NCBI RefSeq assembly: GCF_007559335.1
Contig: NZ_VMBG01000002.1
Span: forward strand, 1,108,501-1,172,500
Length of the DNA: 64,000 bases
Source: Rariglobus hedericola
Lineage (GTDB): Bacteria > Verrucomicrobiota > Verrucomicrobiia > Opitutales > Opitutaceae
Direction: 5' to 3'
The translations under genes were made by a program, and so were the position numbers. Positions 1 through 64,000 of the stretch are shown in pieces. The notes below the pieces were generated by a model. That model saw only the letters and a list, made by a program, of their open reading frames with translations. It was not told the DNA's origin and made no database searches. The number at the start of each line of letters is the position of its first letter. The stretch's first letter is position 1.

Positions 1-531
1 GAACACCGCGGCCAACGCGGCGGCGGAACCGGCGGCGCTGAAAATGCGGCGGCGTTGTTTGGCTACGCCGAAGAATCCCGCCGTCGATGAAAGAGTCGCG
101 GCGCCGATTTGCACGGCGGGTCCTTCGGGGCCGAGACTGACGCCGCTGCCCATGGTGAGGGCGGAGCCGGCAAACTTGGCGATCGCGGTGCTTGCCGGCA
201 TTTCACCGAAGTCTTTCCAAAAGGCGAGTTTGGTGGGAAGCACGCCACCGCCACCGGCCTGCGGTGCGAAACGACGGACAATCCAAGTCGCCAGCAAACT
301 GCCGATCACGACCGAGGCGAGGGTGCCGCCGATGAACCAAGCCGTGCCGTATTCCGCGAGCGCGTGGTAGGTGTGGTGGGCGATCCATTCCGACACGATA
401 TGGAAGGCCACCGCGACGAGACCGGTAAAGATGCCGAGTGATGCCAGCATCACCATCTGACGGGCCGAGGTGGGAATCGTCAGCCACCGTGCTTTTAACG
501 AAGCGAGGGCATCGGTGAAGGAGGGTTTCAT
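1..531 (-). CDS. ClC family chloride channel/transporter, N-terminal part
   Basis: This reading frame opens with ATG at 529-531 and runs off the left edge of the window, giving 177 residues. It shows the ClC signature: GGGGVLP at residues 93-99, in the place of the usual GSGIP loop, and GSGVSLGPEGP at about 128-138, in which Glu136 corresponds to the gating glutamate of the GREGP motif. Hydrophobic segments fill most of the rest. ClC proteins move chloride or other anions across the inner membrane, as channels or H+/anion exchangers. The retained glutamate fits exchange, but the altered first loop leaves ion selectivity open. It is divergent from the next gene, with 146 bp between. The C-terminal half, including any CBS domains, lies outside the window. 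Confidence 0.85.
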   Translation of the reverse strand, partial: MKPSFTDALASLKARWLTIPTSARQMVMLASLGIFTGLVAVAFHIVSEWIAHHTYHALAEYGTAWFIGGTLASVVIGSLLATWIVRRFAPQAGGGGVLPTKLAFWKDFGEMPASTAIAKFAGSALTMGSGVSLGPEGPAVQIGAATLSSTAGFFGVAKQRRRIFSAAGSAAALAAVF

Positions 532-677
532 TACGTGTGGGAGCGCCGCCCGCAGGTGCGGCCGAAAATCGAAGGCACTACTTCGCAGGTTTCTCTCGCG
601 GGGTTCAACGATTCTCTTGCGGCCACGGCTAAAAGCGCGGCTCGCCGTTCTCCTGCGAGTCAGTCAAGTATCCCTGC

Positions 678-1103
678 ATGAACTGGTTTTACTGGGCGCT
701 GTTATCCGCGGTGTTTGCAGGGGCGACGGCGATTCTCGCCAAGGTCGGTGTCGAGGGCGTGAACTCGCATCTCGCGATGGCGATCCGCACGACGGTCGTG
801 TTGGGGTTTGCGTGGATCCTTGTGGTGATCGCGGCACCGTCGCCCTGGCGCGAAATGCAAACACTCACGGGCCGCACCTGGCTTTTTCTTGGCTTATCGG
901 GCGCGGCGACGGGTTTGTCCTGGCTGTGTTATTTCCGCGCGCTGCAACTGGGCGAGGCGTCAAAAGTCGCGCCGATCGACAAGTTGAGCGTGGTTTTCGT
1001 GCTGGTGTTCGCCGCGCTGTTTCTGGGCGAATCGCTCACGTGGCGCACGGGACTCGGCGGTGCGTTGATCACGGCCGGAGCCGTGGTGCTGGTGATGAAG
1101 TGA
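678..1103 (+). CDS. EamA-type small transporter, half-size
   Basis: The 141-residue protein is almost entirely hydrophobic, with about four to five membrane spans. It carries a single EamA (drug/metabolite transporter) repeat: an N-terminal ALLSAVFAGATAILAKVG segment, a central AATGLSWLCYFRALQ and a C-terminal FLGESLTWRTGLGG. Members with one EamA repeat usually work as dimers exporting small metabolites; the substrate cannot be read from the sequence. The ATG at 678 begins directly at the first membrane span. It stands alone: divergent from the ClC gene and convergent, with a 4-bp gap, with the nuclease gene. Confidence 0.8.
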   Translation: MNWFYWALLSAVFAGATAILAKVGVEGVNSHLAMAIRTTVVLGFAWILVVIAAPSPWREMQTLTGRTWLFLGLSGAATGLSWLCYFRALQLGEASKVAPIDKLSVVFVLVFAALFLGESLTWRTGLGGALITAGAVVLVMK

Positions 1104-1107
1104 ACAA

Positions 1108-2157
1108 CTACTGCGCCGTTGCCGGAGCCGCGGTGGCAGTCGCGGCGGCTTTGCGTTTTACCAATTGCGCGCGCAGGTAGACGTCGGGCGCGGCCTGTTT
1201 CCACGCGGTCAACCACAGGCTGGAGAGCATTTCGCCGCCGCGGAGTAGTTGTTCGCCGATAAATTCGCGACCGGCTTTGCCGCCGTCGGCCGAGCCGGGT
1301 TTGAGCGCACCGGTCTGGTCGAGCTGGTAGAGCGGTTCGACCAAGGCGTGCTGCGTGAGCAGATAGGCGAGCGTCTGCTCGAAGATAAGATTGCGGGTGG
1401 CGGGCGGGGAGCCTTCGGGCCGAATGGCCAGATCGTGCGCGGGGCGGGCGCGGGCAACGAGGTCGGCGGTGGAGAGGCCGCCGAGCGCGATGTAGCCGCC
1501 GTCAATCCAGGCGTGAATCGAGGAGGAGCGCGTGTAGTTGTGCGGATTTTCACCGACCCAGCCGTTGTGGTGTTTGGTGGTGTGGAGCGGCTGCGAACCG
1601 TCGCCGACGTAGTGGCCCATGACTCCCATGATGTAGAGCGCGTTGGCCTGGGCGTTGGCGATCTCGTCGGGCGTGCCGTTTTCCTCGAAGGCGCGCAGGT
1701 AGGAAAAAGCGGACTTCAACTTCGCGTAGTTTTCGATGATCGCCCACGGCAGATAACCGATGAGCTCGCGCGTGTGGTCTTTGTTTTTATCGGGATCGAC
1801 GGCGGGAAACTTCTCCGGATGCGCGGCATGGGCGGCTGCGAATTGCGCGGTGTAAACGTAGCGGAACTCGCTGAGTGTGGCGACGGGCAGGCCGGCGTCG
1901 TCGAGGTATTCGAAGTCGAGGAAGTGATCGGGGCCGTTGACGTGCTTGAGCGGGAGTTCGTTGGTGCTGCGCCAGCGGTCGGGTTCGCCGGCGAGGAAGG
2001 CGATGCGCTCGGCGGCGGCGGGCGTCTTGACGAAGGCGGGGAACTCCTCGGGCAGGCCGGCGAGGGCGAGCTGGTTGACGGTGCGGTGTCCCTCGTAATC
2101 CCAAGCGTGCAACGAAGCGGCGGCGGCGAGAAACAGCGCGAGACGGCGGAAAAGCAT
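1108..2157 (-). CDS. Secreted S1/P1-type nuclease family protein
   Basis: The 349-residue protein starts with an 18-residue signal peptide ending in SLHA. Mature S1/P1 nucleases begin with a Trp that binds zinc through its amino group, and here cleavage would leave Trp19 first, followed by DYEGH. Other zinc-site segments are visible: GPDHFLDFEY, then MGVMGHYVGDGSQPLH and a HAWIDGG segment. The family cleaves single-stranded DNA and RNA, outside the cytoplasm in bacteria. The start at 2157 was chosen because longer versions lose the signal peptide. The family also includes phospholipase C-like zinc enzymes, so the nuclease call is probable rather than certain. It is divergent from the TIGR03790 gene with only 46 bp between. 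Confidence 0.8.
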   Translation of the reverse strand: MLFRRLALFLAAAASLHAWDYEGHRTVNQLALAGLPEEFPAFVKTPAAAERIAFLAGEPDRWRSTNELPLKHVNGPDHFLDFEYLDDAGLPVATLSEFRYVYTAQFAAAHAAHPEKFPAVDPDKNKDHTRELIGYLPWAIIENYAKLKSAFSYLRAFEENGTPDEIANAQANALYIMGVMGHYVGDGSQPLHTTKHHNGWVGENPHNYTRSSSIHAWIDGGYIALGGLSTADLVARARPAHDLAIRPEGSPPATRNLIFEQTLAYLLTQHALVEPLYQLDQTGALKPGSADGGKAGREFIGEQLLRGGEMLSSLWLTAWKQAAPDVYLRAQLVKRKAAATATAAPATAQ

Positions 2158-2203
2158 GAATCTAGGGTTGGCGCGGCGGGAGGACGGTTGCAACCTCGCG
2201 GGA

Positions 2204-3868
2204 ATGCTGGGCCGCCGACTCCCTCTGTTCCTGCTGTTTATGGTAATCGCCGTGGTGGCGCGCGCCGATGAAGTGGCCTCGCGGGTCATCGTGCTGGCAA
2301 ACCGTGACGACCCGGAATCGGTGAAGCTGGCGGAGTATTACGCGCAAAAACGCGACGTGCCGCCGGAGAACATCATCGCGCTGCCCATGCCGGACACCGA
2401 GATCATCAGCTGGCGCGAGTATATCGACGGGATTCTGAATCCGTTGCGGGCGGAGCTCGTGAAACGCGGCTCGCTGGATGCGATTGGCATGGATCTGTTT
2501 GATGCGGTCGGACGGAAGAAATACGCGATTTCGGGGCACACGATTTCTTATCTGGTGGTGTGTCGCGGCGTGCCGTTGAAAATCGCCAACGATGGTTCGC
2601 TGCCGGTGGAAAATTCACCGGCGCTGATCAATCCGGCGTTTAAGACCAATGCGTCGTCGGTCGATGGTGAGCTGGCGTTGCTCGCCGTGGTGAATTCGCC
2701 GTTGATCGCGTTTTTGCCGAATCCGCTTTTTAAAAATGACAAGCCTTCGTCGATCCAACTGGACCAGATCGTGAAGGTGGGGCGACTGGACGGACCGACC
2801 TATGCCGATGCGCGCGGCTTGATCGATCATGCGATCGCGGCGGAAAACGGCGGGCTCATCGGACGTGGTTACGTTGATATCGGCGGCCCGCATGCGCTGG
2901 GCGATCGCTGGCTCGAGGATGTGGCGAAGCAGCTCGACGAATTGAATTTCGATACCGATGTGGAACGCGTGGGCGGCTCAATGCCGGCGTGGACGCGGAT
3001 GGATGCGCCGGCGTTGTATTTCGGTTGGTATGCGGGCGAGCTGAACGGGCCATTTGCACAACCTGGGTTCACGTTTCCGCCCGGCGCGGTGGCGTTGCAC
3101 ATCCATAGTTATTCGGCCGCCACGCTGCGTTCGACGACGAGCGGCTGGGTCGGGCCGCTGGTGGCGCGCGGGGTGACAGCGACCTTTGGAAATGTGAATG
3201 AGCCGTATCTGGAGTTCACGCATCAGCCGCAGCTGGTGTTGAAGTCGCTCGCGCGCGGCGACCGGTTGGGTGATGCGGCGGCGTATTCGGTGCCGGTTTA
3301 CAGCTGGCAGGCGATCATGGTGGGCGACCCGTTGTATCGCCCGTTTGCCGTGAAGCCGGACGAGCTGTGGGCGCGTCGGGACAAACTGCCGTCGAATCAA
3401 CGGCCGTATGTGGTCTTGAGCCGCATGCGCGAACTGGATCGCGGAGGGGATCGCAACGGTGCGATTTGGGCGGGACTGATCTCGGAGAAGACCAATCCGA
3501 GCATGGCGGTGGCGCTGGCAACCGCAAAATTACAACAGGCGACGGGCGATAGTTCGGGCGCGTTGCAAACGCTGGCCTGGGTGGCGAGCCGCCGGAGTTT
3601 CACGCTCTTGGAGTCACCGTTGGCGGTGCTCGTCGCGCAGCAATTGCGTGAGTCGGGCGAGGCGAAAACTGCGCTCGGTGTGTGGCAACGCGTGCTCGGC
3701 AGCCGAGCGATCGCGCGTGAGTTGCGCATCCAATGGTTGCCGCAGGCCTTGGAGGTTGCGCGGGAAGCCCAGGATGCGCGGCAGATCGTGAATTGGGATT
3801 CTGAATACAAGGAGCTGACCGCTCCGCCGCCGGTGTCGGATGAGGACAAAAAACAAGGCGGACCGTAA
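2204..3868 (+). CDS. TIGR03790 family secreted protein
   Basis: The start at 2204 gives a clear signal peptide (LFLLFMVIAVVARA), so it is preferred to the in-frame ATG at 2156. The mature part opens with VIVLANRDDPESVKLAEYYAQKR, the hallmark opening of TIGR03790 proteins, which occur in Verrucomicrobiota, Acidobacteriota and Planctomycetota and have no established function. The first about 400 residues match the family. The last about 140 residues look helical and repeat-like (AVALATAKLQQATGDSSGAL, then LAVLVAQQLRESGEAKTAL), which may be TPR-like. It is expected in the periplasm or at the cell surface. The stop codon lies in the loop of a terminator hairpin that serves the opposite-strand clpP. 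Confidence 0.8.
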   Translation: MLGRRLPLFLLFMVIAVVARADEVASRVIVLANRDDPESVKLAEYYAQKRDVPPENIIALPMPDTEIISWREYIDGILNPLRAELVKRGSLDAIGMDLFDAVGRKKYAISGHTISYLVVCRGVPLKIANDGSLPVENSPALINPAFKTNASSVDGELALLAVVNSPLIAFLPNPLFKNDKPSSIQLDQIVKVGRLDGPTYADARGLIDHAIAAENGGLIGRGYVDIGGPHALGDRWLEDVAKQLDELNFDTDVERVGGSMPAWTRMDAPALYFGWYAGELNGPFAQPGFTFPPGAVALHIHSYSAATLRSTTSGWVGPLVARGVTATFGNVNEPYLEFTHQPQLVLKSLARGDRLGDAAAYSVPVYSWQAIMVGDPLYRPFAVKPDELWARRDKLPSNQRPYVVLSRMRELDRGGDRNGAIWAGLISEKTNPSMAVALATAKLQQATGDSSGALQTLAWVASRRSFTLLESPLAVLVAQQLRESGEAKTALGVWQRVLGSRAIARELRIQWLPQALEVAREAQDARQIVNWDSEYKELTAPPPVSDEDKKQGGP

Positions 3869-3879
3869 AGGTCCGCCTT
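3855..3879 (-). terminator. Terminator of clpP, overlapping the 3' end of the opposite gene
   Basis: AAGGCGGACC (3855-3864) and GGTCCGCCTT (3870-3879) form a perfect 10-bp stem with a 5-nt loop. Read on the minus strand, the stem is followed by TGTTTTTTG, so it terminates clpP transcription. The left arm codes for the last residues of the TIGR03790 protein, and its TAA stop is in the loop. Confidence 0.85.
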
Positions 3880-3913
3880 GGCGGGGAGGGATGTAAGGGC
3901 CTGCGGACGGAGC

Positions 3914-4570
3914 TTAGACCTTGTCCACGATGGTGTCGGCGAGACCGTAGGCGATGGCTTCCTGGGCGTTGAGGTAGAAGTCGCGGTCGGTGTCGCGGTT
4001 GATGACTTCGATGGGCTGGCCGGACGCGTCGGCTAGGATCTGGTTCAGCTCGGAGCGGAGCTTTTCCATTTCCTTGGCCTGAATGTTGATGTCGGTCGCG
4101 GGGCCGACCATGCGGCCGGAGATGAGCGGCTGGTGGATCAACACACGGGAGTGTTTGTAGAGGAAGCGGCGGCCCTTCTTGGCGCCGGAGAGGAGGATCG
4201 AGCCCATCGAGGCGGCCATGCCGGTCACGATGACGTTAATCGGCGAGGTGATCATCTGCATGGTGTCGTAAACGGCCATGCCGGCGGTGATCGATCCGCC
4301 CGGGGTGTTGATGTAGAAGTGGATTTCCTTACCGGGGGCGATGGCCTCGAGGTAGAGGAGCTTTTCGACGATGTCCTTGGCGGTTTCGTCGGTCACGGCG
4401 CCCCAGAGGAACAGCTTACGTTCATCGAGAAACTTTTTCTGGATGAGCATGGCGACGGGGGCGGAAGATTTTTTGGCGATGGAATCGGATTCCTTGTCGT
4501 CATCTTCCTCGTCGTCGTCGAGGCGGGGGAGAGGTGCGTTAAGACCGGGCTGGAGATTGTCGAAATGCAT
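3914..4570 (-). CDS. clpP: ATP-dependent Clp protease proteolytic subunit
   Basis: The 218-residue protein is the barrel-shaped serine peptidase that works with a Clp ATPase to degrade unfolded or tagged proteins. The triad is visible: Ser121 in GMAASMG, His146 in IHQP and Asp193 in the RDTDRD segment. YINTPGGSITAGMAVYDTMQ is typical of the family. The ATG at 4570 is preferred; an upstream extension is not ClpP-like. The N-terminus is odd: residues 18-29 are a run of Asp, Glu and Lys (RLDDDEEDDDKESD) where most ClpPs have a short axial loop. No clpX or tig lies nearby, unlike the common tig-clpP-clpX order. A terminator follows at 3855-3879. Confidence 0.93.
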   Translation of the reverse strand: MHFDNLQPGLNAPLPRLDDDEEDDDKESDSIAKKSSAPVAMLIQKKFLDERKLFLWGAVTDETAKDIVEKLLYLEAIAPGKEIHFYINTPGGSITAGMAVYDTMQMITSPINVIVTGMAASMGSILLSGAKKGRRFLYKHSRVLIHQPLISGRMVGPATDINIQAKEMEKLRSELNQILADASGQPIEVINRDTDRDFYLNAQEAIAYGLADTIVDKV

Positions 4571-4625
4571 ATGGGAGTTACGTTGCGAGGCGGGTGCGGG
4601 TTGGCAAGTGCTCAGGCGAAGTTGG

Positions 4626-4970
4626 TCACAGATCAGGCAAATGCGGTGCGAGTGCATCGCGGAGGCGGGCAATCAACTCCGGATCGTGCGCCGCGGGGTA
4701 ATCGTCGGGGATGCGCAGGATGACCACGGGTTTGCCCGCGAGGTCCTCGGGGAACTTCTCGCGCAGGCGGTCGGCGTGTTTGCGCTCCATGCAAAAAATC
4801 GTGTCGGCCCAGCCGAGGTGGCAGCCGGTGACCTTGATGCGGGCACCGTTTTCGGTGCCGGCCGAACGGGCATCGTAGCGCGGGTGATTCTTGAACAACG
4901 CCTCGGCGGTGGGTGAGCGCCACTGGTTGCGCGAACAGAGGAAGAGGAGCTTGGTCTTGCCGATACTCAC
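4626..4970 (-). CDS. Low-molecular-weight protein tyrosine phosphatase-like protein
   Basis: The 114-residue protein has the CX5R phosphatase loop near its N-terminus: Cys12-Ser-Arg-Asn-Gln-Trp-Arg18, followed by SPTAE. It resembles the predicted tyrosine phosphatases of COG4551, which are shorter than classical LMW-PTPs. A late acidic segment (IPDDYPAAHDPEL) could supply the general-acid Asp. The substrate is unknown. Its start overlaps the end of the sanA-like gene by 4 bp, so it is the last gene of a thiD / sanA-like / phosphatase operon with translational coupling. Confidence 0.8.
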   Translation of the reverse strand: MSIGKTKLLFLCSRNQWRSPTAEALFKNHPRYDARSAGTENGARIKVTGCHLGWADTIFCMERKHADRLREKFPEDLAGKPVVILRIPDDYPAAHDPELIARLRDALAPHLPDL

Positions 4971-5644
4971 GAGCCAAGGGGAGGGAGCGGCTCACGCGGT
5001 CCGGAAAAACGCGGCTGCTTGTTCCACACGTAGAGATCGAGCACGGCCACGGTGCGGGAAACGACTTCGCGCAGCTCGGTGCGCACCGAATAGCGGAAAT
5101 GAGTATCGGTGGCGCAAAAGCCGATCGCATCGATCCCGTGGGCGCGGGCGATCTCCAGCGCGCGGGCGTTGTGGTAGCGCTGCGTGACGATGGTGCACGC
5201 GGTGAGCCCGAAGACGTCGCGGGCGCGTATGACCGAATCCAGCGTGCGGAATCCGGCATAATCGCAGACGATGGCGGATGCGGGCACGCCCCGGGAGATG
5301 AGCGCGTTTTTCATCATCGCAGGCTCGTCGTAGTCGGCGCGGCTGTTGTCGCCGCTGACAAGCAGGCGACGGACTTTACCCGCGTGATAGAGCGCGGCGG
5401 CGGCATCCATGCGATTAACAAAATGCGGATTGGGACGGCCACTGCGCAGCGTGGCATTGGCGCCAAGGACCAGGGCGGTTTCACGCTCGGGAGTTTCCTC
5501 GACGAGCGTGTAAAGTTGATCGCGGTGGCTGCGCGTGATGCGGAGGTTGGAAAAGACCACGAAGGCGACTCCAAGGATCAAGAAGCCGATAAACACGCGT
5601 CGAGTGCGCGACGCACCCAGGAAAAGGCGAAGACGGGAGATCAT
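4967..5644 (-). CDS. SanA/YdcF-like DUF218 membrane protein
   Basis: The 225-residue protein has one N-terminal membrane span (residues about 17-33), then a DUF218 domain with ALVLGA, a VSGDN segment and the ARALEIARAHGI helix. E. coli SanA, of the same family and topology, supports envelope integrity (vancomycin resistance at high temperature). The domain probably faces the periplasm. It overlaps thiD by 4 bp upstream and the phosphatase gene by 4 bp downstream, so the three are co-translated. The exact biochemical activity of the family is not established. Confidence 0.8.
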   Translation of the reverse strand: MISRLRLFLGASRTRRVFIGFLILGVAFVVFSNLRITRSHRDQLYTLVEETPERETALVLGANATLRSGRPNPHFVNRMDAAAALYHAGKVRRLLVSGDNSRADYDEPAMMKNALISRGVPASAIVCDYAGFRTLDSVIRARDVFGLTACTIVTQRYHNARALEIARAHGIDAIGFCATDTHFRYSVRTELREVVSRTVAVLDLYVWNKQPRFSGPREPLPPLGS

Positions 5645-6444
5645 TTTTTCCAGAGGTTGTGAAAGTGGTGCACGGGGCCGTGGCCGGAACCGACGGCTAG
5701 CTGGTCGGAGGCGGCGATCGCGGAGGTGAGGTAGGCTTTGGCGGCGCGGATCGCGTTGAGCGGATCAGTATGTTGCGGCAGCAAAGCGGCGATGGCGGCG
5801 GAAAGCGTGCAACCGGTGCCGTGGGTGTTTTTGGTGGTGATGCGCGGTGAGTGCAGCTCGGTTTGCATGATGCCGTTGTCGATCACGTCGATGCTTTCGG
5901 CGCCGTCGAGATGTCCGCCTTTAAGCACCACGATGCGCGGGCCGAGGGCGTGCAAGGCGCGGGCGGCGGTGCGCATGTCGGCGAGCGTGCGGATGGGCGC
6001 GCGAGTGAGCAGCACCTCCGCCTCGGGGAGGTTGGGGGTGATGATTTCGGCGAGCGGGATGATTTCGGTGCGCAGGGCTTCGACTGCATCGGGGGAGAGC
6101 AAGTGGTGGCCGCTTTTGGAGACCATGACGGGGTCAACGACGAGCCGGCTGACGTGATGACGGCGCAGCGCGGCGGCCACGGTGGCGACGATTTCGGCGG
6201 TGCCGAGCATGCCGATTTTTACGGCGTCGATGCGCACATCGGCGAAGAGCGTGTCGATTTGTTGAGCGATGAATTCCACGGGCACGGCCTGCACGCCGGT
6301 GACGCCCCGGGTGTTCTGAGCGGTGAGGGCGGCAACGACTCCGGTGCCGTAGGCGCCGAGGGCCGAAAACGCCTTCAGGTCGGCGAGAAGACCGGCTCCG
6401 CCCGAGGGATCGACGCCGGCGATACTGAGGACATTGGGAATCAT
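5641..6444 (-). CDS. thiD: Hydroxymethylpyrimidine/phosphomethylpyrimidine kinase
   Basis: The 267-residue protein phosphorylates HMP and HMP-P in thiamine pyrophosphate synthesis. The ribokinase-like fold is evident: SIAGVDPSGGAGLLADLKAF at the N-terminus, VVDPVMVSKSG in the middle, and GTGCTLSAAIAALL near the end with the anion hole and catalytic base region. The ATG at 6444 is preferred to the TTG one codon upstream. It heads an operon with 4-bp overlaps into the sanA-like and phosphatase genes. The 68 bp shared with the divergent ade gene is too short for a TPP riboswitch and none was seen. Confidence 0.93.
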   Translation of the reverse strand: MIPNVLSIAGVDPSGGAGLLADLKAFSALGAYGTGVVAALTAQNTRGVTGVQAVPVEFIAQQIDTLFADVRIDAVKIGMLGTAEIVATVAAALRRHHVSRLVVDPVMVSKSGHHLLSPDAVEALRTEIIPLAEIITPNLPEAEVLLTRAPIRTLADMRTAARALHALGPRIVVLKGGHLDGAESIDVIDNGIMQTELHSPRITTKNTHGTGCTLSAAIAALLPQHTDPLNAIRAAKAYLTSAIAASDQLAVGSGHGPVHHFHNLWKK

Positions 6445-6512
6445 CAAATCCTAGGGATTAAAAGAAGATCGAGGCTTTGCAACTGCGGGCCGGTCGGACA
6501 ACGCTCGGTGTT

Positions 6513-8141
6513 ATGACGACCAAGGTGCGTGTTCAATCGATCTCGGGACAGGTGGTGGATTTATTCAAGCGGGAGATTTTTCACGGGACGGTGGAATGGT
6601 CAGGCGGGCGCATTACTGCGGTGAGACGCGATCCGCGGGTGAAAGATAAACGGCTGATCATGCCGGGGCTGGTCGATGCGCATATCCATATCGAGAGCTC
6701 GCTGCTGCCGCCGTCGGAGTTTGCGAGGCTGGCGGTGATTCATGGCACGGTGGCGACGGTGTCGGACCCGCACGAAATCGCCAACGTGCTCGGCGAGGCG
6801 GGCGTGCTCTACATGCTCGCCGATGCGAAACGGTCGCCGCTCAAGTTTAACTTTGGCGCGCCTTCGTGTGTGCCGGCGACGACGTTTGAGACGGCTGGGG
6901 CGAAACTTGATTCAAAGGCCGTGGCGCGGTTGCTGGCGCGCAAGGATGTGCGCTACCTGGCCGAGGTGATGAATTTTCCCGGCGTGCTCGGACGTGATCC
7001 GGAGTTGATGGCGATGATCGCAGCGGCGAAGACCGAGGAAAAACAAGTCGACGGACATGCGCCGGGATTGCGGGGCGCCCAGGCGAAGGCGTATGCGGAC
7101 GCAGGACCGACGACGGATCACGAGTGTTTCACGATTGAAGAGGCGCAGGACAAACTGGCGGCGGGGATGAAGATTCTTATTCGCGAAGGATCGGCCGCGC
7201 GGAATTTCGAGGCGTTGAAGCCGCTGCTGAAAACGCATCCGCAGAGCTGCATGTTTTGCTGTGACGACCTGCATCCGGATCTGCTGGTGAAACGTCACCT
7301 CGACGAACATGTGCGGCGGGCGCTGGCAACGGGCGCGAATAAATTTGATGTGTTGCGCGCGGCATCGGTGAATCCCGTGGAGCACTATGGGCTGAAGGTC
7401 GGACTGCTGCGCGTGGGCGAAGAGGCTGATTTCATCGTGGTGGACGGTTGGAAGAAATTTCGCGTGGAGCGCACTTATATCGACGGGGCGCTGGTGGCGT
7501 CAGGCGGCCGCACGCGGCTGAAACGGCTGGCTCCGAAGCTGGCCAATAAATTCAAGGCGCGCGCGGTGAAGGCGGCGGATTTCGCGGTAAAAACTGTGGG
7601 CAGCACGTTGAACGTGATCGAGGCGCTCAACGGCCAACTGGTGACCAAACACCTGACGCTGCCGGCGACCGATATCGGCGTGAAACGCGATGTTTTGAAA
7701 ATCGCGGTGGTGAATCGTTACGCGACCAAGGCGCCGGTGGCGGTCGGATATATCCGGGGCTTTGGATTAAAGGCCGGGGCGCTGGCTTCGTCGGTTGCGC
7801 ATGATTCGCACAACATTGTGGCGGTGGGTGTGGATGACGCGTCGCTGGCCGCGGCAGTGAATCTGGTGATCGCGGAAAAGGGCGGACTGAGTGTGGTGGG
7901 ACCGAGGATGAAGGCGGTGCTGCCGCTGCCGATCGCGGGGTTGATGTCGGCGCTGGACGGCCGCGAAGCGGCGCGGCGTTATACGCGGTTGGATCGAACC
8001 TCGAAGAAACTGGGATCGAAACTCGATGCACCGTTCATGACCCTGTCGTTCATGGCGCTGCTGGTGATTCCTGATTTGAAGCTGAGCGACCGCGGTCTGT
8101 TCTCCGCGACGAAGTGGGGTTTTGTGCCGGTGTCGGAGTAA
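6513..8141 (+). CDS. ade: Adenine deaminase
   Basis: The 542-residue protein belongs to the amidohydrolase family that converts adenine to hypoxanthine and ammonia for purine salvage. Metal-site motifs are visible: DAHIHIESS at residues 55-63, SDPHEIANVLG, GHAPGL and TDHE in the middle. The C-terminal adenine deaminase domain is present, with the SVAHDSHNI segment and GGLSVV. Length is close to the family norm. The ATG at 6513 is preferred over an upstream TTG because homologues open near MTTKVRV. It is divergent from thiD. Confidence 0.92.
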   Translation: MTTKVRVQSISGQVVDLFKREIFHGTVEWSGGRITAVRRDPRVKDKRLIMPGLVDAHIHIESSLLPPSEFARLAVIHGTVATVSDPHEIANVLGEAGVLYMLADAKRSPLKFNFGAPSCVPATTFETAGAKLDSKAVARLLARKDVRYLAEVMNFPGVLGRDPELMAMIAAAKTEEKQVDGHAPGLRGAQAKAYADAGPTTDHECFTIEEAQDKLAAGMKILIREGSAARNFEALKPLLKTHPQSCMFCCDDLHPDLLVKRHLDEHVRRALATGANKFDVLRAASVNPVEHYGLKVGLLRVGEEADFIVVDGWKKFRVERTYIDGALVASGGRTRLKRLAPKLANKFKARAVKAADFAVKTVGSTLNVIEALNGQLVTKHLTLPATDIGVKRDVLKIAVVNRYATKAPVAVGYIRGFGLKAGALASSVAHDSHNIVAVGVDDASLAAAVNLVIAEKGGLSVVGPRMKAVLPLPIAGLMSALDGREAARRYTRLDRTSKKLGSKLDAPFMTLSFMALLVIPDLKLSDRGLFSATKWGFVPVSE

Positions 8142-8193
8142 ATGAGGGTGATACATTCTTGCCGTGGCGGCGGGATGACTTCCTTTTAGGCGC

Positions 8194-9537
8194 ATGTCTG
8201 CGTCTTCCGCCAAACTTGCCAATCGCATCCTCGGCGGGCTCGTCGTCGGGTTGATCGCGGGTCTCATCACGATCGCCGTGGGACGTGCTTTCCCGGAGTT
8301 TCTCTCGGGTGCGCAGTGGGTCTCGAAGGAGATCTTTGATCCGGCGGGGCAGATTTTTCTGCGACTGTTATTTTTTGTGATCATCCCGCTGGTGTTCGCC
8401 TCGCTGGCGGTCGGCGTGGTGCAGCTCGGGCGGTTGGATAAACTCGGGCCTCTCGCGGGGAAAACGTTCGGGCTGTTTTTGCTCAATATGGTCATCGGCG
8501 TGGCGCTCGCGCTGGTGATGATGGACGTGGTCAAGCCGGGGCATGCGTTGAGCGTGGAAAAGAGGGAGGAGCTGAGGAGTTCGTATACGTCGGACATCAG
8601 CCAGCATATCGAGACGCGGGAAAAACAGCAGGCGGTCACGTTGTCCACCATCGTGGAGATGTTCATGCCAAAGAATCTGCTGGGCGCGGTCACGGGTCAG
8701 ACACGCGGATCGATCGGCGAAGTCTTGCCGTTGATTTTGTTCGCGCTGCTGGTGGGGGCGGTGGGTGTGGGGCTGGCGGATGCGAAGCGGGCGCAGTTGA
8801 TCAGTTCTCTGGAACTAGTGAACGAGTTGATGACGGGCATCGTGCACTACGCGCTGCGATTGGCGCCGTATGCGGTGCCGCTGATGATCTACAGCGTGGT
8901 GGTGCGAACGGGCATCGAGATCTTGCTGGCGTTGGGGTTGTTTGTGACGGGCGTGCTGGGGGTGCTGGCGCTGCACCTGTTCGGGACGATGTCGCTGTGG
9001 TTGAAGTTTATGACCAAGCGCTCGCCGCTGGCGTTCTTTAAGATCGTGAAGCCGGTGCTGATCACGGCGTTTTCGACCAGTTCGAGCGCGGCGACGATGG
9101 CGGCCTCGATCGCGGTCTGTAAGGAAGAGCTCAAGGTGTCGCCCAGCGTGAGCGGCTTTGTGATTCCGCTGGGAGCGACGATGAACATGAGCGGCACGGC
9201 GCTCTATGAAGGCTGCGTGGTGCTGTTCGTTGCGCAGGTGTTTGGGCCGGACCTGGCGATCGGGCAGCAGATGGTCCTGCTGTTACTGTCGGTATTGAGC
9301 GCGGTGGCGGTGGCCGGGATTCCGGGCGGGTCGCTGCCGCTGATCGCGGGGTTGTGTATGACCTTTGGAATCCCGCCGGAAGGCATCGCAATCATTCTCG
9401 GCGTGGACCGGTTGCTGGACATGGCCCGCACCACGGTGAACGTGGGCGCGGATCTGGTTACGGCGGTGATCGTGAATGATTCGATGCCGCCGGAGAGCGA
9501 GGGGCTGGAGCCTGTGCACGAACGTGCGCAGACATAA
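8194..9537 (+). CDS. Dicarboxylate/amino acid:cation symporter
   Basis: The 447-residue inner-membrane protein belongs to the glutamate/dicarboxylate symporter family (GltP/DctA type). Visible landmarks are the serine-rich hairpin (STSSSAATMAASI), the PLGATMNMSGTALYEG segment and LDMARTTVNVGAD near the C-terminus. The family motif is normally NMDGT; here Asp is replaced by Ser. In the archaeal homologue GltPh that Asp is a sodium ligand, so cation coupling may differ. There is a long soluble insertion after the third span (about residues 115-165). Substrate is likely an acidic amino acid or C4-dicarboxylate. It follows ade by 52 bp and could share its transcript. Confidence 0.88.
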   Translation: MSASSAKLANRILGGLVVGLIAGLITIAVGRAFPEFLSGAQWVSKEIFDPAGQIFLRLLFFVIIPLVFASLAVGVVQLGRLDKLGPLAGKTFGLFLLNMVIGVALALVMMDVVKPGHALSVEKREELRSSYTSDISQHIETREKQQAVTLSTIVEMFMPKNLLGAVTGQTRGSIGEVLPLILFALLVGAVGVGLADAKRAQLISSLELVNELMTGIVHYALRLAPYAVPLMIYSVVVRTGIEILLALGLFVTGVLGVLALHLFGTMSLWLKFMTKRSPLAFFKIVKPVLITAFSTSSSAATMAASIAVCKEELKVSPSVSGFVIPLGATMNMSGTALYEGCVVLFVAQVFGPDLAIGQQMVLLLLSVLSAVAVAGIPGGSLPLIAGLCMTFGIPPEGIAIILGVDRLLDMARTTVNVGADLVTAVIVNDSMPPESEGLEPVHERAQT

Positions 9538-9539
9538 AA

Positions 9540-9566
9540 AAGCCCCGACGGAAATCGTCAGGGCTT
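9540..9566 (-). terminator. Terminator of the suf operon
   Basis: AAGCCC-c-GACG and CGTC-a-GGGCTT pair with one internal mismatch around a 5-nt loop. On the minus strand the stem is followed by six T residues, which places it at the end of the suf operon. Confidence 0.8.
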
Positions 9567-9588
9567 GGATTGAGGAGGTTTGCGACGC

Positions 9589-10140
9589 TCAGATCAGGCC
9601 GAGCTTCATTTTGCCTTCTTCGCTGATCATCGACTGGTTCCAGGCTGGTTCCCAAGTGATGCGCACATCGGCGGTGGCGACGCCGGGGACGAGAAGGATT
9701 TTGGTCTTCGCATCTTCGGCGATGGCGGGGCCCATGCCGCACCCGGGAGCGGTGAGGGTCATGGCGACATCGACTTTGTAGCCACCTTCAACGGCTTCGT
9801 TTTTGGAGACGTCCATCGAGTAAACGAGGCCGAGGTCCACGATGTTTACGGGGATCTCGGGGTCGTAGACTTTCTTGAGCTGGTCCCAGACGGCTTCCGG
9901 ATCGGGAGCGCCGTCGGCGAGCGTGCTGGCATCGATGGTGTCGGCGACGATCTGTTCGCCAATGGCATCGGCGTCCTTGCCGTCGATCCGGTAGAGGCCG
10001 GTGTCGCCCTGCACGGTGTAGGTGCCGCCGAGAACCTGATGGATGAAGACCTTGGCGCCGGTGAAGAGCGTGTGCTTATCACCGCTGGGAATCTGCGTGA
10101 CGGTGACGTCGCGTGAGAGGGTGCGTTCTTTGGAGCTCAT
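9589..10140 (-). CDS. sufT: SufT, DUF59/MIP18-family iron-sulfur assembly protein
   Basis: The 183-residue protein has a SufT-specific N-terminal region, then a DUF59 domain with DPEIPVNIVDLGLVY and TLTAPGCGMG. The C-terminus (WEPAWNQSMISEEGKMKLG) matches the SufT ending. DUF59 proteins help mature Fe-S proteins; the exact step of SufT is not settled, although roles in carrier or late assembly are reported. The ATG at 10140 is used because residues further upstream do not fit the family. It is the last gene of the operon, 8 bp after sufD. Confidence 0.9.
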   Translation of the reverse strand: MSSKERTLSRDVTVTQIPSGDKHTLFTGAKVFIHQVLGGTYTVQGDTGLYRIDGKDADAIGEQIVADTIDASTLADGAPDPEAVWDQLKKVYDPEIPVNIVDLGLVYSMDVSKNEAVEGGYKVDVAMTLTAPGCGMGPAIAEDAKTKILLVPGVATADVRITWEPAWNQSMISEEGKMKLGLI

Positions 10141-10148
10141 GAGTGGGT

Positions 10149-11456
10149 TTACTTTTTGAACTTCGACTCGATCAAGGTGCTGAGGGAGGCGTGGAGGGCT
10201 TCGTTTTCGAGCTTGTTGAGGACTTCCTCGAAGAAGGCGAAGACGAGCATCTGTTTGGCGGCCTCGGGATTGATGCCGCGGGCCTGGAGGTAGAACTCCT
10301 GCTCGGGCTCGATGCGCGAGCTGGTGCTGCCGTGGCTGCAACGGACGTCGTTGGCCTGAATCTCAAGGCCGGGAAGGCTGTGAGCCTCGGCTTCGTCGGA
10401 GAGGAGCAGGTTGCGGTTCTTCTGGTAGGCGTCGGTCTTCTGTGCGTCGGGTTCGACGATGATGAGGCCGGAGAAGATCGTCGTGGCCTTGTCGAGGAGC
10501 GCGTTTTTGTAGAGCAGGTTCGACGTGGTGTTGGGCGCGACGTGGGTCTGCAGCGTGCGTTGGTCGAACTCGTGATCGCCGGTGGCGACGGTGAGGGCGA
10601 GCATCTCGGAGTGGGCACCGGGGCCGAGGAGGCGGGAGTGCGACTCGTGGCGAGCCTGGCGTCCGCCGAGGTGAACGTTGAGCGAGAGAACCTTCGCATC
10701 GCGCTCGGCGACGATGGAGTTGGTCTGGAACGCGAGGGTGTCGGCGGACCAGTTTTGCGCACCGACGTAGATGAGCTGGGCGCCGGGGCCGGCGTGCAGG
10801 TCGTTCACGCCGCTGGCGAGGTGGCGGCCTTTGTCGGCGGAGACGAAGAACTCCACGAGGGTGGCTTTGGCGTTGTCCTCGAGGATGACGATCGTGTGCG
10901 GGAAGGTGGCCTTGTTGGCGCCGGAGAGCGTGTGCTGCACGACGAAGGGCTCGGTGATCTCGACGCCCTTGGGGACGAAGAGGAGGGCGCCGCTGGCGCT
11001 GAACGCGGTGTTAAGCGCGACGAATTTCTCCGAGCCGAGGTTGGCGGGGAGTTTTTGGAAATACTTTTTAATGAGTTCGCCGTGCTGAACGATGGCGTCG
11101 TCGAGCGGGGCAAAAATAACGCCCTTGGCAACGAGGTCGGCGGGCACGGTGCTGCGGGCGACGAGCTGGCGGTTGGAGAAGATGATCTCGGCGGCGTGCG
11201 GGAAGTCGGAGAGATTCGGGATGTGTTGCGAGGCGTCCTCGGGGAGCTCGAAGCCGGCGAGATCGAGCGTGGAGAGGCTGGAAAAACGCCAGGTCTCATC
11301 GGTGCGCGAGGGCATCGGGAGGGCGCAGAACTGGTTCCAGGCGGCCTTCTTGGTCTCCAGCCACCAGTCAGGCAGGTAGCTGCGCTGCGAGAGGTGGGTG
11401 GCGAAACGGGTGGAGTCGAGGCCGGGAGCGGCGAAGAGTTCGGTGAGTGCGGACAT
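10149..11456 (-). CDS. sufD: Fe-S cluster assembly protein SufD
   Basis: The 435-residue protein is a SufBD-family scaffold subunit. Early residues carry WWLETKKAAWNQF and DETWRFSSL, typical of SufD. The later beta-helix core includes VNDLHAGPGAQL and HVAPNTTSNLLYKNAL, and the C-terminus has DVRCSHGSTSSRIEPEQEFYLQARGI, shared by SufB and SufD. It forms the SufBC2D complex that builds Fe-S clusters on SufB. It is separated from sufB by 55 bp that contain one copy of a short repeat also found before sufC. Confidence 0.93.
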   Translation of the reverse strand: MSALTELFAAPGLDSTRFATHLSQRSYLPDWWLETKKAAWNQFCALPMPSRTDETWRFSSLSTLDLAGFELPEDASQHIPNLSDFPHAAEIIFSNRQLVARSTVPADLVAKGVIFAPLDDAIVQHGELIKKYFQKLPANLGSEKFVALNTAFSASGALLFVPKGVEITEPFVVQHTLSGANKATFPHTIVILEDNAKATLVEFFVSADKGRHLASGVNDLHAGPGAQLIYVGAQNWSADTLAFQTNSIVAERDAKVLSLNVHLGGRQARHESHSRLLGPGAHSEMLALTVATGDHEFDQRTLQTHVAPNTTSNLLYKNALLDKATTIFSGLIIVEPDAQKTDAYQKNRNLLLSDEAEAHSLPGLEIQANDVRCSHGSTSSRIEPEQEFYLQARGINPEAAKQMLVFAFFEEVLNKLENEALHASLSTLIESKFKK

Positions 11457-11474
11457 GGGCTGAAGGAAGTGGCG

Positions 11475-11490
11475 AGTAGTGTGTAGCGGG
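11475..11490. repeat. Short intergenic repeat in the suf operon, copy 1
   Basis: AGTAGTGTGTAGCGGG lies in the 55-bp gap between sufB and sufD. It is followed by a weaker third unit (CAGCGAGTAG), so the element looks like a degenerate 7-8-bp tandem repeat. Confidence 0.6.
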
Positions 11491-11511
11491 CAGCGAGTAG
11501 GGCGGGCTGGA

Positions 11512-12960
11512 TCAGCCGACACTGCCTTCCATTTCGAGGTCGATGAGGCGCTTGAGCTCGACCGAGTATTCCATGGGGAACTGGCGGACGAGGTCGTTCA
11601 CGAAACCGTTCACAGCGAGGCTCATGGCCTGCGCTTCGGTGAGACCGCGCTGCTGCATGTAGAAGATCTGCTCTTCGTTCACCTTCGAGACGGACGCCTC
11701 GTGCTGCACGGAGTGCGTGTCGCCGCGCACGGTGATGGCTGGATACGTGTCGGTGCGGCTGTTGGTGTTGATGAGGAGCGCGTCGCACTCGGTGTTGTTT
11801 TTGCAACCCTTCAAGTGCTTCGGGATGTGGACCTGACCGCGATAGGTGGCGCGACCCTGGCCGACGCTGATGGATTTCGAGACGACGACGGATGTGGTGT
11901 CGTCGGCGGCGTGGATCATCTTGGCGCCGGTGTCCTGATGTTGGCCGTCGTTGGCGAGGGCGATGGAGATGACTTCGCCGCGGGCGCGTTTGCCCTTCAG
12001 GACAACGCCGGGGTATTTCATGGTGAGGCGGCTGCCGATGTTGCAGTCGATCCACTTGATCTCGGCGTCCTCGTGGGCGACGCCGCGCTTGGTGACGAGA
12101 TTGAACACGTTGTTCGCCCAGTTCTGGACGGTGATGTATTGGATCTTGGCGCCCTTGAGGGCGACGAGCTCGACCACGGCGGAGTGCAGCGTGGAGGTGG
12201 AGAACTTGGGAGCGGTGCAACCTTCCATGTAAACGACCTCGGCGCCCTCGTCGGCGATGATGAGGGTGCGCTCAAACTGGCCGAAGTTTTCGGCGTTGAT
12301 GCGGAAGTAAGCTTGGAGCGGCTGGGCGACCTTCACGCCCGGGGGGACGTAGATGAAGGAGCCGCCGGAGAACACGGCGGAGTTAAGGGCGGAGAACTTG
12401 TTGTCACCGGTGGGGATGACCTTGCCGAAGAACTTTTTGAAGATCTCGGGGTGCTCGCGAAGGGCCTCGGTGGAGTTACAGAAGATGACGCCCTGCTTGG
12501 CGACGATGTCCTTGATGTTTGAATACGCGGCCTCGGAGTCGAACTGGGCCTCGACGCCGGCGAGGAACTTGCGCTCCTGCTCGGGGATGCCGAGACGCTC
12601 GAAGGTCTTCTTGATGTCGTCGGGCACCTCGTCCCACGTGCGCTTGGGCTTCTGGCCCTGCGACAGGTAGTAGCGGATTTTGCTGAAATCGATGTTCTCG
12701 AGATCCTTCGTCGCCCAGTGCGTGGGCATGGGTTTATCGAGGAACGTCTTCAGGGCCTTGAGGCGGAACTCAAGAATCCACGGAGCTTCCTTTTTGACGG
12801 AGCTGATGTAGCGAACGGTGTCTTCGGAGAGACCGGTGCCGGCGTCGAACTCGTAGTTGACGTTGTATTGGAAGTCACCGACGGCCTGGTCGATGCCGCC
12901 GACGGGATTGACCTCCGCGGGGGCTTCGTCGGTGGAAGGGAGTGTATCGATGTCAGCCAT
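11512..12960 (-). CDS. sufB: Fe-S cluster assembly protein SufB
   Basis: The 482-residue protein is the main scaffold of the SUF system. Typical stretches are present: [72 protein letters not shown] and [14 protein letters not shown]. Cluster-binding Cys and Glu candidates lie in the last part. It is one of few genes here with a clear Shine-Dalgarno sequence (AAGGA, seven bases before the ATG). It lies 21 bp after sufC, which suggests one transcript fur-like, sufC, sufB, sufD, sufT. No sufS or sufE gene is in the window. Confidence 0.96.
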
Positions 12961-12981
12961 GGGAATATCCTTGGTTCAGTT

Positions 12982-13752
12982 TCAGACGGTGGTGGCGGCG
13001 AGCTCGGTCTTGACCCAGTCGTAGCCCTTGGCCTCGAGTTCGAGGGCGAGGGACTTGTCGCCGGACTTCACGATGCGGCCGTCATACATGACGTGCACGA
13101 AGTCGGGGACGATGTAGTCGAGGAGGCGCTGGTAGTGGGTGATGAGGAGGACGCCGAGATCGCCGCCGCGCATGGTGTTGACGCCTTCGGCAACGATCTT
13201 AAGCGCGTCGATGTCGAGGCCGGAGTCGGTCTCGTCCATGAGGGAGAACTTGGGCTCGAGCATGGCCATCTGGAGGATCTCGCAGCGTTTCTTTTCGCCG
13301 CCCGAGAAACCTTCGTTCACGGAGCGGGAGGTGAATTTGCGGTCGATCTTCAAAAGATCCATTTTGCCGTAGAGCTTCTTGTAGTAACCGGTGGCATCGA
13401 GCTCTTCACCCTCGGCCATGCGGGCCTGAACGGCGGCGCGGAGGAAGTTGGCGATGGAGACGCCGGGGATCTCGGAGGGGTATTGGAAGGCGAGGAAGAG
13501 ACCGGCGCGGGCGCGCTCGTCGGGCTCCATCTCGAGGATGGATTTGCCATCGAGGAGGACGTCGCCGGAGGTGATCTGGTAATCGGGGTGGCCGGCGATG
13601 GCTTTGGAAAGCGTGGATTTGCCGGTGCCGTTTGGGCCCATGATGGCGTGCACTTCGCCGGTTTTGATCGTCAGGTTGAGGCCTTTGACGATGGGTTTGT
13701 CGGGGGTCGCGGTGAGGGCGACAACGAGATCACGGATTTCGAGGGAGGACAT
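12982..13752 (-). CDS. sufC: Fe-S assembly ATPase SufC
   Basis: The 256-residue ABC-type ATPase powers the SufBC2D scaffold. Walker A is GPNGTGKST at residues 39-47, the signature is [13 protein letters not shown], and Walker B is [24 protein letters not shown] carries the switch His. Length is normal. It is preceded by a 54-bp gap from the Fur-like gene, holding a short repeat, and is followed at 21 bp by sufB. Confidence 0.96.
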
Positions 13753-13765
13753 GGTTTTGTTGGAA

Positions 13766-13781
13766 AGTAGTGAGTAGCGGG
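13766..13781. repeat. Short intergenic repeat in the suf operon, copy 2
   Basis: AGTAGTGAGTAGCGGG lies between the Fur-like gene and sufC. It matches 15 of 16 bases of 11475-11490, between sufB and sufD, in the same orientation. Confidence 0.6.
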
Positions 13782-13806
13782 TAGTCGGAAGACTGAAAGT
13801 GGAGGC

Positions 13807-14232
13807 TTAGCGGGCGGGGAGTTTGCCGCGGAAAGTGATTTCGATGGCGTCTGCGTTGTAACCGGCGGGCAGGATGGACTTGATCCTGGCGAGGAGGTTG
13901 GAGGGGAGCTCGATATCGTGAGTCGCTCCCGATTCCTCGTCGTGAAAATGCGCGTGGGGAATGAGATTCGGGCAGTAACGGGTCGGGCCGCGCTCGAAGT
14001 TCACGGCGCGGACGAGATCGCATTGCACGAGGGTCTCGAGGCAGTTGTAAACGGTCGCCAGCGAGATGCCGGGAAGCTGGGGCTTAACGCGGGCAAAGAC
14101 TTCGTCGGCCGTGGGGTGATCGCGCTTGGTGAGGAGCGCATCATACACGACTTCGCGCTGGGGAGTGTTGCGCAGGCCGCTGTCGGCTAGCTTTTGCGCA
14201 AGGGCGTCGGAGTGAATCGTGTGGTTGGACAT
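13807..14232 (-). CDS. Fur-family transcriptional regulator heading the suf operon
   Basis: The 141-residue protein has the Fur winged-helix domain: LADSGLRNTPQREVVYDALL, then DHPTADEVFARV and PGISLATVYNCLETLV. The metal-binding half contains PHAHFHDEESGATHDIEL. The two CxxC pairs that hold structural zinc in Fur and PerR are absent; only two Cys (at YNCLETL and RYCPN) remain. It is the first gene of the suf operon, and two Fur-type palindromes lie 20-63 bp upstream of its start, so autoregulation and control of suf are likely. The ligand (iron, peroxide or another metal) cannot be decided. Confidence 0.88.
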   Translation of the reverse strand: MSNHTIHSDALAQKLADSGLRNTPQREVVYDALLTKRDHPTADEVFARVKPQLPGISLATVYNCLETLVQCDLVRAVNFERGPTRYCPNLIPHAHFHDEESGATHDIELPSNLLARIKSILPAGYNADAIEITFRGKLPAR

Positions 14233-14251
14233 GAGCGGAAGGCACAACCAA

Positions 14252-14266
14252 TTGGAATGATTCTAA
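14252..14266 (-). promoter_or_regulatory. Fur-family-type operator, proximal copy
   Basis: TTGGAATGATTCTAA is a 7-1-7 inverted repeat (half-site TTAGAAT, one mismatch). It resembles PerR/Fur boxes and lies 20 bp before the Fur-like gene's start codon. Confidence 0.75.
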
Positions 14267-14280
14267 ACGGCAAGCCGGAA

Positions 14281-14295
14281 TTGGAATAATTCTAA
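14281..14295 (-). promoter_or_regulatory. Fur-family-type operator, distal copy
   Basis: TTGGAATAATTCTAA is a second copy of the 7-1-7 palindrome, differing by one central base. Its centre is 29 bp from that of the first. Confidence 0.75.
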
Positions 14296-14364
14296 AGAAG
14301 GACGTGCGGAGCATTCGTGAGAGCGGAGCCGCCCTATTTGCGGAGGTGTTCTGACCGGACGAGC

Positions 14365-16338
14365 CTACGGGCGCAGGACGTCTCGGAGGGTGATGAGTAA
14401 CGTCTCGGCGGTGTAGGGCTTGGGGAGGAAATGCTTCACGCCGGCGCCGGCGGCCTTGGCCACGCGGCCGTTGGAGTTGAGTCCGCTGGCTGCGATAATG
14501 AGCACGTGGGGGTTTACTCGCATGAGGGCGCTGATCGTGGCCGGGCCGTCCATGATAGGCATGACCATGTCGGTGAGGACGGCGGCGATGGTATCGCGGT
14601 GCTGCGCGTAAACAGCGACGGCTTCGGCACCGTCATGTGCGACGATCACCTGATAGCCAAAGGCTTCCAACGTCTGACGGGTGATGGTGAGAATCGAGGT
14701 CTCATCATCGATCACGAGGATGGTCTCTCCATGACCGCGCGGAAGATCGGCGACGGCGGGCGCGGCGGACGCGGGGGCGCGCAAATTCGGATCGGCGGGC
14801 ACGTAGACTTTGAACGTGGAGCCTTGGCCAGGCTCGCTGTAAACGGCGATAAAGCCGCGGTGGCTTTCAATGATCGCGTGAGCGGTGGAGAGGCCGAGGC
14901 CGGTGCCTTTGCCGACTTCCTTGGTGGTGAAAAACGGTTCGAAGATGCGGTCGATTTCGTCTTGGGGAATGCCGCAGCCGGTGTCGGCGATACCGATGCA
15001 GAGATAGAAGCCGGGTTTGGCGGCGCGGCTGGTGGCAACGTATTGGGCGTCGATGGTGATGTTTTCCGCCGTGAGCGTGAGCGTGCCTCCTTCCGGCATG
15101 GCATCTCGGGCATTGACCACCAAGTTAAGGATAACCTGATGGAGTTGCGTGGCGTCACCGGTCACGACCCAGAGATCCTTCTCCGCCTGAATCTCGGTGC
15201 GGATGGAGCGCGGAAAGGTTTCGGTGGCGATGCGCGCAACGTCCTTGATCAGGTGTTCGACTTGGATGGCGACGCGGTGGCTGCCGTCGATGCCGCGCGC
15301 AAACGTCAGAACCTGTCTGACCAGATCGGCGCCGCGCCGGGCGCTTTGCTCGACGGTGTTGATGAGCTTGTGAGTGCCCTCGTCGGGCATGTGGATGCGG
15401 AGCAGATCCACCGACATCAGGATCGGAGCGAGGACGTTGTTGAGGTCGTGGGCGATGCCGCCGGCGAGCGTGCCGATGCTCTCCATGCGCTGCGCGCGCA
15501 GGTATTGATTGAGCAATTTTTTATGCTCGGTGATGTCGGTCATGCCTCCGACCATGCGGATGCCCTTGCCGGCGGCGTCACGGATGACATGGCCGCGATC
15601 CTGCACGATCGCGTAGGCGCCGTCTTTGCGGAGGTAGCGATATTCCTCGGACCAGAAAATCGTCGCGGGCTCTTCAATTGCCCGGTGGAGGGAGTTGTAA
15701 ACACGGTCGCGATCATCCGGGTGGATGCGCTCCGCCCACCACGAAACTTCAGGGGAAATATCGGTGCGTGGATAACCGAACAACGCGCAAAATCCATCGC
15801 CCCACCACAGCAGGTTGGTTTGGAAATCCCAGTCCCACACGGCGTCGCTGGTGGCGCGGGAAACGAGTTGGAAGCGCTCTTCGCTGTTGCGGAGTTTTTC
15901 CTCGGCGGCGGCACGGGTGGTGATGTCCACCGCGACGACCAGCCGGGCTGCTCGACCGGTATAAACGATGCCGTGGGAGAAAATATCCACGGTGATCTCG
16001 GCGCCGTCTTTCTTGAGGTGAGTCCAGGCTTCCGTGGCGGCATGCGTCTGAGCAATACCGGAGAGGTGTGCCTCCAACACCGGCACATCGCGGGCGGGGC
16101 GGATGTCACGGATCGTCATGCCGAGAAACTCGGCGCGCGAATAACCATAGTGACGAATGGCGGATTCGTTGACGGCCAGAAATGCGAGCGACTCGGTGTC
16201 GTAAACCCACACCGGCAGCGGGTTGCTGTCGAAGAGGATCCGCTGCTGTTCTTCGCTGGTGCGAAGGGTGGCACGGAGCCGTTCGCATTCGGCGGTGAGT
16301 GTGGCGATTTCGGCGTTTTCGAAGGAGGACCCGGCCAT
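14365..16338 (-). CDS. Hybrid sensor histidine kinase (PAS-PAS-HisKA-HATPase-REC)
   Basis: The 657-residue protein has a short N-terminal coiled coil and two PAS domains (about 30-150 and 155-285; the second ends in [14 protein letters not shown]). A HisKA segment follows with the phospho-accepting His in [13 protein letters not shown], then an HATPase domain with [18 protein letters not shown] and [11 protein letters not shown] receiver domain closes it (ILVIDDETS, Asp in [11 protein letters not shown], Lys in FLPKPY). No membrane span is evident, so it is probably cytoplasmic. It lies 59 bp after trxB on the same strand. The stimulus and output partner are unknown. Confidence 0.92.
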
Positions 16339-16397
16339 TTGCGGGTAACTCCATCGATAAGCCGATTACGCTGAAAGCTTAAACATAGCCGGGCGTC

Positions 16398-17342
16398 TTA
16401 GCCGCCGTGTTCGGCCAGCCAGCGCTCGGCCTCGATCGCCGCCTGGCAACCCATGCCGGCGGCCGTGATGGCCTGACGATAGACGTGGTCTGAGCAATCA
16501 CCCGCGACGTAGACGCCGGGGATGTTGGTTTGCACCTGGGAGCCCGCCGAGGGCTTGAAGTAGCCGCCCTCGTCCACGTCGATGGCCGGGGTGAACGGGC
16601 CGGTGTTGGGAATGTGGCCGATGGCGATGAAGATGCCTTTGACGGGCAGCACGGATTCGACGCCGGTCTTCACATTTTGGATACGCAGGCCGCTGACGGA
16701 GTTCTCGGGCACGCCGAGCACTTCAAGCGGAACGCTGTCCCAGACCATCTGGATCTTTTCGTGAGCGACGGCGCGGTCGGCCATGATCTTCGAGGCGCGT
16801 AACGAGTCGCGGCGGTGAACGAGGTAAACTTTGCTGGCAAAACGCGTGAGGAAGAGGGCTTCCTCGGCCGCGCTATCGCCGCCACCGAGCACGGCGACCT
16901 CCATCTTGCGGTAGAATGCACCATCGCAAGTTGCGCAGGTGGTCACGCCCTTGCCGCCGTAGAGTTCCTTTTCGCCGGGGATGCCGGTCATGCGTGGCGA
17001 GGCTCCGGTGGCGATGATCACGGATTTGGCGAAGATGACCTTGTCGCCGAGGACGAGCTTGCGCGGGTGAACGGTGAAATCGACCGACGTGACGAGGGCC
17101 TGTTCGAAACGGGTGCCGAAGCGCGTGGCCTGTTCGCGCATGTTTTGGGTGAGCTGGAAACCATCGACGCCGTGCGGGAAGCCGGGGAAATTTTCGACCT
17201 CGGAGGTCGTCGTAAGTTGTCCACCGGGGAGCGGGCCCTCGAGCACGAGCGGGTTGAGGTTGGAGCGCGCGGTGTAAATAGCAGCGGTGAGACCGGCGCA
17301 GCCGGTGCCGATGATGACGACGTTTTCGATGGAAGCGGACAT
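16398..17342 (-). CDS. trxB: Thioredoxin-disulfide reductase
   Basis: The 314-residue flavoprotein reduces thioredoxin with NADPH. The FAD motif is [17 protein letters not shown] near the N-terminus (Cys for the usual Pro in GxGPAG), the redox pair is CATC at residues 136-139, the NADPH motif is [15 protein letters not shown], and [15 protein letters not shown] closes the FAD site. Length matches the low-molecular-weight class. A terminator at 17418-17454 isolates it from the efflux operon upstream. Confidence 0.95.
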
Positions 17343-17417
17343 GGCGTTAAATTGGGAAAGTTACACCAAGCGTCAAACGGGCGGGCCGGACAAGAGGGAT
17401 TTACGCGCTAACCAGAA

Positions 17418-17454
17418 AAGCCGGTTTGTAACCTATTAAGTTACAAGCCGGCTT
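17418..17454 (-). terminator. Terminator of the heavy-metal efflux operon
   Basis: Two 15-nt arms (17418-17432 and 17440-17454) pair with a single G-T wobble around a 7-nt loop. On the minus strand the stem runs into TTTTCTGG, so it ends the five-gene efflux operon. Confidence 0.8.
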
Positions 17455-17502
17455 GAGGTGGGTGCGTGCAGGGGCGGGATTTTTTTGGGGCGGTGTGCAG
17501 GC

Positions 17503-17946
17503 TTAGTGGGCGCAGGTGCAGGCGTATTCGGCGTTTTTGCACTCGGGGCAGATCGCAGTGTTTAGCGTGAAGCGGGCGGCGACGGACTTGGCGTCGGGGG
17601 TGATCTTAATTTGCACAACCGTGGGGAAGGCGTTGCCGGCGGGGAGCGCGGTATCGGAGAGAAGCACGTTGCCGGTTTTGGTAAACGTGAGCTTGGTGGG
17701 GGCGGAGCGTTCGCCGGCGGTCACCACGACGACTTGTTCGGCGGGAGGGACCGGTTTTCCGTCTTCACCGACAAAGGTGATCTGGACCTTGCGCTCGGCG
17801 GTCACGAAGAACTCGGCGTGCGGTTCAACGATGGTGAGGAGGCGGCCGCCGTTGGGGCCGGCGACAGTTTGCTCATGGGCCGAAGCGACCGTGGCGGTTA
17901 AGGCGAGGGCGGTGAGGGCGAGCAAGTGGATCAGGATGGTTTTCAT
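17503..17946 (-). CDS. Periplasmic protein with Cys-rich tail, end of metal-efflux operon
   Basis: The 147-residue protein has a signal peptide ending at about residue 24 (ALTATVASAHE), then a beta-rich domain with GPNGGRLL and EPHAEFFVTAERKVQITFV. Its C-terminus reads CPECKNAEYACTCAH, four Cys and a final His, plausible metal ligands. I do not recognise a named family. Its place, 43 bp after the RND pump gene, suggests a periplasmic metal-binding role in the efflux system. The start at 17946 is chosen because it opens the signal peptide. Confidence 0.7.
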   Translation of the reverse strand: MKTILIHLLALTALALTATVASAHEQTVAGPNGGRLLTIVEPHAEFFVTAERKVQITFVGEDGKPVPPAEQVVVVTAGERSAPTKLTFTKTGNVLLSDTALPAGNAFPTVVQIKITPDAKSVAARFTLNTAICPECKNAEYACTCAH

Positions 17947-17989
17947 GTATTTTAGGAGGGAAATTATTTTCGGATTTGGGAATCTGTAA

Positions 17990-20900
17990 TTATTGCGCGG
18001 CCGAAGCACCGCGTTGGAGGGCGTGTTCGGCGGCTTTTCGGCCGAAGGTGAAAAACACCAGCGGCGTCACCAGGAAGTCGAGGAGCGTGGACGATACCAA
18101 GCCGCCCACGATGACGACTGCCACGGGGTGGAGGATTTCCTTGCCCGGTTGGTCGCCTGCAAGCACGAGCGGGATCAGCGCGATGCCGGCGGCGAGCGCG
18201 GTCATGAGCACGGGAACCATGCGCTCAAGCGTGCCGCGGATGACCATTTCGCGGGTGAAGCCTTCGCCTTCGTGTTTCATGAGATGCAGGTAGTGCGAGA
18301 TCATCATGATGCCGTTGCGTGCGGCGACTCCGCCGACGGCGATGAAACCGACGAGTGTGGCGATGCTGATGTTATCGAGTTTGAGCCACGTGAAAACGAG
18401 TCCGCCAACGAGTGCCAGAGGTATGTTGAGCATGACTTGAAGTGCCAGCGACCAGCTCTGGAAATATCCGTAGAGCAGGAAAATGATCACCACAAAGACG
18501 ACCGTGCTGAAGAGCGCGATGCGTTGCGTGGCGTCTTTTTGCGCCTGGAACTCACCTTCATAAGTAATGAAATAACCCTCGGGTAACGGCACCTTGGCTT
18601 TGACCTCGGCTTGCAGGCGTTCGACGCGGGCGCCGACATCGCGGACGGTTGGCTTGATCGCGATGGTGAAACGACGCTGGCTGTTTTCACGAAAGATCAC
18701 GTTGGGACCGGTCGCCTCGCGCACGTCGGCAACAACGGAGAGTGGCAGACGCTGTCCGGTCACGGTTTCGATGGGCAGGCGGGCGATTTTTTCAGGCGAG
18801 TCGCGCCAGGCGAGTGGCAGGCGGATAACGAGATTCACGGCGCGCTGACCTTCGCGGAGTTCAGCGATTACCTTTCCGCCGATGAGGGCGCCGAGTTGCT
18901 CATTGAGCGCGCCGGGCGTGACGCCGTAAGCCGTGGCGCGGGCGCGGTCGGCCTCGATACGGAGCTGCGGGATGGTGGCCTGCTGGTCGAGCTTGGCGTC
19001 TTCGAAACCGGGAATCGTCCGCGCAACGGTCTGCACCTCGGTGCCAAGACGGCGGAGCGTGTCGAGATCGGGGCCGAACACCTTGATGGCGACCGGAGCC
19101 GAAACGCCGCTGAGCATGTGTCCGATGCGATCGGCGAGCGGACCGCCGATGACTGAAAACGTGCCGGGGACGGTTTTGAGGCGGCGATTGAGATCGGCGA
19201 GGATTTCGGTGCGCGTGCGGGACGAAGAGCCGTCTGCGGGCGTGCGGAAATCGACGTCAAACTCGGCGGTGGAGACGGGGACGACGTGGTCGCCGCGTTC
19301 GGCGCGACCAAGGCGGCGACCGACCTTGCGCACTTCGGGGACGGCGAGGATCTGCATCTCGATGACGTCGGAAATGCGGTTCATTTCTTCAAGTGACGTG
19401 CCGGGCGCGGCGGTGACGGCGATGAGCGCAGTTTCTTCTTTGAAGGCAGGCAGGAAGTCCTTGCTCATTTTGGGATAGAGCAGGAACGCGGCGACCATGC
19501 CGATGATCACCACGGCGAGGACGGGCAGGGGATAAGCGAGCCCAGCGCGGAGGGACGTGGCGCGCAGAATACGTTTCAACCGCGAGACCAGCCAGCCGTC
19601 GATGTGTGCGTGGCCGGGCTTGGGTTTCAATACGAGCGAGCAGAGCACCGGAATGAGCGTGAGTGAGACGACGAACGACGCGGCCATGCTGACGATGGTT
19701 GCGATGGCGATCGGGGCGAAAAGCTTTCCTTCGACTCCGCTCAAGGCGAGCAGTGGAAGGAACACGAGGACGATCAGAATGGTCGCGTAGAAGATCGAGC
19801 TGCGCACTTCGCCGGACGCGGCGGCGATGACCTGGAGCTTGGGCAGCGGTGTGGTCAGCGCGGCATTTTCGCGGAGGCGGCGGAAGACGTTTTCGACGTC
19901 CACGATGGCGTCATCGACGACCATGCCGATGGCGACGGCGAGACCGCCGAGGGTCATGGAGTTCACGGTAATGCCGAAGCGCTGGAACACGAGCAGCGTG
20001 ATCGCGAAGCTCATGGGGATGGCCATGAGCGTGATGAAGGTCGTGCGCACGTTCAGCAGAAACAGGAACAGGACAATCGTCACCATGATCGCGCCATCGC
20101 GAATGGCTTCCTTCAGGTTGCCGATGGCGTGGTCGATGAAATCCTTCTGCTGGAAAAGCGGCACGGTCTCCACGCCTGAGGGCAGTCCAGGCTGCAACTC
20201 GGCGAGCGCGGTTTTGATCTGTTCGGTGAGGGCGCGGGTGTCGAATCCGGGGGATTTGGTGACGGACATGATGACGCCGTAGGTGGGCTTTTTTTCCGGC
20301 GTCTGGCTCACGGTGGCATCGCCGCGCATGGGCTCGATGCCCCAGGCGACGGTGGCGACATCGGCGAGCGTCACGGGACGGTCGTTGATGTGTTTGATGA
20401 CGGTGCGGGCGATGTCGCCGAGGTCGGTCGTCATGGCGAGATTGCGCACCATGATTTCGGTGGGGCCGGTGTTGATGAAACCGCCGGTGGTGGTGCTGGC
20501 GGCCTCGGCGACGGCGGCTTCGAGTTCTGCGAAACTCACGTCGTGGGCCTGCATGCGGTAAGGATCGGGCTGGACCTCGAGCTGTTTCACGCCGCCGCCC
20601 ATGTTGAGGATTTCGGCGATGCCGGGAATGCTTTGCAGGCGACGGCGGATGGTCCAATCGGCGATGGAGCGGACCTCGCTGGGCGGCAGGTAGCCGGGCT
20701 GGCCTTCCTCGATGGTGGAGCGCACGCCGACGAGGAGAATCTCGCCCATGAGGGACGCGACGGGCGTCATGAAGGGTTGCACGCCGCCGGGGAGTTGTTC
20801 ACGGGCAGATTGGAGACGCTCCTGCACGAGCACGCGGGCCTGGTAGATGTCGGTGTCCCAGTCGAATTCGGCGTAGACGAGCGACAGCGCGACGTCGGAG

Positions 20901-21154
20901 TTGGAGCGCAGACGCGTGAGACCGGCGACGCCCATGAGCGCACTTTCGAGCGGCTGGGTGATGCGGGTTTCGACTTCCTCGGGGGCGAGACCGGGCGCCT
21001 CGGTGAGGATGATGACGGTGGGCTTGGTGAGATCGGGGAGGACCTCGACGGGAAGGCGCAGACCGGAGTTGAGGCCCAGCACGAGGATGACCAATGAGAG
21101 GCCGAGGATGATCGCGCGATGAGCGAGCGACCACTGGATGAGGCGGTTGAGCAT
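17990..21154 (-). CDS. Heavy-metal efflux RND pump (CzcA/CusA family)
   Basis: The 1054-residue inner-membrane pump belongs to the HME-RND family that exports metal cations with proton antiport. It has the two-fold layout of a span, a large periplasmic loop and a multi-span bundle. The opening (MLNRLIQWSLAHR) and LPVEVLPDLTKPTV are typical. The proton-relay segment GMVVDDAIVDVENVFRRLREN lies in span 4. The cargo (Cu/Ag against Zn/Co/Cd) cannot be assigned by eye. The ATG at 21154 is preferred over a 13-residue extension. It lies 10 bp after the adaptor gene. Confidence 0.92.
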   Translation of the reverse strand: MLNRLIQWSLAHRAIILGLSLVILVLGLNSGLRLPVEVLPDLTKPTVIILTEAPGLAPEEVETRITQPLESALMGVAGLTRLRSNSDVALSLVYAEFDWDTDIYQARVLVQERLQSAREQLPGGVQPFMTPVASLMGEILLVGVRSTIEEGQPGYLPPSEVRSIADWTIRRRLQSIPGIAEILNMGGGVKQLEVQPDPYRMQAHDVSFAELEAAVAEAASTTTGGFINTGPTEIMVRNLAMTTDLGDIARTVIKHINDRPVTLADVATVAWGIEPMRGDATVSQTPEKKPTYGVIMSVTKSPGFDTRALTEQIKTALAELQPGLPSGVETVPLFQQKDFIDHAIGNLKEAIRDGAIMVTIVLFLFLLNVRTTFITLMAIPMSFAITLLVFQRFGITVNSMTLGGLAVAIGMVVDDAIVDVENVFRRLRENAALTTPLPKLQVIAAASGEVRSSIFYATILIVLVFLPLLALSGVEGKLFAPIAIATIVSMAASFVVSLTLIPVLCSLVLKPKPGHAHIDGWLVSRLKRILRATSLRAGLAYPLPVLAVVIIGMVAAFLLYPKMSKDFLPAFKEETALIAVTAAPGTSLEEMNRISDVIEMQILAVPEVRKVGRRLGRAERGDHVVPVSTAEFDVDFRTPADGSSSRTRTEILADLNRRLKTVPGTFSVIGGPLADRIGHMLSGVSAPVAIKVFGPDLDTLRRLGTEVQTVARTIPGFEDAKLDQQATIPQLRIEADRARATAYGVTPGALNEQLGALIGGKVIAELREGQRAVNLVIRLPLAWRDSPEKIARLPIETVTGQRLPLSVVADVREATGPNVIFRENSQRRFTIAIKPTVRDVGARVERLQAEVKAKVPLPEGYFITYEGEFQAQKDATQRIALFSTVVFVVIIFLLYGYFQSWSLALQVMLNIPLALVGGLVFTWLKLDNISIATLVGFIAVGGVAARNGIMMISHYLHLMKHEGEGFTREMVIRGTLERMVPVLMTALAAGIALIPLVLAGDQPGKEILHPVAVVIVGGLVSSTLLDFLVTPLVFFTFGRKAAEHALQRGASAAQ

Positions 21155-21164
21155 GGTCGGTTCC

Positions 21165-22298
21165 TCAGGCTTTGGCTGAAGGCTTCTTGGCAAAGAGGGT
21201 CACCACGAAGGCGACGAAGAAAACGCCGGTGAGAATTTTCCAAATCGGGCTCTCGTGGTGATCGGAGTGTTCATCGCCGTCGTGGGCGTGTCCGTGGTCA
21301 TCGTCGGAGGTGGCGGCGCCGGATTTGAGTTCGGAGCCGTCGGCGGCGTGGGCATGGCCGTGGGCGGCGTCGAGCGCTTCTTTCAACGACAGCGTGCCTC
21401 CGCCGGCGAAGGCGAGCGAGTAGGCCCCTTGCGTTACGACTTCGTCGGCGGGGAGAAGGCCGCTGATGATCTCGACCGATCGGTCATTGCTCTCGCCGAT
21501 GACGACGGGGGTTTTCACGAAGGCGTTGGGCAGATCGAAGTCCTTCACGTAAACGAAACGAGCGGCCGGTGAACCTTGCAACGCGCTGCGGGGGATGCTG
21601 GTGACGTCGGCGCGTCGGGCGGTGACGATGGAGAACTCGGCGCGCATTCCCGGGCGAAGTTTGAGTTCGGGATTCGCGACGCGGAACGCAGCTTCCACGG
21701 TGCCGCTGGCCGGATCGGCGAGGACACCGAGATGTTCCAATTCGGCGGGGAAGGTTTCGCCGGAAGCAGCGGCGACGGTTATGTGCGCGCGTTGCCCGCG
21801 TTTGAGGCGGCCGGCGAGGTGCTCGGGCACGCGGGCGAGCGCATAGACCTTGGTGAGATCGAGGATCTCCGCGAGAGACTTGTCGGGGTCAACGGATTCG
21901 CCGGTCACGACATTGACGCTACTCACGAGGCCGGTGATGGGAGCGGTGAGTTCGATTGTGGGCGGCGGGTTGCCGATCTGGCGGCTCTCGACGACGAAGG
22001 CGACATCGCCCTTGGTGATGGCGTGATCGTGTTTGAGGCGGACCTCGACTGCGCGTCCGGCGATGCGACTGCTGATGACGGCGCGGTTGCCGGGATAGAC
22101 CTCGATGCGACCGAGGGCGAAAGTCGTCTCCTCGAAATCACCGGGCTCGACGACCACGGTTTGAATGCGGAGGTTTTTCACGCCGGTCTCATCGAGGACG
22201 ACGGTGTTGGCGCGCCGAGCGGCGGAGTCGGCTGCGTGCAAAGGTGACGTCAGCGATGTGACGAGAACGAGTGCGGAAGTGAATGCGGAGAGTTTCAT
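21165..22298 (-). CDS. RND efflux adaptor (membrane fusion protein) with His-rich C-terminus
   Basis: The 377-residue protein starts with a signal peptide (MKLSAFTSALVLVTSL). Residues about 30-290 show the barrel-sandwich hybrid and beta-barrel of periplasmic adaptor proteins: GRIEVYPGNRAVISSRIAGR and TAPITGLVSSVNVVTGESV. The last 80 residues are unusual: a His/Asp-rich stretch (HGHAHAADG, then DDDHGHAHDGDEHSDHHE) followed by a membrane span (IWKILTGVFFVAFVVTLFA). The stretch could bind metal and the span anchor the adaptor. It overlaps the tolC-like gene by 4 bp. Confidence 0.9.
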   Translation of the reverse strand: MKLSAFTSALVLVTSLTSPLHAADSAARRANTVVLDETGVKNLRIQTVVVEPGDFEETTFALGRIEVYPGNRAVISSRIAGRAVEVRLKHDHAITKGDVAFVVESRQIGNPPPTIELTAPITGLVSSVNVVTGESVDPDKSLAEILDLTKVYALARVPEHLAGRLKRGQRAHITVAAASGETFPAELEHLGVLADPASGTVEAAFRVANPELKLRPGMRAEFSIVTARRADVTSIPRSALQGSPAARFVYVKDFDLPNAFVKTPVVIGESNDRSVEIISGLLPADEVVTQGAYSLAFAGGGTLSLKEALDAAHGHAHAADGSELKSGAATSDDDHGHAHDGDEHSDHHESPIWKILTGVFFVAFVVTLFAKKPSAKA

Positions 22299-23563
22299 CG
22301 GGACGAAAGGAGTGCTGTGGTCAGAGGGAAGGCGGGATCGGTCAGGGCTTCGACGCGCACGAGGGCCGAAGCGGAAGCGGTCTCGGCATCGAGGATCTCG
22401 CGACGGAGGACGGTGTGAGCGCGTTGGGCTTCGAGCACGCCGAGGAGCGGAAGTTCGCCCTGGGCGTAGGCGTGGCGGACAAGGGCGAGCGCTTCTTCGG
22501 TGGCGGGGAGCGCATCGGTGCGCAGGTCGCGCGCGATGGAGCGCGAAATCTGCAGATCCTGCCACGCGGCTGAGAACGAGGCGCGCAACGCGGCGTCGAT
22601 CACACGAGTGGCTTGCTCGGCACCGGCGAGGGTTTCGCGGGCGGCGCGGATGTTGCCCTGGTTCTGGCTACGGAAAGGAAGCGGAATCGACACACCGGCG
22701 ACCAGACCCGCATCGGAATTTTCTCGGAGAAAACGCACGCCTCCGCCGACCGTGATGTCTTGCGCGTTTTTGGATTGGGCGAGCTGGAGTGAGGCGCGAT
22801 GGCTGGAAATGGTGGCTTGTTGAAGCGCGAAACGCGGGTGAGTCGTGAGCTTGGCGAGCAACGTCTCGGCGGCGGGTAACTCATCGGGCATCCGCAGTGT
22901 GCCGGCGAGCGTGGTCACGTCGGTCGCAGTCCCGCCCCAAATCGTCGCGAGGGCGGCGCGAGCCTGCGTAAGGGTCGACTCGGCGCGGGCATGATCGGCG
23001 CGCGCGGTGGCGAGAGCGGCGCGGGCGCGGGCGGATTCCGCGGTGGAGGCGACGGCGGCTTTCACGCGCGCGGCGACGGCGTCGGTGGTTTCGCGGGCGA
23101 GATCGAGCGACGCGGTGGACAACGCGAGGCGTTCCTGTGCGGCGAGCACGTCGATGTAGGCGGCGACGGTGGAGGCGAGCACTTCGGCGCGGCGCACGGT
23201 AAACTCGTGGTCGGCGACCTCGCGTTCACGGCGGGCAACGCTGAGGCGCTTGGCTCGTTTGCCGCCACGCTCAAACGTTTGGCTGGCCTGCACGGTGGTT
23301 TCAATGGAGTCGACGCCGCGGAGAGCACCGGTGCCGGCGAAGTTTTCCGCGGTGACATCAAGCGTGGGGTTGGGACGCACACCGGCCTGCTCGATCAGAG
23401 CCTCGGCGGCGCGCCGCGTGGAATCCTGCGCATGCAGCGAAGGGTTTTGTTCGTCGGCGCGGCGAAGCGCATCGGCAAGTGAGAGCTGTTGCGCGGACAA
23501 AGGGCCGGCGGTGCAAAGAAGGAGTGATCCGCACAAATGGCGGAGTCGTGAAAAGCAGAACAT
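22295..23563 (-). CDS. Outer-membrane efflux protein (TolC/CzcC family)
   Basis: The 422-residue protein has a signal peptide (residues 1-24, ending PLSAQ), then the two OEP repeats of long helices: SLADALRRADEQNPSL and RRAAEALIEQAGVRPNPTL in the first, and SHRASLQLAQSKNAQDITVGGG in the second. A trimer of it would form the outer-membrane duct for the RND pump and adaptor. It overlaps the adaptor gene by 4 bp and follows a small secreted-protein gene by 106 bp. Confidence 0.9.
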   Translation of the reverse strand: MFCFSRLRHLCGSLLLCTAGPLSAQQLSLADALRRADEQNPSLHAQDSTRRAAEALIEQAGVRPNPTLDVTAENFAGTGALRGVDSIETTVQASQTFERGGKRAKRLSVARREREVADHEFTVRRAEVLASTVAAYIDVLAAQERLALSTASLDLARETTDAVAARVKAAVASTAESARARAALATARADHARAESTLTQARAALATIWGGTATDVTTLAGTLRMPDELPAAETLLAKLTTHPRFALQQATISSHRASLQLAQSKNAQDITVGGGVRFLRENSDAGLVAGVSIPLPFRSQNQGNIRAARETLAGAEQATRVIDAALRASFSAAWQDLQISRSIARDLRTDALPATEEALALVRHAYAQGELPLLGVLEAQRAHTVLRREILDAETASASALVRVEALTDPAFPLTTALLSSR

Positions 23564-23669
23564 GGTGAGTTGAGGACAACGGACACGGGTGGGTGAAATG
23601 GCCGCAAACGACGCGCGCAGGCGTCATTCGGCCAGAATCAGGCAAGCGATCCGTCCGCGCAGGGACGGA

Positions 23670-24056
23670 TCAAGCCACGCAATCGGGAGCGCGGACGGGC
23701 AAGGCCGTGCGGCGGATAAACTGCCAGGTGCGATGCAGTGCCTGAAGCTCAGGCGGATCGCCGGCGAGTGAAACGGGTTCGCTCTCCACCAGCACGGGTG
23801 CGATGAGCAAACTCAGCAGACAAAATTCAAAGGAGACGGGCGGCGGCAGAACGCGCAGGCTAGAGGCGTTCTTAAGGTAAGAAGCGTCCTCGATGGACTG
23901 GCAGGCGTCCTGGTTACAGATCTCGGCGCAGGCCGATTCGTGATGTTCGCCGAAATTAAAAAGTTCCAATCCGGCGGCCTCCAAATCACAGTGTTGCGTC
24001 GCTGGCAGCCAGAGGGCCAGCAGGACAAACGCGGCGAATTTGAAGAAAATCTTCAC
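23670..24056 (-). CDS. Small secreted Cys-containing protein heading the metal-efflux operon
   Basis: The 128-residue protein begins at a GTG and has an N-terminal hydrophobic segment (FFKFAAFVLLALWLPA). Beyond it are ATQHCDLEAAG, then CAEICNQDACQ: four Cys within about 30 residues, spaced like a metal-binding or disulfide-bonded patch. A second hydrophobic stretch (FEFCLLSLLIAPVLVE) sits near residue 80. I do not recognise the family. As first gene of the efflux operon it may sense or buffer the metal, an inference from position alone. Confidence 0.6.
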   Translation of the reverse strand: MKIFFKFAAFVLLALWLPATQHCDLEAAGLELFNFGEHHESACAEICNQDACQSIEDASYLKNASSLRVLPPPVSFEFCLLSLLIAPVLVESEPVSLAGDPPELQALHRTWQFIRRTALPVRAPDCVA

Positions 24057-24097
24057 GAGGCGTTAAGTGGTCGCGGACCTGAACGGTGTCAAGGCTC

Positions 24098-26113
24098 TCA
24101 CCAGCCGAACTGGCGCTTGATGCGGAGCGGCTCGTAAAGATCAGGCGAGAGTTCGGTGATGAAACGGCTGGGCGTAAGCAGGAGTCCGCCGGGGCCAGCG
24201 CGCGTGGCGACTTTCGGGTAACAAATGTAGAGCTCGTTCTTCGCGCGGGTGACGGCGACATAGAACAAACGGCGCTCTTCCTCGACGTCGTCTGCCTCGA
24301 TGGCGCGGCGTCCGGGGAACATGCCATCGGCGACGCCGATCACGAAGACGATGTCGAACTCGAGGCCCTTCGATTGGTGGACAGTCGTGAGTTTCACAGT
24401 GTCGGGCGGGACATCGACGTGTTTCTCGCTGGTCTCGCCGTTCATGAGCGAAATCTGCGAAAGCATTTCCTCGATGTCGTCGAAGCGAGAGGCGAAACCG
24501 ATGAGTGCCTTCAACTCCTCCATGCGGTCGATGTAGTCGGCGTATTCGCCCTTCATGTAGTCGGCATACCAGCCGTCGATGGCGGTGGAGATGACCGACT
24601 CGGGTTTGCCGGTGCGCATGACGTCGGAGATCTGTTTGAGCGAAGCGGTGAAGCTGGCCCACTCGTCCTTGGCGTCTTTGGAGACCTTGGTCTTCACGTC
24701 GTCGGTCGCGAGGGCGTCCACGAAGTCGCGTTGCATGAGCTTCGCGTGATCGTAGGCGGCGGCGTAGATTTTTTGCGCGCCCTTGTCACCGACCTTGGGA
24801 AGGAGGACGGCGATGCGGTTCCAGGCGGATTCGTTGCGCGGGTTGGCGACGAATTGCACGAAGGCGATCAAGTCGCGCACATGCTGGCGCTCGAAGAACT
24901 TCACTCCACTGGTGATCTGGTAGGGAATGCCGGCGCGGGAGAAGGCGAGCTGGATTTCGAGTGCGTGGAAATGCGAGCGATAGAGAATGGCGATCTCCCC
25001 GGGGGCGACGCCTTCTTCCTCGATGAGGTTGCGCGTGCGTTTGAGGATGAAGTCGGCCTGCTCGCGGTCGTCGATGGTTTGGACGACCATGGGCCGTTGT
25101 CCGTTCTTACGGGCGGCGCGCAGTTCCTTTTCGAAGTGACGGCCCTTGGGCTGGGCGTCGAGAACACCGTTGGCGAGGTTCAGGATCTGCGGAGTCGAGC
25201 GGTAGTTGGTCTCGATGCGGTGGATGACCGTGCCGGGGTGGCGGTCTTCGAACGTCATGAGATTTTCGAAATCGGCGCCGCGCCAGGAGTAGATGCATTG
25301 CGCGTCGTCACCGACGGCCATGACCTGATGATGGCCGGCGAGGGCGTCCACGATCTGGGACTGGATCGTGTTGGTGTCCTGATATTCGTCCACGAGGACG
25401 TGGCGGAAACGGTTGGCGAAGTAGGCGGCGACGTCGGGGGCTTTTTTGAGCAGCTCAAGCCAGAGCTCAAGCAGGTCGTCGTAATCGAGCACATCCTGGG
25501 CGCGCTTCTTCGCGGCGTAGGCGGCGGCGAAGGGCGGGAGCATGTGCTTGATTTCTGAATACTGGGGGAAGTAACGCTCGACGGTCTCGTCGATCGGTTT
25601 CTGGGTATTGCGCGCGAGGGAGAGCACGCTGAAGAGCGGGCCGGGCTTGGGGTTGGTCTTATCTTTGAAGAACAGCTTGTTCTCGGTTTCGACGACCTGC
25701 TTGAGGAGCGATTCGGATTCGTCGGCGTCGAGGATGGTGAAATTCTTGGGAAGACCGATGGCGTCACCGTAGATGCGGAGCGCGCGGTTGCCGATCGAGT
25801 GAAACGTGCCGCCCCAGAAACGGCCGGGCTCGACGCCGGTGAGATCGTGGACGCGATGGAGCATCTCCTTGGCGGCCTTGTTGGTGAACGTGAGAAGCAG
25901 GATCTCGGCGGGGCGGACGCCCTTGGAGAGCAGGTAGGCGACGCGGTAGGTGAGCGTGCGGGTCTTGCCGGAACCGGCGCCGGCGAGGATGAGCAATGGA
26001 CCGGGCTCGGCGGTGACGGCGGCGAATTGCTCGTCGTTGAGGGACGCGCGGAAATCGATGGGCGGGACGCCGGAGTGGGCGGAGCGGTCGTGGTGATCGA
26101 AGGAGTGGTCCAT
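24098..26113 (-). CDS. UvrD/PcrA/Rep-family ATP-dependent DNA helicase
   Basis: The 671-residue superfamily-1A helicase shows all motifs: LNDEQFAAVTAEPGPLLILAG with Walker A GAGSGKT at residues 45-51, LTFTNKAAKEM, the DEYQDTN Walker B, DDAQCIYSWRGA, ETNYRST, LTTVHQSKGLEFD and RRLFYVAVTRAKNELYI. The family unwinds DNA in repair and replication. Length is slightly short for PcrA/UvrD, lacking the long C-terminal tail that contacts RNA polymerase, so the subtype is left open. It is divergent from the DUF4139 gene. Confidence 0.93.
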   Translation of the reverse strand: MDHSFDHHDRSAHSGVPPIDFRASLNDEQFAAVTAEPGPLLILAGAGSGKTRTLTYRVAYLLSKGVRPAEILLLTFTNKAAKEMLHRVHDLTGVEPGRFWGGTFHSIGNRALRIYGDAIGLPKNFTILDADESESLLKQVVETENKLFFKDKTNPKPGPLFSVLSLARNTQKPIDETVERYFPQYSEIKHMLPPFAAAYAAKKRAQDVLDYDDLLELWLELLKKAPDVAAYFANRFRHVLVDEYQDTNTIQSQIVDALAGHHQVMAVGDDAQCIYSWRGADFENLMTFEDRHPGTVIHRIETNYRSTPQILNLANGVLDAQPKGRHFEKELRAARKNGQRPMVVQTIDDREQADFILKRTRNLIEEEGVAPGEIAILYRSHFHALEIQLAFSRAGIPYQITSGVKFFERQHVRDLIAFVQFVANPRNESAWNRIAVLLPKVGDKGAQKIYAAAYDHAKLMQRDFVDALATDDVKTKVSKDAKDEWASFTASLKQISDVMRTGKPESVISTAIDGWYADYMKGEYADYIDRMEELKALIGFASRFDDIEEMLSQISLMNGETSEKHVDVPPDTVKLTTVHQSKGLEFDIVFVIGVADGMFPGRRAIEADDVEEERRLFYVAVTRAKNELYICYPKVATRAGPGGLLLTPSRFITELSPDLYEPLRIKRQFGW

Positions 26114-26228
26114 GCGCGAGTGGGTCAGGCTTTGGGAAAAGACGGGGGAGGCAAAGAATTTTAATGATTCTCTAAGAAACTCGCGACTGGTTCGTCAGTC
26201 TGATGAAACCACTGATCCCCTTATTCCC

Positions 26229-27614
26229 ATGAAAACCCTCGCTTTGTTTAGTGCTTTTATCGCGTTGCTACCCCTGTCGCTGACCGCGGGGCCGGCGTTG
26301 ACCATTTATAACCAGAATTTCGCCGTGGTGCGGGAGACGATCCCGTTCGACCTGAAGTCGGGCGTGAACCTGGTGAACTTCTCCGGTGTGACCACGCAGG
26401 TGGAGCCGGATTCGGTGGTGTTGCGCGATGCGTCGGGCAAGTTGGCTCTGCGCATCCTCGAACAAAGTTACCGCGCTGATGCGGCGTCGCAGGGTCTCCT
26501 GCTCGCGATGAACGAGGGGAAAGAGCTAGATTTCATCGTGCGGGATAAGGATGCGAAGGAATATCTCGTGAAGGGCCGCGTGATCCGCAGCGGTTACAAG
26601 GCGGGTGGCGAGGCTTCGACTCCGATCATCGAGGTGGACGGTAAATTGCGGTTCTCGCTGCCGGGGCAGCCGATTTTTCCGTCGCTGGGTGACGATGCGA
26701 TTTTGCAGCCGACGCTGGCTTGGCAGGTGAACGTGGAGAAGGATGCCAAGCTGGATGCGGAGTTGGGTTATGTCACCGGCGGCATGAGTTGGCAGGCGGC
26801 GTATAACTTTGTCGCGCCGGAAAAGGGCGATCAGGTGGATATCGTCGGCTGGGTGACCGTCGTGAATAACACCGGCAAGCAATTCACCGATGCGTCGATC
26901 AAGCTGATGGCGGGGGATGTGAACCGCGTGCAACCGCAGTCGCCGACAATGCGGAGAGACGGAATGGTGATGGCGATGGCGGTTGCGCGACAAGAAGACG
27001 TCACTGAGAAGTCCTTTGACGAATTTCATCTTTATTCACTGCCGCGCAACGTCACCTTGCGCGATCAAGAGACCAAGCAGGTCGAGTTTATCCGCGCGAA
27101 GGGCGTGACGGCTCCGCAGCTCTACATTTTTGATCAGCAAAAATACGGCGCGAAGGTGGCGACCGTTCGCGAGTTTAAAAACATCAAGGAAAATGGCGGT
27201 CTCGGCCTGCCGTTGCCGAAGGGACGCACGCGGTTTTATCGTCAGGACTCGGCGGACGGTCGTCTGGAGTTTGTGGGTGAAAATAACATCGACCACACCG
27301 CGAAGAACGAGACGGTGCGCATCTATACCGGAGACGTGTTCGACATCGTGGTCGAACGTAAGGCGACCGACACAAAGATGAGTTCGCGTAACGATTTCCG
27401 CGAAGAGGCGTTCGAGGTCACCCTGCGCAACCGCAAGTCGGACACCGTTGAGGTCCGCATCAGCGAGCACTTTTATCAGTGGCCTAACTGGTCGCTGATC
27501 GAACAGTCCGACCCATCCGAGAAAACCGATGCGAGCACCGCCGAATTCCGCGTGAAGCTGAAACCAGACGAGGAAAAGAAGGTCACGTATCGGGTGCGCT
27601 ACGATTGGAAGTGA
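26229..27614 (+). CDS. DUF4139 domain secreted protein
   Basis: The 461-residue protein has a signal peptide (MKTLALFSAFIALLPLSLTA) and a long beta-rich body matching DUF4139: AELGYVTGGMSWQAAYNFVAPEKGD, then GWVTVVNNTGKQF, and a C-terminal QWPNWSLIEQSDPSEK segment. The family is secreted or surface-exposed with unknown function. The ATG at 26229 opens the signal peptide. It is followed after 52 bp by the Tudor-like gene, with a hairpin between. Confidence 0.82.
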   Translation: MKTLALFSAFIALLPLSLTAGPALTIYNQNFAVVRETIPFDLKSGVNLVNFSGVTTQVEPDSVVLRDASGKLALRILEQSYRADAASQGLLLAMNEGKELDFIVRDKDAKEYLVKGRVIRSGYKAGGEASTPIIEVDGKLRFSLPGQPIFPSLGDDAILQPTLAWQVNVEKDAKLDAELGYVTGGMSWQAAYNFVAPEKGDQVDIVGWVTVVNNTGKQFTDASIKLMAGDVNRVQPQSPTMRRDGMVMAMAVARQEDVTEKSFDEFHLYSLPRNVTLRDQETKQVEFIRAKGVTAPQLYIFDQQKYGAKVATVREFKNIKENGGLGLPLPKGRTRFYRQDSADGRLEFVGENNIDHTAKNETVRIYTGDVFDIVVERKATDTKMSSRNDFREEAFEVTLRNRKSDTVEVRISEHFYQWPNWSLIEQSDPSEKTDASTAEFRVKLKPDEEKKVTYRVRYDWK

Positions 27615-27629
27615 TTTGCCGCTGGCGGC

Positions 27630-27655
27630 TTGCCTGAGGCTGCGGCCTCGGGCAA
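27630..27655 (+). other. Intercistronic hairpin
   Basis: TTGCCTGAGGC pairs with GCCTCGGGCAA (one G-T wobble) around a tiny loop. No T-run follows, so it is more likely an RNA stability or attenuation element than a terminator. It lies 12 bp before the next start codon. Confidence 0.5.
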
Positions 27656-27666
27656 GTTCGCTGGCA

Positions 27667-28797
27667 ATGAAAACTCTGCGCTGGGTATTGGCGGTTGGGT
27701 TAAGTGTATCGGCGGCTTTTGCCGCTTGGAAAAAGGACGATCGCGTCGAGGCGATGTCCTACGGGAGCTGGTATCTGGCAAAGGTCATCGAGATCGAGGA
27801 GACGCGTTGGAAGGTCACCTATGATGGTTACACCAGCAGTTCGGACGAATGGTTGCCGGCAGAAAAGATTCGGGATTTGCCCAAGGTTGCTTGGAAAACG
27901 GGCGATCGTATCGAGGCGTATTCCGCCGGGAAATGGTATGGCGGGAAAATCGTTGAATCCGCGCCGAACCGTTGGAAGGTCACCTACGACGGCTACGCGA
28001 GCAATTGGGACGAGTGGTTGAAAGTTGACCGTATCAGGATGCCGGGCGCAGCGGCGGCGGGTGCAGACGGGCAGCCGGTCGCGACCGTTGATCCCAAGGC
28101 GAAGAGCTTTGACTGGCCGGCGCGTCCCGACGGCGCGAAGGGCGGACTGCAAGGCGCGTGGTTGCGCATGGAGACGTATTATTGGAACGGCAGCCTGAGC
28201 TTAAGCAGTTACGGATGGTTCTTCACCAAGAGCGGACGCGTCAGCCGCGCGCCCGGCGGCGGTTTCAATTTTTCCGACTTCGAGAAAACGGCCAAGGCGG
28301 GCAAGGAGGACGGTGTGTATTGGATAACCGGTGACAAGATCACGATCCGTTGGGCGGATGGTTCGAAGGACTGGGAATATTCATTCGAGAAAAAAGGAAA
28401 CGAACTTTGGCTGGATGGAACCGGTGCCACGCCGGTCGAGGGCTTCAAGACGGGCTGGCGGCTCGACGGTGAATACGAAGGTGGCGCGTCTCTCGGAGGC
28501 GGGACGCTCGCTTCATCGAGCACGGTGGTTTTTCGCAAAGACGGCACGTTTGCCCGCTCCTCGATCTCGTCGTTTAAATCAGGCGACACGACCCAGATTT
28601 CCGGCGGCTCACAAAGCGCGTCGGCCGGCACCTATGAGTTTAACGGGCACACGCTCACCCTCACGCCCAACGACGCCGCCGCAACCCGCTACACGGTGTT
28701 TGGTTTTGGCGACAAAGACTCCGAGGGATGTCCCGAATATATTTACCGCGACGGCACGATGATGCGTAATCAAGCGATGAAGAAGGCCTCCAAATGA
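27667..28797 (+). CDS. Secreted protein with two Tudor/Agenet-like repeats
   Basis: The 376-residue protein has a signal peptide (residues 1-19, VSAAFA) followed by two copies of a 50-residue unit. Copy one opens WKKDDRVEA and contains RWKVTYDGYTSSSDEWL; copy two opens WKTGDRIEA and contains RWKVTYDGYASNWDEWL. The pattern is like Tudor-knot/Agenet SH3-like barrels, better known in eukaryotic chromatin proteins. Residues about 150-376 form a separate beta-rich domain (YEFNGHTLTLTPNDA) that could be lipocalin- or sugar-binding-like. It overlaps the next gene by 4 bp. Function unknown. Confidence 0.75.
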   Translation: MKTLRWVLAVGLSVSAAFAAWKKDDRVEAMSYGSWYLAKVIEIEETRWKVTYDGYTSSSDEWLPAEKIRDLPKVAWKTGDRIEAYSAGKWYGGKIVESAPNRWKVTYDGYASNWDEWLKVDRIRMPGAAAAGADGQPVATVDPKAKSFDWPARPDGAKGGLQGAWLRMETYYWNGSLSLSSYGWFFTKSGRVSRAPGGGFNFSDFEKTAKAGKEDGVYWITGDKITIRWADGSKDWEYSFEKKGNELWLDGTGATPVEGFKTGWRLDGEYEGGASLGGGTLASSSTVVFRKDGTFARSSISSFKSGDTTQISGGSQSASAGTYEFNGHTLTLTPNDAAATRYTVFGFGDKDSEGCPEYIYRDGTMMRNQAMKKASK

Positions 28798-29480
28798 AAA
28801 TCCACTGGTTTCAACATGTCCCGTTTGAAGGACTCGGCGCGATCGAAGGCTGGCTGACCGCCCGTGGTCATACGCTGACGTGCACGCGTTTTTATGCGGG
28901 AGAATCCGCGCCGGCGACAGTCGATGGATTCGACTGGTTGATCGTGATGGGCGGGCCGATGAACATTTATCAATACCGGGATCACCCGTGGTTGCGCGCC
29001 GAGAAACGAGTCATTCGCGACGCGGTGGCCGCGGGCAAGCGCGTGCTGGGCATCTGCCTGGGGGCGCAACTCATCGCCGATGCGCTGGGTGGTAAAGTTT
29101 ATCAAAACGCGCAGAAGGAGATCGGCTGGTTTCCGGTGATGGCGGTGCCCGAGGGCAACCTGTCGCCGTTTGCTTTTCCTGAAACCACCCCGGTGCTGCA
29201 CTGGCATGGTGACACCTTTTCGCTTCCGCCGGGTGGAGTCTGGCTGGCGCGCAGCGAGGGCTGTGAGAACCAGGCATTTGCCATCGGGACGCGCGTTCTG
29301 GGTTTACAGTTTCATCTGGAGATGACGCCAGTGGAGGTGGCGCGAATCGTCGTGGAGTGCGCCGATGAGTTGGTTCCGGCGCGTTACATCCAGTCCGCTG
29401 AGATCATCACGGGAGCGGGGGCGCAGCCGGAAGCGGAAGTGTTGCTGGTCTCACTGCTTTCCAAGCTGGAAGCGGGTTAA
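28794..29480 (+). CDS. Class I glutamine amidotransferase-like protein
   Basis: The 228-residue protein is a stand-alone type-1 GATase (GMP synthase-like glutaminase). The triad is visible: nucleophile Cys in VLGICLGAQLIADALGG, and His/Glu in LGLQFHLEMTP; HWHGDTFSLP is the usual third motif. No synthetase domain is attached, so it may hydrolyse glutamine or gamma-glutamyl compounds. Its start overlaps the Tudor-like gene by 4 bp. Confidence 0.85.
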   Translation: MKIHWFQHVPFEGLGAIEGWLTARGHTLTCTRFYAGESAPATVDGFDWLIVMGGPMNIYQYRDHPWLRAEKRVIRDAVAAGKRVLGICLGAQLIADALGGKVYQNAQKEIGWFPVMAVPEGNLSPFAFPETTPVLHWHGDTFSLPPGGVWLARSEGCENQAFAIGTRVLGLQFHLEMTPVEVARIVVECADELVPARYIQSAEIITGAGAQPEAEVLLVSLLSKLEAG

Positions 29481-29580
29481 GCAGCGGATGTTGGCGGGTT
29501 CATCCGGCGGGCTCCCTACCGGACGGATAAAACATCGCCTGATGCCGAGACGGCGGGCTTTTCCTTATTCTGCACAGAAT

Positions 29581-30165
29581 ATGAAAGTCTTTTTGCGTTT
29601 GCTCACGCTGGCCGGCGTCGGTTTTTGGATGGTCCTGACATCGCCAGGTGCGGCTGAAACTGCCGCTGAAGCGAATGCGCAACAATTAATCGCACCGGAA
29701 GCAGGAACCTCGGCGGAGTTTAATCCTGCGGCGCCCAAACTAAGTCGCAGTGATAAGCGCTTCATCAAAAAATACACCGCCAGCTCAGGGCACTCGATAG
29801 CGATTTCAAAGCAGGCGGTGACGCGTGCGGTCCATGCCGATGTTCGGGCATATGCAGAAACGGTCGTGAACACGGAGGAGCTCATTACTGGCGAACTTGT
29901 CGTGCTGGCGCGACGTCGCGGTGGCGAAGCGGCCATTGGGCACACGCGCTCGGTTGCCGTGGAGAAACTCACGAAGAAATCAATCGATGCTTATGATGAA
30001 GCCTATCTCAAGGAGGTCATGGGTGCTCACAAAACCGCCATCGCTCTCCTCGAAAAAGCTGTGACATCAAGCGACACGTATGTCGCGGCGTTTGCGGTGC
30101 AATACCTGGCCGTGATGCGCGACCACTTGGCGCGTGCCCGGCAAATTGAAAAAATGTTAAATTAA
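29581..30165 (+). CDS. DUF4142 secreted protein, first copy
   Basis: The 194-residue protein has a signal peptide (residues 1-25) and a helical DUF4142 domain: LSRSDKRFIKKYTASSGHSIAISKQAVTRA, ADVRAYAETVV and EVMGAHKTAIALLEKAV. DUF4142 proteins are periplasmic or outer-membrane-associated ferritin-like bundles of unknown function, common in stress-induced gene sets. A second copy lies at 47109-47681. It is followed after 7 bp by an SDR gene, as a probable operon. Confidence 0.83.
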   Translation: MKVFLRLLTLAGVGFWMVLTSPGAAETAAEANAQQLIAPEAGTSAEFNPAAPKLSRSDKRFIKKYTASSGHSIAISKQAVTRAVHADVRAYAETVVNTEELITGELVVLARRRGGEAAIGHTRSVAVEKLTKKSIDAYDEAYLKEVMGAHKTAIALLEKAVTSSDTYVAAFAVQYLAVMRDHLARARQIEKMLN

Positions 30166-30172
30166 CACTCCC

Positions 30173-31075
30173 ATGAAGCCTTCTTCACGGCGCAAGCCCC
30201 AGATGACCTCTGAACCGTCGTTGCCATTCTCGTCGGAAAAGCAACGTCCTCCGGGTCTTGAAAGTAAACTGGATCCCGCGCCACGTTGGCAGGCCTCGCG
30301 ATATCGTGCGTCCGACAAATTGAAGGGCAAAGTGGCGCTGATCACCGGGGGTGATTCAGGGATCGGACACGCCGTGGCTTTTTTGTATGCGAGGGAAGGG
30401 GCGGATATCGCCATCAGCTTTCTTCCGGTTGAACGCACCGATGCGGAGATAACTAAAAATGCGGTGGAAGCCACGGGGCGACGCTGTCTGCTCCTGCCGG
30501 CGGACCTGTCACGAGCGCCTGCGTGTCGTCGGGTAATTGAACGAGTCATGAAGACTTTCGGGCGTCTGGATATTCTTGTTTCCAATGCCGCGCACCAGAT
30601 GCGTAAGAAATCCTTGGAAGCGGTGACGGACGCCGAGTTTGATCTCACTTTTAAGACGAATGTTTATGCGTGCTTTTGGCTGGTGAAGGCGGCCTTGCCG
30701 CACCTTAAGCCGGGAGCGGCGATCATCGTGACAAGCTCTGAAACCGGTATTTTCGGTTCTCAAAAATTGTTCGATTATTCGGCGACCAAGGGCGCGCTCA
30801 ATGCCTTTACCAAGGCGCTTTCAATGGATCTTATTCCCCGTGGGATTCGTGTGAATGCCATCGCGCCCGGCCCTGTGTGGACGCCGCTCAATCCTTCCGA
30901 TCCCGGGCTGTCACCCAAGAAGACGGCTCAATTCGGTAAAAATAATCCGATGGGCCGCCCGGCGCAGCCCGAGGAGTTGGCGCCCGGTTATGTGTTTCTG
31001 GCGTCCGATGCGGACTCATCCTATATCACCGGAATCGTTCTGCCCATCATGGGTGGCGAGACCACCGGCGGTTGA
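30173..31075 (+). CDS. SDR family oxidoreductase (YghA/YhxC-like)
   Basis: The 300-residue short-chain dehydrogenase has the NAD(P) motif TGGDSGIG after a 50-residue N-terminal extension, the NAG-equivalent VSNAAH, and the catalytic Tyr and Lys in YSATKGALNAF. The extension and overall form match the YghA/YhxC group, often in general-stress regulons. The substrate is unknown. It lies 7 bp after the DUF4142 gene and is convergent, with a 6-bp gap, with the CBS kinase. Confidence 0.88.
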   Translation: MKPSSRRKPQMTSEPSLPFSSEKQRPPGLESKLDPAPRWQASRYRASDKLKGKVALITGGDSGIGHAVAFLYAREGADIAISFLPVERTDAEITKNAVEATGRRCLLLPADLSRAPACRRVIERVMKTFGRLDILVSNAAHQMRKKSLEAVTDAEFDLTFKTNVYACFWLVKAALPHLKPGAAIIVTSSETGIFGSQKLFDYSATKGALNAFTKALSMDLIPRGIRVNAIAPGPVWTPLNPSDPGLSPKKTAQFGKNNPMGRPAQPEELAPGYVFLASDADSSYITGIVLPIMGGETTGG

Positions 31076-31081
31076 TTTTAT

Positions 31082-32251
31082 TCAAGCAGCCGCTGGCCTG
31101 AGCTCGACGGTGAAAACGCTGCCCACGCCTTCTTTCGAATCGAGGGTGATGTTGCCTCCCAGATCATGCACGGCATCGAGGGCGATCGATAGCCCTAGAC
31201 CGGTGCCGGCCGTCAGGTTTTCATCAAGGCGGACAAACGGCGCGAAAATAGTTTGGGTATTCGCGGCACTGATACCGCGGCCATTGTCTTTGATGTGGAG
31301 GCGCACGCCATCAGCCGATTCATCCGACCAGATTTCTACCTGAGGAAGGCGGTCAGCGGGCACGTATTTCACTGCATTGACCACGAGGTTGGAAATGATT
31401 TGGAGCAACGGCACGTAACGGCCCGAGACAACATGGAGAACCTCTCGCTTCGTAATGGAGGCAGCGCGCTCATCGAGTAATGCCTGGGAAAGCTCAAGTG
31501 CGTCAGAAACGACTTCGTTCAGATCCACGGCATGTTGCGCGGCGGGAGCGGATTTGGCGGCTTCGCGGGAGCGGCCGAGGATGTCGGCGGCGAGGGTTTC
31601 CACTTTGGTGGCGGCGCGCACGATGCGGTCAACGTAAGCGCGTCCCTCGTCGTTGAGGACGCCGCATTCGCCGGTCGTGAGCATTTCGACGAAAGACTTA
31701 ATGGTGCGCAACGGACCGCCCACGTCGTGGGACAGGTTGATTGAAGACGCGCGAAATGCATTCAACGCCTGGTGGAGGCTGGCGGTGCGTTGCTCCACTT
31801 TCTTCTCAAGAAAGTCGGAGAGCCTGCGCTGGTCGTCGTAAACGCGTTCGAGCATGCGCTGCTGGGTGGCTTGGGATTGAGCGAGCCAGTCCCAGACGCT
31901 TTCCATGGTGACGATTCCAAGATAGCGGCCGTCGCTTTGCTCGACGATGAGCACGCGGTTGTGATCGGAACCGAGATCGGCGATAATCGCCTCCGAAGGT
32001 GCATCACCGGCAATGCGTTTCAACGGGGTATCGATGATGAGGTCGGAGAAAATGCGATGGCCCGCATTGGTCAGACCGTGGGTGCCGGCGAGAGGAATAA
32101 GGCCCTCAAAAACACCGGTCCTTTCATCCGTGATGACGCAATAGTGTGCGCGGTTGAGCCGCAATGAATCGGCCACGTCTGCCAGACGTTGCTCGGGATG
32201 CACGACCACCACACGCGTGCTGAGAAGATTTTTTGCAGTGGTGGCGGACAT
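31082..32251 (-). CDS. Sensor histidine kinase with CBS-domain pair
   Basis: The 389-residue protein starts with two CBS motifs (residues about 1-125; VVVVHPEQRLADVADSL and RVLIVEQSDGRYLGIVT), then a short coiled coil, a HisKA domain with His175 in NLSHDVGGPL, and HATPase with NLVVNAVKYV, DNGRGIS and GTGLGLSIA. CBS pairs bind adenine nucleotides, so the kinase may read energy or nucleotide status. No membrane span is seen. It follows a 178-residue protein gene by 10 bp. No cognate regulator is adjacent. Confidence 0.88.
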   Translation of the reverse strand: MSATTAKNLLSTRVVVVHPEQRLADVADSLRLNRAHYCVITDERTGVFEGLIPLAGTHGLTNAGHRIFSDLIIDTPLKRIAGDAPSEAIIADLGSDHNRVLIVEQSDGRYLGIVTMESVWDWLAQSQATQQRMLERVYDDQRRLSDFLEKKVEQRTASLHQALNAFRASSINLSHDVGGPLRTIKSFVEMLTTGECGVLNDEGRAYVDRIVRAATKVETLAADILGRSREAAKSAPAAQHAVDLNEVVSDALELSQALLDERAASITKREVLHVVSGRYVPLLQIISNLVVNAVKYVPADRLPQVEIWSDESADGVRLHIKDNGRGISAANTQTIFAPFVRLDENLTAGTGLGLSIALDAVHDLGGNITLDSKEGVGSVFTVELRPAAA

Positions 32252-32261
32252 AAAAACGGGG

Positions 32262-32798
32262 TTACAACGAATCCTCGATCACGAGCTCGATATCGATATC
32301 GAGCATGAGGAGTTCGTTGTCGGTCATCACGGGCTTGATACGATCCATGATGAATTTCAGCATGCGTTCCTTGCCGAGTTTGCGCACGACGGAAGAGCGC
32401 AGAATCACGTCCTGGATGATATCGTCCTTCGGAATGACGAAGCGTTCAAATTTCTCATTGGTCATGAGACGAAGGGTGCGAGTCATGGCTTCGCCGCCGA
32501 TCGCCGCGTCACGCCCGATGACGATGCCGTCTTTGATCGGGGGGATCTCAAGTGCCTTCACGCGCACACGAATCATTTGCTCGGCGGTTCCGGCCGGAAG
32601 CGATTGTTGGGCGGAACGCTGGGTGGGTTTCGACATAGAGCTCGCAGCCTTTTGCGAGCGCTTGCGTAAGTCCAGCTTCGAGGGGACAGCCGTCGAGATC
32701 TCGGTGAGAACGAACGGCGCCTTCCCTGTTTTTGCCGAAGGCGTGGCCCGTTTGGTAGCGGGGGCGCGGGGCGCAGGGTTAGAAGGCTTCTTGTTCAC
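32262..32798 (-). CDS. Hypothetical protein, basic N-terminus, upstream of CBS kinase
   Basis: The 178-residue protein begins at a GTG and has a disordered Lys/Pro/Ala-rich N-terminal third. The rest (MIRVRVKALEIPPIKDGIVIGRDAAIG to the end) looks folded, with an acidic C-terminus (MLDIDIELVIEDSL). I do not recognise the family. An internal ATG at residue 55 is a possible later start. The spacing of 10 bp to the CBS kinase suggests an operon. Confidence 0.55.
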   Translation of the reverse strand: MNKKPSNPAPRAPATKRATPSAKTGKAPFVLTEISTAVPSKLDLRKRSQKAASSMSKPTQRSAQQSLPAGTAEQMIRVRVKALEIPPIKDGIVIGRDAAIGGEAMTRTLRLMTNEKFERFVIPKDDIIQDVILRSSVVRKLGKERMLKFIMDRIKPVMTDNELLMLDIDIELVIEDSL

Positions 32799-32815
32799 AC
32801 GTTAATCTAGCACTG

Positions 32816-32845
32816 AATGGGGGGGGGCGAAATAGGGGATTTTAC
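32816..32845 (-). promoter_or_regulatory. G/C-run motif before the CBS-kinase operon (weak instance)
   Basis: On the minus strand AAAATCCCCTATT (32831-32844) is followed by a nine-C run ending in ATT (32816-32827). It resembles the island motif (A+T stretch, C-run, n, AT) but lacks the leading G-run. The nine-base homopolymer is 18-29 bp from the GTG start. Confidence 0.4.
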
Positions 32846-32890
32846 GGCTGTATGCGTGGTGCATTACAACCTGACGGCTTAATACATAGC

Positions 32891-33238
32891 TCAACCGCGA
32901 GCGGGGTGATGCGGTTTTCGGAAGGAACTCCATTTGCGTTTTGCCCAGCGCCACAGGCGGTGCAGGACGAGTTCGTTCTTATCCAGAACCCGCGCGGCCG
33001 CCCACCACTGTGAGGCGACCAATGCACCTGAAAGAATAAAGAAGACGAAAGCCGGCCCGGGGATGAAGACGAGCACGACGCCGATCGCGGCGGATACGAT
33101 GGCCAGTATAATAACAACAACCCGTATCCAACCGCCGGTGATGCCGTGAGCCTTGGCGCGCTTGTGTTCGTTCCGGAAGCGTTTTCCGGGACGGTCATTT
33201 TTCATTTTCGTAAGGTCGTCCTTTACCTTGTTGATCAT
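32891..33238 (-). CDS. PGPGW-type small membrane protein
   Basis: The 115-residue protein has a basic N-terminus, then two close hydrophobic spans around a short turn with FIPGPAFVFFILSGALVAS. This resembles the PGPGW putative transmembrane family, although the final GW is AF here. Residues after the spans are rich in Trp, Arg and Lys. Function unknown. The ATG at 33238 is used; one 11 codons later (33205) is possible. Confidence 0.7.
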   Translation of the reverse strand: MINKVKDDLTKMKNDRPGKRFRNEHKRAKAHGITGGWIRVVVIILAIVSAAIGVVLVFIPGPAFVFFILSGALVASQWWAAARVLDKNELVLHRLWRWAKRKWSSFRKPHHPARG

Positions 33239-33290
33239 GAGGCGACAGACCGGCTCGGGACTAACCGGTGCCAACTGCTGCAAAACTAAT

Positions 33291-33307
33291 TTTACGCATC
33301 CCCCATG
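33291..33307 (+). promoter_or_regulatory. G/C-run motif, partial instance, facing the GH13 gene
   Basis: TTTACGCATCCCCCATG ends like the island motif (CCCCC then ATG) but lacks the G-run. It is about 200 bp before the GH13 gene in a 270-bp intergenic stretch where I see nothing else. Confidence 0.35.
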
Positions 33308-33508
33308 GTTGTTGCGTTTTGCAAAGGCTGTTTGAGCGAAGCGGGCGGGTTGCACGATGGCTCCAGTAATAACAAGTGTGGATCAATTGTTTAAGATTAT
33401 GGTTTATAGGAAGATAAGTGTCGTGTAAGTGGCTTGGTATGGCAGGTGCGATAAGGAAATCCGTTCCAGTAATTTCAACAACCGTCCGCACTTACATATT
33501 CTCACGTC

Positions 33509-35371
33509 ATGAGTATTCCTCCTGCAGATTGTCCTGCGCCTGCCAAAAAAAAGTCAGCCGCCAGCAGCACGTCTCAACCAGTCGTTGAAGGCATGGGGCC
33601 AATTCCATTGGACCAAGGCGTTGCGTTTCGAGTGTGGGCGCCCAACGCCGATGCGGTGAGCGTGACGGGTCCGTTCAATGACTGGGACGCGGTTGCGCAT
33701 CCTCTCACGCGTGAAGACAACGGCACTTGGTATGGCGTCGTGCCGGAGGCGAACGTGGGCGACGAATACAAATATCACCTGCGCAACGGGGAAGCTGAAT
33801 TTGACCGCGTGGATCCCCGGGCTCGCAAAGTCGTTAATTCCGCTGGTAACGGCATCGTGTGGGTTCCCAAGGCTGGCGTCGGCCGCACTGATTTTAAGGC
33901 ACCGACGCAGGATCAGCTCGTCATCTACGAAATGCATATCGGCACATTTCACGCCGAGAAGGGCAAGGGGCCCGGCTCGTTTGCCTCGGCGATTGAGAAG
34001 ATTCCTTACCTCGTAGATCTCGGTATCAACGCCATTGAGATCATGCCGATTGCCGAGTTTGCCGGCGATCTTTCCTGGGGCTACAATCCGGCGCATCCCT
34101 TCGCCGTCGAGTCGGCTTACGGTGGTCCGGAAGCGTTGCAGGAGTTCGTGCGCGTGGCGCACGAGAACGGCATCGCGGTGATCCTCGATGTGGTTTACAA
34201 CCATTTTGGGCCGAGCGATCTGTCGCTGTGGCAGTTCGATGGCTGGAGTGAAAACGGCGGCGGCGGCATTTATTTCTACAATGACTGGCGCGCCGAAACC
34301 CCGTGGGGTGCGACCCGACCTGATTATGGACGCGGTGAGGTGCGCTCCTACATTCGCGACAACGCCCGCATGTGGATCGCCGACTACGGCATCGACGGAC
34401 TGCGTTGGGACATGTCGCTGTATATCCGCACCTATCGTGGTAACACCGATGATCCGTCCGATGACGCGAAGGAGGGCTGGGGACTTTGCCAGTGGATCAA
34501 CGACGAGTTACGCGCGGAGTTTCCCGGTGTGATCACGCTGGCCGAGGATCTGCGCGACAGTGAGTGGGTCGTGAAGCCCACGGGCGCGGGTGGCGCGGGC
34601 TTCGGTGCGCAATGGGACGCGGGTTTTGTTCATCCGGTGCGCGAGACGCTGGTCGTCGCGGCCGATGAACATCGTGATCTCGACAAGGTCGTGGGGGCTT
34701 TGAAAAGTTGCTACGATGGCGATGCGTTCAAGCGCGTCGTTTACAGCGAATCCCATGACGAGGTGGCCAATGGCAAAGCGCGCCTGCCCTCTGAAATCAA
34801 CCCGGCGGAACCCGATGGTTATCCCTCGCGCAAACGCTCCTCGCTGGGCGCCGCGTTGGTGATGACGGCTCCGGGTATTCCCATGATTTTCCAAGGTCAG
34901 GAATTTTTGGAAGACGAGTGGTTCCGTGACGAAGTGCCCGTGGACTGGACCAAGCTGGAACGCTTCCCCGGCATGCACGCGTTTTATCGTGATCTGATTT
35001 CGCTCCGCCGTAATAGCGGAGGTTTCAGTTCCGGACTCGGTGGCCAGTATGTGGAAACGCACCACGTGAATCACGAGAGCAAGGTCATCGGCTACCATCG
35101 CAAGCGGGATGGTGGTCCTGGTGACGATGTGATTGTGATCGTAAATCTCTCCACGCAACCCGTGCTCGATTACGCGGTTGGCGTGCCGTCGGGCGGTCTG
35201 TGGCGGGTGCGACTCAACAGCGACAGCCGGGCCTACTCCGACGATTTTAGTGATCATCCGGCGCATGATATTGAAGCAGTTGAGGAACCGCGCGACGGAT
35301 TCGCACACCATATCACGACCGGCATCGGACCTTATTCGGTGCTCATCTTTTCGCAGGATGCGCAGACCTGA
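33509..35371 (+). CDS. GH13 family enzyme, branching-enzyme-like
   Basis: The 620-residue protein has a CBM48 domain (residues about 30-115: FRVWAPNADAVSVTGPFNDWD) and a GH13 catalytic barrel. The four conserved regions are visible: DVVYNHFG, the nucleophile Asp in DGLRWDMS, the acid/base Glu in TLAEDL and ESHDEV. PGIPMIFQGQEFLEDEW is typical of glucan branching enzymes; trehalohydrolase (TreZ) is the main alternative. No other glycogen or trehalose gene is nearby. It is alone, with a weak motif about 200 bp upstream. Confidence 0.82.
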   Translation: MSIPPADCPAPAKKKSAASSTSQPVVEGMGPIPLDQGVAFRVWAPNADAVSVTGPFNDWDAVAHPLTREDNGTWYGVVPEANVGDEYKYHLRNGEAEFDRVDPRARKVVNSAGNGIVWVPKAGVGRTDFKAPTQDQLVIYEMHIGTFHAEKGKGPGSFASAIEKIPYLVDLGINAIEIMPIAEFAGDLSWGYNPAHPFAVESAYGGPEALQEFVRVAHENGIAVILDVVYNHFGPSDLSLWQFDGWSENGGGGIYFYNDWRAETPWGATRPDYGRGEVRSYIRDNARMWIADYGIDGLRWDMSLYIRTYRGNTDDPSDDAKEGWGLCQWINDELRAEFPGVITLAEDLRDSEWVVKPTGAGGAGFGAQWDAGFVHPVRETLVVAADEHRDLDKVVGALKSCYDGDAFKRVVYSESHDEVANGKARLPSEINPAEPDGYPSRKRSSLGAALVMTAPGIPMIFQGQEFLEDEWFRDEVPVDWTKLERFPGMHAFYRDLISLRRNSGGFSSGLGGQYVETHHVNHESKVIGYHRKRDGGPGDDVIVIVNLSTQPVLDYAVGVPSGGLWRVRLNSDSRAYSDDFSDHPAHDIEAVEEPRDGFAHHITTGIGPYSVLIFSQDAQT

Positions 35372-35431
35372 TGCGCGCACCGCTTCTTTTAAATTTCCGT
35401 CAGTTATAACCAACAACCCATCCAAATCATC

Positions 35432-35635
35432 ATGAATAAGCCTGTATCCATCGCTATCCTCGTCATCGGCGTCATTCTTCTCGTTTACGGAATCAGCGCA
35501 GGCGATTCCATCGCTTCCTCCGTCAAAGAAGGCGTCACCGGCACGCCCACCGACAAGAGCCTCTGGCTCATCATCGGTGGTGCCGTTGGCATCATCGTGG
35601 GCGGCTTCGGTGTATTCCGCGGCGGCAAGTCGTAA
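35432..35635 (+). CDS. DUF3185 small membrane protein
   Basis: The 67-residue protein has two spans: ISIAILVIGVILLVYGIS-like at the N-terminus and LIIGGAVGIIVGGFGVF near the end. The sequence and length match DUF3185, of unknown function. The intervening loop (SIASSVKEGVTGTPTDKS) is conserved in the family. It lies 60 bp after the GH13 gene and before a terminator. Confidence 0.85.
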   Translation: MNKPVSIAILVIGVILLVYGISAGDSIASSVKEGVTGTPTDKSLWLIIGGAVGIIVGGFGVFRGGKS

Positions 35636-35673
35636 GCTGCAGCGCGACAGGCTCGATCTGTCGTAATTGAAAA

Positions 35674-35705
35674 CGCTGTGCTCTTCGAGGGCACGGCGCT
35701 TTTTA
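35674..35705 (+). terminator. Terminator after the DUF3185 gene
   Basis: CGCTGTGC (35674-35681) pairs with GCACGGCG (35691-35698) with one wobble, followed by CTTTTTATT on the plus strand. Confidence 0.75.
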
Positions 35706-35718
35706 TTCACCGGTATGT

Positions 35719-35758
35719 GGGGGATTTCCCTATGGGTGTTACGGGAATTAACCCAATG
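35719..35758 (+). promoter_or_regulatory. Tandem G/C-run motif before cheR
   Basis: Two units lie 24 bp apart: GGGGGATTTCCCtATG (35719-35734) and GGGAATTAACCCaATG (35743-35758). They sit in the 302-bp gap between the DUF3185 and CheR genes, which otherwise holds only a terminator. They are 72 bp before a possible TTG start (35830) and 180 bp before the ATG used here. Confidence 0.6.
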
Positions 35759-35937
35759 TGGAGGCACGTCGTTTATTTTCTTTTGCGGATGAGGTGCCTC
35801 TGCGAGTTATTCGGCCTTAAATTTCCCGCTTGGATAACCTTACGCACATCTCCTTTGCCGGTGTAGACTCTGCGTCCCGAAGCCCTGCTTTGGTCAGACC
35901 GGCGCGGGCGTTTGATTCCTCCGTTATCAAGCCAGTG

Positions 35938-36726
35938 ATGAAGCGGGAGGCGGCGGCGGATGAAGTGTTACATCCGCTGATGGCCTGGATGTTGGAGCGC
36001 GCGGGGTTGGAGCCGGCGGCTTACCGACCGGCCGCGATGCAACGGCGGGTGTCGGCCTGCCTGCGTCAATTGCGCGTGAGCACACCGGATTCGGCGCGGG
36101 AGCTTTTGGAGCGCAAGCCGGAGATGCTGCCGTTCGCGCTCAACACGGTCTTGATCGGCGTGAGCGAATTTTTCCGCGACCGGGCGGCGTTTGATTATTT
36201 GGAGTCCGAGGTGTTGCCGCAGTTACTGAAGACTCGCGGCGGATTGCGCGTGTGCAGCGCGGGCTCATCGGGTGGGCAGGAGCTTTACTCGGTGGCTATG
36301 TTGCTCGCCGAGGCGGGTGTGCTTGAGGCGTGCGCGTTACTCGGCGTGGATTGCCGCAGCGACGCGATCAAGCGGGCGGCGAAGGGAGTTTACAGCGCCG
36401 AGGACATGGCGGGAATAGAGCCCGAGCGCTGCCGCCGTTTTTTCGAAATAGCCGGTCTGCGCTGGATGGTTCAACCCGTGCTCAAAAAACAAATACAGTG
36501 GGAGGCCGCTGACCTTTTGACATTCAAGGCCGATGCACCGTTCGACCTCATCCTGTTTCGCAATGTCTCCATTTATCTTAACGAAGCGCATGGCACCGAG
36601 ACTTGGGGCCGCTTGTGTGATCAATTAACGCCGGGCGGATTCCTGATCACTGGAAAAGCCGAAAAGCCTCCCGCGACGCTGCCATTGGTGCGCGTTGCCC
36701 ATTCAATTTACCGAAAGAACCTGTAA
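35938..36726 (+). CDS. CheR-type protein methyltransferase
   Basis: The 262-residue protein has the CheR N-terminal helical domain (AAYRPAAMQRRVSACLRQL) and the SAM-dependent domain: SEFFRDRAAFDYLE, VCSAGSSGGQELYSVAML, and FDLILFRNVSIYL, equivalent to CheR's FCRNV. It would methylate glutamates of a chemoreceptor or another regulator. No other chemotaxis gene is present. An in-frame TTG at 35830 would add 36 residues; the ATG starts near the conserved domain. It lies 5 bp before a histidine kinase gene. Confidence 0.85.
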   Translation: MKREAAADEVLHPLMAWMLERAGLEPAAYRPAAMQRRVSACLRQLRVSTPDSARELLERKPEMLPFALNTVLIGVSEFFRDRAAFDYLESEVLPQLLKTRGGLRVCSAGSSGGQELYSVAMLLAEAGVLEACALLGVDCRSDAIKRAAKGVYSAEDMAGIEPERCRRFFEIAGLRWMVQPVLKKQIQWEAADLLTFKADAPFDLILFRNVSIYLNEAHGTETWGRLCDQLTPGGFLITGKAEKPPATLPLVRVAHSIYRKNL

Positions 36727-36731
36727 CCGTA

Positions 36732-38516
36732 ATGATCACGAAATTTATCGCCAATCTGCAGCGCAAGCCGGTCCTCCCCGTCACGATTCTCCTCTACATC
36801 GTGTGCGTCGTGGTCATGGGCTGGATCCGCTTCATTCTCCTCGAAAACAGTCTGGTCAGTATCGGCTACGGGCTGCCGTTGCTCGTCTGTCTTTGGTATC
36901 CGGACCGCCGCCTGTTGTGGGGCTTGATGGGCACGTATGGTCTGATGTCCGCTTACAAGGTGTTTATCGTGTCGTCACCCGTGTTCCAGATGGCGCCGTT
37001 TACGGTCTGGGCGATGCAGATGGTCAACATGCTGGTAATCGGCCTGGCTGTGCACATCGTGGTGGAGTTGATAGCCTCGATGCGCGTTCAAAAATCGCAG
37101 CTGGAGGAATCAAATCAGGAACTCATGGCGCGTGAGGAGGAAATCACCCGTCAAAACGAGGAGCTTCAGGGCCAGACCACGGAACTCGCCGAACAAAACG
37201 AAGAGATCCAGCAACAGGCTGAAGAAGTGCAGCAGCAGGCCGAGGAACTCCAGGCTCAAGCCGAGGAGTTGCAGGTCGCCAATTCGGAGTCGAACAAGCG
37301 CCAGGCGATTCTCCAGTCGCTCCTAGATTCACTCCATGTGGATGCGTCGGGTGAATTGCCGGAGCGGATATGTCATCTCTTGATGTCGTTACTCGGTGAG
37401 TCGGCTTCGGCGGCGGTGATCTTGGAAAAAGAAGGTGACGATCTCGTGGTGCTGGCGCAGGCCGGCCCTCTTGGGCTGCCCTCGCGTCGCTGGTCGTTTG
37501 ACCGGTCTTTTGCCGCCGTGGTCATGGGCCATGATCGCACGGCTTATGTATCGGATCTTCGTTTGCGCCCCGACCTTGAGGGGGCACAAACCACCGACAG
37601 CGCATTCCGCTCGATGATTGCCACGCCCCTGCGCCTGGCTGGCAAAACCGTCGGCGTCATAAAGGTTTACTCCGACCACGCGCATGAATGGACGAAGGAA
37701 CAGTTTCGCATCATCGAGTGGATGTCAGCCCAGTGTTCACTGTTGATGGATTCGCGCCGGTTGCAGTCCGAGCTGCAGCGCACCAACACCGATCTCGACC
37801 GTATCGTGAAAGAACGCACGGTCGAGTTGCAGGAGCTCGTCAACGAACTCGAGCACTTCTCCTACACGATCACGCATGACCTGCGAGCCCCGCTGCGTGC
37901 GATGCATGGTTTCGCCGGATTGCTGGCCGAGGATTGCATGGATTCGATCAACGAACAGAGCCGTGAATACCTGAAGCGCATCACCACAGCCGCCAGCCGC
38001 ATGGATCGCCTGATTACGGATGCGCTCAGCTACAGCAAGGCGGTGCGCCACGAGATGCCTCGTGAGGAGGTCAACGTGGACCGTTTGCTGCGCGGCATGA
38101 TCGACTCCTACCCGATTTTCCAAGAGCCGAATGCAAAAATCGAAATCGTCGGGGAGCTTCCATCGGTCCTCGGGAACGAAGCTGCGCTGACCCAAAGTTT
38201 CTCCAACTTGATCGGCAATGCCGTGAAATTTGTCGCGGCAGGCAAAGTTCCATCCGTGCGGATTTCCGTCGAGCAGCGCGGTGACCGCGTGCGTTTTTGG
38301 TTCGAAGATAACGGCATCGGTATCCCGAAGGAAATGCAGTCCAAGGTATTCGTGATGTTCCAGCGATTGAGCAAGGATTACGAAGGCACGGGCATCGGCC
38401 TGGCCTTGGTTAAAAAGGTCGTGGAACGCATGGGTGGCGCGGTCGGTGTGGAATCTGAACCGGGGCAGGGCAGTCGTTTTTGGATCGAACTGAAGACGGC
38501 CGGCTCCCGCGCATGA
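36732..38516 (+). CDS. Membrane sensor histidine kinase with coiled coil and GAF domain
   Basis: The 594-residue protein has about four N-terminal spans (residues 15-120), then a coiled coil (about 122-195) made of near-exact heptads such as EEIQQQA, EEVQQQA, EELQAQA. A GAF domain follows (about 200-340), then HisKA with the His in YTITHDLRAPLRAMHGF, and HATPase with NLIGNAVKFV, DNGIGIP and GTGIGLALV. The form resembles phytochrome-type kinases without the chromophore Cys being evident. It lies 5 bp after cheR and overlaps the next response regulator by 4 bp. Confidence 0.9.
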   Translation: MITKFIANLQRKPVLPVTILLYIVCVVVMGWIRFILLENSLVSIGYGLPLLVCLWYPDRRLLWGLMGTYGLMSAYKVFIVSSPVFQMAPFTVWAMQMVNMLVIGLAVHIVVELIASMRVQKSQLEESNQELMAREEEITRQNEELQGQTTELAEQNEEIQQQAEEVQQQAEELQAQAEELQVANSESNKRQAILQSLLDSLHVDASGELPERICHLLMSLLGESASAAVILEKEGDDLVVLAQAGPLGLPSRRWSFDRSFAAVVMGHDRTAYVSDLRLRPDLEGAQTTDSAFRSMIATPLRLAGKTVGVIKVYSDHAHEWTKEQFRIIEWMSAQCSLLMDSRRLQSELQRTNTDLDRIVKERTVELQELVNELEHFSYTITHDLRAPLRAMHGFAGLLAEDCMDSINEQSREYLKRITTAASRMDRLITDALSYSKAVRHEMPREEVNVDRLLRGMIDSYPIFQEPNAKIEIVGELPSVLGNEAALTQSFSNLIGNAVKFVAAGKVPSVRISVEQRGDRVRFWFEDNGIGIPKEMQSKVFVMFQRLSKDYEGTGIGLALVKKVVERMGGAVGVESEPGQGSRFWIELKTAGSRA

Positions 38517-38971
38517 GCACGCCAACCCAGGCCCGCGTGCTCTACGTTGAAGACGAACAGGGCGACGTCTTTTTCATGCGCAATGCGTTCAAGAAGCTGG
38601 GTGCCCATGATCGCTTCCATGCGGTCGAGGACGGCGAGCGGGCCATCTCGTATTTGTCGGGGCGCGAGCCTTATGCGGACCGTGAACGCCACCCGTTGCC
38701 GACCTTTGTTTTGCTCGATCTGAATCTGCCGATCCGTTCGGGATTCGAAGTGCTCGAGTGGTTGCGCGGGCAACCCGAGTTCAAAACGCTGCCGGTGGTA
38801 ATTTTCTCCTCATCCGGTCGTTTGGAGGATCGCGAGCGCGCGGAGAAACTCGGGGCGACCGAGTATCTGCTCAAGCCCACGTCCGGCAGCCAGTTCTTGG
38901 ACATGGCAAAACAGCTGACGAATACGTGGCTCGCTCGACAGGCATCGGTTGAGATGCCCGCGCAATCATAA
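38513..38971 (+). CDS. Single-domain response regulator (Rcp1-like)
   Basis: The 152-residue protein is a lone receiver domain: LYVEDEQGDVFFMRNAF, phospho-acceptor Asp69 in LLDLNLP, IFSSSG and the Lys in YLLKPTSG. It belongs to the Rcp1-like group that takes phosphate from a phytochrome-like kinase, and the preceding kinase gene overlaps it by 4 bp. There is no output domain, so it acts through protein contacts or phosphorelay. A paralogue faces it at 39015-39485. Confidence 0.9.
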   Translation: MSTPTQARVLYVEDEQGDVFFMRNAFKKLGAHDRFHAVEDGERAISYLSGREPYADRERHPLPTFVLLDLNLPIRSGFEVLEWLRGQPEFKTLPVVIFSSSGRLEDRERAEKLGATEYLLKPTSGSQFLDMAKQLTNTWLARQASVEMPAQS

Positions 38972-39014
38972 TTAACCGACGCGGCGGTGGCGATGAGCCC
39001 GCGGGCGCGGCCGC

Positions 39015-39485
39015 TCAACCGAAGTCCAGCGTTGGAATGGGCGGGAAGAACGTTTTGCCGGCGAACAGCGCGATCAGGTCCTCAAGCGCCGGATATTTTT
39101 CGCAGTAGAAATCCGCGCCCAGTGCCTTGGCGGTTTCCATGTCGGTGAGCCGGTTGGAAGAGCTCATGATGAGGACGGGCACGTCTTTGAGGCCGGGTTG
39201 CGCGCGAATCCACTTGAGAACTTCAAAGCCGCTTTGACGGGGGAGTCGCAGGTCGAGAAAAACGATTGAAGGGAGCAGTTCAGCCGGGTTCGCCAGGCGG
39301 GATTGAAAGTAAGCGACGGCCTGTTCGCCATCCGTGGTGATATGAACGGGCGCACTGACTTGGGCGCGTTTGAGCAACAGCTGAATCAACAGAATGGCAT
39401 CATCATCATCGTCGACGAGCAGCACGGAATTGGGTCCCGTGATGTTGAACGTGAAGGGTGTTTCTGGATTCGAGAGGGCTTTCAT
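39015..39485 (-). CDS. Single-domain response regulator, paralogue
   Basis: The 156-residue protein is a lone receiver domain with VLLVDDDDDAILLIQ, phospho-acceptor Asp78 in FLDLRLP, IMSSSNR, and the Lys in CEKYP where the usual KP is lost. It is closely related to the RR ending 43 bp away on the other strand; both read SGFEVL followed by a W and an xxQP segment. The opposed order suggests an inverted duplication. The ATG at 39485 is chosen over an earlier codon. Confidence 0.88.
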   Translation of the reverse strand: MKALSNPETPFTFNITGPNSVLLVDDDDDAILLIQLLLKRAQVSAPVHITTDGEQAVAYFQSRLANPAELLPSIVFLDLRLPRQSGFEVLKWIRAQPGLKDVPVLIMSSSNRLTDMETAKALGADFYCEKYPALEDLIALFAGKTFFPPIPTLDFG

Positions 39486-39614
39486 TGGAAAGAGTCGTGC
39501 GGGATGATCTTGTGATCGCAATGAATGGATCGCTGGAGCGGTTTACAACGCCTCGCGCGTTCGCCGGTGTCGAGAAAGACGGATCTTACGCGATACAAAC
39601 CAAACAATACCCGA

Positions 39615-39639
39615 GGGGGATCTAGGAGATTCCCCGATG
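39615..39639 (+). promoter_or_regulatory. G/C-run motif with long spacer, between two regulator genes
   Basis: GGGGG, a 12-base spacer and TTCCCCgATG form a longer variant of the island motif. It is 130 bp upstream of the minus-strand response regulator. Its CCCC-nATG end points away from that gene, so the direction differs from most other copies. The 191-bp gap holds nothing else. Confidence 0.45.
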
Positions 39640-39676
39640 CTGACTTCGTTCCTGAAGCTAAGTTCCCGTGAAATCC

Positions 39677-40300
39677 TCAGGCGCTCATCGCGAGCGCAGC
39701 GTGGGAGCCCTCGGCATCGAATGATTGGATGCCACTAAGCTTGAGCACGCGCTCACGTGCCCAAATCAGACGGTTGGACGTCTCGTAGGGATGCGTGCGG
39801 AGCAGACGTGCAATCTCTCCAACGGCGAGACCCAAGACATGATGCAATGCGAGCAATTCGCTGTCACGCGGCTCGATTTTTCCCGGCTGGGTCGCGATTA
39901 CTCGGGCGAAAACCTGCAGGTTGAAAGCAGGCGCCGGGTTGACGTTGCCCGTGGACATACGGCGGACGCGGAGGCGACGTTCGGCGTGCCACTGGTGGTG
40001 ACGTGAAAAACGCAGCGTTGCATAATAAAGCCAGTGGCTGATCGAAACCGGGCAGTGGCCTTGGTTGATATGGCGGCGGGCGCGGGCGAAGACCTGCTGC
40101 GTGATGTTCTCGGCAGCGACTTCGTTGCGAACCAGTGAGTGCGCGAGGTGAAAAATCGCGCGGTTGTGTTTGCGAATCAACGTGAGGAAGGCGGACGAAT
40201 CGCCGTGTTGATAATCGTTCATGAGGGCGGTGTCGGCATCCGCCGAAGTCAGGGCGCCGATGGGGAAATTCATCGGAAGGCTGGGGGCAAAAGCATTCAT
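39677..40300 (-). CDS. Divergent ECF-type RNA polymerase sigma factor
   Basis: The 207-residue protein has a region-2-like segment (MNDYQHGDSSAFLTLIRKHN, then LVRNEVAAENITQQVFARA) and a region-4-like helix-turn-helix (LALHHVLGLAVGEIARLLRTH). The usual DAEDLVQ block reads AAENITQ. The last about 20 residues are not typical. It would direct transcription of a stress-type regulon. No anti-sigma gene is recognised beside it; the preceding gene, 16 bp away, codes for an unknown 127-residue protein. Confidence 0.78.
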   Translation of the reverse strand: MNAFAPSLPMNFPIGALTSADADTALMNDYQHGDSSAFLTLIRKHNRAIFHLAHSLVRNEVAAENITQQVFARARRHINQGHCPVSISHWLYYATLRFSRHHQWHAERRLRVRRMSTGNVNPAPAFNLQVFARVIATQPGKIEPRDSELLALHHVLGLAVGEIARLLRTHPYETSNRLIWARERVLKLSGIQSFDAEGSHAALAMSA

Positions 40301-40316
40301 GGCGGGCGGGGTAGGG

Positions 40317-40700
40317 TCAGCGGTTTTTCTGGCGGCGCGAGGCGAGCATCTGCTCGTGTTGGGCTTCCTCGACGCCTTCGATGGCGAGACGCTCGATCAT
40401 ATCGGGATCGTCGCCTTCGTTGTTGTGAATCTGGGTTTGATGGCCGGGCACCGAAACCGGATCGCTGGGATCGCGATTCATGGAGCTGGCGATGACGGCA
40501 CTGTCGTCCGAAGTGGTTTCGGGCAGGGTGCGGCCTTGAAGCTCTTGACGGGCGGTGCGGCGGTCGGCGCTGGACACACCGTCGTGTCCTTCGATGAGCG
40601 CGATTTCCTGCGCACGATGTTCGATCATCGCGGGAGTGATTTCACCCGCTTCAGATCCGTGAAGGAGAATTTTTCCTGAGTTGGTCTCGTGTGAATTCAT
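40317..40700 (-). CDS. Hypothetical soluble protein co-transcribed with the sigma factor
   Basis: The 127-residue protein is hydrophilic and acidic, with an N-terminal EITPAMIEHRAQEIALIEG helix and a C-terminal MIERLAIEGVEEAQHEQML helix. I do not recognise a family. It is 16 bp upstream of the ECF-type sigma gene on the same strand, so a regulatory partner such as a soluble anti-sigma factor is possible; no zinc motif or membrane span supports it. Confidence 0.6.
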   Translation of the reverse strand: MNSHETNSGKILLHGSEAGEITPAMIEHRAQEIALIEGHDGVSSADRRTARQELQGRTLPETTSDDSAVIASSMNRDPSDPVSVPGHQTQIHNNEGDDPDMIERLAIEGVEEAQHEQMLASRRQKNR

Positions 40701-40848
40701 ATGAAGGCGGGTTACGGGGGTGGGTGGTGATCAGAGGCTCCAACTATGAAAAAAACTATAGCCAAAAAATGAACGGCCCGGCATCGGGCAGCATCCCTAA
40801 GCGGGGGTGGGGAACCGGTAAAAACGGCTTCGAGCAGACGTAAAAAAA

Positions 40849-40872
40849 CCGCCGGCATTTTAATGCCGGCGG
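40849..40872 (-). terminator. Terminator of the BON lipoprotein gene
   Basis: CCGCCGGCA and TGCCGGCGG pair around a short A/T loop; on the minus strand seven T residues follow. The rest of the 213-bp gap (40701-40913) shows nothing further. Confidence 0.85.
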
Positions 40873-40913
40873 CGGGGGAGTGGCGGGCGGTGAACGCCTG
40901 CGACAGGTGAAGA

Positions 40914-41240
40914 TTACTTCTTAACGATGATGTTGTTCTTCACGTCGGTGACGCCTTCGACGGAACCGGCGATACGACCGGCGCGATCCTTCTCGGCGGA
41001 GGTGTTGACGAAGCCGCTCAGCTGAACGGTGCCGCGGAAGCTTTCGACGGTGATTTCGCGACCCTTGACCATCTCATCGGAGGCAAAGGCGGACTTCACC
41101 TTGGTGGTGATCGCGGAGTTATCGATGTATTCGCCGGTGCTTTCCTTGGTGGCGGTGCCCGCGCAGCCGGAGGTGAGGACGGCGCCGGTGCCGAGGAGGA
41201 GAGCGAGGCAAGTGGTGGTGATACGGAGGGAGTTTTTCAT
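40914..41240 (-). CDS. BON domain lipoprotein
   Basis: The 108-residue protein has a signal peptide with a lipobox (LTSGC, Cys26) and a BON domain: DNSAITTKVKSAFASDEMV, ITVESFRGTVQLSGFV and AGRIAGSVEGVTDVKNNIIV. BON lipoproteins sit at the envelope and are often osmotic-shock or general-stress induced. It ends at a strong terminator. A G/C-run motif oriented toward it lies 86 bp before its start. Confidence 0.88.
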   Translation of the reverse strand: MKNSLRITTTCLALLLGTGAVLTSGCAGTATKESTGEYIDNSAITTKVKSAFASDEMVKGREITVESFRGTVQLSGFVNTSAEKDRAGRIAGSVEGVTDVKNNIIVKK

Positions 41241-41325
41241 GATGTTATTAAGATTAAATGTCTGGTGACGTGTTCATAATAAACTATTCGCGGAAGATTG
41301 ATACCGAGGGAAAGGCACTTCGGGT

Positions 41326-41341
41326 CATGGGGATTTCTCCC
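41326..41341 (-). promoter_or_regulatory. G/C-run motif before the BON gene
   Basis: On the minus strand GGGAGAAATCCCCATG points to the BON gene, 86 bp from its start. With the next, opposite copy it shares one divergent intergenic region. Confidence 0.6.
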
Positions 41342-41367
41342 TTCAAATGAGCTGTAAATCCTCGATT

Positions 41368-41383
41368 GGGGAAATCCCCGATG
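41368..41383 (+). promoter_or_regulatory. G/C-run motif before the NarX-like kinase gene
   Basis: GGGGAAATCCCCgATG, identical to 43904-43919, points to the kinase gene, 67 bp before the GTG start chosen here. The ATG within it is in frame but preceded by codons atypical for this genome. Confidence 0.6.
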
Positions 41384-41449
41384 GCGCTCGACGGGAAATT
41401 ACACCATGCTCCATGGGAACTATTTCCACCGCCGGAATACCGTAAAATT

Positions 41450-43162
41450 GTGATACCTGAATCTACTCCCTTTCGATTTGCAGCGACCGCCGAGAAGCCG
41501 AAAACCATCCGCGTGCTGGTGGTCGAGGATCAGGAGGACGACTACGTTTATCTTGATCGAATCCTCCGCAAAGCGGTCTTTGCCCGTTACGAACTCACTT
41601 GGTGTTCCACCTACGAAGCAGGACTGCAGGCGGTGGCTGCCCGTCAACACGATGTTGCTCTCTTCGATTACAATCTGGGCACGGGCACCGGTCTCGATCT
41701 CCTTCGCGAATCGATTCTGATGGGCTGCGAACAGCCGGTCATTCTGTTGACCGGCCACGACAGTCCCGAGGTGGATCGCGAGGCGCTGGGTGCCGGTGCA
41801 TCCGATTACCTCTGCAAAAACGGCCTTAACATCACGCAGCTGGAGCGTGCGATCCGTTACTCGCTGCGTCACGCGGCCATGTTGTCCTCGGTGAAAAAGA
41901 GCCAGCACCAGCTTGAGTTGTTCATGCGCAATGTGCCGTGCGCGGTGTCCATTCGTGATGACGAAGGCCGTTATGTTTTCCAAAACGAGCGGTTTCAGAC
42001 GCACTTTGAAAACGCACCCGTCAGCTCTATCTGGCAATCGACGCCTTCCTCCGAGCCGCGCTCGTTCACCGATGGCGAACACTACTGGTTGGTGAACTCG
42101 TTCCCGATGGGCGAGGCCGGCACGGGCCAGCTGCAAGGTCTTGCCGCCATCGAAATCACCGAGCGCATCAAAGCCGAAGAGCTGCTGCTCAAGGCCACCG
42201 CTTTGTTGAACGGTATTCTGAAGAGCCTGCCCGTCATCGCGTGGAGCGTGGACGAAGAGGGCACCATCCTTGAGGCGCGCGGGAGTGGTCTGGAAGGCGT
42301 GGGTTTGAATGGCGATCAGCTCGTGGGGCGTTCCATGGCGGACCTGTCGACGATGGCCGCGGCGGAGATTGCGAGAACCTTTCAGGCCGGCGATTCCAAC
42401 TTCATCCTGCCGATTCAACACGAAGGACGTGAGCACGCGTTCGATACCTTTTTCCATCACACCAAGGCCCGCGGACGCGGTGCTGTCGGTTTCTCGATCG
42501 ATATCACCGAGCGTCGCTGGCTGGAGAAAAAACTCCTGTTGATCAGCGATGCTGAGCAACTGCGCATCGGAGCCGACCTCCATGACGGACTCGGGCAGCA
42601 TCTCACGGGCATCGCCTGCATGGCGGCGGCTCTGCGCGACCGGTTGAAAGCGCAAAACCTTCCGGAAACCAAGCCGGCGGATGAAATTGCCCGTCTGGTG
42701 AACGAGGCCACGGCGCAGACGCGCGCTCTGGCCCGCGGCTTGTGCCCGGTGCAACTCGATCAATCCGGCCTGTCGACCGCGCTCGAGCATCTGACCGACC
42801 AGATGGAGATCGTGCACGGCATCGAGTGTCATTTCCGCTCTGCCGACGAACCGTTCGAGTGCGATCACGACAGTGCGCTGCATCTCTATCGCATCACGCA
42901 GGAGGCGCTGCAAAACGCCACCCGCCACGGCAAAGCCACTCGTATCGAGGTGGTGCTCGACTCCAGTCCCGAAGGCGGCCGCCTCGCGATCGAGGACAAC
43001 GGCCATGGCTTCGATATGCAGCAAAACGGGAGCGGTGCGGGCGTGGGCTTGCGACTGATGCGTTATCGTGCGGGTATGATCGGTGGAAATCTTTCGATTG
43101 AGTCGCAACCGCAAGGCGGAACGCGGGTCGAGTGCATCTTCCCGTTTTTAATTTCAAAATGA
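41450..43162 (+). CDS. NarX-type hybrid sensor kinase (REC-PAS-HisKA_3-HATPase)
   Basis: The protein (570 residues from the GTG at 41450) opens with a receiver domain (VLVVEDQEDDYVYLDRI; Asp in LFDYNLGTG), then two PAS-like regions (about 170-260 and 265-370) and a HisKA_3 domain with the His in IGADLHDGLGQHLTGI, and an HATPase with ALQNATRHGKA and EDNGHGFDM. An ATG at 41381 would add 23 residues, but those codons are A/T-rich at position three, so the later start is preferred. It overlaps its NarL-like partner by 4 bp. Confidence 0.85.
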   Translation: MIPESTPFRFAATAEKPKTIRVLVVEDQEDDYVYLDRILRKAVFARYELTWCSTYEAGLQAVAARQHDVALFDYNLGTGTGLDLLRESILMGCEQPVILLTGHDSPEVDREALGAGASDYLCKNGLNITQLERAIRYSLRHAAMLSSVKKSQHQLELFMRNVPCAVSIRDDEGRYVFQNERFQTHFENAPVSSIWQSTPSSEPRSFTDGEHYWLVNSFPMGEAGTGQLQGLAAIEITERIKAEELLLKATALLNGILKSLPVIAWSVDEEGTILEARGSGLEGVGLNGDQLVGRSMADLSTMAAAEIARTFQAGDSNFILPIQHEGREHAFDTFFHHTKARGRGAVGFSIDITERRWLEKKLLLISDAEQLRIGADLHDGLGQHLTGIACMAAALRDRLKAQNLPETKPADEIARLVNEATAQTRALARGLCPVQLDQSGLSTALEHLTDQMEIVHGIECHFRSADEPFECDHDSALHLYRITQEALQNATRHGKATRIEVVLDSSPEGGRLAIEDNGHGFDMQQNGSGAGVGLRLMRYRAGMIGGNLSIESQPQGGTRVECIFPFLISK

Positions 43163-43869
43163 AATCCTCCTCCACCGCTCCGACTGCTCCTGCTGCCGAG
43201 GCCGCCCCTGTTATCACCAAGCGCCGGATTTTCCTCGTCGATGACCATCCCATCACCCGCCAGGGCGTGGCGGTGCTCATCAACCAGGAGCCTGACCTTG
43301 AAGTATGCGGAGAAGCCGACAGCGCGCCGAAGGCCTTCGATCTTCTTCAAAAGGCCAAGGCCGACCTCGCGGTTGTCGATATTTCCCTGAAGACGACCAG
43401 CGGCATCGAGCTCACGAAAAACCTGAAGGTGCTGCTGCCTGATCTGCCGATTCTGATCATGTCGATGCACGACGAGAGCCTGTATGCCGAACGCGCCCTG
43501 CGCGCCGGTGCCAAGGGCTACGTGATGAAGCAGGAAGCCAGCGAAAGCATATTGATCGCCATCCGCCGTATTCTCGCCGGCGAACTTTATCTGAGCGAAA
43601 AGATGAAGGAAAAGATGCTCCACCGCCTCGTGCACAATCGTAAGGACGAAGTCGTTTTCTCCATCGATACGCTCAGCGACCGCGAGATGGAGGTCTTCCA
43701 ACTCATCGGCAACGGATTCAGCACGCGCCAGATCGCCACCAAGCTTAACCTGAGCGTCAAGACGATCGATTCCTACCGCGAGCATCTGAAACTTAAACTG
43801 CACATCGAAAAAGGCGCCGATCTCGTTCGTCACGCCATTCAGTGGGTGAAAAGCGAAAACATCGTTTAA
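43159..43869 (+). CDS. NarL/FixJ-type response regulator
   Basis: The 236-residue protein has a receiver domain (IFLVDDHPITRQGVAVLI; Asp74 in VVDISLKTTSG; Lys in YVMKQEAS) and a LuxR-type helix-turn-helix (TLSDREMEVFQLIGNGFSTRQI, then LNLSVKTIDSYREHLKLKL). It is the natural partner of the preceding NarX-like kinase, overlapping its stop by 4 bp. It is one candidate regulator of the G/C-run motif sites, though nothing proves it. Confidence 0.92.
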   Translation: MKSSSTAPTAPAAEAAPVITKRRIFLVDDHPITRQGVAVLINQEPDLEVCGEADSAPKAFDLLQKAKADLAVVDISLKTTSGIELTKNLKVLLPDLPILIMSMHDESLYAERALRAGAKGYVMKQEASESILIAIRRILAGELYLSEKMKEKMLHRLVHNRKDEVVFSIDTLSDREMEVFQLIGNGFSTRQIATKLNLSVKTIDSYREHLKLKLHIEKGADLVRHAIQWVKSENIV

Positions 43870-43903
43870 GCCGCAGGGCTTAAATGAAGAGTAAATGCCC
43901 CAT

Positions 43904-43946
43904 GGGGAAATCCCCGATGGGGCGGCGGGGGGATTAACCCCCGTGA
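43904..43946 (+). promoter_or_regulatory. Tandem G/C-run motif before the sigma-54 activator gene
   Basis: GGGGAAATCCCCgATG (43904-43919) is followed by a six-G, ATTAA, five-C unit ending gTGA (43927-43946). Both point to the sigma-54 activator gene, whose ATG is 88 bp after the first unit. Confidence 0.6.
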
Positions 43947-43947
43947 T

Positions 43948-43987
43948 AAACGAATTCAGCCGGATTTAAATCCGGCTGAATTCGTTT
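43948..43987. repeat. Perfect 40-bp palindrome
   Basis: The two 20-base halves (43948-43967 and 43968-43987) are exact reverse complements with no spacer. As RNA it would form a long hairpin ending in CGTTTAGA, a weak terminator for the NarL-like gene; as DNA it could be an operator. It ends 19 bp before the next start codon. Confidence 0.85.
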
Positions 43988-44006
43988 AGAATGCACGCCG
44001 CAACCC

Positions 44007-45467
44007 ATGAAATTCGTGCAAAAATCACTGGTGCCAAGCCAGGCAGCCGGCAAAGAGTCCACGGATGGTGCGGTGCCTTTGACAGTTTTGATGATCGGCG
44101 ATGAAGCCCGCAGCCGGCGTTTGCTGGCCTTCGGTCTGGTGGGTGAAACCGATGTGGTGACCTGCATCGAGTCGCCCGCCGCCTTGGAAGCGTTGTCATC
44201 CCTAAATCCCTTTTGCGTGGTGTTGCTGGATTGGGAAATGAAGTCCACCGCCGGTTCCGACATGCTCGCCATGCTGCGGACGCTGGATGCGGAGATTCCC
44301 GTGGTGGCCACCGTAGCGGGTGAAAGCGTGGCGACCGTTGCGCAAAAACGCGGCGCGAATCGCTGCATCCTCAAGCCATTTTCGACCGAGGATCTGAAAT
44401 CACTTTTAAAAGAGACTGCCCGCGAGCCACTGCCGGTCGTAGCGCCTGCGCCCAAGACGCCCGAGGTCGAAGAATCCACGGGCGAACCGACCGCTGAAGA
44501 GACGGCCTCGCCGGTTGCGTTCGGTTCTCAAAGCCAGCCGATGAGGCAGGTGCTGCAGATCGCGCTGCGGGTTGCCCCGACCTCGGCGAACATTCTTATC
44601 CTTGGCGAAAACGGCACGGGAAAGACCGCGCTGGCCCGCGGCATCCATCAGCGCAGCCTGCGCAAGCGCATGCCTTTCGTCACGGTGAACTGCCCGTGTC
44701 TTCAGTCGCAGTTGCTGCAAAGCGAACTGTTCGGCCATGTGCGCGGTTCGTTTACCGGCGCGATCAACGATGCGGTGGGCAAGGTCGCGGCGGCGGAAGG
44801 CGGCACTTTGTTTCTCGACGAAATCGGCGAATTGCCGCTCGAGATTCAGCCCAAGCTCCTGCGCCTTTTGCAGGACCGCCAGTATGAACGCGTGGGTGAA
44901 ACGAAGACGCGTCAGGCCAACATCCGCGTGCTCGCCGCGACCAATCGCGATCTGCGCGAAGAGGTGAAGGCGGGGCGTTTTCGTGAGGATCTTTTTTACC
45001 GGCTTAACGTCATCACGCTCGATATGCCGTCGTTGCGCCGGCGTCCGGAGGATATTCTTTCGCTGGCTGAGGAGTTTCTGCGCGAAGTCACCCGCAACTC
45101 CGGTCTGCGCAAAAACCGCGCCTTCACGCCGGAGGCGCGCCAGGTGTTGATGCAACACCGGTGGCCGGGAAATCTGCGCGAGCTTCGCAACATGGTGGAG
45201 CGCGCGGCGATCCTTTCTGACAGCGATCACCTCGATGTGGCCGATTTCCCGATTTTCTGCGAAGAGGGCCAATCAGGCATCCCGCAGGTGGGCGATCTCA
45301 TCAGCCTCGCGGAACTCGAAGAGGCGCACATCCGCGAAGTGATCGCACGCACGCAAACGCTCGGCCATGCCGCCGAAATCCTGGGTATCAACCAAGCTAC
45401 GCTTTATCGGAAGCGGAAGCGGTTGCCGGGCTCGGTCGAAACCTTTGCCGTGCCCGAGGCGATTTAA
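44007..45467 (+). CDS. Sigma-54-dependent response regulator (NtrC family)
   Basis: The 486-residue protein has an N-terminal receiver domain (Asp75 in [12 protein letters not shown] near 123), a sigma-54 AAA+ domain with Walker [15 protein letters not shown] (in place of GAFTGA), Walker [14 protein letters not shown] and an R-finger region, and a Fis-type HTH at the end ([20 protein letters not shown]). Sensor kinase unknown. A long palindrome and a tandem G/C-run motif precede it. Confidence 0.93.
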
Positions 45468-45480
45468 GCCGGGCGCGCAG

Positions 45481-46884
45481 TTAAAGCACAGGGCCGAACG
45501 GACGGACAATGGCCTCGATCCATTTTTGACGGAGCGGGCGATTGCGGAATTTATCCAGCTTGATCTCCACGGCGGAGTCATAGTCCTTTTTGAGAATGGC
45601 GGCCAGTTCCGCAGTGCGTTCGGGCATGTGAATCAGCACGTTCAACTCGAAGTTTAAATGCATCGAGCGGTTGTCCAGGTTCGCAGAACCGACGAGGAGC
45701 CAGTCGTCATCGATGACGCCGGCTTTGCAGTGATGGATGGCGGCATTGTATTCGAAGAGACGCACGCCTGATTCGAGGAGCTCTTCATAATACGAGCGTC
45801 CGATGTGGAGCAGGATCGGATGATCGCTTTTCCCCGAAATGAGCAGGCGCACGTCGACGCCTCGGGCGGCGCAGAGTTGCATGGCGGTCAGCGTGACGCT
45901 GTTCGGCACAAAGTAGCCACTGGTGAGCCAGATTCTTTTTTGCGTGTGGTTGAGCATCGCGAGAAGCGATTTCTGCACCGGCGAATGAATCGAGTCGGGC
46001 CCACCCGCCACCACGAGTGTGGTGAAGGGACCAGCCTGGAAAGACTTTGGGTAATAGCATTCGTCCTCGATATGGCGCTTGGTTGCGAAATACCAATCGT
46101 CAGCAAACGACTCCTGCAGCACGCACGCGGCGGGCCCGGTAAGCTCGATTTGCATATCGCGCCAGCCACCGACGGACGGGTCGAGGCCTTGGTATTCACG
46201 ACCGATGTTCATGCCGCCGACAAACGCGATGGCTCCGTCGATGACCTGAAGTTTGCGATGATTACGCAGGTTGAGCAGGTAACGCTGACGACGCGGGCTG
46301 ATGGTGAGAAACCAGGAGAATTCTCCGCCGGAATCGACGATGGGTTTGAAGTAGGATGCGGGGACGAAAAAACAACCGACCTCGTCGAGCAATACGCGGA
46401 CTTTCACGCCACGCTGCGCGGCCGCGACGAGGGCTTTGATGAAAATATCTCCCGTGGCATCCTTTCGCCAGATGTAGAACTGGATGTGGATGTGATGACG
46501 TGCCTCGGCGATGCGAATGAGCAAGGCGTCATAAAATTTATCCGCGTCGGGCAGCAGGCGTGTGTCATCAACCTGGGTAACCGGGATCTGGTTGAGGCGC
46601 GCGATTTGGGAAACGAGTGCGGCGTCGCCGGGACTGAGGGAAGGGTTGGCCCAATCGGTGTTCTTGCGGTGGGGCCGCGAACTGGTGAACGAGGCGCGAC
46701 GATGGAGCCGCTTGCGCTTTAGCCGGTCGGTGCCGATCGCGAGGTAGAGCAGGGCGCCGAGAAACGGAAAAAGTAAAATTCCCCACAGCCACGCGAGCGT
46801 CGCGGACGGGTGTTTCTTGCGAAACAACAGGTGGGGAATCGTGAGAAGCGAAAGAAAATAGAGGACGGAAAGCGCGATGGACAT
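45481..46884 (-). CDS. cls: Cardiolipin synthase
   Basis: The 467-residue protein has two N-terminal spans, then two phospholipase D half-domains. The HKD motifs are visible: NHRKLQVIDG in the first half, and HCKAGVIDDDWLLVGSANLDNRS in the second. It condenses phosphatidylglycerol (or related lipids) into cardiolipin in the inner membrane. The start lies 3 bp after a strong hairpin that encloses the stop of a small upstream gene, suggesting translational control. It is convergent with the sigma-54 activator. Confidence 0.92.
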   Translation of the reverse strand: MSIALSVLYFLSLLTIPHLLFRKKHPSATLAWLWGILLFPFLGALLYLAIGTDRLKRKRLHRRASFTSSRPHRKNTDWANPSLSPGDAALVSQIARLNQIPVTQVDDTRLLPDADKFYDALLIRIAEARHHIHIQFYIWRKDATGDIFIKALVAAAQRGVKVRVLLDEVGCFFVPASYFKPIVDSGGEFSWFLTISPRRQRYLLNLRNHRKLQVIDGAIAFVGGMNIGREYQGLDPSVGGWRDMQIELTGPAACVLQESFADDWYFATKRHIEDECYYPKSFQAGPFTTLVVAGGPDSIHSPVQKSLLAMLNHTQKRIWLTSGYFVPNSVTLTAMQLCAARGVDVRLLISGKSDHPILLHIGRSYYEELLESGVRLFEYNAAIHHCKAGVIDDDWLLVGSANLDNRSMHLNFELNVLIHMPERTAELAAILKKDYDSAVEIKLDKFRNRPLRQKWIEAIVRPFGPVL

Positions 46885-46887
46885 AGG

Positions 46888-46911
46888 CCCTGAAGGATCA
46901 GTCCTTCAGGG
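46888..46911 (-). promoter_or_regulatory. Hairpin at the small ORF-cls junction
   Basis: CCCTGAAGGA (46888-46897) and TCCTTCAGGG (46902-46911) form a perfect 10-bp stem. The small gene's TGA is in the 4-base loop and the cls ATG begins just 3 bases beyond the stem. No T-run follows, so it is more likely a coupling or attenuation hairpin than a terminator. Confidence 0.65.
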
Positions 46912-47068
46912 TGCGCGGTAGTTCATCAGCAGGAAGCTTTTTTACGGGTTCTGATTCCGACTTCTTCTTGTTTTTCGCGATCATCTTCTCGCGCTCTTCA
47001 ATCGAAGGATTCGCGGGATTGCCTACGGCATTCTGAGAGGCCTTCTGGAAAATTTGGGGTAGTTTCAT
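46898..47068 (-). CDS. Small hypothetical protein upstream of cls
   Basis: A 56-residue ORF, shorter than usual cut-offs, reads MKLPQIFQKASQNAVGNPAN at the start and has a basic middle (EREKMIAKNKKKSES) and an acidic/basic tail. It starts with ATG, uses codons like its neighbours and stops in the loop of the hairpin before cls. No signal peptide or membrane span. Function unknown; it may be a leader that couples to cls. Confidence 0.55.
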   Translation of the reverse strand: MKLPQIFQKASQNAVGNPANPSIEEREKMIAKNKKKSESEPVKKLPADELPRTLKD

Positions 47069-47108
47069 GCGGATAGATTACGCTGATATGCAGCGCTTGC
47101 CTATCGGG

Positions 47109-47681
47109 TTATTTCCCTTCTGCGGGAATGACCACTTCAACGGGCACGATCTGGCTGGCGCGTTGGTGCTGCTCGCGGGCGGAGGGCAGGAGCTTTTGAG
47201 CGAAGGCGGCAATCTCGGGGTTGTCTGATTTTTGTGCGGCGTCCTCATAGAGATCGACGAGGGAATCGAGCGCTTTTTCCACGCGCCGGAGGTAGTCGGC
47301 ATCCAGAGTTTCGGGCTTTTTTTCGTTCCAGGTTTTTAGATCGCCGGCTTCGCTGCGCACATCGGGCAGCGGCATGTGTTTTTTCTCGGCCAGAGCGCGG
47401 GTCTCACGTGTGGCCTCCCCAAGATCTGCCACCAGCTGGCGGGCGAGTGCCTTGATCTCCTTGGTCGTGGCGCGCTCCGCGACCAGCTGCGCGATCACGG
47501 TTTCGGTGTGATGGATTTTCAGGATATTTCCGATGAACCGGCGATCACGGCGCGAGAAAGCATCGGCGGATTTGTCGGATTTTGCGCTGTTCGTTTCCTG
47601 CGCCCCTGCAGAGCTGGCGGGCAGCGAGAATGCAAAAAGGGCGGCGGTAATCAGGAGAGGCAGGCGGGCACTGGTTTTCAT
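47109..47681 (-). CDS. DUF4142 secreted protein, second copy
   Basis: The 190-residue protein has a signal peptide (residues 1-27) and a helical DUF4142 domain: FSRRDRRFIGNILKIHHTETVIAQLVAER, ALARQLVADLGEATRETRAL and ADYLRRVEKALDSLVDLYEDA. It is a paralogue of the protein at 29581-30165. It lies 40 bp upstream of the small ORF and cls on the same strand, so the three could be one transcript. Confidence 0.8.
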   Translation of the reverse strand: MKTSARLPLLITAALFAFSLPASSAGAQETNSAKSDKSADAFSRRDRRFIGNILKIHHTETVIAQLVAERATTKEIKALARQLVADLGEATRETRALAEKKHMPLPDVRSEAGDLKTWNEKKPETLDADYLRRVEKALDSLVDLYEDAAQKSDNPEIAAFAQKLLPSAREQHQRASQIVPVEVVIPAEGK

Positions 47682-47709
47682 GGAGATTAGGAATGAGGAT
47701 AAAACAAAA

Positions 47710-47746
47710 CCCCTCGAACATCGCAGGGGTAACGATGCGCGAGGGG
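47710..47746 (-). terminator. Terminator of the DUF2934 gene
   Basis: CCCCTCG (47710-47716) pairs with CGAGGGG (47740-47746), with an inner CATCG/CGATG pair. On the minus strand the stem is followed by TTTTGTTTT. Confidence 0.75.
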
Positions 47747-47793
47747 CCTGAGGGGAGGGATGAGGCGCGAGGATGACGCGCCTGTATGAGGCA

Positions 47794-48072
47794 TCAGCGT
47801 TTGCCGCGTGCGGGAGCGGCTTTCGCGACCGCAGCTTTTTTGGTGGTGCGGCTGGGGAGCTTGCCCTGACCGGTGCTCTCGTCGAAATCGCGGGCGGACA
47901 CCGCAATCTTTCCATTGCCTTCGATCAATGGATCGACGCCCAACAACTGGCGTTCGGCTTCGAGCCAGATCTCATTGTCGCGACCCTCGGGCTGGCCGTA
48001 GTTCGACCACAGCTCGCGGGCGCGTTGCGAGATATCTTCATGGGAAGCTGATGCGGAAATATCGTTTTTCAT
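47794..48072 (-). CDS. DUF2934 domain protein
   Basis: The 92-residue protein carries the DUF2934 motif: HEDISQRARELWSNYG, EGRDNEIWLEAERQLLG. The tail is basic (TTKKAAVAKAAPARGKR). The family is small, cytoplasmic and of unknown function, often near stress genes. The ATG at 48072 is used. A G/C-run motif oriented toward it lies 77 bp upstream. Confidence 0.85.
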   Translation of the reverse strand: MKNDISASASHEDISQRARELWSNYGQPEGRDNEIWLEAERQLLGVDPLIEGNGKIAVSARDFDESTGQGKLPSRTTKKAAVAKAAPARGKR

Positions 48073-48148
48073 GAGCGGTTTTAGGAGATAACAGGATGAC
48101 GATATCAGCTCATGCAGATCGTTGGAATCAGGTCGCACCTGTATCCGC

Positions 48149-48163
48149 CATGGGGGATTTTCC
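48149..48163 (-). promoter_or_regulatory. G/C-run motif before the DUF2934 gene
   Basis: On the minus strand GGAAAATCCCCCATG points to the DUF2934 gene, 77 bp from its start, within a 98-bp gap. Confidence 0.6.
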
Positions 48164-48170
48164 GGGGATC

Positions 48171-48968
48171 TCAGCCCTGCAGCAGCGATTGAGCTCCGTC
48201 GATGAACACCTCGGTTCCGGTGATGTGCGATGAGTGATCGGACGCGAGGAACAAGGCGAGCTGGGCCACTTGGGAGGCGTGGCCGGGTTTACCCTGCGTG
48301 AGTGGAACCTGACCTTTGGGGAAGCGAACCGGCTCGCGAATGCGGCGGAGGTGCCTGGCATTCGTGTTGTCGCCGATGTTCGTCTCGATGGCTCCGGGGC
48401 AGATGGTGTTTACGCGGATCGAATGTTTCGCGAGCTCGAGGGCGATCATGCGGGCGAAGGCAACCTGGCCGGCTTTCGACGTGGCGTAGGCGCTGGCGCC
48501 GGTGTTGCTGAACATGCGCGTGCCGTTGACGGAGGAAACAACGATGATGGAACCGCCCTTTTTCTTCATCAATGGGACGGCGAGTTTTACGGTGAGGAAC
48601 GTGCCGCGCAGGTTCACGCCGAGGGTTTCGTCCCAGTCACTGGTTTTGATTTCCTCAATGGGGGCCCAAAGACCGTTGATGCCGGCGTTGGCCATGACGA
48701 TGTCGAGTTGGCCCCAGCTTTTTTTGAGCGAGGCAAAGACCGCCTTCATGCTTTTCTCATCGGATACATCAGCGACCAACGGGATGGCCTGATGACCCGC
48801 AGCGGTGATCTCACGAGCGGTGCTGCGTGCTTCGCGGGCATTGTGGGTCAGCACGCCGACACATGCGCCGGCCTCGGCGAGCATCAGGGCGGTGGCTTTG
48901 CCAATGCCAGAGCCAGCACCGGTGACGAGGGCGGTTTTCCCATGCAGGGTGAGGGTGGGCGTGTTCAT
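48171..48968 (-). CDS. SDR family oxidoreductase
   Basis: The 265-residue classical short-chain dehydrogenase has the cofactor motif TGAGSGIGKATA, ANAGING, the catalytic Ser in VVSSVNG and Tyr/Lys in YATSKAGQVAF, plus NTICPGAIETNIG. The C-terminus (SSHITGTEVFIDGAQSLLQG) is typical of SDRs of this class. Substrate unknown. It follows the DUF748-like gene by 19 bp on the same strand. Confidence 0.9.
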   Translation of the reverse strand: MNTPTLTLHGKTALVTGAGSGIGKATALMLAEAGACVGVLTHNAREARSTAREITAAGHQAIPLVADVSDEKSMKAVFASLKKSWGQLDIVMANAGINGLWAPIEEIKTSDWDETLGVNLRGTFLTVKLAVPLMKKKGGSIIVVSSVNGTRMFSNTGASAYATSKAGQVAFARMIALELAKHSIRVNTICPGAIETNIGDNTNARHLRRIREPVRFPKGQVPLTQGKPGHASQVAQLALFLASDHSSHITGTEVFIDGAQSLLQG

Positions 48969-48987
48969 AAAACGGCGGGGATTGGAA

Positions 48988-50163
48988 TTAAGGGCGATAG
49001 ATCTTGGGGCCCTTGGAGGAATCGGAGGCTGATTGCTTTTCGGCTTCCGCCGCTTGCCGCTGCTTCTCGTCCCAAGTGGGAAGCGGTTCGTCGTCACGAC
49101 CCTCCGGGATGGGTTGGCCGAAACCGTGCCTCACCAAGTGAACGATGGTGGACCAGACGCCGACTTTGGTTTTCTCGAAGTTGCCTGAGAACGGCACGCG
49201 TGTGGCAACCTGGTCGCGGTCGTCGTTTTTTACGATGGAAGAGACTCCGCTTACGATGCTTTCCCACATGCGGCGCCAGAGGCCTTTGTTTTCGTCGGAG
49301 ATGTTCTTGAACTCAACGTGCTCGATGAAAGGCTTCACGTAGCCGGAGAACGCACCGCCGGCGGCATCGACCTCGACGTAAAGTTGAAACACACCGGCGG
49401 AGACATCGACGTTGGCGTAAGCCTCCAGAAAATCGTTTAAGGCGACGAGATTCACATCCTGCAAATCGAGTTTGAGTTTGAAGGTGGGTTGATCGGCGAG
49501 GGGATCGCCTTGGGCGAACAGCTTGAAACGACCGTCGCCGATGGTGATGCCTTCCGCGCTGAGCACGGCGGGATGCGGGCCGGTTTCCACAGTCGGCGCA
49601 TTACGCAGGCCGGTGGTGATCACGTGCAGGTCGCGAATGGAAATATCGACGCGGGGCGTGCTGGTGGAATCGACGAAACTAAGTTCACCGCGCGTGATTT
49701 CGAGCTGGGTGATTTCAATCGGGAAAATGTCGGCAATGACATCTTGCCAGCGCCGGCCTTCTTCACCGGCATCGACGGGTGTGGTGGACTTGGTGAGTTG
49801 CAGTCGGGGAGCGACGAGGAAGATGTCGCTCACGAGACGTCCGTGGAAAAGTTCGCCCCACGAAATTGAAAAATCCACCAGCTCCGCGGCGAAGAACGGT
49901 TCAAGGCGGTCGTTTTCGCGTTTCGAAATTGAGACGCCGTCGATCCGGTAGGCCCCGCGGAAGAGCTGCAGATCGATGTCGTCGACTTTGCCTGAATAGC
50001 CTTCAACCACGGCGAGGCGTTTGTTGATCGCGTCGCGAATCACGAAGGGCAGGGCGATGCGGACGGCCAGCAGAAGGGCGGCGATGATACCGATCCAGAG
50101 CCAGAAACGCGGCCGCAATAAAAACCAGGAACGCAGCCGGTGGAGATGTGGAACGAGTGTCAT
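48988..50163 (-). CDS. DUF748-like (AsmA-type) envelope protein
   Basis: The 391-residue protein has one N-terminal span (LRPRFWLWIGIIAALLLAVRIAL), then long beta-strand-rich sequence with VEGYSGKVDDIDLQLFRGAYRIDGVSI and FAAELVDFSISWGELFHG. These match the DUF748/AsmA class of periplasmic bridge-like proteins. A short Lys/Glu-rich tail closes it. It is 19 bp before the SDR gene and is separated by a terminator from the upstream outer-membrane gene. Confidence 0.78.
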   Translation of the reverse strand: MTLVPHLHRLRSWFLLRPRFWLWIGIIAALLLAVRIALPFVIRDAINKRLAVVEGYSGKVDDIDLQLFRGAYRIDGVSISKRENDRLEPFFAAELVDFSISWGELFHGRLVSDIFLVAPRLQLTKSTTPVDAGEEGRRWQDVIADIFPIEITQLEITRGELSFVDSTSTPRVDISIRDLHVITTGLRNAPTVETGPHPAVLSAEGITIGDGRFKLFAQGDPLADQPTFKLKLDLQDVNLVALNDFLEAYANVDVSAGVFQLYVEVDAAGGAFSGYVKPFIEHVEFKNISDENKGLWRRMWESIVSGVSSIVKNDDRDQVATRVPFSGNFEKTKVGVWSTIVHLVRHGFGQPIPEGRDDEPLPTWDEKQRQAAEAEKQSASDSSKGPKIYRP

Positions 50164-50177
50164 GCCTTTAAAGTAAA

Positions 50178-50206
50178 GCGCCCCGCAGATTGGTTCTGCG
50201 GGGCGC
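50178..50206 (-). terminator. Terminator of the outer-membrane protein gene
   Basis: GCGCCCCGCAGA and TCTGCGGGGCGC form a perfect 12-bp stem with a 5-base loop; on the minus strand TTTACTTT follows. Confidence 0.8.
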
Positions 50207-50240
50207 GGATTTTTTTCGACGGTGAAAATTTCTACTTCAA

Positions 50241-50807
50241 TTAGAAGTTGAAACCGACGCCCGCGTTCCAGAGGACGGCACCATCATCGAAGTTGTCCTG
50301 GGCGCCATCGGCGTTTTCAAAGGTCCAGGCGTAGTTCACGAGGGCGAAGAGGAAGGTCTTCGGGAGGACGTAGAACTTGAGACCGGCTTCGAGGCCGGCG
50401 GCCCAAGTGTCGCTGGTATTTTCGCCGTAGATGGCGCCGAAGTTGACGCCGACGAACGGACGGAGACGGCCAGTGCCGAAGTGGTAATCGAGGGCGCCGA
50501 AGGTGGAGCCATCGAATTCGGCATCGCCGGAACCATTGGAGTAGTTGCCTGACTGGCGCACGGAGAGCTCAAGGCTGTCGGTCAGGTAGTGACCGAGAGA
50601 AAAGTTCACGCCGCCGAGAGAGTTGTCCAAGTCTTTGTTGGAAGCGCCGCTGCCGCCGAGGGTGAATTCCCACTCACCTTTGACCGCGCCGAATTCAGAT
50701 GGCTGGTAGGTCGCGACGGGAACGGTCTCGGTGCGGGTCTGGGCCGACACGAAGGTGGAGGCGAAGAGCAGGGACGCGCCTGCGAGGATCAATTTAGTCT
50801 TATTCAT
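50241..50807 (-). CDS. Small outer-membrane beta-barrel protein
   Basis: The 188-residue protein has a signal peptide (residues 1-22, ending TFVSAQ) and alternating strands typical of an 8-stranded barrel: GEWEFTLGGSGASN, FSLGHYLTDSLELSVR, LRPFVGVNFGAIYGE and FLFALVNYAWTFENAD. It ends in Phe (GVGFNF), as barrels recognised by BamA do. Role unknown. A G/C-run motif lies 113 bp before its start, pointing toward it. Confidence 0.82.
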   Translation of the reverse strand: MNKTKLILAGASLLFASTFVSAQTRTETVPVATYQPSEFGAVKGEWEFTLGGSGASNKDLDNSLGGVNFSLGHYLTDSLELSVRQSGNYSNGSGDAEFDGSTFGALDYHFGTGRLRPFVGVNFGAIYGENTSDTWAAGLEAGLKFYVLPKTFLFALVNYAWTFENADGAQDNFDDGAVLWNAGVGFNF

Positions 50808-50919
50808 TTTGAGTTTTGTTTGGGTTTGTTTGGTCGTCCCCAGGTCGAGGACTTCATCACGTTTTGGCGGGCTCAACGGCTGCGCAATTCGCAATCGATT
50901 CCATTCATACCTAACGTGG

Positions 50920-50937
50920 CATGGGGGCGTTTTCCTA
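50920..50937 (-). promoter_or_regulatory. G/C-run motif before the outer-membrane protein gene
   Basis: On the minus strand TAGGAAAACGCCCCCATG points to the barrel gene, 113 bp from its start. It sits in a 255-bp gap that also holds the next terminator. Confidence 0.55.
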
Positions 50938-50960
50938 GGGACGCCTCGGGTGGAAAATAA

Positions 50961-50989
50961 AAAACCGCGACGATGAGCGTCGCGGTTTT
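50961..50989 (-). terminator. Terminator of the glycine-zipper/H1-like gene
   Basis: AAAACCGCGACG and CGTCGCGGTTTT form a perfect stem around a 5-base loop; on the minus strand it continues TTATTTT. Confidence 0.85.
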
Positions 50990-51062
50990 ATGGGGGAACC
51001 GGATGGTTCCCAGAGGAGATTTGAGAAAGGTTTTTTCGTGGAAGATTCCTCTATGCCAAAGT

Positions 51063-51506
51063 TCAGCGTTTGCCTGCGGGCTTCGTTTTTTTCTTGGCAG
51101 TGGATTTTTTAGGAGCGGCGGCACGCACGGTTTTTTTGACCGCTTTCTTGACGGTCTTTTTTGCGGTGCTCACGGCGGCCTTGGTTTTAGAAGCGGTTTT
51201 TTTCGCAACGGTTTTGGTTTTCGCGGCCGCTGTTTTGACTGCTTTCTTAGCGGTGGTCTTAACGGATTTAGCGGCCGCTTTCACGGTGGCTTTTGCTTTT
51301 CCGCCGGCAGTGGGAGCCGGTGATTCATCCGCTGCTGCACCCAAGCCCAGACCGATCACGCCGCCGATGACGGCGCCGATGGGGCCGCCCACCAATGCGC
51401 CAAGCAAGGCGCCGCTGGTGCCGACCGTGGCTTTTTGAGTGACATGCAAATGCGAGGCTTCGTCCGGCTTGGTGGCCGGGGTGCGGGAGGGAGGTTTTGT
51501 GGCCAT
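51063..51506 (-). CDS. Glycine-zipper membrane protein with histone H1-like Lys/Ala tail
   Basis: The 147-residue protein has a short N-terminal region, a glycine-zipper segment (residues about 31-58: GALLGALVGGPIGAVIGGVI) that would span the membrane, and from residue 68 a tail of Lys, Ala, Thr and few acidic residues, e.g. KSVKTTAKKAVKTAAAK. Such tails resemble histone H1 and bacterial H1-like proteins that bind DNA. Joined to a membrane span, it might tether DNA to the membrane, if the tail faces the cytoplasm. I know of no named family with this order. Confidence 0.65.
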   Translation of the reverse strand: MATKPPSRTPATKPDEASHLHVTQKATVGTSGALLGALVGGPIGAVIGGVIGLGLGAAADESPAPTAGGKAKATVKAAAKSVKTTAKKAVKTAAAKTKTVAKKTASKTKAAVSTAKKTVKKAVKKTVRAAAPKKSTAKKKTKPAGKR

Positions 51507-51604
51507 AGGTTAAGTCTGCGATGGGTTGTGGTATCGCAGGCTACCCTCAAAGTGGACAACGGCCGGTATAAGTTCCCTAGGATCGGCGCTTTCGCGTATC
51601 CAGG

Positions 51605-52519
51605 TTACAGGGACAGATTGCGCCGCACCGGCCGGTCGAGATCCGAAAAGTCACGACCACCATCGCTGAGATCGGTGACGCGGGTGAACTCTGCTCCGAA
51701 GAAAATAATCTGTGCCGCATAATAGCACCACAACAGCAGCACGATCAGCGAACCCGCGGCGCCATAGGCCGAGGCGACACTTGCATTGGCGAGATAGAAT
51801 CCGAGTCCGGTCTTGCCTGCGGTGAACAGCACGGCGGTGAAGACCGAGCCGAGCCACACGTGCCGCCAGCGCACGCGCGTGTCGGGCAGCAGCCGGAAGA
51901 TCACGGCAAAGAGAATGGTGACCATGCCGAGCGAGAGCACGATGTTCACCAGTTGAAGCGCGAGTGGCGGCAGGCTGAGTCGTGCGACGGTGTTGGCGCT
52001 GAGCCAGCTCAGGAATGCGCTGGCGATGAGCGAGACCAGCAGCAAGAAACCAGTCACGAGCACCATCGCGATGGAGAACAGTCGTTTTCGGAGCGTCCGC
52101 CACATGCTGGTTTCCTTGGGGGGTGGCACATGCCAGATGGTGTTGAGCGCATCCTGCAGATGATAGAACACACCGAAGGCACCGAACAACAAGGTGCCGG
52201 CGCTGATGATCGTGGCGATGCGACCGGCGGAGTTGTTGGCGGGACTCTGCACGGCTTCGATGGCCGTGCTGGCCTGTTCGCCTGCGAGGTTTTCAATCTC
52301 CATGAGAACGCGTTCCCGTGCCGCGTCTTTGCTGTCGAAGAAGAAGCCGGCGAGGGCAATCGCTAGAACGAGCATGGGCGCTATGGCGACGGTGGTGTAG
52401 AAGGCGAGGGCGGCACCGAGCCGGCTGACATTGTCCGAAAAGAACACCTTCACCGTCCGCCACAGCAACAGGGGGAAGCGACGAATGAAGAAGGGATCGG
52501 CCGGCTGCTTCGCCTTCAT
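51605..52519 (-). CDS. YihY/virulence factor BrkB family membrane protein
   Basis: The 304-residue protein has about six spans and the BrkB pattern: VFFSDNVSRLGAALAFYTTVAIAPML, then GVFYHLQDALNTIWHV, and SVASAYGAAGSLIVLLLWCYY. The family is in the inner membrane with unknown function. Its ATG shares the last base of the upstream UbiB-type gene's stop codon, so the two are translationally coupled. No terminator was seen downstream; a weak G/C-run-like sequence (GTTCCCTAGG) lies after its end at 51571. Confidence 0.85.
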   Translation of the reverse strand: MKAKQPADPFFIRRFPLLLWRTVKVFFSDNVSRLGAALAFYTTVAIAPMLVLAIALAGFFFDSKDAARERVLMEIENLAGEQASTAIEAVQSPANNSAGRIATIISAGTLLFGAFGVFYHLQDALNTIWHVPPPKETSMWRTLRKRLFSIAMVLVTGFLLLVSLIASAFLSWLSANTVARLSLPPLALQLVNIVLSLGMVTILFAVIFRLLPDTRVRWRHVWLGSVFTAVLFTAGKTGLGFYLANASVASAYGAAGSLIVLLLWCYYAAQIIFFGAEFTRVTDLSDGGRDFSDLDRPVRRNLSL

Positions 52520-54183
52520 TACTTGGTGTCCTTGTTACTTTGATCGTGAAGGAAAATATTGATCAAGAGCCAGAATGCGCCGGCCGCCGCCAGGAGAAAG
52601 CAGACAATGGCGATGCCCGGATAACCGAAGAGATGAAAACGCGTTTCGATGCGCATCATCAACGCGGCGCCGATGATAAGCGACGCCAGCATGAGACCGG
52701 TGGTGATGCGGTTGGCGATCTTCTGCATGCCGTCGAGCATTAGCTTGGCGTCGACCGCCTTCACTTTCACTTCGACCTCGGAGTTGGTGACCGCGTCCAT
52801 GATGCGGTTGAGGCGGCCGGGCAGTTGCGTGGTGAAGTCCTTCAACTCAAGCAGCGAGCTGAACGCGCTGCCCTGTGTGAGATCCTTCTTCATGCGTCGC
52901 GTCATCATGTCGGTGACGTTGCGGCGGATGGAGGCGTTGGGATCGAATTCGGGATCGAGAATGCGGCCGACCTCGTCGAGCTGCAGCAGGGTTTTTCCGA
53001 GGAGCGTGAGCTCGCTGGGAACGAACAGGCCGTTGTCGCGAGCGTTGGTGCTGACATCGAGGAGCGACTGGCCGACTTTGATTTGCTCCAGGCCCTGATC
53101 GCGACGGATCGCCACCAGCTGGCTGATTTTGCGGCGGAATTCCGGCGCGTCGAACGTCGGTAGTTTTTCACTCATGCGGATGACCGTCTCGGCGGCCTCC
53201 TCGCCCTTGCCCTCACTGACCGCGATCAGGAGTTTGAGCAGGTGTTCCTGCATGCCCGGTCCGGTGTGGCCGACCATGCCGAGATCGAGCAAGGCGATGC
53301 GATTGTCGCCGGTCAGGAAGACATTTCCCGGGTGGGGGTCGGCATGGAAAATACCGTCAACGAGAACCTGCTTCAGGTAGGCTTTAAACAGTTCCTCCAC
53401 CATGAGGGCACCATCAATATCGATGCGGGCCAGCGGGCTGATCGAAGTGATTTTTTGCCCCTGCACATAGTCCATCGTTAGGACGCTGCGCGTGCTGTAA
53501 TCTATCACGGGCTGCGGCACGGTGATAAGCGCGAACTCCTTCAGATTTTTTCCGACCGTGATTAGATTCTGAGCTTCGTTTTCGTAGTTGAGCTCCTGCT
53601 GAATCGCGATGCGGAACTCTTCGAGCACGGTGGCGAAACGATAGCGTTTGCCAGCGGCAGTGTGGTTGTCGAGGAACGAGGCTATTTCGCCAAGAACCTC
53701 AAAATCCTCGGCGATCTGCGCACGGATGCCGGGACGTTGGATCTTCACGACAACCTCGCGTCCATCGCGCAGGGCGGCGGCATGCACCTGGCCCAAGGAA
53801 GCGGCGGCCAGCGGCGTGACATCGAAGCGGCTAAACGCCTTCGAGATGCGCACACCCAATTCGTTCGCCACGATTTTTTCGACCTCTTCGTAAGGGAAGG
53901 GCGTGATTTTATCCTGAAGGCGCTCAAGGGCCTTCAAATAAGGTGCGGGCAGGAGATCGGGACGACCGGCGAGCACCTGACCGATTTTAATGTAGGTCGG
54001 ACCCATGGCCTCGAGATCATCAGCGAGTTGGTCCGGGGTGACGTCGCCGATTTTTTTGCCCTCTTTTTCGGGATCATAGGGCTCGTCGAACTCCATGTTT
54101 TTGACCAAGTCCGAGCGCCCGTATTTCCAGAGAAGAAAGGCGATTTCCTTGTAACGTTTAAAATGGCTGAGGGAGAGTTTCAT
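52519..54183 (-). CDS. UbiB/ABC1 family atypical kinase
   Basis: The 554-residue protein has the KxGQ motif (TYIKIGQVLAGRPDLLP), an Ala-rich loop (AAASLGQVHAA) and the ATP-site VVKIQRPG, HADPHPGNVF and LLDLGMVG. Two C-terminal spans follow (about 505-545). The family supports quinone biosynthesis or lipid homeostasis in an ATP-dependent way. The gene is coupled to the YihY gene (1-bp overlap). Naming it ubiB is avoided since ubiquinone synthesis is not shown here. Confidence 0.88.
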   Translation of the reverse strand: MKLSLSHFKRYKEIAFLLWKYGRSDLVKNMEFDEPYDPEKEGKKIGDVTPDQLADDLEAMGPTYIKIGQVLAGRPDLLPAPYLKALERLQDKITPFPYEEVEKIVANELGVRISKAFSRFDVTPLAAASLGQVHAAALRDGREVVVKIQRPGIRAQIAEDFEVLGEIASFLDNHTAAGKRYRFATVLEEFRIAIQQELNYENEAQNLITVGKNLKEFALITVPQPVIDYSTRSVLTMDYVQGQKITSISPLARIDIDGALMVEELFKAYLKQVLVDGIFHADPHPGNVFLTGDNRIALLDLGMVGHTGPGMQEHLLKLLIAVSEGKGEEAAETVIRMSEKLPTFDAPEFRRKISQLVAIRRDQGLEQIKVGQSLLDVSTNARDNGLFVPSELTLLGKTLLQLDEVGRILDPEFDPNASIRRNVTDMMTRRMKKDLTQGSAFSSLLELKDFTTQLPGRLNRIMDAVTNSEVEVKVKAVDAKLMLDGMQKIANRITTGLMLASLIIGAALMMRIETRFHLFGYPGIAIVCFLLAAAGAFWLLINIFLHDQSNKDTK

Positions 54184-54360
54184 ATGAGAGCTGGTAGTTG
54201 CCGACGGACGTTTGCTGGACGTGAGGACCGACAGCTTTTTCTCCCTCCGGTTCGCGGGAGATTATGGACATGAATAAAATACGTCGGAACCAAAGTTGCC
54301 CGACGTTGACTGGCTTGAAAGATTGCCAGCCGGCGTGCCGTCGGCCGCATTTATCCCACC

Positions 54361-54681
54361 ATGTTTACCGCCGCCAAAGATGCCATCTCCAGCCAGGCCG
54401 CCCGCAGCTACGTCAACGGATTGATCAAGCGCTACGGGGAGGTGCAGGAACTGAAAATCGATTCAAAGGCCAAGACAGTTCACGTCTTGTGCTCATTGAT
54501 CGGCGAACGGGAACCGGTGACAGTCCGCGTCGACAACTACCGTGTCGTGAACGAAGGTGGTAAGAGCTACGTAGAGGTCAAAGCGTGTTCGTGTTCGCGC
54601 CCGTGGATTCAAAACTTGATCGAGGATCACGGTTGCGGCCGCCGCGTGGAAATCCCGGGCTGGGCCGCATCGGCTCTGTAA
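54361..54681 (+). CDS. Hypothetical protein
   Basis: The 106-residue protein has an N-terminal helix (AAKDAISSQAARSYVNGLIKRYG), a beta-rich middle (TVHVLCSLIGEREPVTVRV) and a Cys-containing C-terminal part (ACSCSRPWIQNLIEDHGCGR). No signal peptide or membrane span. I do not recognise the family. The 177 bp before it (54184-54360) contains nothing I can identify beyond a possible TTGACT at 54305. Confidence 0.65.
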   Translation: MFTAAKDAISSQAARSYVNGLIKRYGEVQELKIDSKAKTVHVLCSLIGEREPVTVRVDNYRVVNEGGKSYVEVKACSCSRPWIQNLIEDHGCGRRVEIPGWAASAL

Positions 54682-54754
54682 TATCGGCCAAAAGGCGAAT
54701 GGGACATTTATCCTGTCCTAATTCCGCCAAGCCTAGCTTCACGTTGGGGAAAAA

Positions 54755-54829
54755 TGGCTGCCCGGGTAGGGGTCGAACCTACGACCAAGTGATTAACAGT
54801 CACCTGCTCTGCCACTGAGCTACCAGGCA
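54755..54829 (-). tRNA. tRNA-Asn (anticodon GTT)
   Basis: On the minus strand a full cloverleaf can be drawn: 7-bp acceptor stem (one wobble), D-arm GCTC...GAGC, a 5-bp anticodon stem with loop CTGTTAA, and T-arm GTAGG-TTCGACC-CCTAC. The discriminator is G and CCA is encoded. Total 75 bases. Confidence 0.95.
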
Positions 54830-54879
54830 ATACACATTTCCCGTGAAGGAGGGGTGAAAAACAATTCAACGCGGCAGGT

Positions 54880-54885
54880 TGTCAA
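54880..54885 (-). promoter_or_regulatory. Possible -35 element of the tRNA-Asn promoter
   Basis: TTGACA on the minus strand lies 50 bases before the tRNA's first base. The -10 region at the proper spacing (GTTTTT or nearby) is weak, so this is tentative. Confidence 0.3.
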
Positions 54886-55011
54886 TGCTCGTTTTGGCAT
54901 TCATGCCAGATTTCCAAAGTTTTGGTTGCCTTCCCTCGGGGGCTCCGGTGTCTTGGACCTCTTTTCTAATACGCCTGCCTTCAATTCCGAGGGAACAGGG
55001 GGAACGAAGCT

Positions 55012-55734
55012 ATGAGCAAACAACAACTGATCCTTAACGTCACGACCCGCGCCCAAACCGGTCGTTCTGCCTCCCGCCGCGTGCGCAAGGCCAACCAGAT
55101 CCCTGCGATCCTCTACGGAAAGCACACCAAGCCCGAGTCCATCGCCATCGATGCACCGGAGTTCGTGCGCCTCCTCAAGTCCGTCGCCGGTCGTGCGCTC
55201 CTCATCGAGCTCACCCGTAAAGATGCGTCTGACACGGTTAAATCCCTGTCCTTCCTCCAGGAAGTTCAGCGCGATCCGATCACCGACAAGTTCCTTCACA
55301 TCGACTTTCAGGAAGTGAAAGCCGACGAAACGCTCGAAATCCGCGTGCCTGTTCAGGTCGTGGGCGAGTCGTTTGGCGTGAAGAACCAGAACGGCGTGTT
55401 GGAAGTCGCCACGCACACCCTGCGCGTGCGCTGCTTGCCGAAGGATCTGCCCCCCGTCATCGAGGTCGATGTGACCGAGCTGAAGGTCGGCGAGGCGTTC
55501 AAGGTCGGCACGCTCAAGCCCATCTCGGGTGTCGAGTTCCTTGACCTCAAGGGCCAGCCGGTTGTCTCCGTCGTCGAGCCCGTGGGCGAAATCGCCTCCG
55601 CCGCTCCCGCCGCTGCTGCTGCCGCTGCCGCTACCGCCGCCAAACCCGGCGCCGCCGCTGCTCCCGCCGCCGACGCCAAGGCCGCTGCTCCCGCTGCTGG
55701 CGCCAAGCCGGCCGCCGCTCCCGCCAAGAAGTAA
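55012..55734 (+). CDS. rplY: Large ribosomal subunit protein bL25 (CTC form)
   Basis: The 240-residue protein has the L25 N-terminal beta-barrel that binds 5S rRNA (RRVRKANQIPAILYGKHTK) and the CTC/TL5 C-terminal domain (HIDFQEVKADETLEIRVPV, GVLEVATHTLRVRCLPKDLP). The last about 45 residues are a low-complexity Ala/Pro/Lys tail (AAPAAAAAAAATAAK) not needed for the fold. It begins the translation gene cluster; pth follows after 60 bp. Confidence 0.93.
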   Translation: MSKQQLILNVTTRAQTGRSASRRVRKANQIPAILYGKHTKPESIAIDAPEFVRLLKSVAGRALLIELTRKDASDTVKSLSFLQEVQRDPITDKFLHIDFQEVKADETLEIRVPVQVVGESFGVKNQNGVLEVATHTLRVRCLPKDLPPVIEVDVTELKVGEAFKVGTLKPISGVEFLDLKGQPVVSVVEPVGEIASAAPAAAAAAAATAAKPGAAAAPAADAKAAAPAAGAKPAAAPAKK

Positions 55735-55794
55735 GCTTTGCCGCCTCGGCCCGCCGCTTAACTGCGACGAGCCCGGACGTTCGTTCTTTGAGTC

Positions 55795-56379
55795 ATGTCC
55801 ATCTCGCTTGTTGCCGGTCTGGGCAACCCAGGTCGCGATTACGATCAAACCCGCCACAACGTGGGTTTCGTCGTCGTCGAGGCGCTCGCCCGTCAGCTCG
55901 GCCTTGCTTGGCAAAAGCAACGGTCGTTCGAGGCGGAGGTCGCCCGCTGGGACCCGGAGCCAGGCCGCACCGTCTACTTCGCGAAGCCGCTTACGTTCAT
56001 GAACGAAAGTGGTCGCGCGCTGCAGGCGATGACGGGGTTCTACAAGATCCCCGGCACCGCGGTCACCGCTGTTTATGACGACCTCACGATCAACCTCGGT
56101 CTCGTGAAAGTCAGCGTAAGCGGCAGCGCCGGAGGTCACAACGGTGTGGCCAGCCTGCTCGAGCGACTCGGCAACGGATTTATTCGTTACCGTATCGGCA
56201 TCGGTCCCAAAGACCCGCCGCAGATGGATCTCAAAGACTTCGTTCTCGGCAAATTTACTCCTTCTCAACAACTCCTCCTCGAAAATAATTTAGAACGCTA
56301 CGTGACCGGACTCCGCCTCGTGCTAGACCACGGCGCCGACAAGGCCATGAACCAACTCAACCGTAGAGACTCACAATGA
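55795..56379 (+). CDS. pth: Peptidyl-tRNA hydrolase
   Basis: The 194-residue enzyme recycles peptidyl-tRNA released during translation. Motifs: VAGLGNPG, catalytic His20 in TRHNVGF, KPLTFMNESG, the Asp in VYDDLTINLG, and SAGGHNG. Length is normal. It overlaps rpsF by 4 bp. Confidence 0.95.
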   Translation: MSISLVAGLGNPGRDYDQTRHNVGFVVVEALARQLGLAWQKQRSFEAEVARWDPEPGRTVYFAKPLTFMNESGRALQAMTGFYKIPGTAVTAVYDDLTINLGLVKVSVSGSAGGHNGVASLLERLGNGFIRYRIGIGPKDPPQMDLKDFVLGKFTPSQQLLLENNLERYVTGLRLVLDHGADKAMNQLNRRDSQ

Positions 56380-56675
56380 GCACCACCACCAAACGCAACT
56401 ACCGCGCGACCTTCATCCTCGATAACCGCGGTAAGGAAGACACCTTCGACCAGATCATCGAAGGCGTGAAGAAAGACATCATCGCCGTTGACGGCGAAGT
56501 CGGCGCTGTCGAAACCCTCGGCCGCAAGGAATTCGCCCGCGTCACCGACCGCAACCTCGTCGGCGCGACCTACGTCCAGGTCTCGTTCGCCGCTCCCGCC
56601 ACCGGCCCGGCCGCTCTCAAAGAGCGTCTCCGCCTCAACAGCACCGTTTACCGCACGTTCCTCCAGAACGCCTGA
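56376..56675 (+). CDS. rpsF: Small ribosomal subunit protein bS6
   Basis: The 99-residue protein fits S6: NYRATFILDNRG at the start, DGEVGAVETLGRKEFARV in the middle and LKERLRLNSTVYRTFL at the end. In the ribosome S6 pairs with S18, whose gene (rpsR) usually lies nearby, but it is not in this cluster. It overlaps pth by 4 bp and precedes ssb by 25 bp. Confidence 0.93.
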   Translation: MSTTTKRNYRATFILDNRGKEDTFDQIIEGVKKDIIAVDGEVGAVETLGRKEFARVTDRNLVGATYVQVSFAAPATGPAALKERLRLNSTVYRTFLQNA

Positions 56676-56700
56676 TTAAACGGGCGAACACCGCGCTCCC

Positions 56701-57201
56701 ATGGCCTCCCTCAACAAAGTAATGCTCATTGGCAACCTGACGCGTGATCCGGAACTCCGGGTTACGCCGAAGGGCACCGCCATCTGCCAGTTCGGACTCG
56801 CGGTTAACCGCCAGTTCAAGGACGAGTCTGGCGCCACCCGCGATGAGACGACCTTTGTCGATATCGAGGCCTGGGGTAAACAGGGCGAAACCGTCGCTAA
56901 GTATCTGACCAAGGGCCGTCCGCTCTTCGTCGAAGGCCGTCTAAAGCTCGACAGTTGGGACGACAAGACGACCGGTCAGAAACGCAGCAAGATGAAAGTT
57001 GTCCTCGAGAACTTCCAGTTCCTCGGCGGCCGCGAAGGCGGCGAAGGTGGCGGCGCTCCCGGCGCAGCCCCCCGCGCAGCTTCCACCGGTGGAGATGAAG
57101 GCATCGATCAAACGATCGAACGCCACACGCCTCCCGCGCGCACGGCCTCCAAGCCGACGCCGCCTCCGCAGGACAACATCGACGAAGACGTTCCGTTCTA
57201 A
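56701..57201 (+). CDS. ssb: Single-stranded DNA-binding protein
   Basis: The 166-residue protein has an OB-fold (NKVMLIGNLTRDPELRVTPKG, WGKQGETVAKYLTKGRPLFVEGRL), a Gly/Pro/Ala linker and the acidic tip DEDVPF that recruits partner proteins. It sits between rpsF and rplI. Confidence 0.95.
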   Translation: MASLNKVMLIGNLTRDPELRVTPKGTAICQFGLAVNRQFKDESGATRDETTFVDIEAWGKQGETVAKYLTKGRPLFVEGRLKLDSWDDKTTGQKRSKMKVVLENFQFLGGREGGEGGGAPGAAPRAASTGGDEGIDQTIERHTPPARTASKPTPPPQDNIDEDVPF

Positions 57202-57255
57202 ACGCGCCCCGCGTTCGCATCCTCTTAAAAATTAAAATCAAACATATATACCATC

Positions 57256-57834
57256 ATGGCTCACCACGAAGTTTTGCTACTCAAGCCCGTTGACGGTCTG
57301 GGCGCCGAAGGCGACCAGGTCAAAGTCCGCGCCGGCTACGCCCGTAATTTCCTCCTCCCGCAGAAATATGCGGTCGCCCTCACGCAGGCCAATCGCAAGC
57401 GCGTTGACGCGCTGAAGAAGCGCCGCACCGAGCGCGAGGCCTCTGAGCTGTCCGGCGCCCAGGCGCTCGCTGACAAGATCTCCAAGGTCTCCCTCGCGTT
57501 CGCCGTCAAGACCGGTGAAGGCGGCAAGATGTTCGGCGCGATCACCGCGAACGACATCCACGAGAAGCTCGTCGCCGGCGGCGTCGACATCGACAAGAAG
57601 AAGATCCACCTGCACACGCCGGTGAAGACCCTCGGCAAACACGAAGTGAAGATCAAACTTCACTCCGACGTTTCCGTTGAAGTCTCCTTCGACGTCGTCT
57701 CCGAGAATCCGATCGTCGAGGCCGCCGCCGAGGCGCCCAAGGCCAGCAAGGAAGAATATCCCGAGCACGCCGCTCTCGAGAAGCAGGCCGCCCGCCGCGC
57801 CGAAAAGGCCAAGCGCAGCGACCGCAAGAAGTAA
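57256..57834 (+). CDS. rplI: Large ribosomal subunit protein bL9
   Basis: The 192-residue protein has the L9 N-terminal domain (EVLLLKPVDGLGAEGDQV, GYARNFLLPQKYAV), a long helix and the C-terminal domain (SDVSVEVSFDVV). It is about 40 residues longer than typical bL9 owing to a charged tail (EKQAARRAEKAKRSDRKK). The leader is AT-rich with no Shine-Dalgarno. A terminator follows. Confidence 0.93.
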   Translation: MAHHEVLLLKPVDGLGAEGDQVKVRAGYARNFLLPQKYAVALTQANRKRVDALKKRRTEREASELSGAQALADKISKVSLAFAVKTGEGGKMFGAITANDIHEKLVAGGVDIDKKKIHLHTPVKTLGKHEVKIKLHSDVSVEVSFDVVSENPIVEAAAEAPKASKEEYPEHAALEKQAARRAEKAKRSDRKK

Positions 57835-57869
57835 GGTTCGTCCTTATTTCCTGACGTTCTTCTCCCTCA

Positions 57870-57900
57870 AAGCCGCGGTCTTTCGACCGCGGCTTTTTCT
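57870..57900 (+). terminator. Terminator after rplI
   Basis: AAGCCGCGGTC and GACCGCGGCTT pair around TTTC, followed by TTTCTTTTT. It ends the rplY-rplI cluster. Confidence 0.88.
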
Positions 57901-57992
57901 TTTTACCGCACTTGGTGAGCAACCGGTGAAAAACTTTTCGCAACACACCATTGCTTCTCCGGCGGCACCGTCTTGCCTCTTGCTTCCGTTTC

Positions 57993-59402
57993 ATGGCTGA
58001 CGACTTTTCGAAATTCCCCCGCCGCTCACGCCGCGACTCCGAAGACCCCCGCGATCTCGCGTCCGTGATCGGGCGTGTTCCACCGCACAGTCTCGAGGCA
58101 GAGGAGTATTTGCTCTCATGCTGTTTCCTCGACGGTGCCGACATCGTTGCGCGCTGCTTGGAAGGCAAGCTGGTCGCCAATGCGTTTTATTCGCCGGCCA
58201 ACCGCGTTATTTTCGAAAAGCTGGTCGATCTCTACAACAAGGGCGTGCCCATCGATCTCCAGATCCTCGCCGAGGAGCTGAAGACCAGCCGCCAGCTCGA
58301 CGAGATCGGCGGCTATGCCTACCTGACGCAGGTCAGCAGTCGCATTCCGACCACGGCTCAGTCGAATTACTTCATCGAAAAGGTCCGCGAGCTGCACCTG
58401 TTGCGCGAACTCATCAAGGTGGCCACCGGAGCAGTCGAGAGCTGCTACGCTTACGAAGGCGGCCTTGAGGAGTTCGTCGACAAGGTGGAGCAGGATATTT
58501 TCAAGGTCACGCAAGACCGCGTTTCCGATGGCGCGGTGCAGATGAAAGGGCCGACCAATGAGGCCATGGCCGTCATCACGAAAATGATGATGAAGAAGGG
58601 CGAACTCACAGGCGTGTCCTCAGGGTTCAAGGATCTCGATGCTTTTACCTACGGTTTCCAAAAGCAGGAAATGATCATTCTCGCCGCCCGTCCCTCGATG
58701 GGTAAAACCTCGCTCGCGCTCAATTTTGCCGAGGCTGCCGCGTTTCCCAAACGAGGGGAGGGCGTTCCCATTTTAATCTTTTCGTTGGAAATGGGCTCGG
58801 CCCAGCTCGCGCTGCGTATGTTGTGCGCACGTGCCAAGGTGAACATGAAACTTTTGCGTGACGGCCTGTTGTCCAAAAACGGCGCCGAGCAGCAAGAATT
58901 GCTCAAAGCAGCGGACGAGTTTTCGAAATCGCCCATCTTCATCGACGACTCCAGCCATCTGACAATCATGGAGCTGCGCGCCAAAGCCCGCCGTCTCCAG
59001 TCGCGCAGCAAACTGGGCCTGATCATCGTGGACTACTTGCAGCTCCTCGCGCCGACGGACTCAAAAACCCCTCGTGAACAACAAGTGGCGGAAATCTCCC
59101 GCGGATTAAAAGCGCTCGCGAAGGAACTCGACGTGCCGGTCATTGTATTATCCCAGCTCAACCGTTCCGCCGAAAAAGAAAATCGCACACCCAAACTTTC
59201 CGACCTTCGTGAATCCGGCTCGATCGAGCAGGATGCCGACGTCGTTCTCATGCTTGCCCGGCCCAAGGATGCGGACGAAAAATTCCAAGTGGCCGCCGAC
59301 TCCGCCGAGTTAATCGTTGCCAAGCAACGAAACGGACCGGTAGGAGAACTGAAACTTACCTTCCTCCGAGACATTACACGCTTTGAAAACTACACCCAGT
59401 AA
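57993..59402 (+). CDS. dnaB: Replicative DNA helicase
   Basis: The 469-residue helicase unwinds DNA at the replication fork. The N-terminal domain shows VPPHSLEAEEYLLSCCF; the RecA-like core has Walker A ARPSMGKTSLALN, VDYLQLLAP, QLNRSAEKENRTP and DLRESGSIEQDADVV. No intein. The ATG at 57993 is preferred to an upstream 14-residue extension. Its last 20 bases overlap the TTG start of bamA. Confidence 0.95.
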   Translation: MADDFSKFPRRSRRDSEDPRDLASVIGRVPPHSLEAEEYLLSCCFLDGADIVARCLEGKLVANAFYSPANRVIFEKLVDLYNKGVPIDLQILAEELKTSRQLDEIGGYAYLTQVSSRIPTTAQSNYFIEKVRELHLLRELIKVATGAVESCYAYEGGLEEFVDKVEQDIFKVTQDRVSDGAVQMKGPTNEAMAVITKMMMKKGELTGVSSGFKDLDAFTYGFQKQEMIILAARPSMGKTSLALNFAEAAAFPKRGEGVPILIFSLEMGSAQLALRMLCARAKVNMKLLRDGLLSKNGAEQQELLKAADEFSKSPIFIDDSSHLTIMELRAKARRLQSRSKLGLIIVDYLQLLAPTDSKTPREQQVAEISRGLKALAKELDVPVIVLSQLNRSAEKENRTPKLSDLRESGSIEQDADVVLMLARPKDADEKFQVAADSAELIVAKQRNGPVGELKLTFLRDITRFENYTQ

Positions 59403-61731
59403 CCCCTTTTCCGGGGTCGTTCGCCTCGTCTTGGTTATTGCATTGCTCGTCGTGACGGGCGGAGCGGCGTGGGCGCAGGTCGCTGCCCCCGTCTACAAAG
59501 TGGGCTCGCTTGACCTCAAATTTGTCGGCGCCGCCAACGTGAACGAACAGGTCGTCCGCGCCAACATGCAGGTGCGCGAGGGCATCGATCTCGACGACTC
59601 GCTGATCGACCAGGACATTCGCTCCCTTTATAAAACCGGCCTCTTCGAGTTCATCGAGGTGAAGCGCGATGTGCGTCCCGACCGCATCGTCAATCTGGTC
59701 TTCGAGCTCACCCCCAAGTTCCGTGTGTTGAGCGTCCGGTATGATGGCAACGTCAAGGTGAAGAGCCGCCGTCTCGACAAGGAAATCAAAACGAAGCCCA
59801 ATTCTGCACTCGACGAGCGTCAGGTGAAGGAAGACGTCACCAAGATCCGCGAGTATTACCAGAAGTCCGGCTACAATCAGGTCCAGGTCAGTTACAACAT
59901 CGAGCGCAACCGCGCCACCGGCTTCGGCAACGTGATCTTCAAGATCAGCGAAGGCGCCAAGGTGAAGATCTCCCGCGTCAACTTCGTTGGCAACGAGCAC
60001 GCCAAGAAGGGCAAGCTCCGCAAAGTCATGGAAACGAAGAAGTGGAATATCTTCTCGTGGATCACCGGTTCGGGCCGCTTCAAGGACGATCAATTCCAGG
60101 ACGACTTGGACAAGCTCCGCGATTACTACCGCGAGCTCGGTTACCTCGATGTCGAAGTGCCCTCCGACAAGGTCGAGTATAAATATCCGAGCAGCCGCAA
60201 GCTGGTCCTGACCATTCATATCAACGAAGGCCGCCAATACAAAGTCGGCGAAATTTCCATCACCGGAAATACGATCATCGAAACGGAAAAACTTCGCGCC
60301 GCCTTGAAGCAGATCACCGGCACGATCTTCGCGCCTTCCTTGATCGATAAGGATGTCACCGCTCTCGAGGATTCCTACGGCAAGGACGGCTACATCGAAA
60401 CCCGCGTCCAGTTGGTGCGTAAGCCCAATCTCGCGACCGGCGCCATCGACATCGAATACCGCATCAAGGAAAGCGATAAGTTCTACGTCGAATCCATCCG
60501 CGTTGAAGGCAACACGAAGACCAAGAGCATCGTGATCCTGCGTGAGTTGGCCCTCGGGCCGGGCGAAGTGTTCGACTCCGTGCGCATGAAGACCTCCAAG
60601 CAGCGTCTTGATAACACGCGCTTCTTCGAAGAGGTGAACACCACCCCTGAGACGACCTCGATCCCTGGGCGTAAAAACCTGAAGATCGCCGTCCGCGAAG
60701 GCCGCACCGGCAATCTAACCTTTGGCGCCGGCTTCAGCTCGCTGGAGCGCGCGGTGGTGTTCGCCGAACTCACCCAGTCCAACTTCGACCTCTTCAACCG
60801 CCGCTCGATGTTCCAGGGCGACGGTCAGAAATTCCGTCTCCGACTGCAGGTGGGCTCCCGTTCCAGCGAGGCGATTCTCTCGTTCGAAGAGCCTTGGTTG
60901 TTCGAGCAGCAACTCGCGCTCGGCTTCACGATCTTCCGCTCGGAATCCGACTACAACAGCTCCTTCTACTCGGAAATCCGCACGGGTGCCGAAGTCTATC
61001 TTCGCAAGCGCCTGTTCGAGTTGGTCGAAGGCCGTCTTTCCTACGGTTACGAAATCGTCGATATTCAAGACGTCACGCCCGGCTACACCGTTGTTTACCC
61101 CGAGGAAACCACCGCGCTTTCGAAGGTCGGTTTCCAGCTCCTGCGCGACACCCGCGACAAGCTGGTTAACACCACGCGTGGCAATCGTATCGAGCTGACT
61201 ACGGAACTCACCAGCAGCTCGCTCGGTGGTGATGCCGATTACTACCGCCTTGAGGCCAAGGGCTCGCAGTTCTTCCAGTTGTTCGAAACGCAGAACCAAG
61301 TTGTCTCCTTCATCGGACGCACCGGCGTGCTGAACTCCTTCGGCGACACGGCACAGGTGCCGTTCTATGACCGCTTCTATTTGGGCGGACCTTACACCCT
61401 CCGTGGTTTCGAGTATCGTGATGTCGGCCCCAAGGTATCAGTGGCCGGTGACAACGTTCCCGTGGGCGGCAATACTTACGGATTCCTCAGTATCGAATAC
61501 TCGCTCGATATCGTGGAGCCTCTCCGCTTTGCCTTTTTCTACGACGCCGGCTTTGTAAACAGCGGTTCGTATGAATTTAGCCCCAGTCAATATAACGATA
61601 ACTTTGGCTTTGGTCTTCGACTTCTCATCGCCGGCGCTCCCCTGAGCCTCGACTACGGTATCCCGATTACCACTGACAAGGTGAACGACCAAGGCGGTCA
61701 GTTTAACTTCTCTTTTGGAACACGTTTCTGA
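59383..61731 (+). CDS. bamA: Outer-membrane protein assembly factor BamA
   Basis: The 782-residue protein has a signal peptide (residues 1-32, GGAAWAQ), five POTRA repeats (about 35-430) and a C-terminal 16-strand barrel with the LRGF motif (GGPYTLRGFEYRDVGP) that fits loop 6. It inserts beta-barrel proteins into the outer membrane. The only workable start is TTG at 59383, inside the end of dnaB, because no ATG precedes the signal peptide. skp follows. Confidence 0.93.
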   Translation: MKTTPSNPFSGVVRLVLVIALLVVTGGAAWAQVAAPVYKVGSLDLKFVGAANVNEQVVRANMQVREGIDLDDSLIDQDIRSLYKTGLFEFIEVKRDVRPDRIVNLVFELTPKFRVLSVRYDGNVKVKSRRLDKEIKTKPNSALDERQVKEDVTKIREYYQKSGYNQVQVSYNIERNRATGFGNVIFKISEGAKVKISRVNFVGNEHAKKGKLRKVMETKKWNIFSWITGSGRFKDDQFQDDLDKLRDYYRELGYLDVEVPSDKVEYKYPSSRKLVLTIHINEGRQYKVGEISITGNTIIETEKLRAALKQITGTIFAPSLIDKDVTALEDSYGKDGYIETRVQLVRKPNLATGAIDIEYRIKESDKFYVESIRVEGNTKTKSIVILRELALGPGEVFDSVRMKTSKQRLDNTRFFEEVNTTPETTSIPGRKNLKIAVREGRTGNLTFGAGFSSLERAVVFAELTQSNFDLFNRRSMFQGDGQKFRLRLQVGSRSSEAILSFEEPWLFEQQLALGFTIFRSESDYNSSFYSEIRTGAEVYLRKRLFELVEGRLSYGYEIVDIQDVTPGYTVVYPEETTALSKVGFQLLRDTRDKLVNTTRGNRIELTTELTSSSLGGDADYYRLEAKGSQFFQLFETQNQVVSFIGRTGVLNSFGDTAQVPFYDRFYLGGPYTLRGFEYRDVGPKVSVAGDNVPVGGNTYGFLSIEYSLDIVEPLRFAFFYDAGFVNSGSYEFSPSQYNDNFGFGLRLLIAGAPLSLDYGIPITTDKVNDQGGQFNFSFGTRF

Positions 61732-61759
61732 TTTAACACTCTCATATTCAATCATCCCT

Positions 61760-62446
61760 ATGAAAACCTCACTTAAATCCCTTATCGCCGTCGCTTTTGC
61801 CGGCCTTTTCGCCGTTGCTGCCCAAGCCCAGCCCGCGCCGAAAGTCCTGATCGTCGACATGGCCAAGCTCTATGACGGCCACTTCAAGACCGAAGAGCAA
61901 AACGGCAAGTTGAAGGCCGACCAAGCCAAGGCCGAAGAAGAACTCCAGAAGCTCAACGCCGAAGGCAACTCCTTGGTGAAGCAGTTCAATGACCTCAAAG
62001 AGCAGGTCAACAACCCCGCGCTCTCCAGCGATGCCAAGGCCAAGTCCCAGGCTGACCTAGAGGCCAAGGGCCAGGAAATTCAGCGCAAGCAGAACGATGT
62101 GAATCAGTTCCGCGCCAACACCCAACGTTCCCTTCAGCAGCGCATCAACAACTTCAAGCAGTTCCTCCTCGAGGAAATCAGCAAGATCGCCATTGATATC
62201 GCCAAGAAAAAGGGTGCCACCCTGTTGCTCGACAAGTCAGGTCCGACCTTGATCGGCGTTCCCAGCGTTCTCTATTTCGATGCTGGTTATGATATCACCG
62301 AGGATGTCGCCAAGGAGATCAATAAAGAGCGTCCGGCCGGCTCCGTGTCCGCCTCGACCTCGACTTCCACGTCGACGTCGGCTCCTGCCGCCAAGCCCGC
62401 TTCGAGCGAGGCTCCTTCGGTGTCCTTCCCCGGCGCCAAGAAGTAA
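61760..62446 (+). CDS. OmpH/Skp-family periplasmic chaperone
   Basis: The 228-residue protein has a signal peptide (residues 1-24) and the OmpH domain: VLIVDMAKLYDGHFKTEEQN, a long coiled-coil hairpin (about 45-150), and EISKIAIDIAKKKGATLLLDKSG. It carries unfolded outer-membrane proteins toward BamA, as the place after bamA fits. A Ser/Thr/Ala-rich tail (SASTSTSTSTSAPAAK) is added beyond the usual end. A terminator follows. Confidence 0.9.
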   Translation: MKTSLKSLIAVAFAGLFAVAAQAQPAPKVLIVDMAKLYDGHFKTEEQNGKLKADQAKAEEELQKLNAEGNSLVKQFNDLKEQVNNPALSSDAKAKSQADLEAKGQEIQRKQNDVNQFRANTQRSLQQRINNFKQFLLEEISKIAIDIAKKKGATLLLDKSGPTLIGVPSVLYFDAGYDITEDVAKEINKERPAGSVSASTSTSTSTSAPAAKPASSEAPSVSFPGAKK

Positions 62447-62474
62447 TCCAAAGCTGGTTAACTCCGGTTTGTGT

Positions 62475-62504
62475 AAACCCCGCTCACAAGAGCGGGGTTT
62501 TTTT
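62475..62504 (+). terminator. Terminator after the skp-like gene
   Basis: AAACCCCGCTC and GAGCGGGGTTT pair around ACAA, followed by further T residues (seven in all). Confidence 0.9.
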
Positions 62505-62561
62505 GTGCGTGGATCGGTCAGCCATTGCCATGGTTCCGGCCGCGGCCCACGTTTTTGAAGT

Positions 62562-63617
62562 ATGCAGCTCGCTTTCAGTGCCGCCGAGATTGCGGTCATC
62601 GTTCAGCCTCTTTCATCCAAAGGATCCACCTCTGCTACCGTGCAGGGTATCGCTTCATTGAGCTCGGCGCGACCGGGCGATCTTTCGTTTTTGGGTAACC
62701 CCAAATACAAGACCGAGGTGGCCGCGACCACGGCGTCGATCGTATTGCTGCCTCCGGATTACACGGGCGAACCCGCGCCCGACCAGCAGTTCCTGTTTGT
62801 TGAAAAACCCTCGGTTGCGCTGGCCCGCTTGTGTGCGCGTATCGAGCAATTGCTTTGGCCCAAGCCGGCTCCGGGAATTCATCCGACCGCCGTTATCGCT
62901 GCGGATGCGCACATTGACGCTTCGGCCACGATCGGTCCGATGTGCGTGATCGAGGAGGGTGTGGTCATCGGTGCGCGCACACATGTGCAGGCCCAGGCGT
63001 TTATCGGACGGAATGCACGTATCGGTGCTGATTGCTGGCTGATGCCTCGGGTGAGTGTTTCTACGGAGTGTGTCATTAAAGACCGGGTCCGTCTGCAGGT
63101 CGGCGTGATCATCGGATCCGATGGATTTGGTTACGAATTTATGCAGGGCCGGCACGAGAAGGTCCCGCAAGTCGGCAACGTGGTGCTCGAAAACGACGTT
63201 GAAATTGGCGCCAACAGCACGCTCGATCGCGCCCGCTTCAGTCGCACTGTGATCGGCGAAGGCACGAAAATCGATAATCTGGTGCAAATCGGCCACAATG
63301 TCGTGATTGGCAAACACTGTCTGATCTGTGCCCAAGCCGGCGTCTCCGGCAGCACGACCATCGAGGATTATGTGGTCTTGGGTGGACAGGCGGGTATCGC
63401 CGGCCATCTCACCATCGGCAAAGGCTCAAAGGTCGACGGGCAGACGGGCGTCAATTCCGACCTCGCGCCGGGCAGCTTCGTCAAGGGTTCGCCCTGCATG
63501 CCTTATAATCTCGAGCAGCGCTTCAATGTGCTGAAGAAAAAGCTCCCGGACCTGTTCAAACGGGTCGATGCGCTCGAGACTGTTGCGGAAGAGCTAAAAA
63601 AGTCTTCCGCCGCGTAA
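62562..63617 (+). CDS. lpxD: UDP-3-O-acylglucosamine N-acyltransferase
   Basis: The 351-residue enzyme adds the second acyl chain in lipid A synthesis. It has the uridine-binding N-terminal domain (SLSSARPGDLSFLGNPKY), a left-handed beta-helix of hexapeptide repeats (IGPMCVIEEGVVIGARTHV), the catalytic His in QIGHNVVIGKH, and the C-terminal helix. It shows the organism makes lipopolysaccharide or a lipid A-like molecule. prs follows after 30 bp. Confidence 0.93.
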   Translation: MQLAFSAAEIAVIVQPLSSKGSTSATVQGIASLSSARPGDLSFLGNPKYKTEVAATTASIVLLPPDYTGEPAPDQQFLFVEKPSVALARLCARIEQLLWPKPAPGIHPTAVIAADAHIDASATIGPMCVIEEGVVIGARTHVQAQAFIGRNARIGADCWLMPRVSVSTECVIKDRVRLQVGVIIGSDGFGYEFMQGRHEKVPQVGNVVLENDVEIGANSTLDRARFSRTVIGEGTKIDNLVQIGHNVVIGKHCLICAQAGVSGSTTIEDYVVLGGQAGIAGHLTIGKGSKVDGQTGVNSDLAPGSFVKGSPCMPYNLEQRFNVLKKKLPDLFKRVDALETVAEELKKSSAA

Positions 63618-63647
63618 CATTCCTGACACGGTTGTCACCTTCACCAC

Positions 63648-64000
63648 ATGACCGCGCCTCGCCTGAAAGTTTTCTCCGGTAACTCCAATCGTCCTCTCGC
63701 CGAGGAGATCTGCCAGCACATCGGAATGCCGCTGGGCGAAGCCACGGTGACCAGTTTTCCCGATGGCGAGTCCTTCGTGAAAATCAACGAGAACGTGCGT
63801 GGCCATGATGTTTACATCATCCAGCCGACCTGCACGCCGACGAACCAGTCATTGATGGAGTTGCTCATCATGATCGACGCGGCCAAGCGCGCCTCGGCCC
63901 ACCGCATCACGGCCGTCATGCCTTTCTATGGCTACGCCCGTCAGGATCGTAAAGACCAGCCGCGCGTGCCCATCACTGCCAAGCTCGTCGCCAACCTTCT
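63648..64000 (+). CDS. prs: Ribose-phosphate pyrophosphokinase, N-terminal part
   Basis: The reading frame starts at 63648 and runs off the right edge; 117 residues are visible. They match PRPP synthetase: [36 protein letters not shown], then [20 protein letters not shown] and AKLVANLL. It makes PRPP from ribose 5-phosphate and ATP for nucleotide, His and Trp synthesis. Confidence 0.9.

Follow-up and report, generated by a model that had tools for sequence, protein, structure and literature searches.

The gene at 51,063–51,506 on the minus strand of the window (the whole stretch of 64,000 nucleotides analysed here) encodes a glycine zipper followed by a strongly basic tail. Its relatives appear to conserve the charge of the tail much better than the sequence. 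Based on this pattern, the protein could be an inner-membrane anchor that displays cytosolic polycation tails, which would hold nucleic acid, either DNA or RNA, at the membrane. We give this explanation the most weight, with slightly less than even confidence.

The open reading frame starts with ATG and encodes 147 amino acids plus a stop codon, exactly where the original prediction placed it. All of its parts are on the minus strand. The N-terminal segment (residues 1–31; 51,414–51,506) has a net charge of +2, and no hydrophobic stretch is seen in it by eye. The glycine zipper (residues 32–56; 51,339–51,413) is a candidate for a single membrane-spanning helix. The Lys/Ala/Thr tail follows (residues 57–147; 51,066–51,338). 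On the 3' side of the gene, at 50,961–50,989 on the same strand, is a terminator-like hairpin whose stem has 12 bp. No sigma-70-like promoter site was found in 50,700–51,750. This looks like a genuine gene, because homologues of the same layout are present in other genomes and the terminator-like site is on the strand of the gene. No paralogue was found in its own genome, where the gene itself is the sole match at E <= 10.

The sequence of the zipper is GALLGALVGGPIGAVIGGVIGLGLG. The glycines G32-G36-G40-G44-G48-G52-G56 form (GxxxG)6 across 25 residues, with a mean Kyte-Doolittle value of 1.80. Shuffling the 34 residues in and around the zipper 20,000 times recreated this spacing of seven glycines 7 times, and all seven glycines are invariant in a 7-row alignment of the window's branch. 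The zipper had been described as membrane-spanning. The zipper itself is confirmed by these data, and a passage through the membrane is what its composition would suggest.

A survey of homologues had been proposed along with the original prediction, and it finds proteins of the same layout in three bacterial families of one class. In the first family, to which the window belongs, a profile search found members in at least 7 of 252 genomes (G000, G097, G206, G148, G071, G094, and G248; one member is cut by a contig end). These seven were counted from at least 14 matched genomes; G051 and the proteins at L116–L119 are not members, G101 (L120) and G231 (L122) were left out, and the second match in G094 (L123) is another zipper protein. 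Within the window's genus, at least 2 of 13 genomes contain the gene. Narrower searches matched at least 5 of 150 family genomes (single protein) and at least 8 of 252 (alignment A1, with the non-member G051 among them). Of 83 genomes of the second family, 47 reach E <= 3.3e-14. At E <= 1e-6 the number is 52, and one of the five not counted, G850 (L056), has another zipper protein. The third family has matches in 3 of 40 genomes. A class-wide search matched at least 26 of 384 genomes. Reading frames at 19 loci yielded eight new members, and the match at L066 was left out. In these eight proteins, an N-terminus with a net charge between −5 and +4 leads to a motif of the type IPPISKQTAG, which is followed by the zipper and a basic tail of 75–119 residues.

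Some matches proved to be other proteins. The zipper-only profile A2 matched at least 8 of 387 genomes of the phylum. The matches in the window's genome and in G399 are members, and those at L017, L018, L020, L022, and L023 are other zipper proteins. The two loci from a scan of genome contigs encode a zipper protein with a signal-like start (L006) and a protein of DnaJ type (L007); the layout of both differs from that of the window protein. No match was found in plasmid records. Zipper profiles also caught a different glycine-zipper family in several genomes (L056, L060–L062, L065, L116–L118, and L123). Most of its proteins contain a Y/F-x-x-A-Y-R-x-G-Y-type stretch after the zipper.

Tail charge was compared in 39 members with tails of at least 40 residues, which are 41 rows minus a duplicate (L064 = L106) and minus L014, cut by a contig end. 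Start codons were set by rule, and L096 has no ATG in frame. The second family is represented by the best 30 of 47 loci by score. The tail has a net charge of +21 to +48 in 36 of the 39 members, in all three families. The other three belong to a short-tailed genus with 59-residue tails of only +5 to +6. They are three of the six complete first-family members, which counts against a nucleic-acid tether. Tail chemistry varies: Lys/Ala tails are found in the window's family and Lys/Arg/Ser/Gly tails in much of the second, and two members of the third (L064 and L108) have KPAA/PAKK-like tails. Among 30 second-family members (435 pairs), the median pairwise identity is 75% for the motif plus zipper vs 39% for the tail, and shuffled tails give 33%. 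By these comparisons, the charge is retained far better than the sequence. The varied chemistry with constant charge fits selection for charge. A nucleic-acid tether becomes more likely, because very different tail sequences keep a large positive charge and because KPAA/PAKK-like members exist in the third family. A link between nucleoid and membrane had been suggested from the window alone. The polycation conserved in relatives makes its nucleic-acid-binding tail likelier, and does not extend to the H1-specific reading or to DNA specifically.

The 91-residue tail of the window protein contains 27 Lys, 2 Arg, 26 Ala, 14 Thr, 4 Pro, and 2 acidic residues, with a net charge of +27. The predicted combination of a zipper with a Lys/Ala/Thr-rich tail is therefore present. 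The resemblance to histone H1 is partial. H1-type tails are disordered and consist of proline-containing KPAA/PKKA repeats. The tail here is likewise basic and Lys/Ala-rich, but its 61-residue core, trimmed by hand, contains no proline, has an amphipathic period, and is predicted to be helical. The window protein has no match to an Hc1 or linker-histone profile at E <= 1, and Hc1 histones were found in 0 of 194 genomes of the phylum, its own genome included. Judged by its sequence, the tail is not a standard H1 tail, and the H1 label appears only partly right.

The hydrophobicity of the core peaks at 97.4 degrees per residue with a power of 11.6, matched by 0 of 2000 shuffles. This is near 11 residues per three turns (98.2 degrees), where the power is 10.9, vs 5.3 at 100 degrees. 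When the core is written in rows of 11, Lys occupies one position in all five full rows and another in four of five, and Ala or Val occupies two adjacent positions in five of five. The trimmed tail of G248 peaks at 98.0 degrees (power 22.2; 0/2000 shuffles). That of G097 peaks at 97.8 degrees, reached by 32 of 2000 shuffles at any angle from 80 to 120 and by 1 of 2000 at 98.2. Three short-tailed relatives, also trimmed, peak at 100.2–100.4 degrees (36, 52, and 47 of 2000 shuffles). The 11-residue amphipathic periodicity is present in the hand-trimmed window tail and weaker on the longer one: over 81 residues, the peak at 98 degrees is reached by 1 of 500 shuffles. The longer tail of G097 has its highest peak at 162 degrees (30/500).

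As a control, eight Lys/Ala-rich stretches of 50 residues were taken from the window and 13 loci, four from members and four from others. The members gave 0, 0, 10, and 28 of 500 shuffles. The non-members, with 5–7 prolines in each stretch, gave 242, 257, 350, and 375 and thus have no periodicity; one of these four is a confirmed gene (DUF2934, L042). AlphaFold2, run without an alignment, predicts a single helix at residues 71–130 (51,117–51,296, minus strand; block pLDDT 78–93), overlapping the periodic core. Over the zipper it gives two low-confidence helices, 31–39 and 42–52, and the mean pLDDT of the model is 66.9. Since Lys/Ala-rich sequence is helix-prone in any predictor, the periodicity is weighted above the model.

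Basic tails are also seen on other proteins. DUF2934 proteins with a Lys/Ala/Pro-containing C-terminal tail are encoded at 47,794–48,138 of the window and at L042:4587-5024, and the tail of the latter is without helical periodicity. The product of 55,012–55,734 in the window resembles ribosomal protein L25 by eye and has a long Ala/Pro/Lys C-terminal tail.

The periodicity of the trimmed window and G248 tails, together with the predicted helix, raises another explanation. The 11-residue-repeat amphipathic tail might lie on the cytosolic face of the inner membrane and protect or shape the membrane under stress, with the zipper merely as its anchor. The 3-11 helices described for Plin4, apolipoproteins, and alpha-synuclein are parallels, and Plin4 requires its lysines to reach the plasma membrane in yeast, according to the parts of PMC5889406 consulted. 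Membrane families and stress-named families are found among the neighbour genes of the window and its relatives. Some second-family tails are periodic as well. Over whole tails, the peak was reached by 5 (L049), 8 (L054), 31 (L051), 47 (L050), 147 (L052), 249 (L053), and 298 (L058) of 500 shuffles. Over the first 45 residues, the numbers are 2 (L049), 0 (L054), 133 (L051), 11 (L050), 15 (L052), 70 (L053), and 150 (L058), so that L049 and L054 are periodic in both comparisons and L050 and L052 in the second. In the third family, L064 is periodic at 93.5 degrees (0/500). However, the signal fades with less trimming, the hydrophobic face is weak (Ala/Val/Thr), and the purified Plin4 helix binds bilayers poorly (PMC5889406, in the part consulted). 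It is difficult to regard a lipid-lying helix as the function shared by all members, because the tails of several second-family proteins are Gly/Ser-rich and, over their length, non-periodic. The relatives with Gly/Ser-rich or KPAA-like tails are the reason why this explanation is ranked as a rival, and we consider it rather unlikely. In the window's branch, a lipid-lying helix may be the function, and there it is the main rival.

For a nucleic-acid tether, the tail has to be cytosolic. The N-terminus is less positive than the whole tail in all 39 members read. In 33 of them, the 15-residue flank on the tail side of the zipper also exceeds the preceding 15-residue flank in positive charge. The other six are precisely the first-family members with complete tails, including the window protein (+1 before the zipper and −1 after); they count against the preferred explanation. 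The positive-inside argument is firm for the sequences of the second and third families. In the window's family it rests on the distal tail and not on the local flanks, and the side of the tail is uncertain in the window's branch because of these local charges. DjlA-like proteins, so assigned by eye (a zipper, then TerB-/DnaJ-like parts), have a similar N-terminal zipper (L007, positions 4908–5771; L017; L018; L020). The C-terminal part of DjlA is cytosolic. By analogy, the zipper of these proteins may give a hint of topology, as a lead only.

If the zipper were instead a long signal anchor or a signal peptide, the tail would be outside the inner membrane and bind envelope polyanions. In favour of export, the charges next to the zipper in the window's branch do not speak for a cytosolic tail. 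The residues after the zipper, GAAADE in the window protein and GAVAEH in L002 and L004, are compatible with the A-x-A rule of signal peptidase. Certain zipper proteins look like exported ones: by eye, the one at L006 has a signal-like stretch at its start, and a weak match in the PDB (E 1.3) is the outer membrane lipoprotein SlyB. Against export, no signal-like stretch is seen by eye before residue 31, the zipper, at 25 residues, is longer than expected of a signal core, a +27 tail should resist translocation, and the flank on the tail side is the more positive one in most members, as above. An exported tail is highly improbable.

The upstream neighbour of the gene encodes a YihY/BrkB family membrane protein (51,605–52,519, minus strand), identified by a profile match. 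It shares 51,605–54,183 with an ABC1-kinase gene on the same strand, the two overlapping by one base at 52,519, both upstream of the zipper-polycation gene. The latter has the YihY/BrkB gene on one side and, on the other, a small gene whose match to an outer-membrane beta-barrel domain (PF13505) stays below the cut-off (23.3 of 28.7 bits). DUF748, DUF2934, DUF4142, and a PLD-type gene belong to the same stretch. At the site of the polycation gene, four genus-mates have a YflT-type glycine-zipper protein beside YihY, on the opposite strand (L041:8008-8547, L040:5925-6560, L042:5951-6727, and L039 at about 6168–6515). Its domain scores above the cut-off in L041 and below it in L040. In G074, G233, and G117 it lies between YihY and a barrel gene, the latter recognised by eye; in G117 at least one further gene is also between them. 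In G097 it adjoins YihY, and the zipper-polycation gene is at another locus. Matches to the YflT-type protein are found in 4 of 13 genomes of the genus; the window's genome has none at E <= 0.001, and no remnant is seen at that place in the window. Other first-family neighbourhoods differ by eye, with a BON-domain gene adjacent in G071.

The second family has a more constant neighbourhood. Six of the seven neighbourhoods read have a ketosynthase, an RRM gene, a DegT aminotransferase, and a menaquinone gene in common; the seventh, L068, has none of the four. In L069–L074 the block reads ketosynthase, RRM protein, (methyltransferase-like protein), zipper-polycation protein, (amino acid permease), DegT aminotransferase, and menaquinone gene. 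At 21 of the 30 second-family loci, the RRM gene (RRM_1, E 3.1e-24) precedes the zipper-polycation gene on the same strand. From the end of the aligned RRM to the zipper-polycation gene there are 200–267 bases in 13 loci and 1028–1116 in eight. In the four neighbourhoods read among these eight, a methyltransferase-like gene, below Pfam cut-offs, lies between. The RRM gene was not found at 9 of the 30 loci; at one of these nine, the upstream sequence is just 255 bases long. The first- and third-family members searched have no RRM gene at a distance of up to about 1.5 kb.

Given the RRM neighbour at 21 of the 30 second-family loci, RNA is indicated no less than DNA. A narrower form of the preferred explanation is a tether for RNA or ribosomes specifically. 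The place of the RRM gene in the block common to six of seven neighbourhoods is in its favour, as is the precedent of YqjD and ElaB, which recruit ribosomes to the inner membrane by binding them (PMC10746276, in the part consulted). The tail also matches ribosomal protein bS20, non-significantly (E 2.5 to 8). However, the RRM gene is within a larger conserved block, and its adjacency may be general synteny. The lack of an RRM gene near the searched members of the other two families, and of a DUF883 listing at E <= 1 for the window protein, also counts against it. This narrower form is unlikely.

The window protein stays below the cut-off of every profile. No Pfam model spans the whole protein. 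Gly-zipper_YMGG (20.5 of 28.9 bits) and Gly-zipper_Omp (14.5 of 25 bits) are under their cut-offs. Among relatives, L050 passes the Gly-zipper_Omp cut-off at 27.8 bits (residues 29–58), and L064 just reaches it at 25. NCBIfam gave matches far below cut-off only for the five members scanned. Membership in PdsO (TIGR03789) was rejected at 44 of 152.2 bits, residues 10–108 vs profile positions 27–125 of 243. The window protein has no match to a DNA- or RNA-binding profile, nor to an LEA, synuclein, or perilipin profile at E <= 1. DUF883, absent as stated above, is presumably the YqjD family. The best match in a PDB sequence search is "Cargo protein 1 gp45" (E 0.00098, residues 24–95). A PDB fold search with the AlphaFold2 model, uninformative at its mean pLDDT, gave no match at E <= 10. 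The best PHROGs E values are 3.2e-4 for the window protein and, over the zipper, 1.9e-6 for L050.

In the explanation we prefer, the seven-glycine zipper would cross the membrane once, with the N-terminus out and the tail in. Zippers probably pack side by side in several copies, so that many basic tails would be shown together. The tails would act as sequence-independent binders of nucleic acid and hold DNA or RNA close to the membrane, probably in times of stress. Within the window's branch, the Lys-rich amphipathic tail could also rest on anionic lipid. Nucleic acid is probably the best single candidate for the ligand, owing to the charge kept with little sequence, the protamine-like and H1-like variants, the RRM neighbour, and the precedents of Rv3852, AlgP, PhaF, YqjD, and ElaB. 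The missing nucleic-acid-binding profile match, the amphipathic window tail, which suits lipid at least as well, the missing RRM gene in two families, and the patchy distribution in the genus stand against this explanation. It can be speculated further that zipper-anchored polycations from at least three families of one class form membrane clusters that gather nucleic acid, with an RRM partner in one family, into a nucleic-acid-binding coat of the inner membrane. Charge would be the main constraint, and the tail would have drifted between helical, protamine-like, and H1-like forms. We doubt that the whole of this picture is right. The helical, protamine-like, and KPAA-like tails represent naturally occurring versions of a single layout, and the family would be a simple system for asking if charge alone holds nucleic acid at a bacterial membrane.

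To our knowledge, few cases of membrane tethers with H1-like tails exist. The family is not described in the titles and abstract openings of the papers listed in searches on glycine-zipper, histone-like or H1-like, and membrane-anchored lysine-rich nucleoid proteins. Gly-zipper_YMGG and Gly-zipper_Omp have the GxxxG repeat in common with the window protein, but their matches do not cover the tail. Plin4 and alpha-synuclein are alike in 11-residue periodicity, lysines on the polar face, and a weak hydrophobic face, whereas the window tail is nearly free of acidic residues, is joined to a membrane zipper, and has no profile match. The other systems are compared by description, from the parts of the sources consulted. 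YqjD, ElaB, and YgaM are small inner-membrane proteins whose cytosolic part binds ribosomes (PMC10746276); they are C-tail anchored, in contrast to the window protein, for which DUF883 is not listed. AlgP and PhaF of Pseudomonas combine a second domain with a basic C-terminal Lys/Ala domain and have whole-protein net charges of +55 and +35 (PMC9239181). Their KPAA tail, as described there, is repetitive and predicted to be disordered, whereas the window core is proline-free and predicted to be helical; the consulted part of that source does not mention a membrane zipper. AlgP associates with polyphosphate granules (PMC9239181), so polyphosphate is a possible ligand by analogy. Rv3852 of slow-growing mycobacteria is described as a nucleoid-associated protein that is membrane-tethered while DNA-bound (PMC8233713). 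It has a single hydrophobic anchor and KAAK/PAAK-type H1-like repeats, for which the zipper, a candidate membrane anchor, and the basic segment would be the counterparts here. Its anchor is C-terminal, whereas the zipper occupies residues 32–56 of 147 in the window protein, and a glycine zipper is not mentioned in the consulted description of Rv3852 (PMC8233713). Membrane-tethered proteins with basic tails are already known from Rv3852, and the conserved family that joins a zipper to a polycation tail appears to be new.
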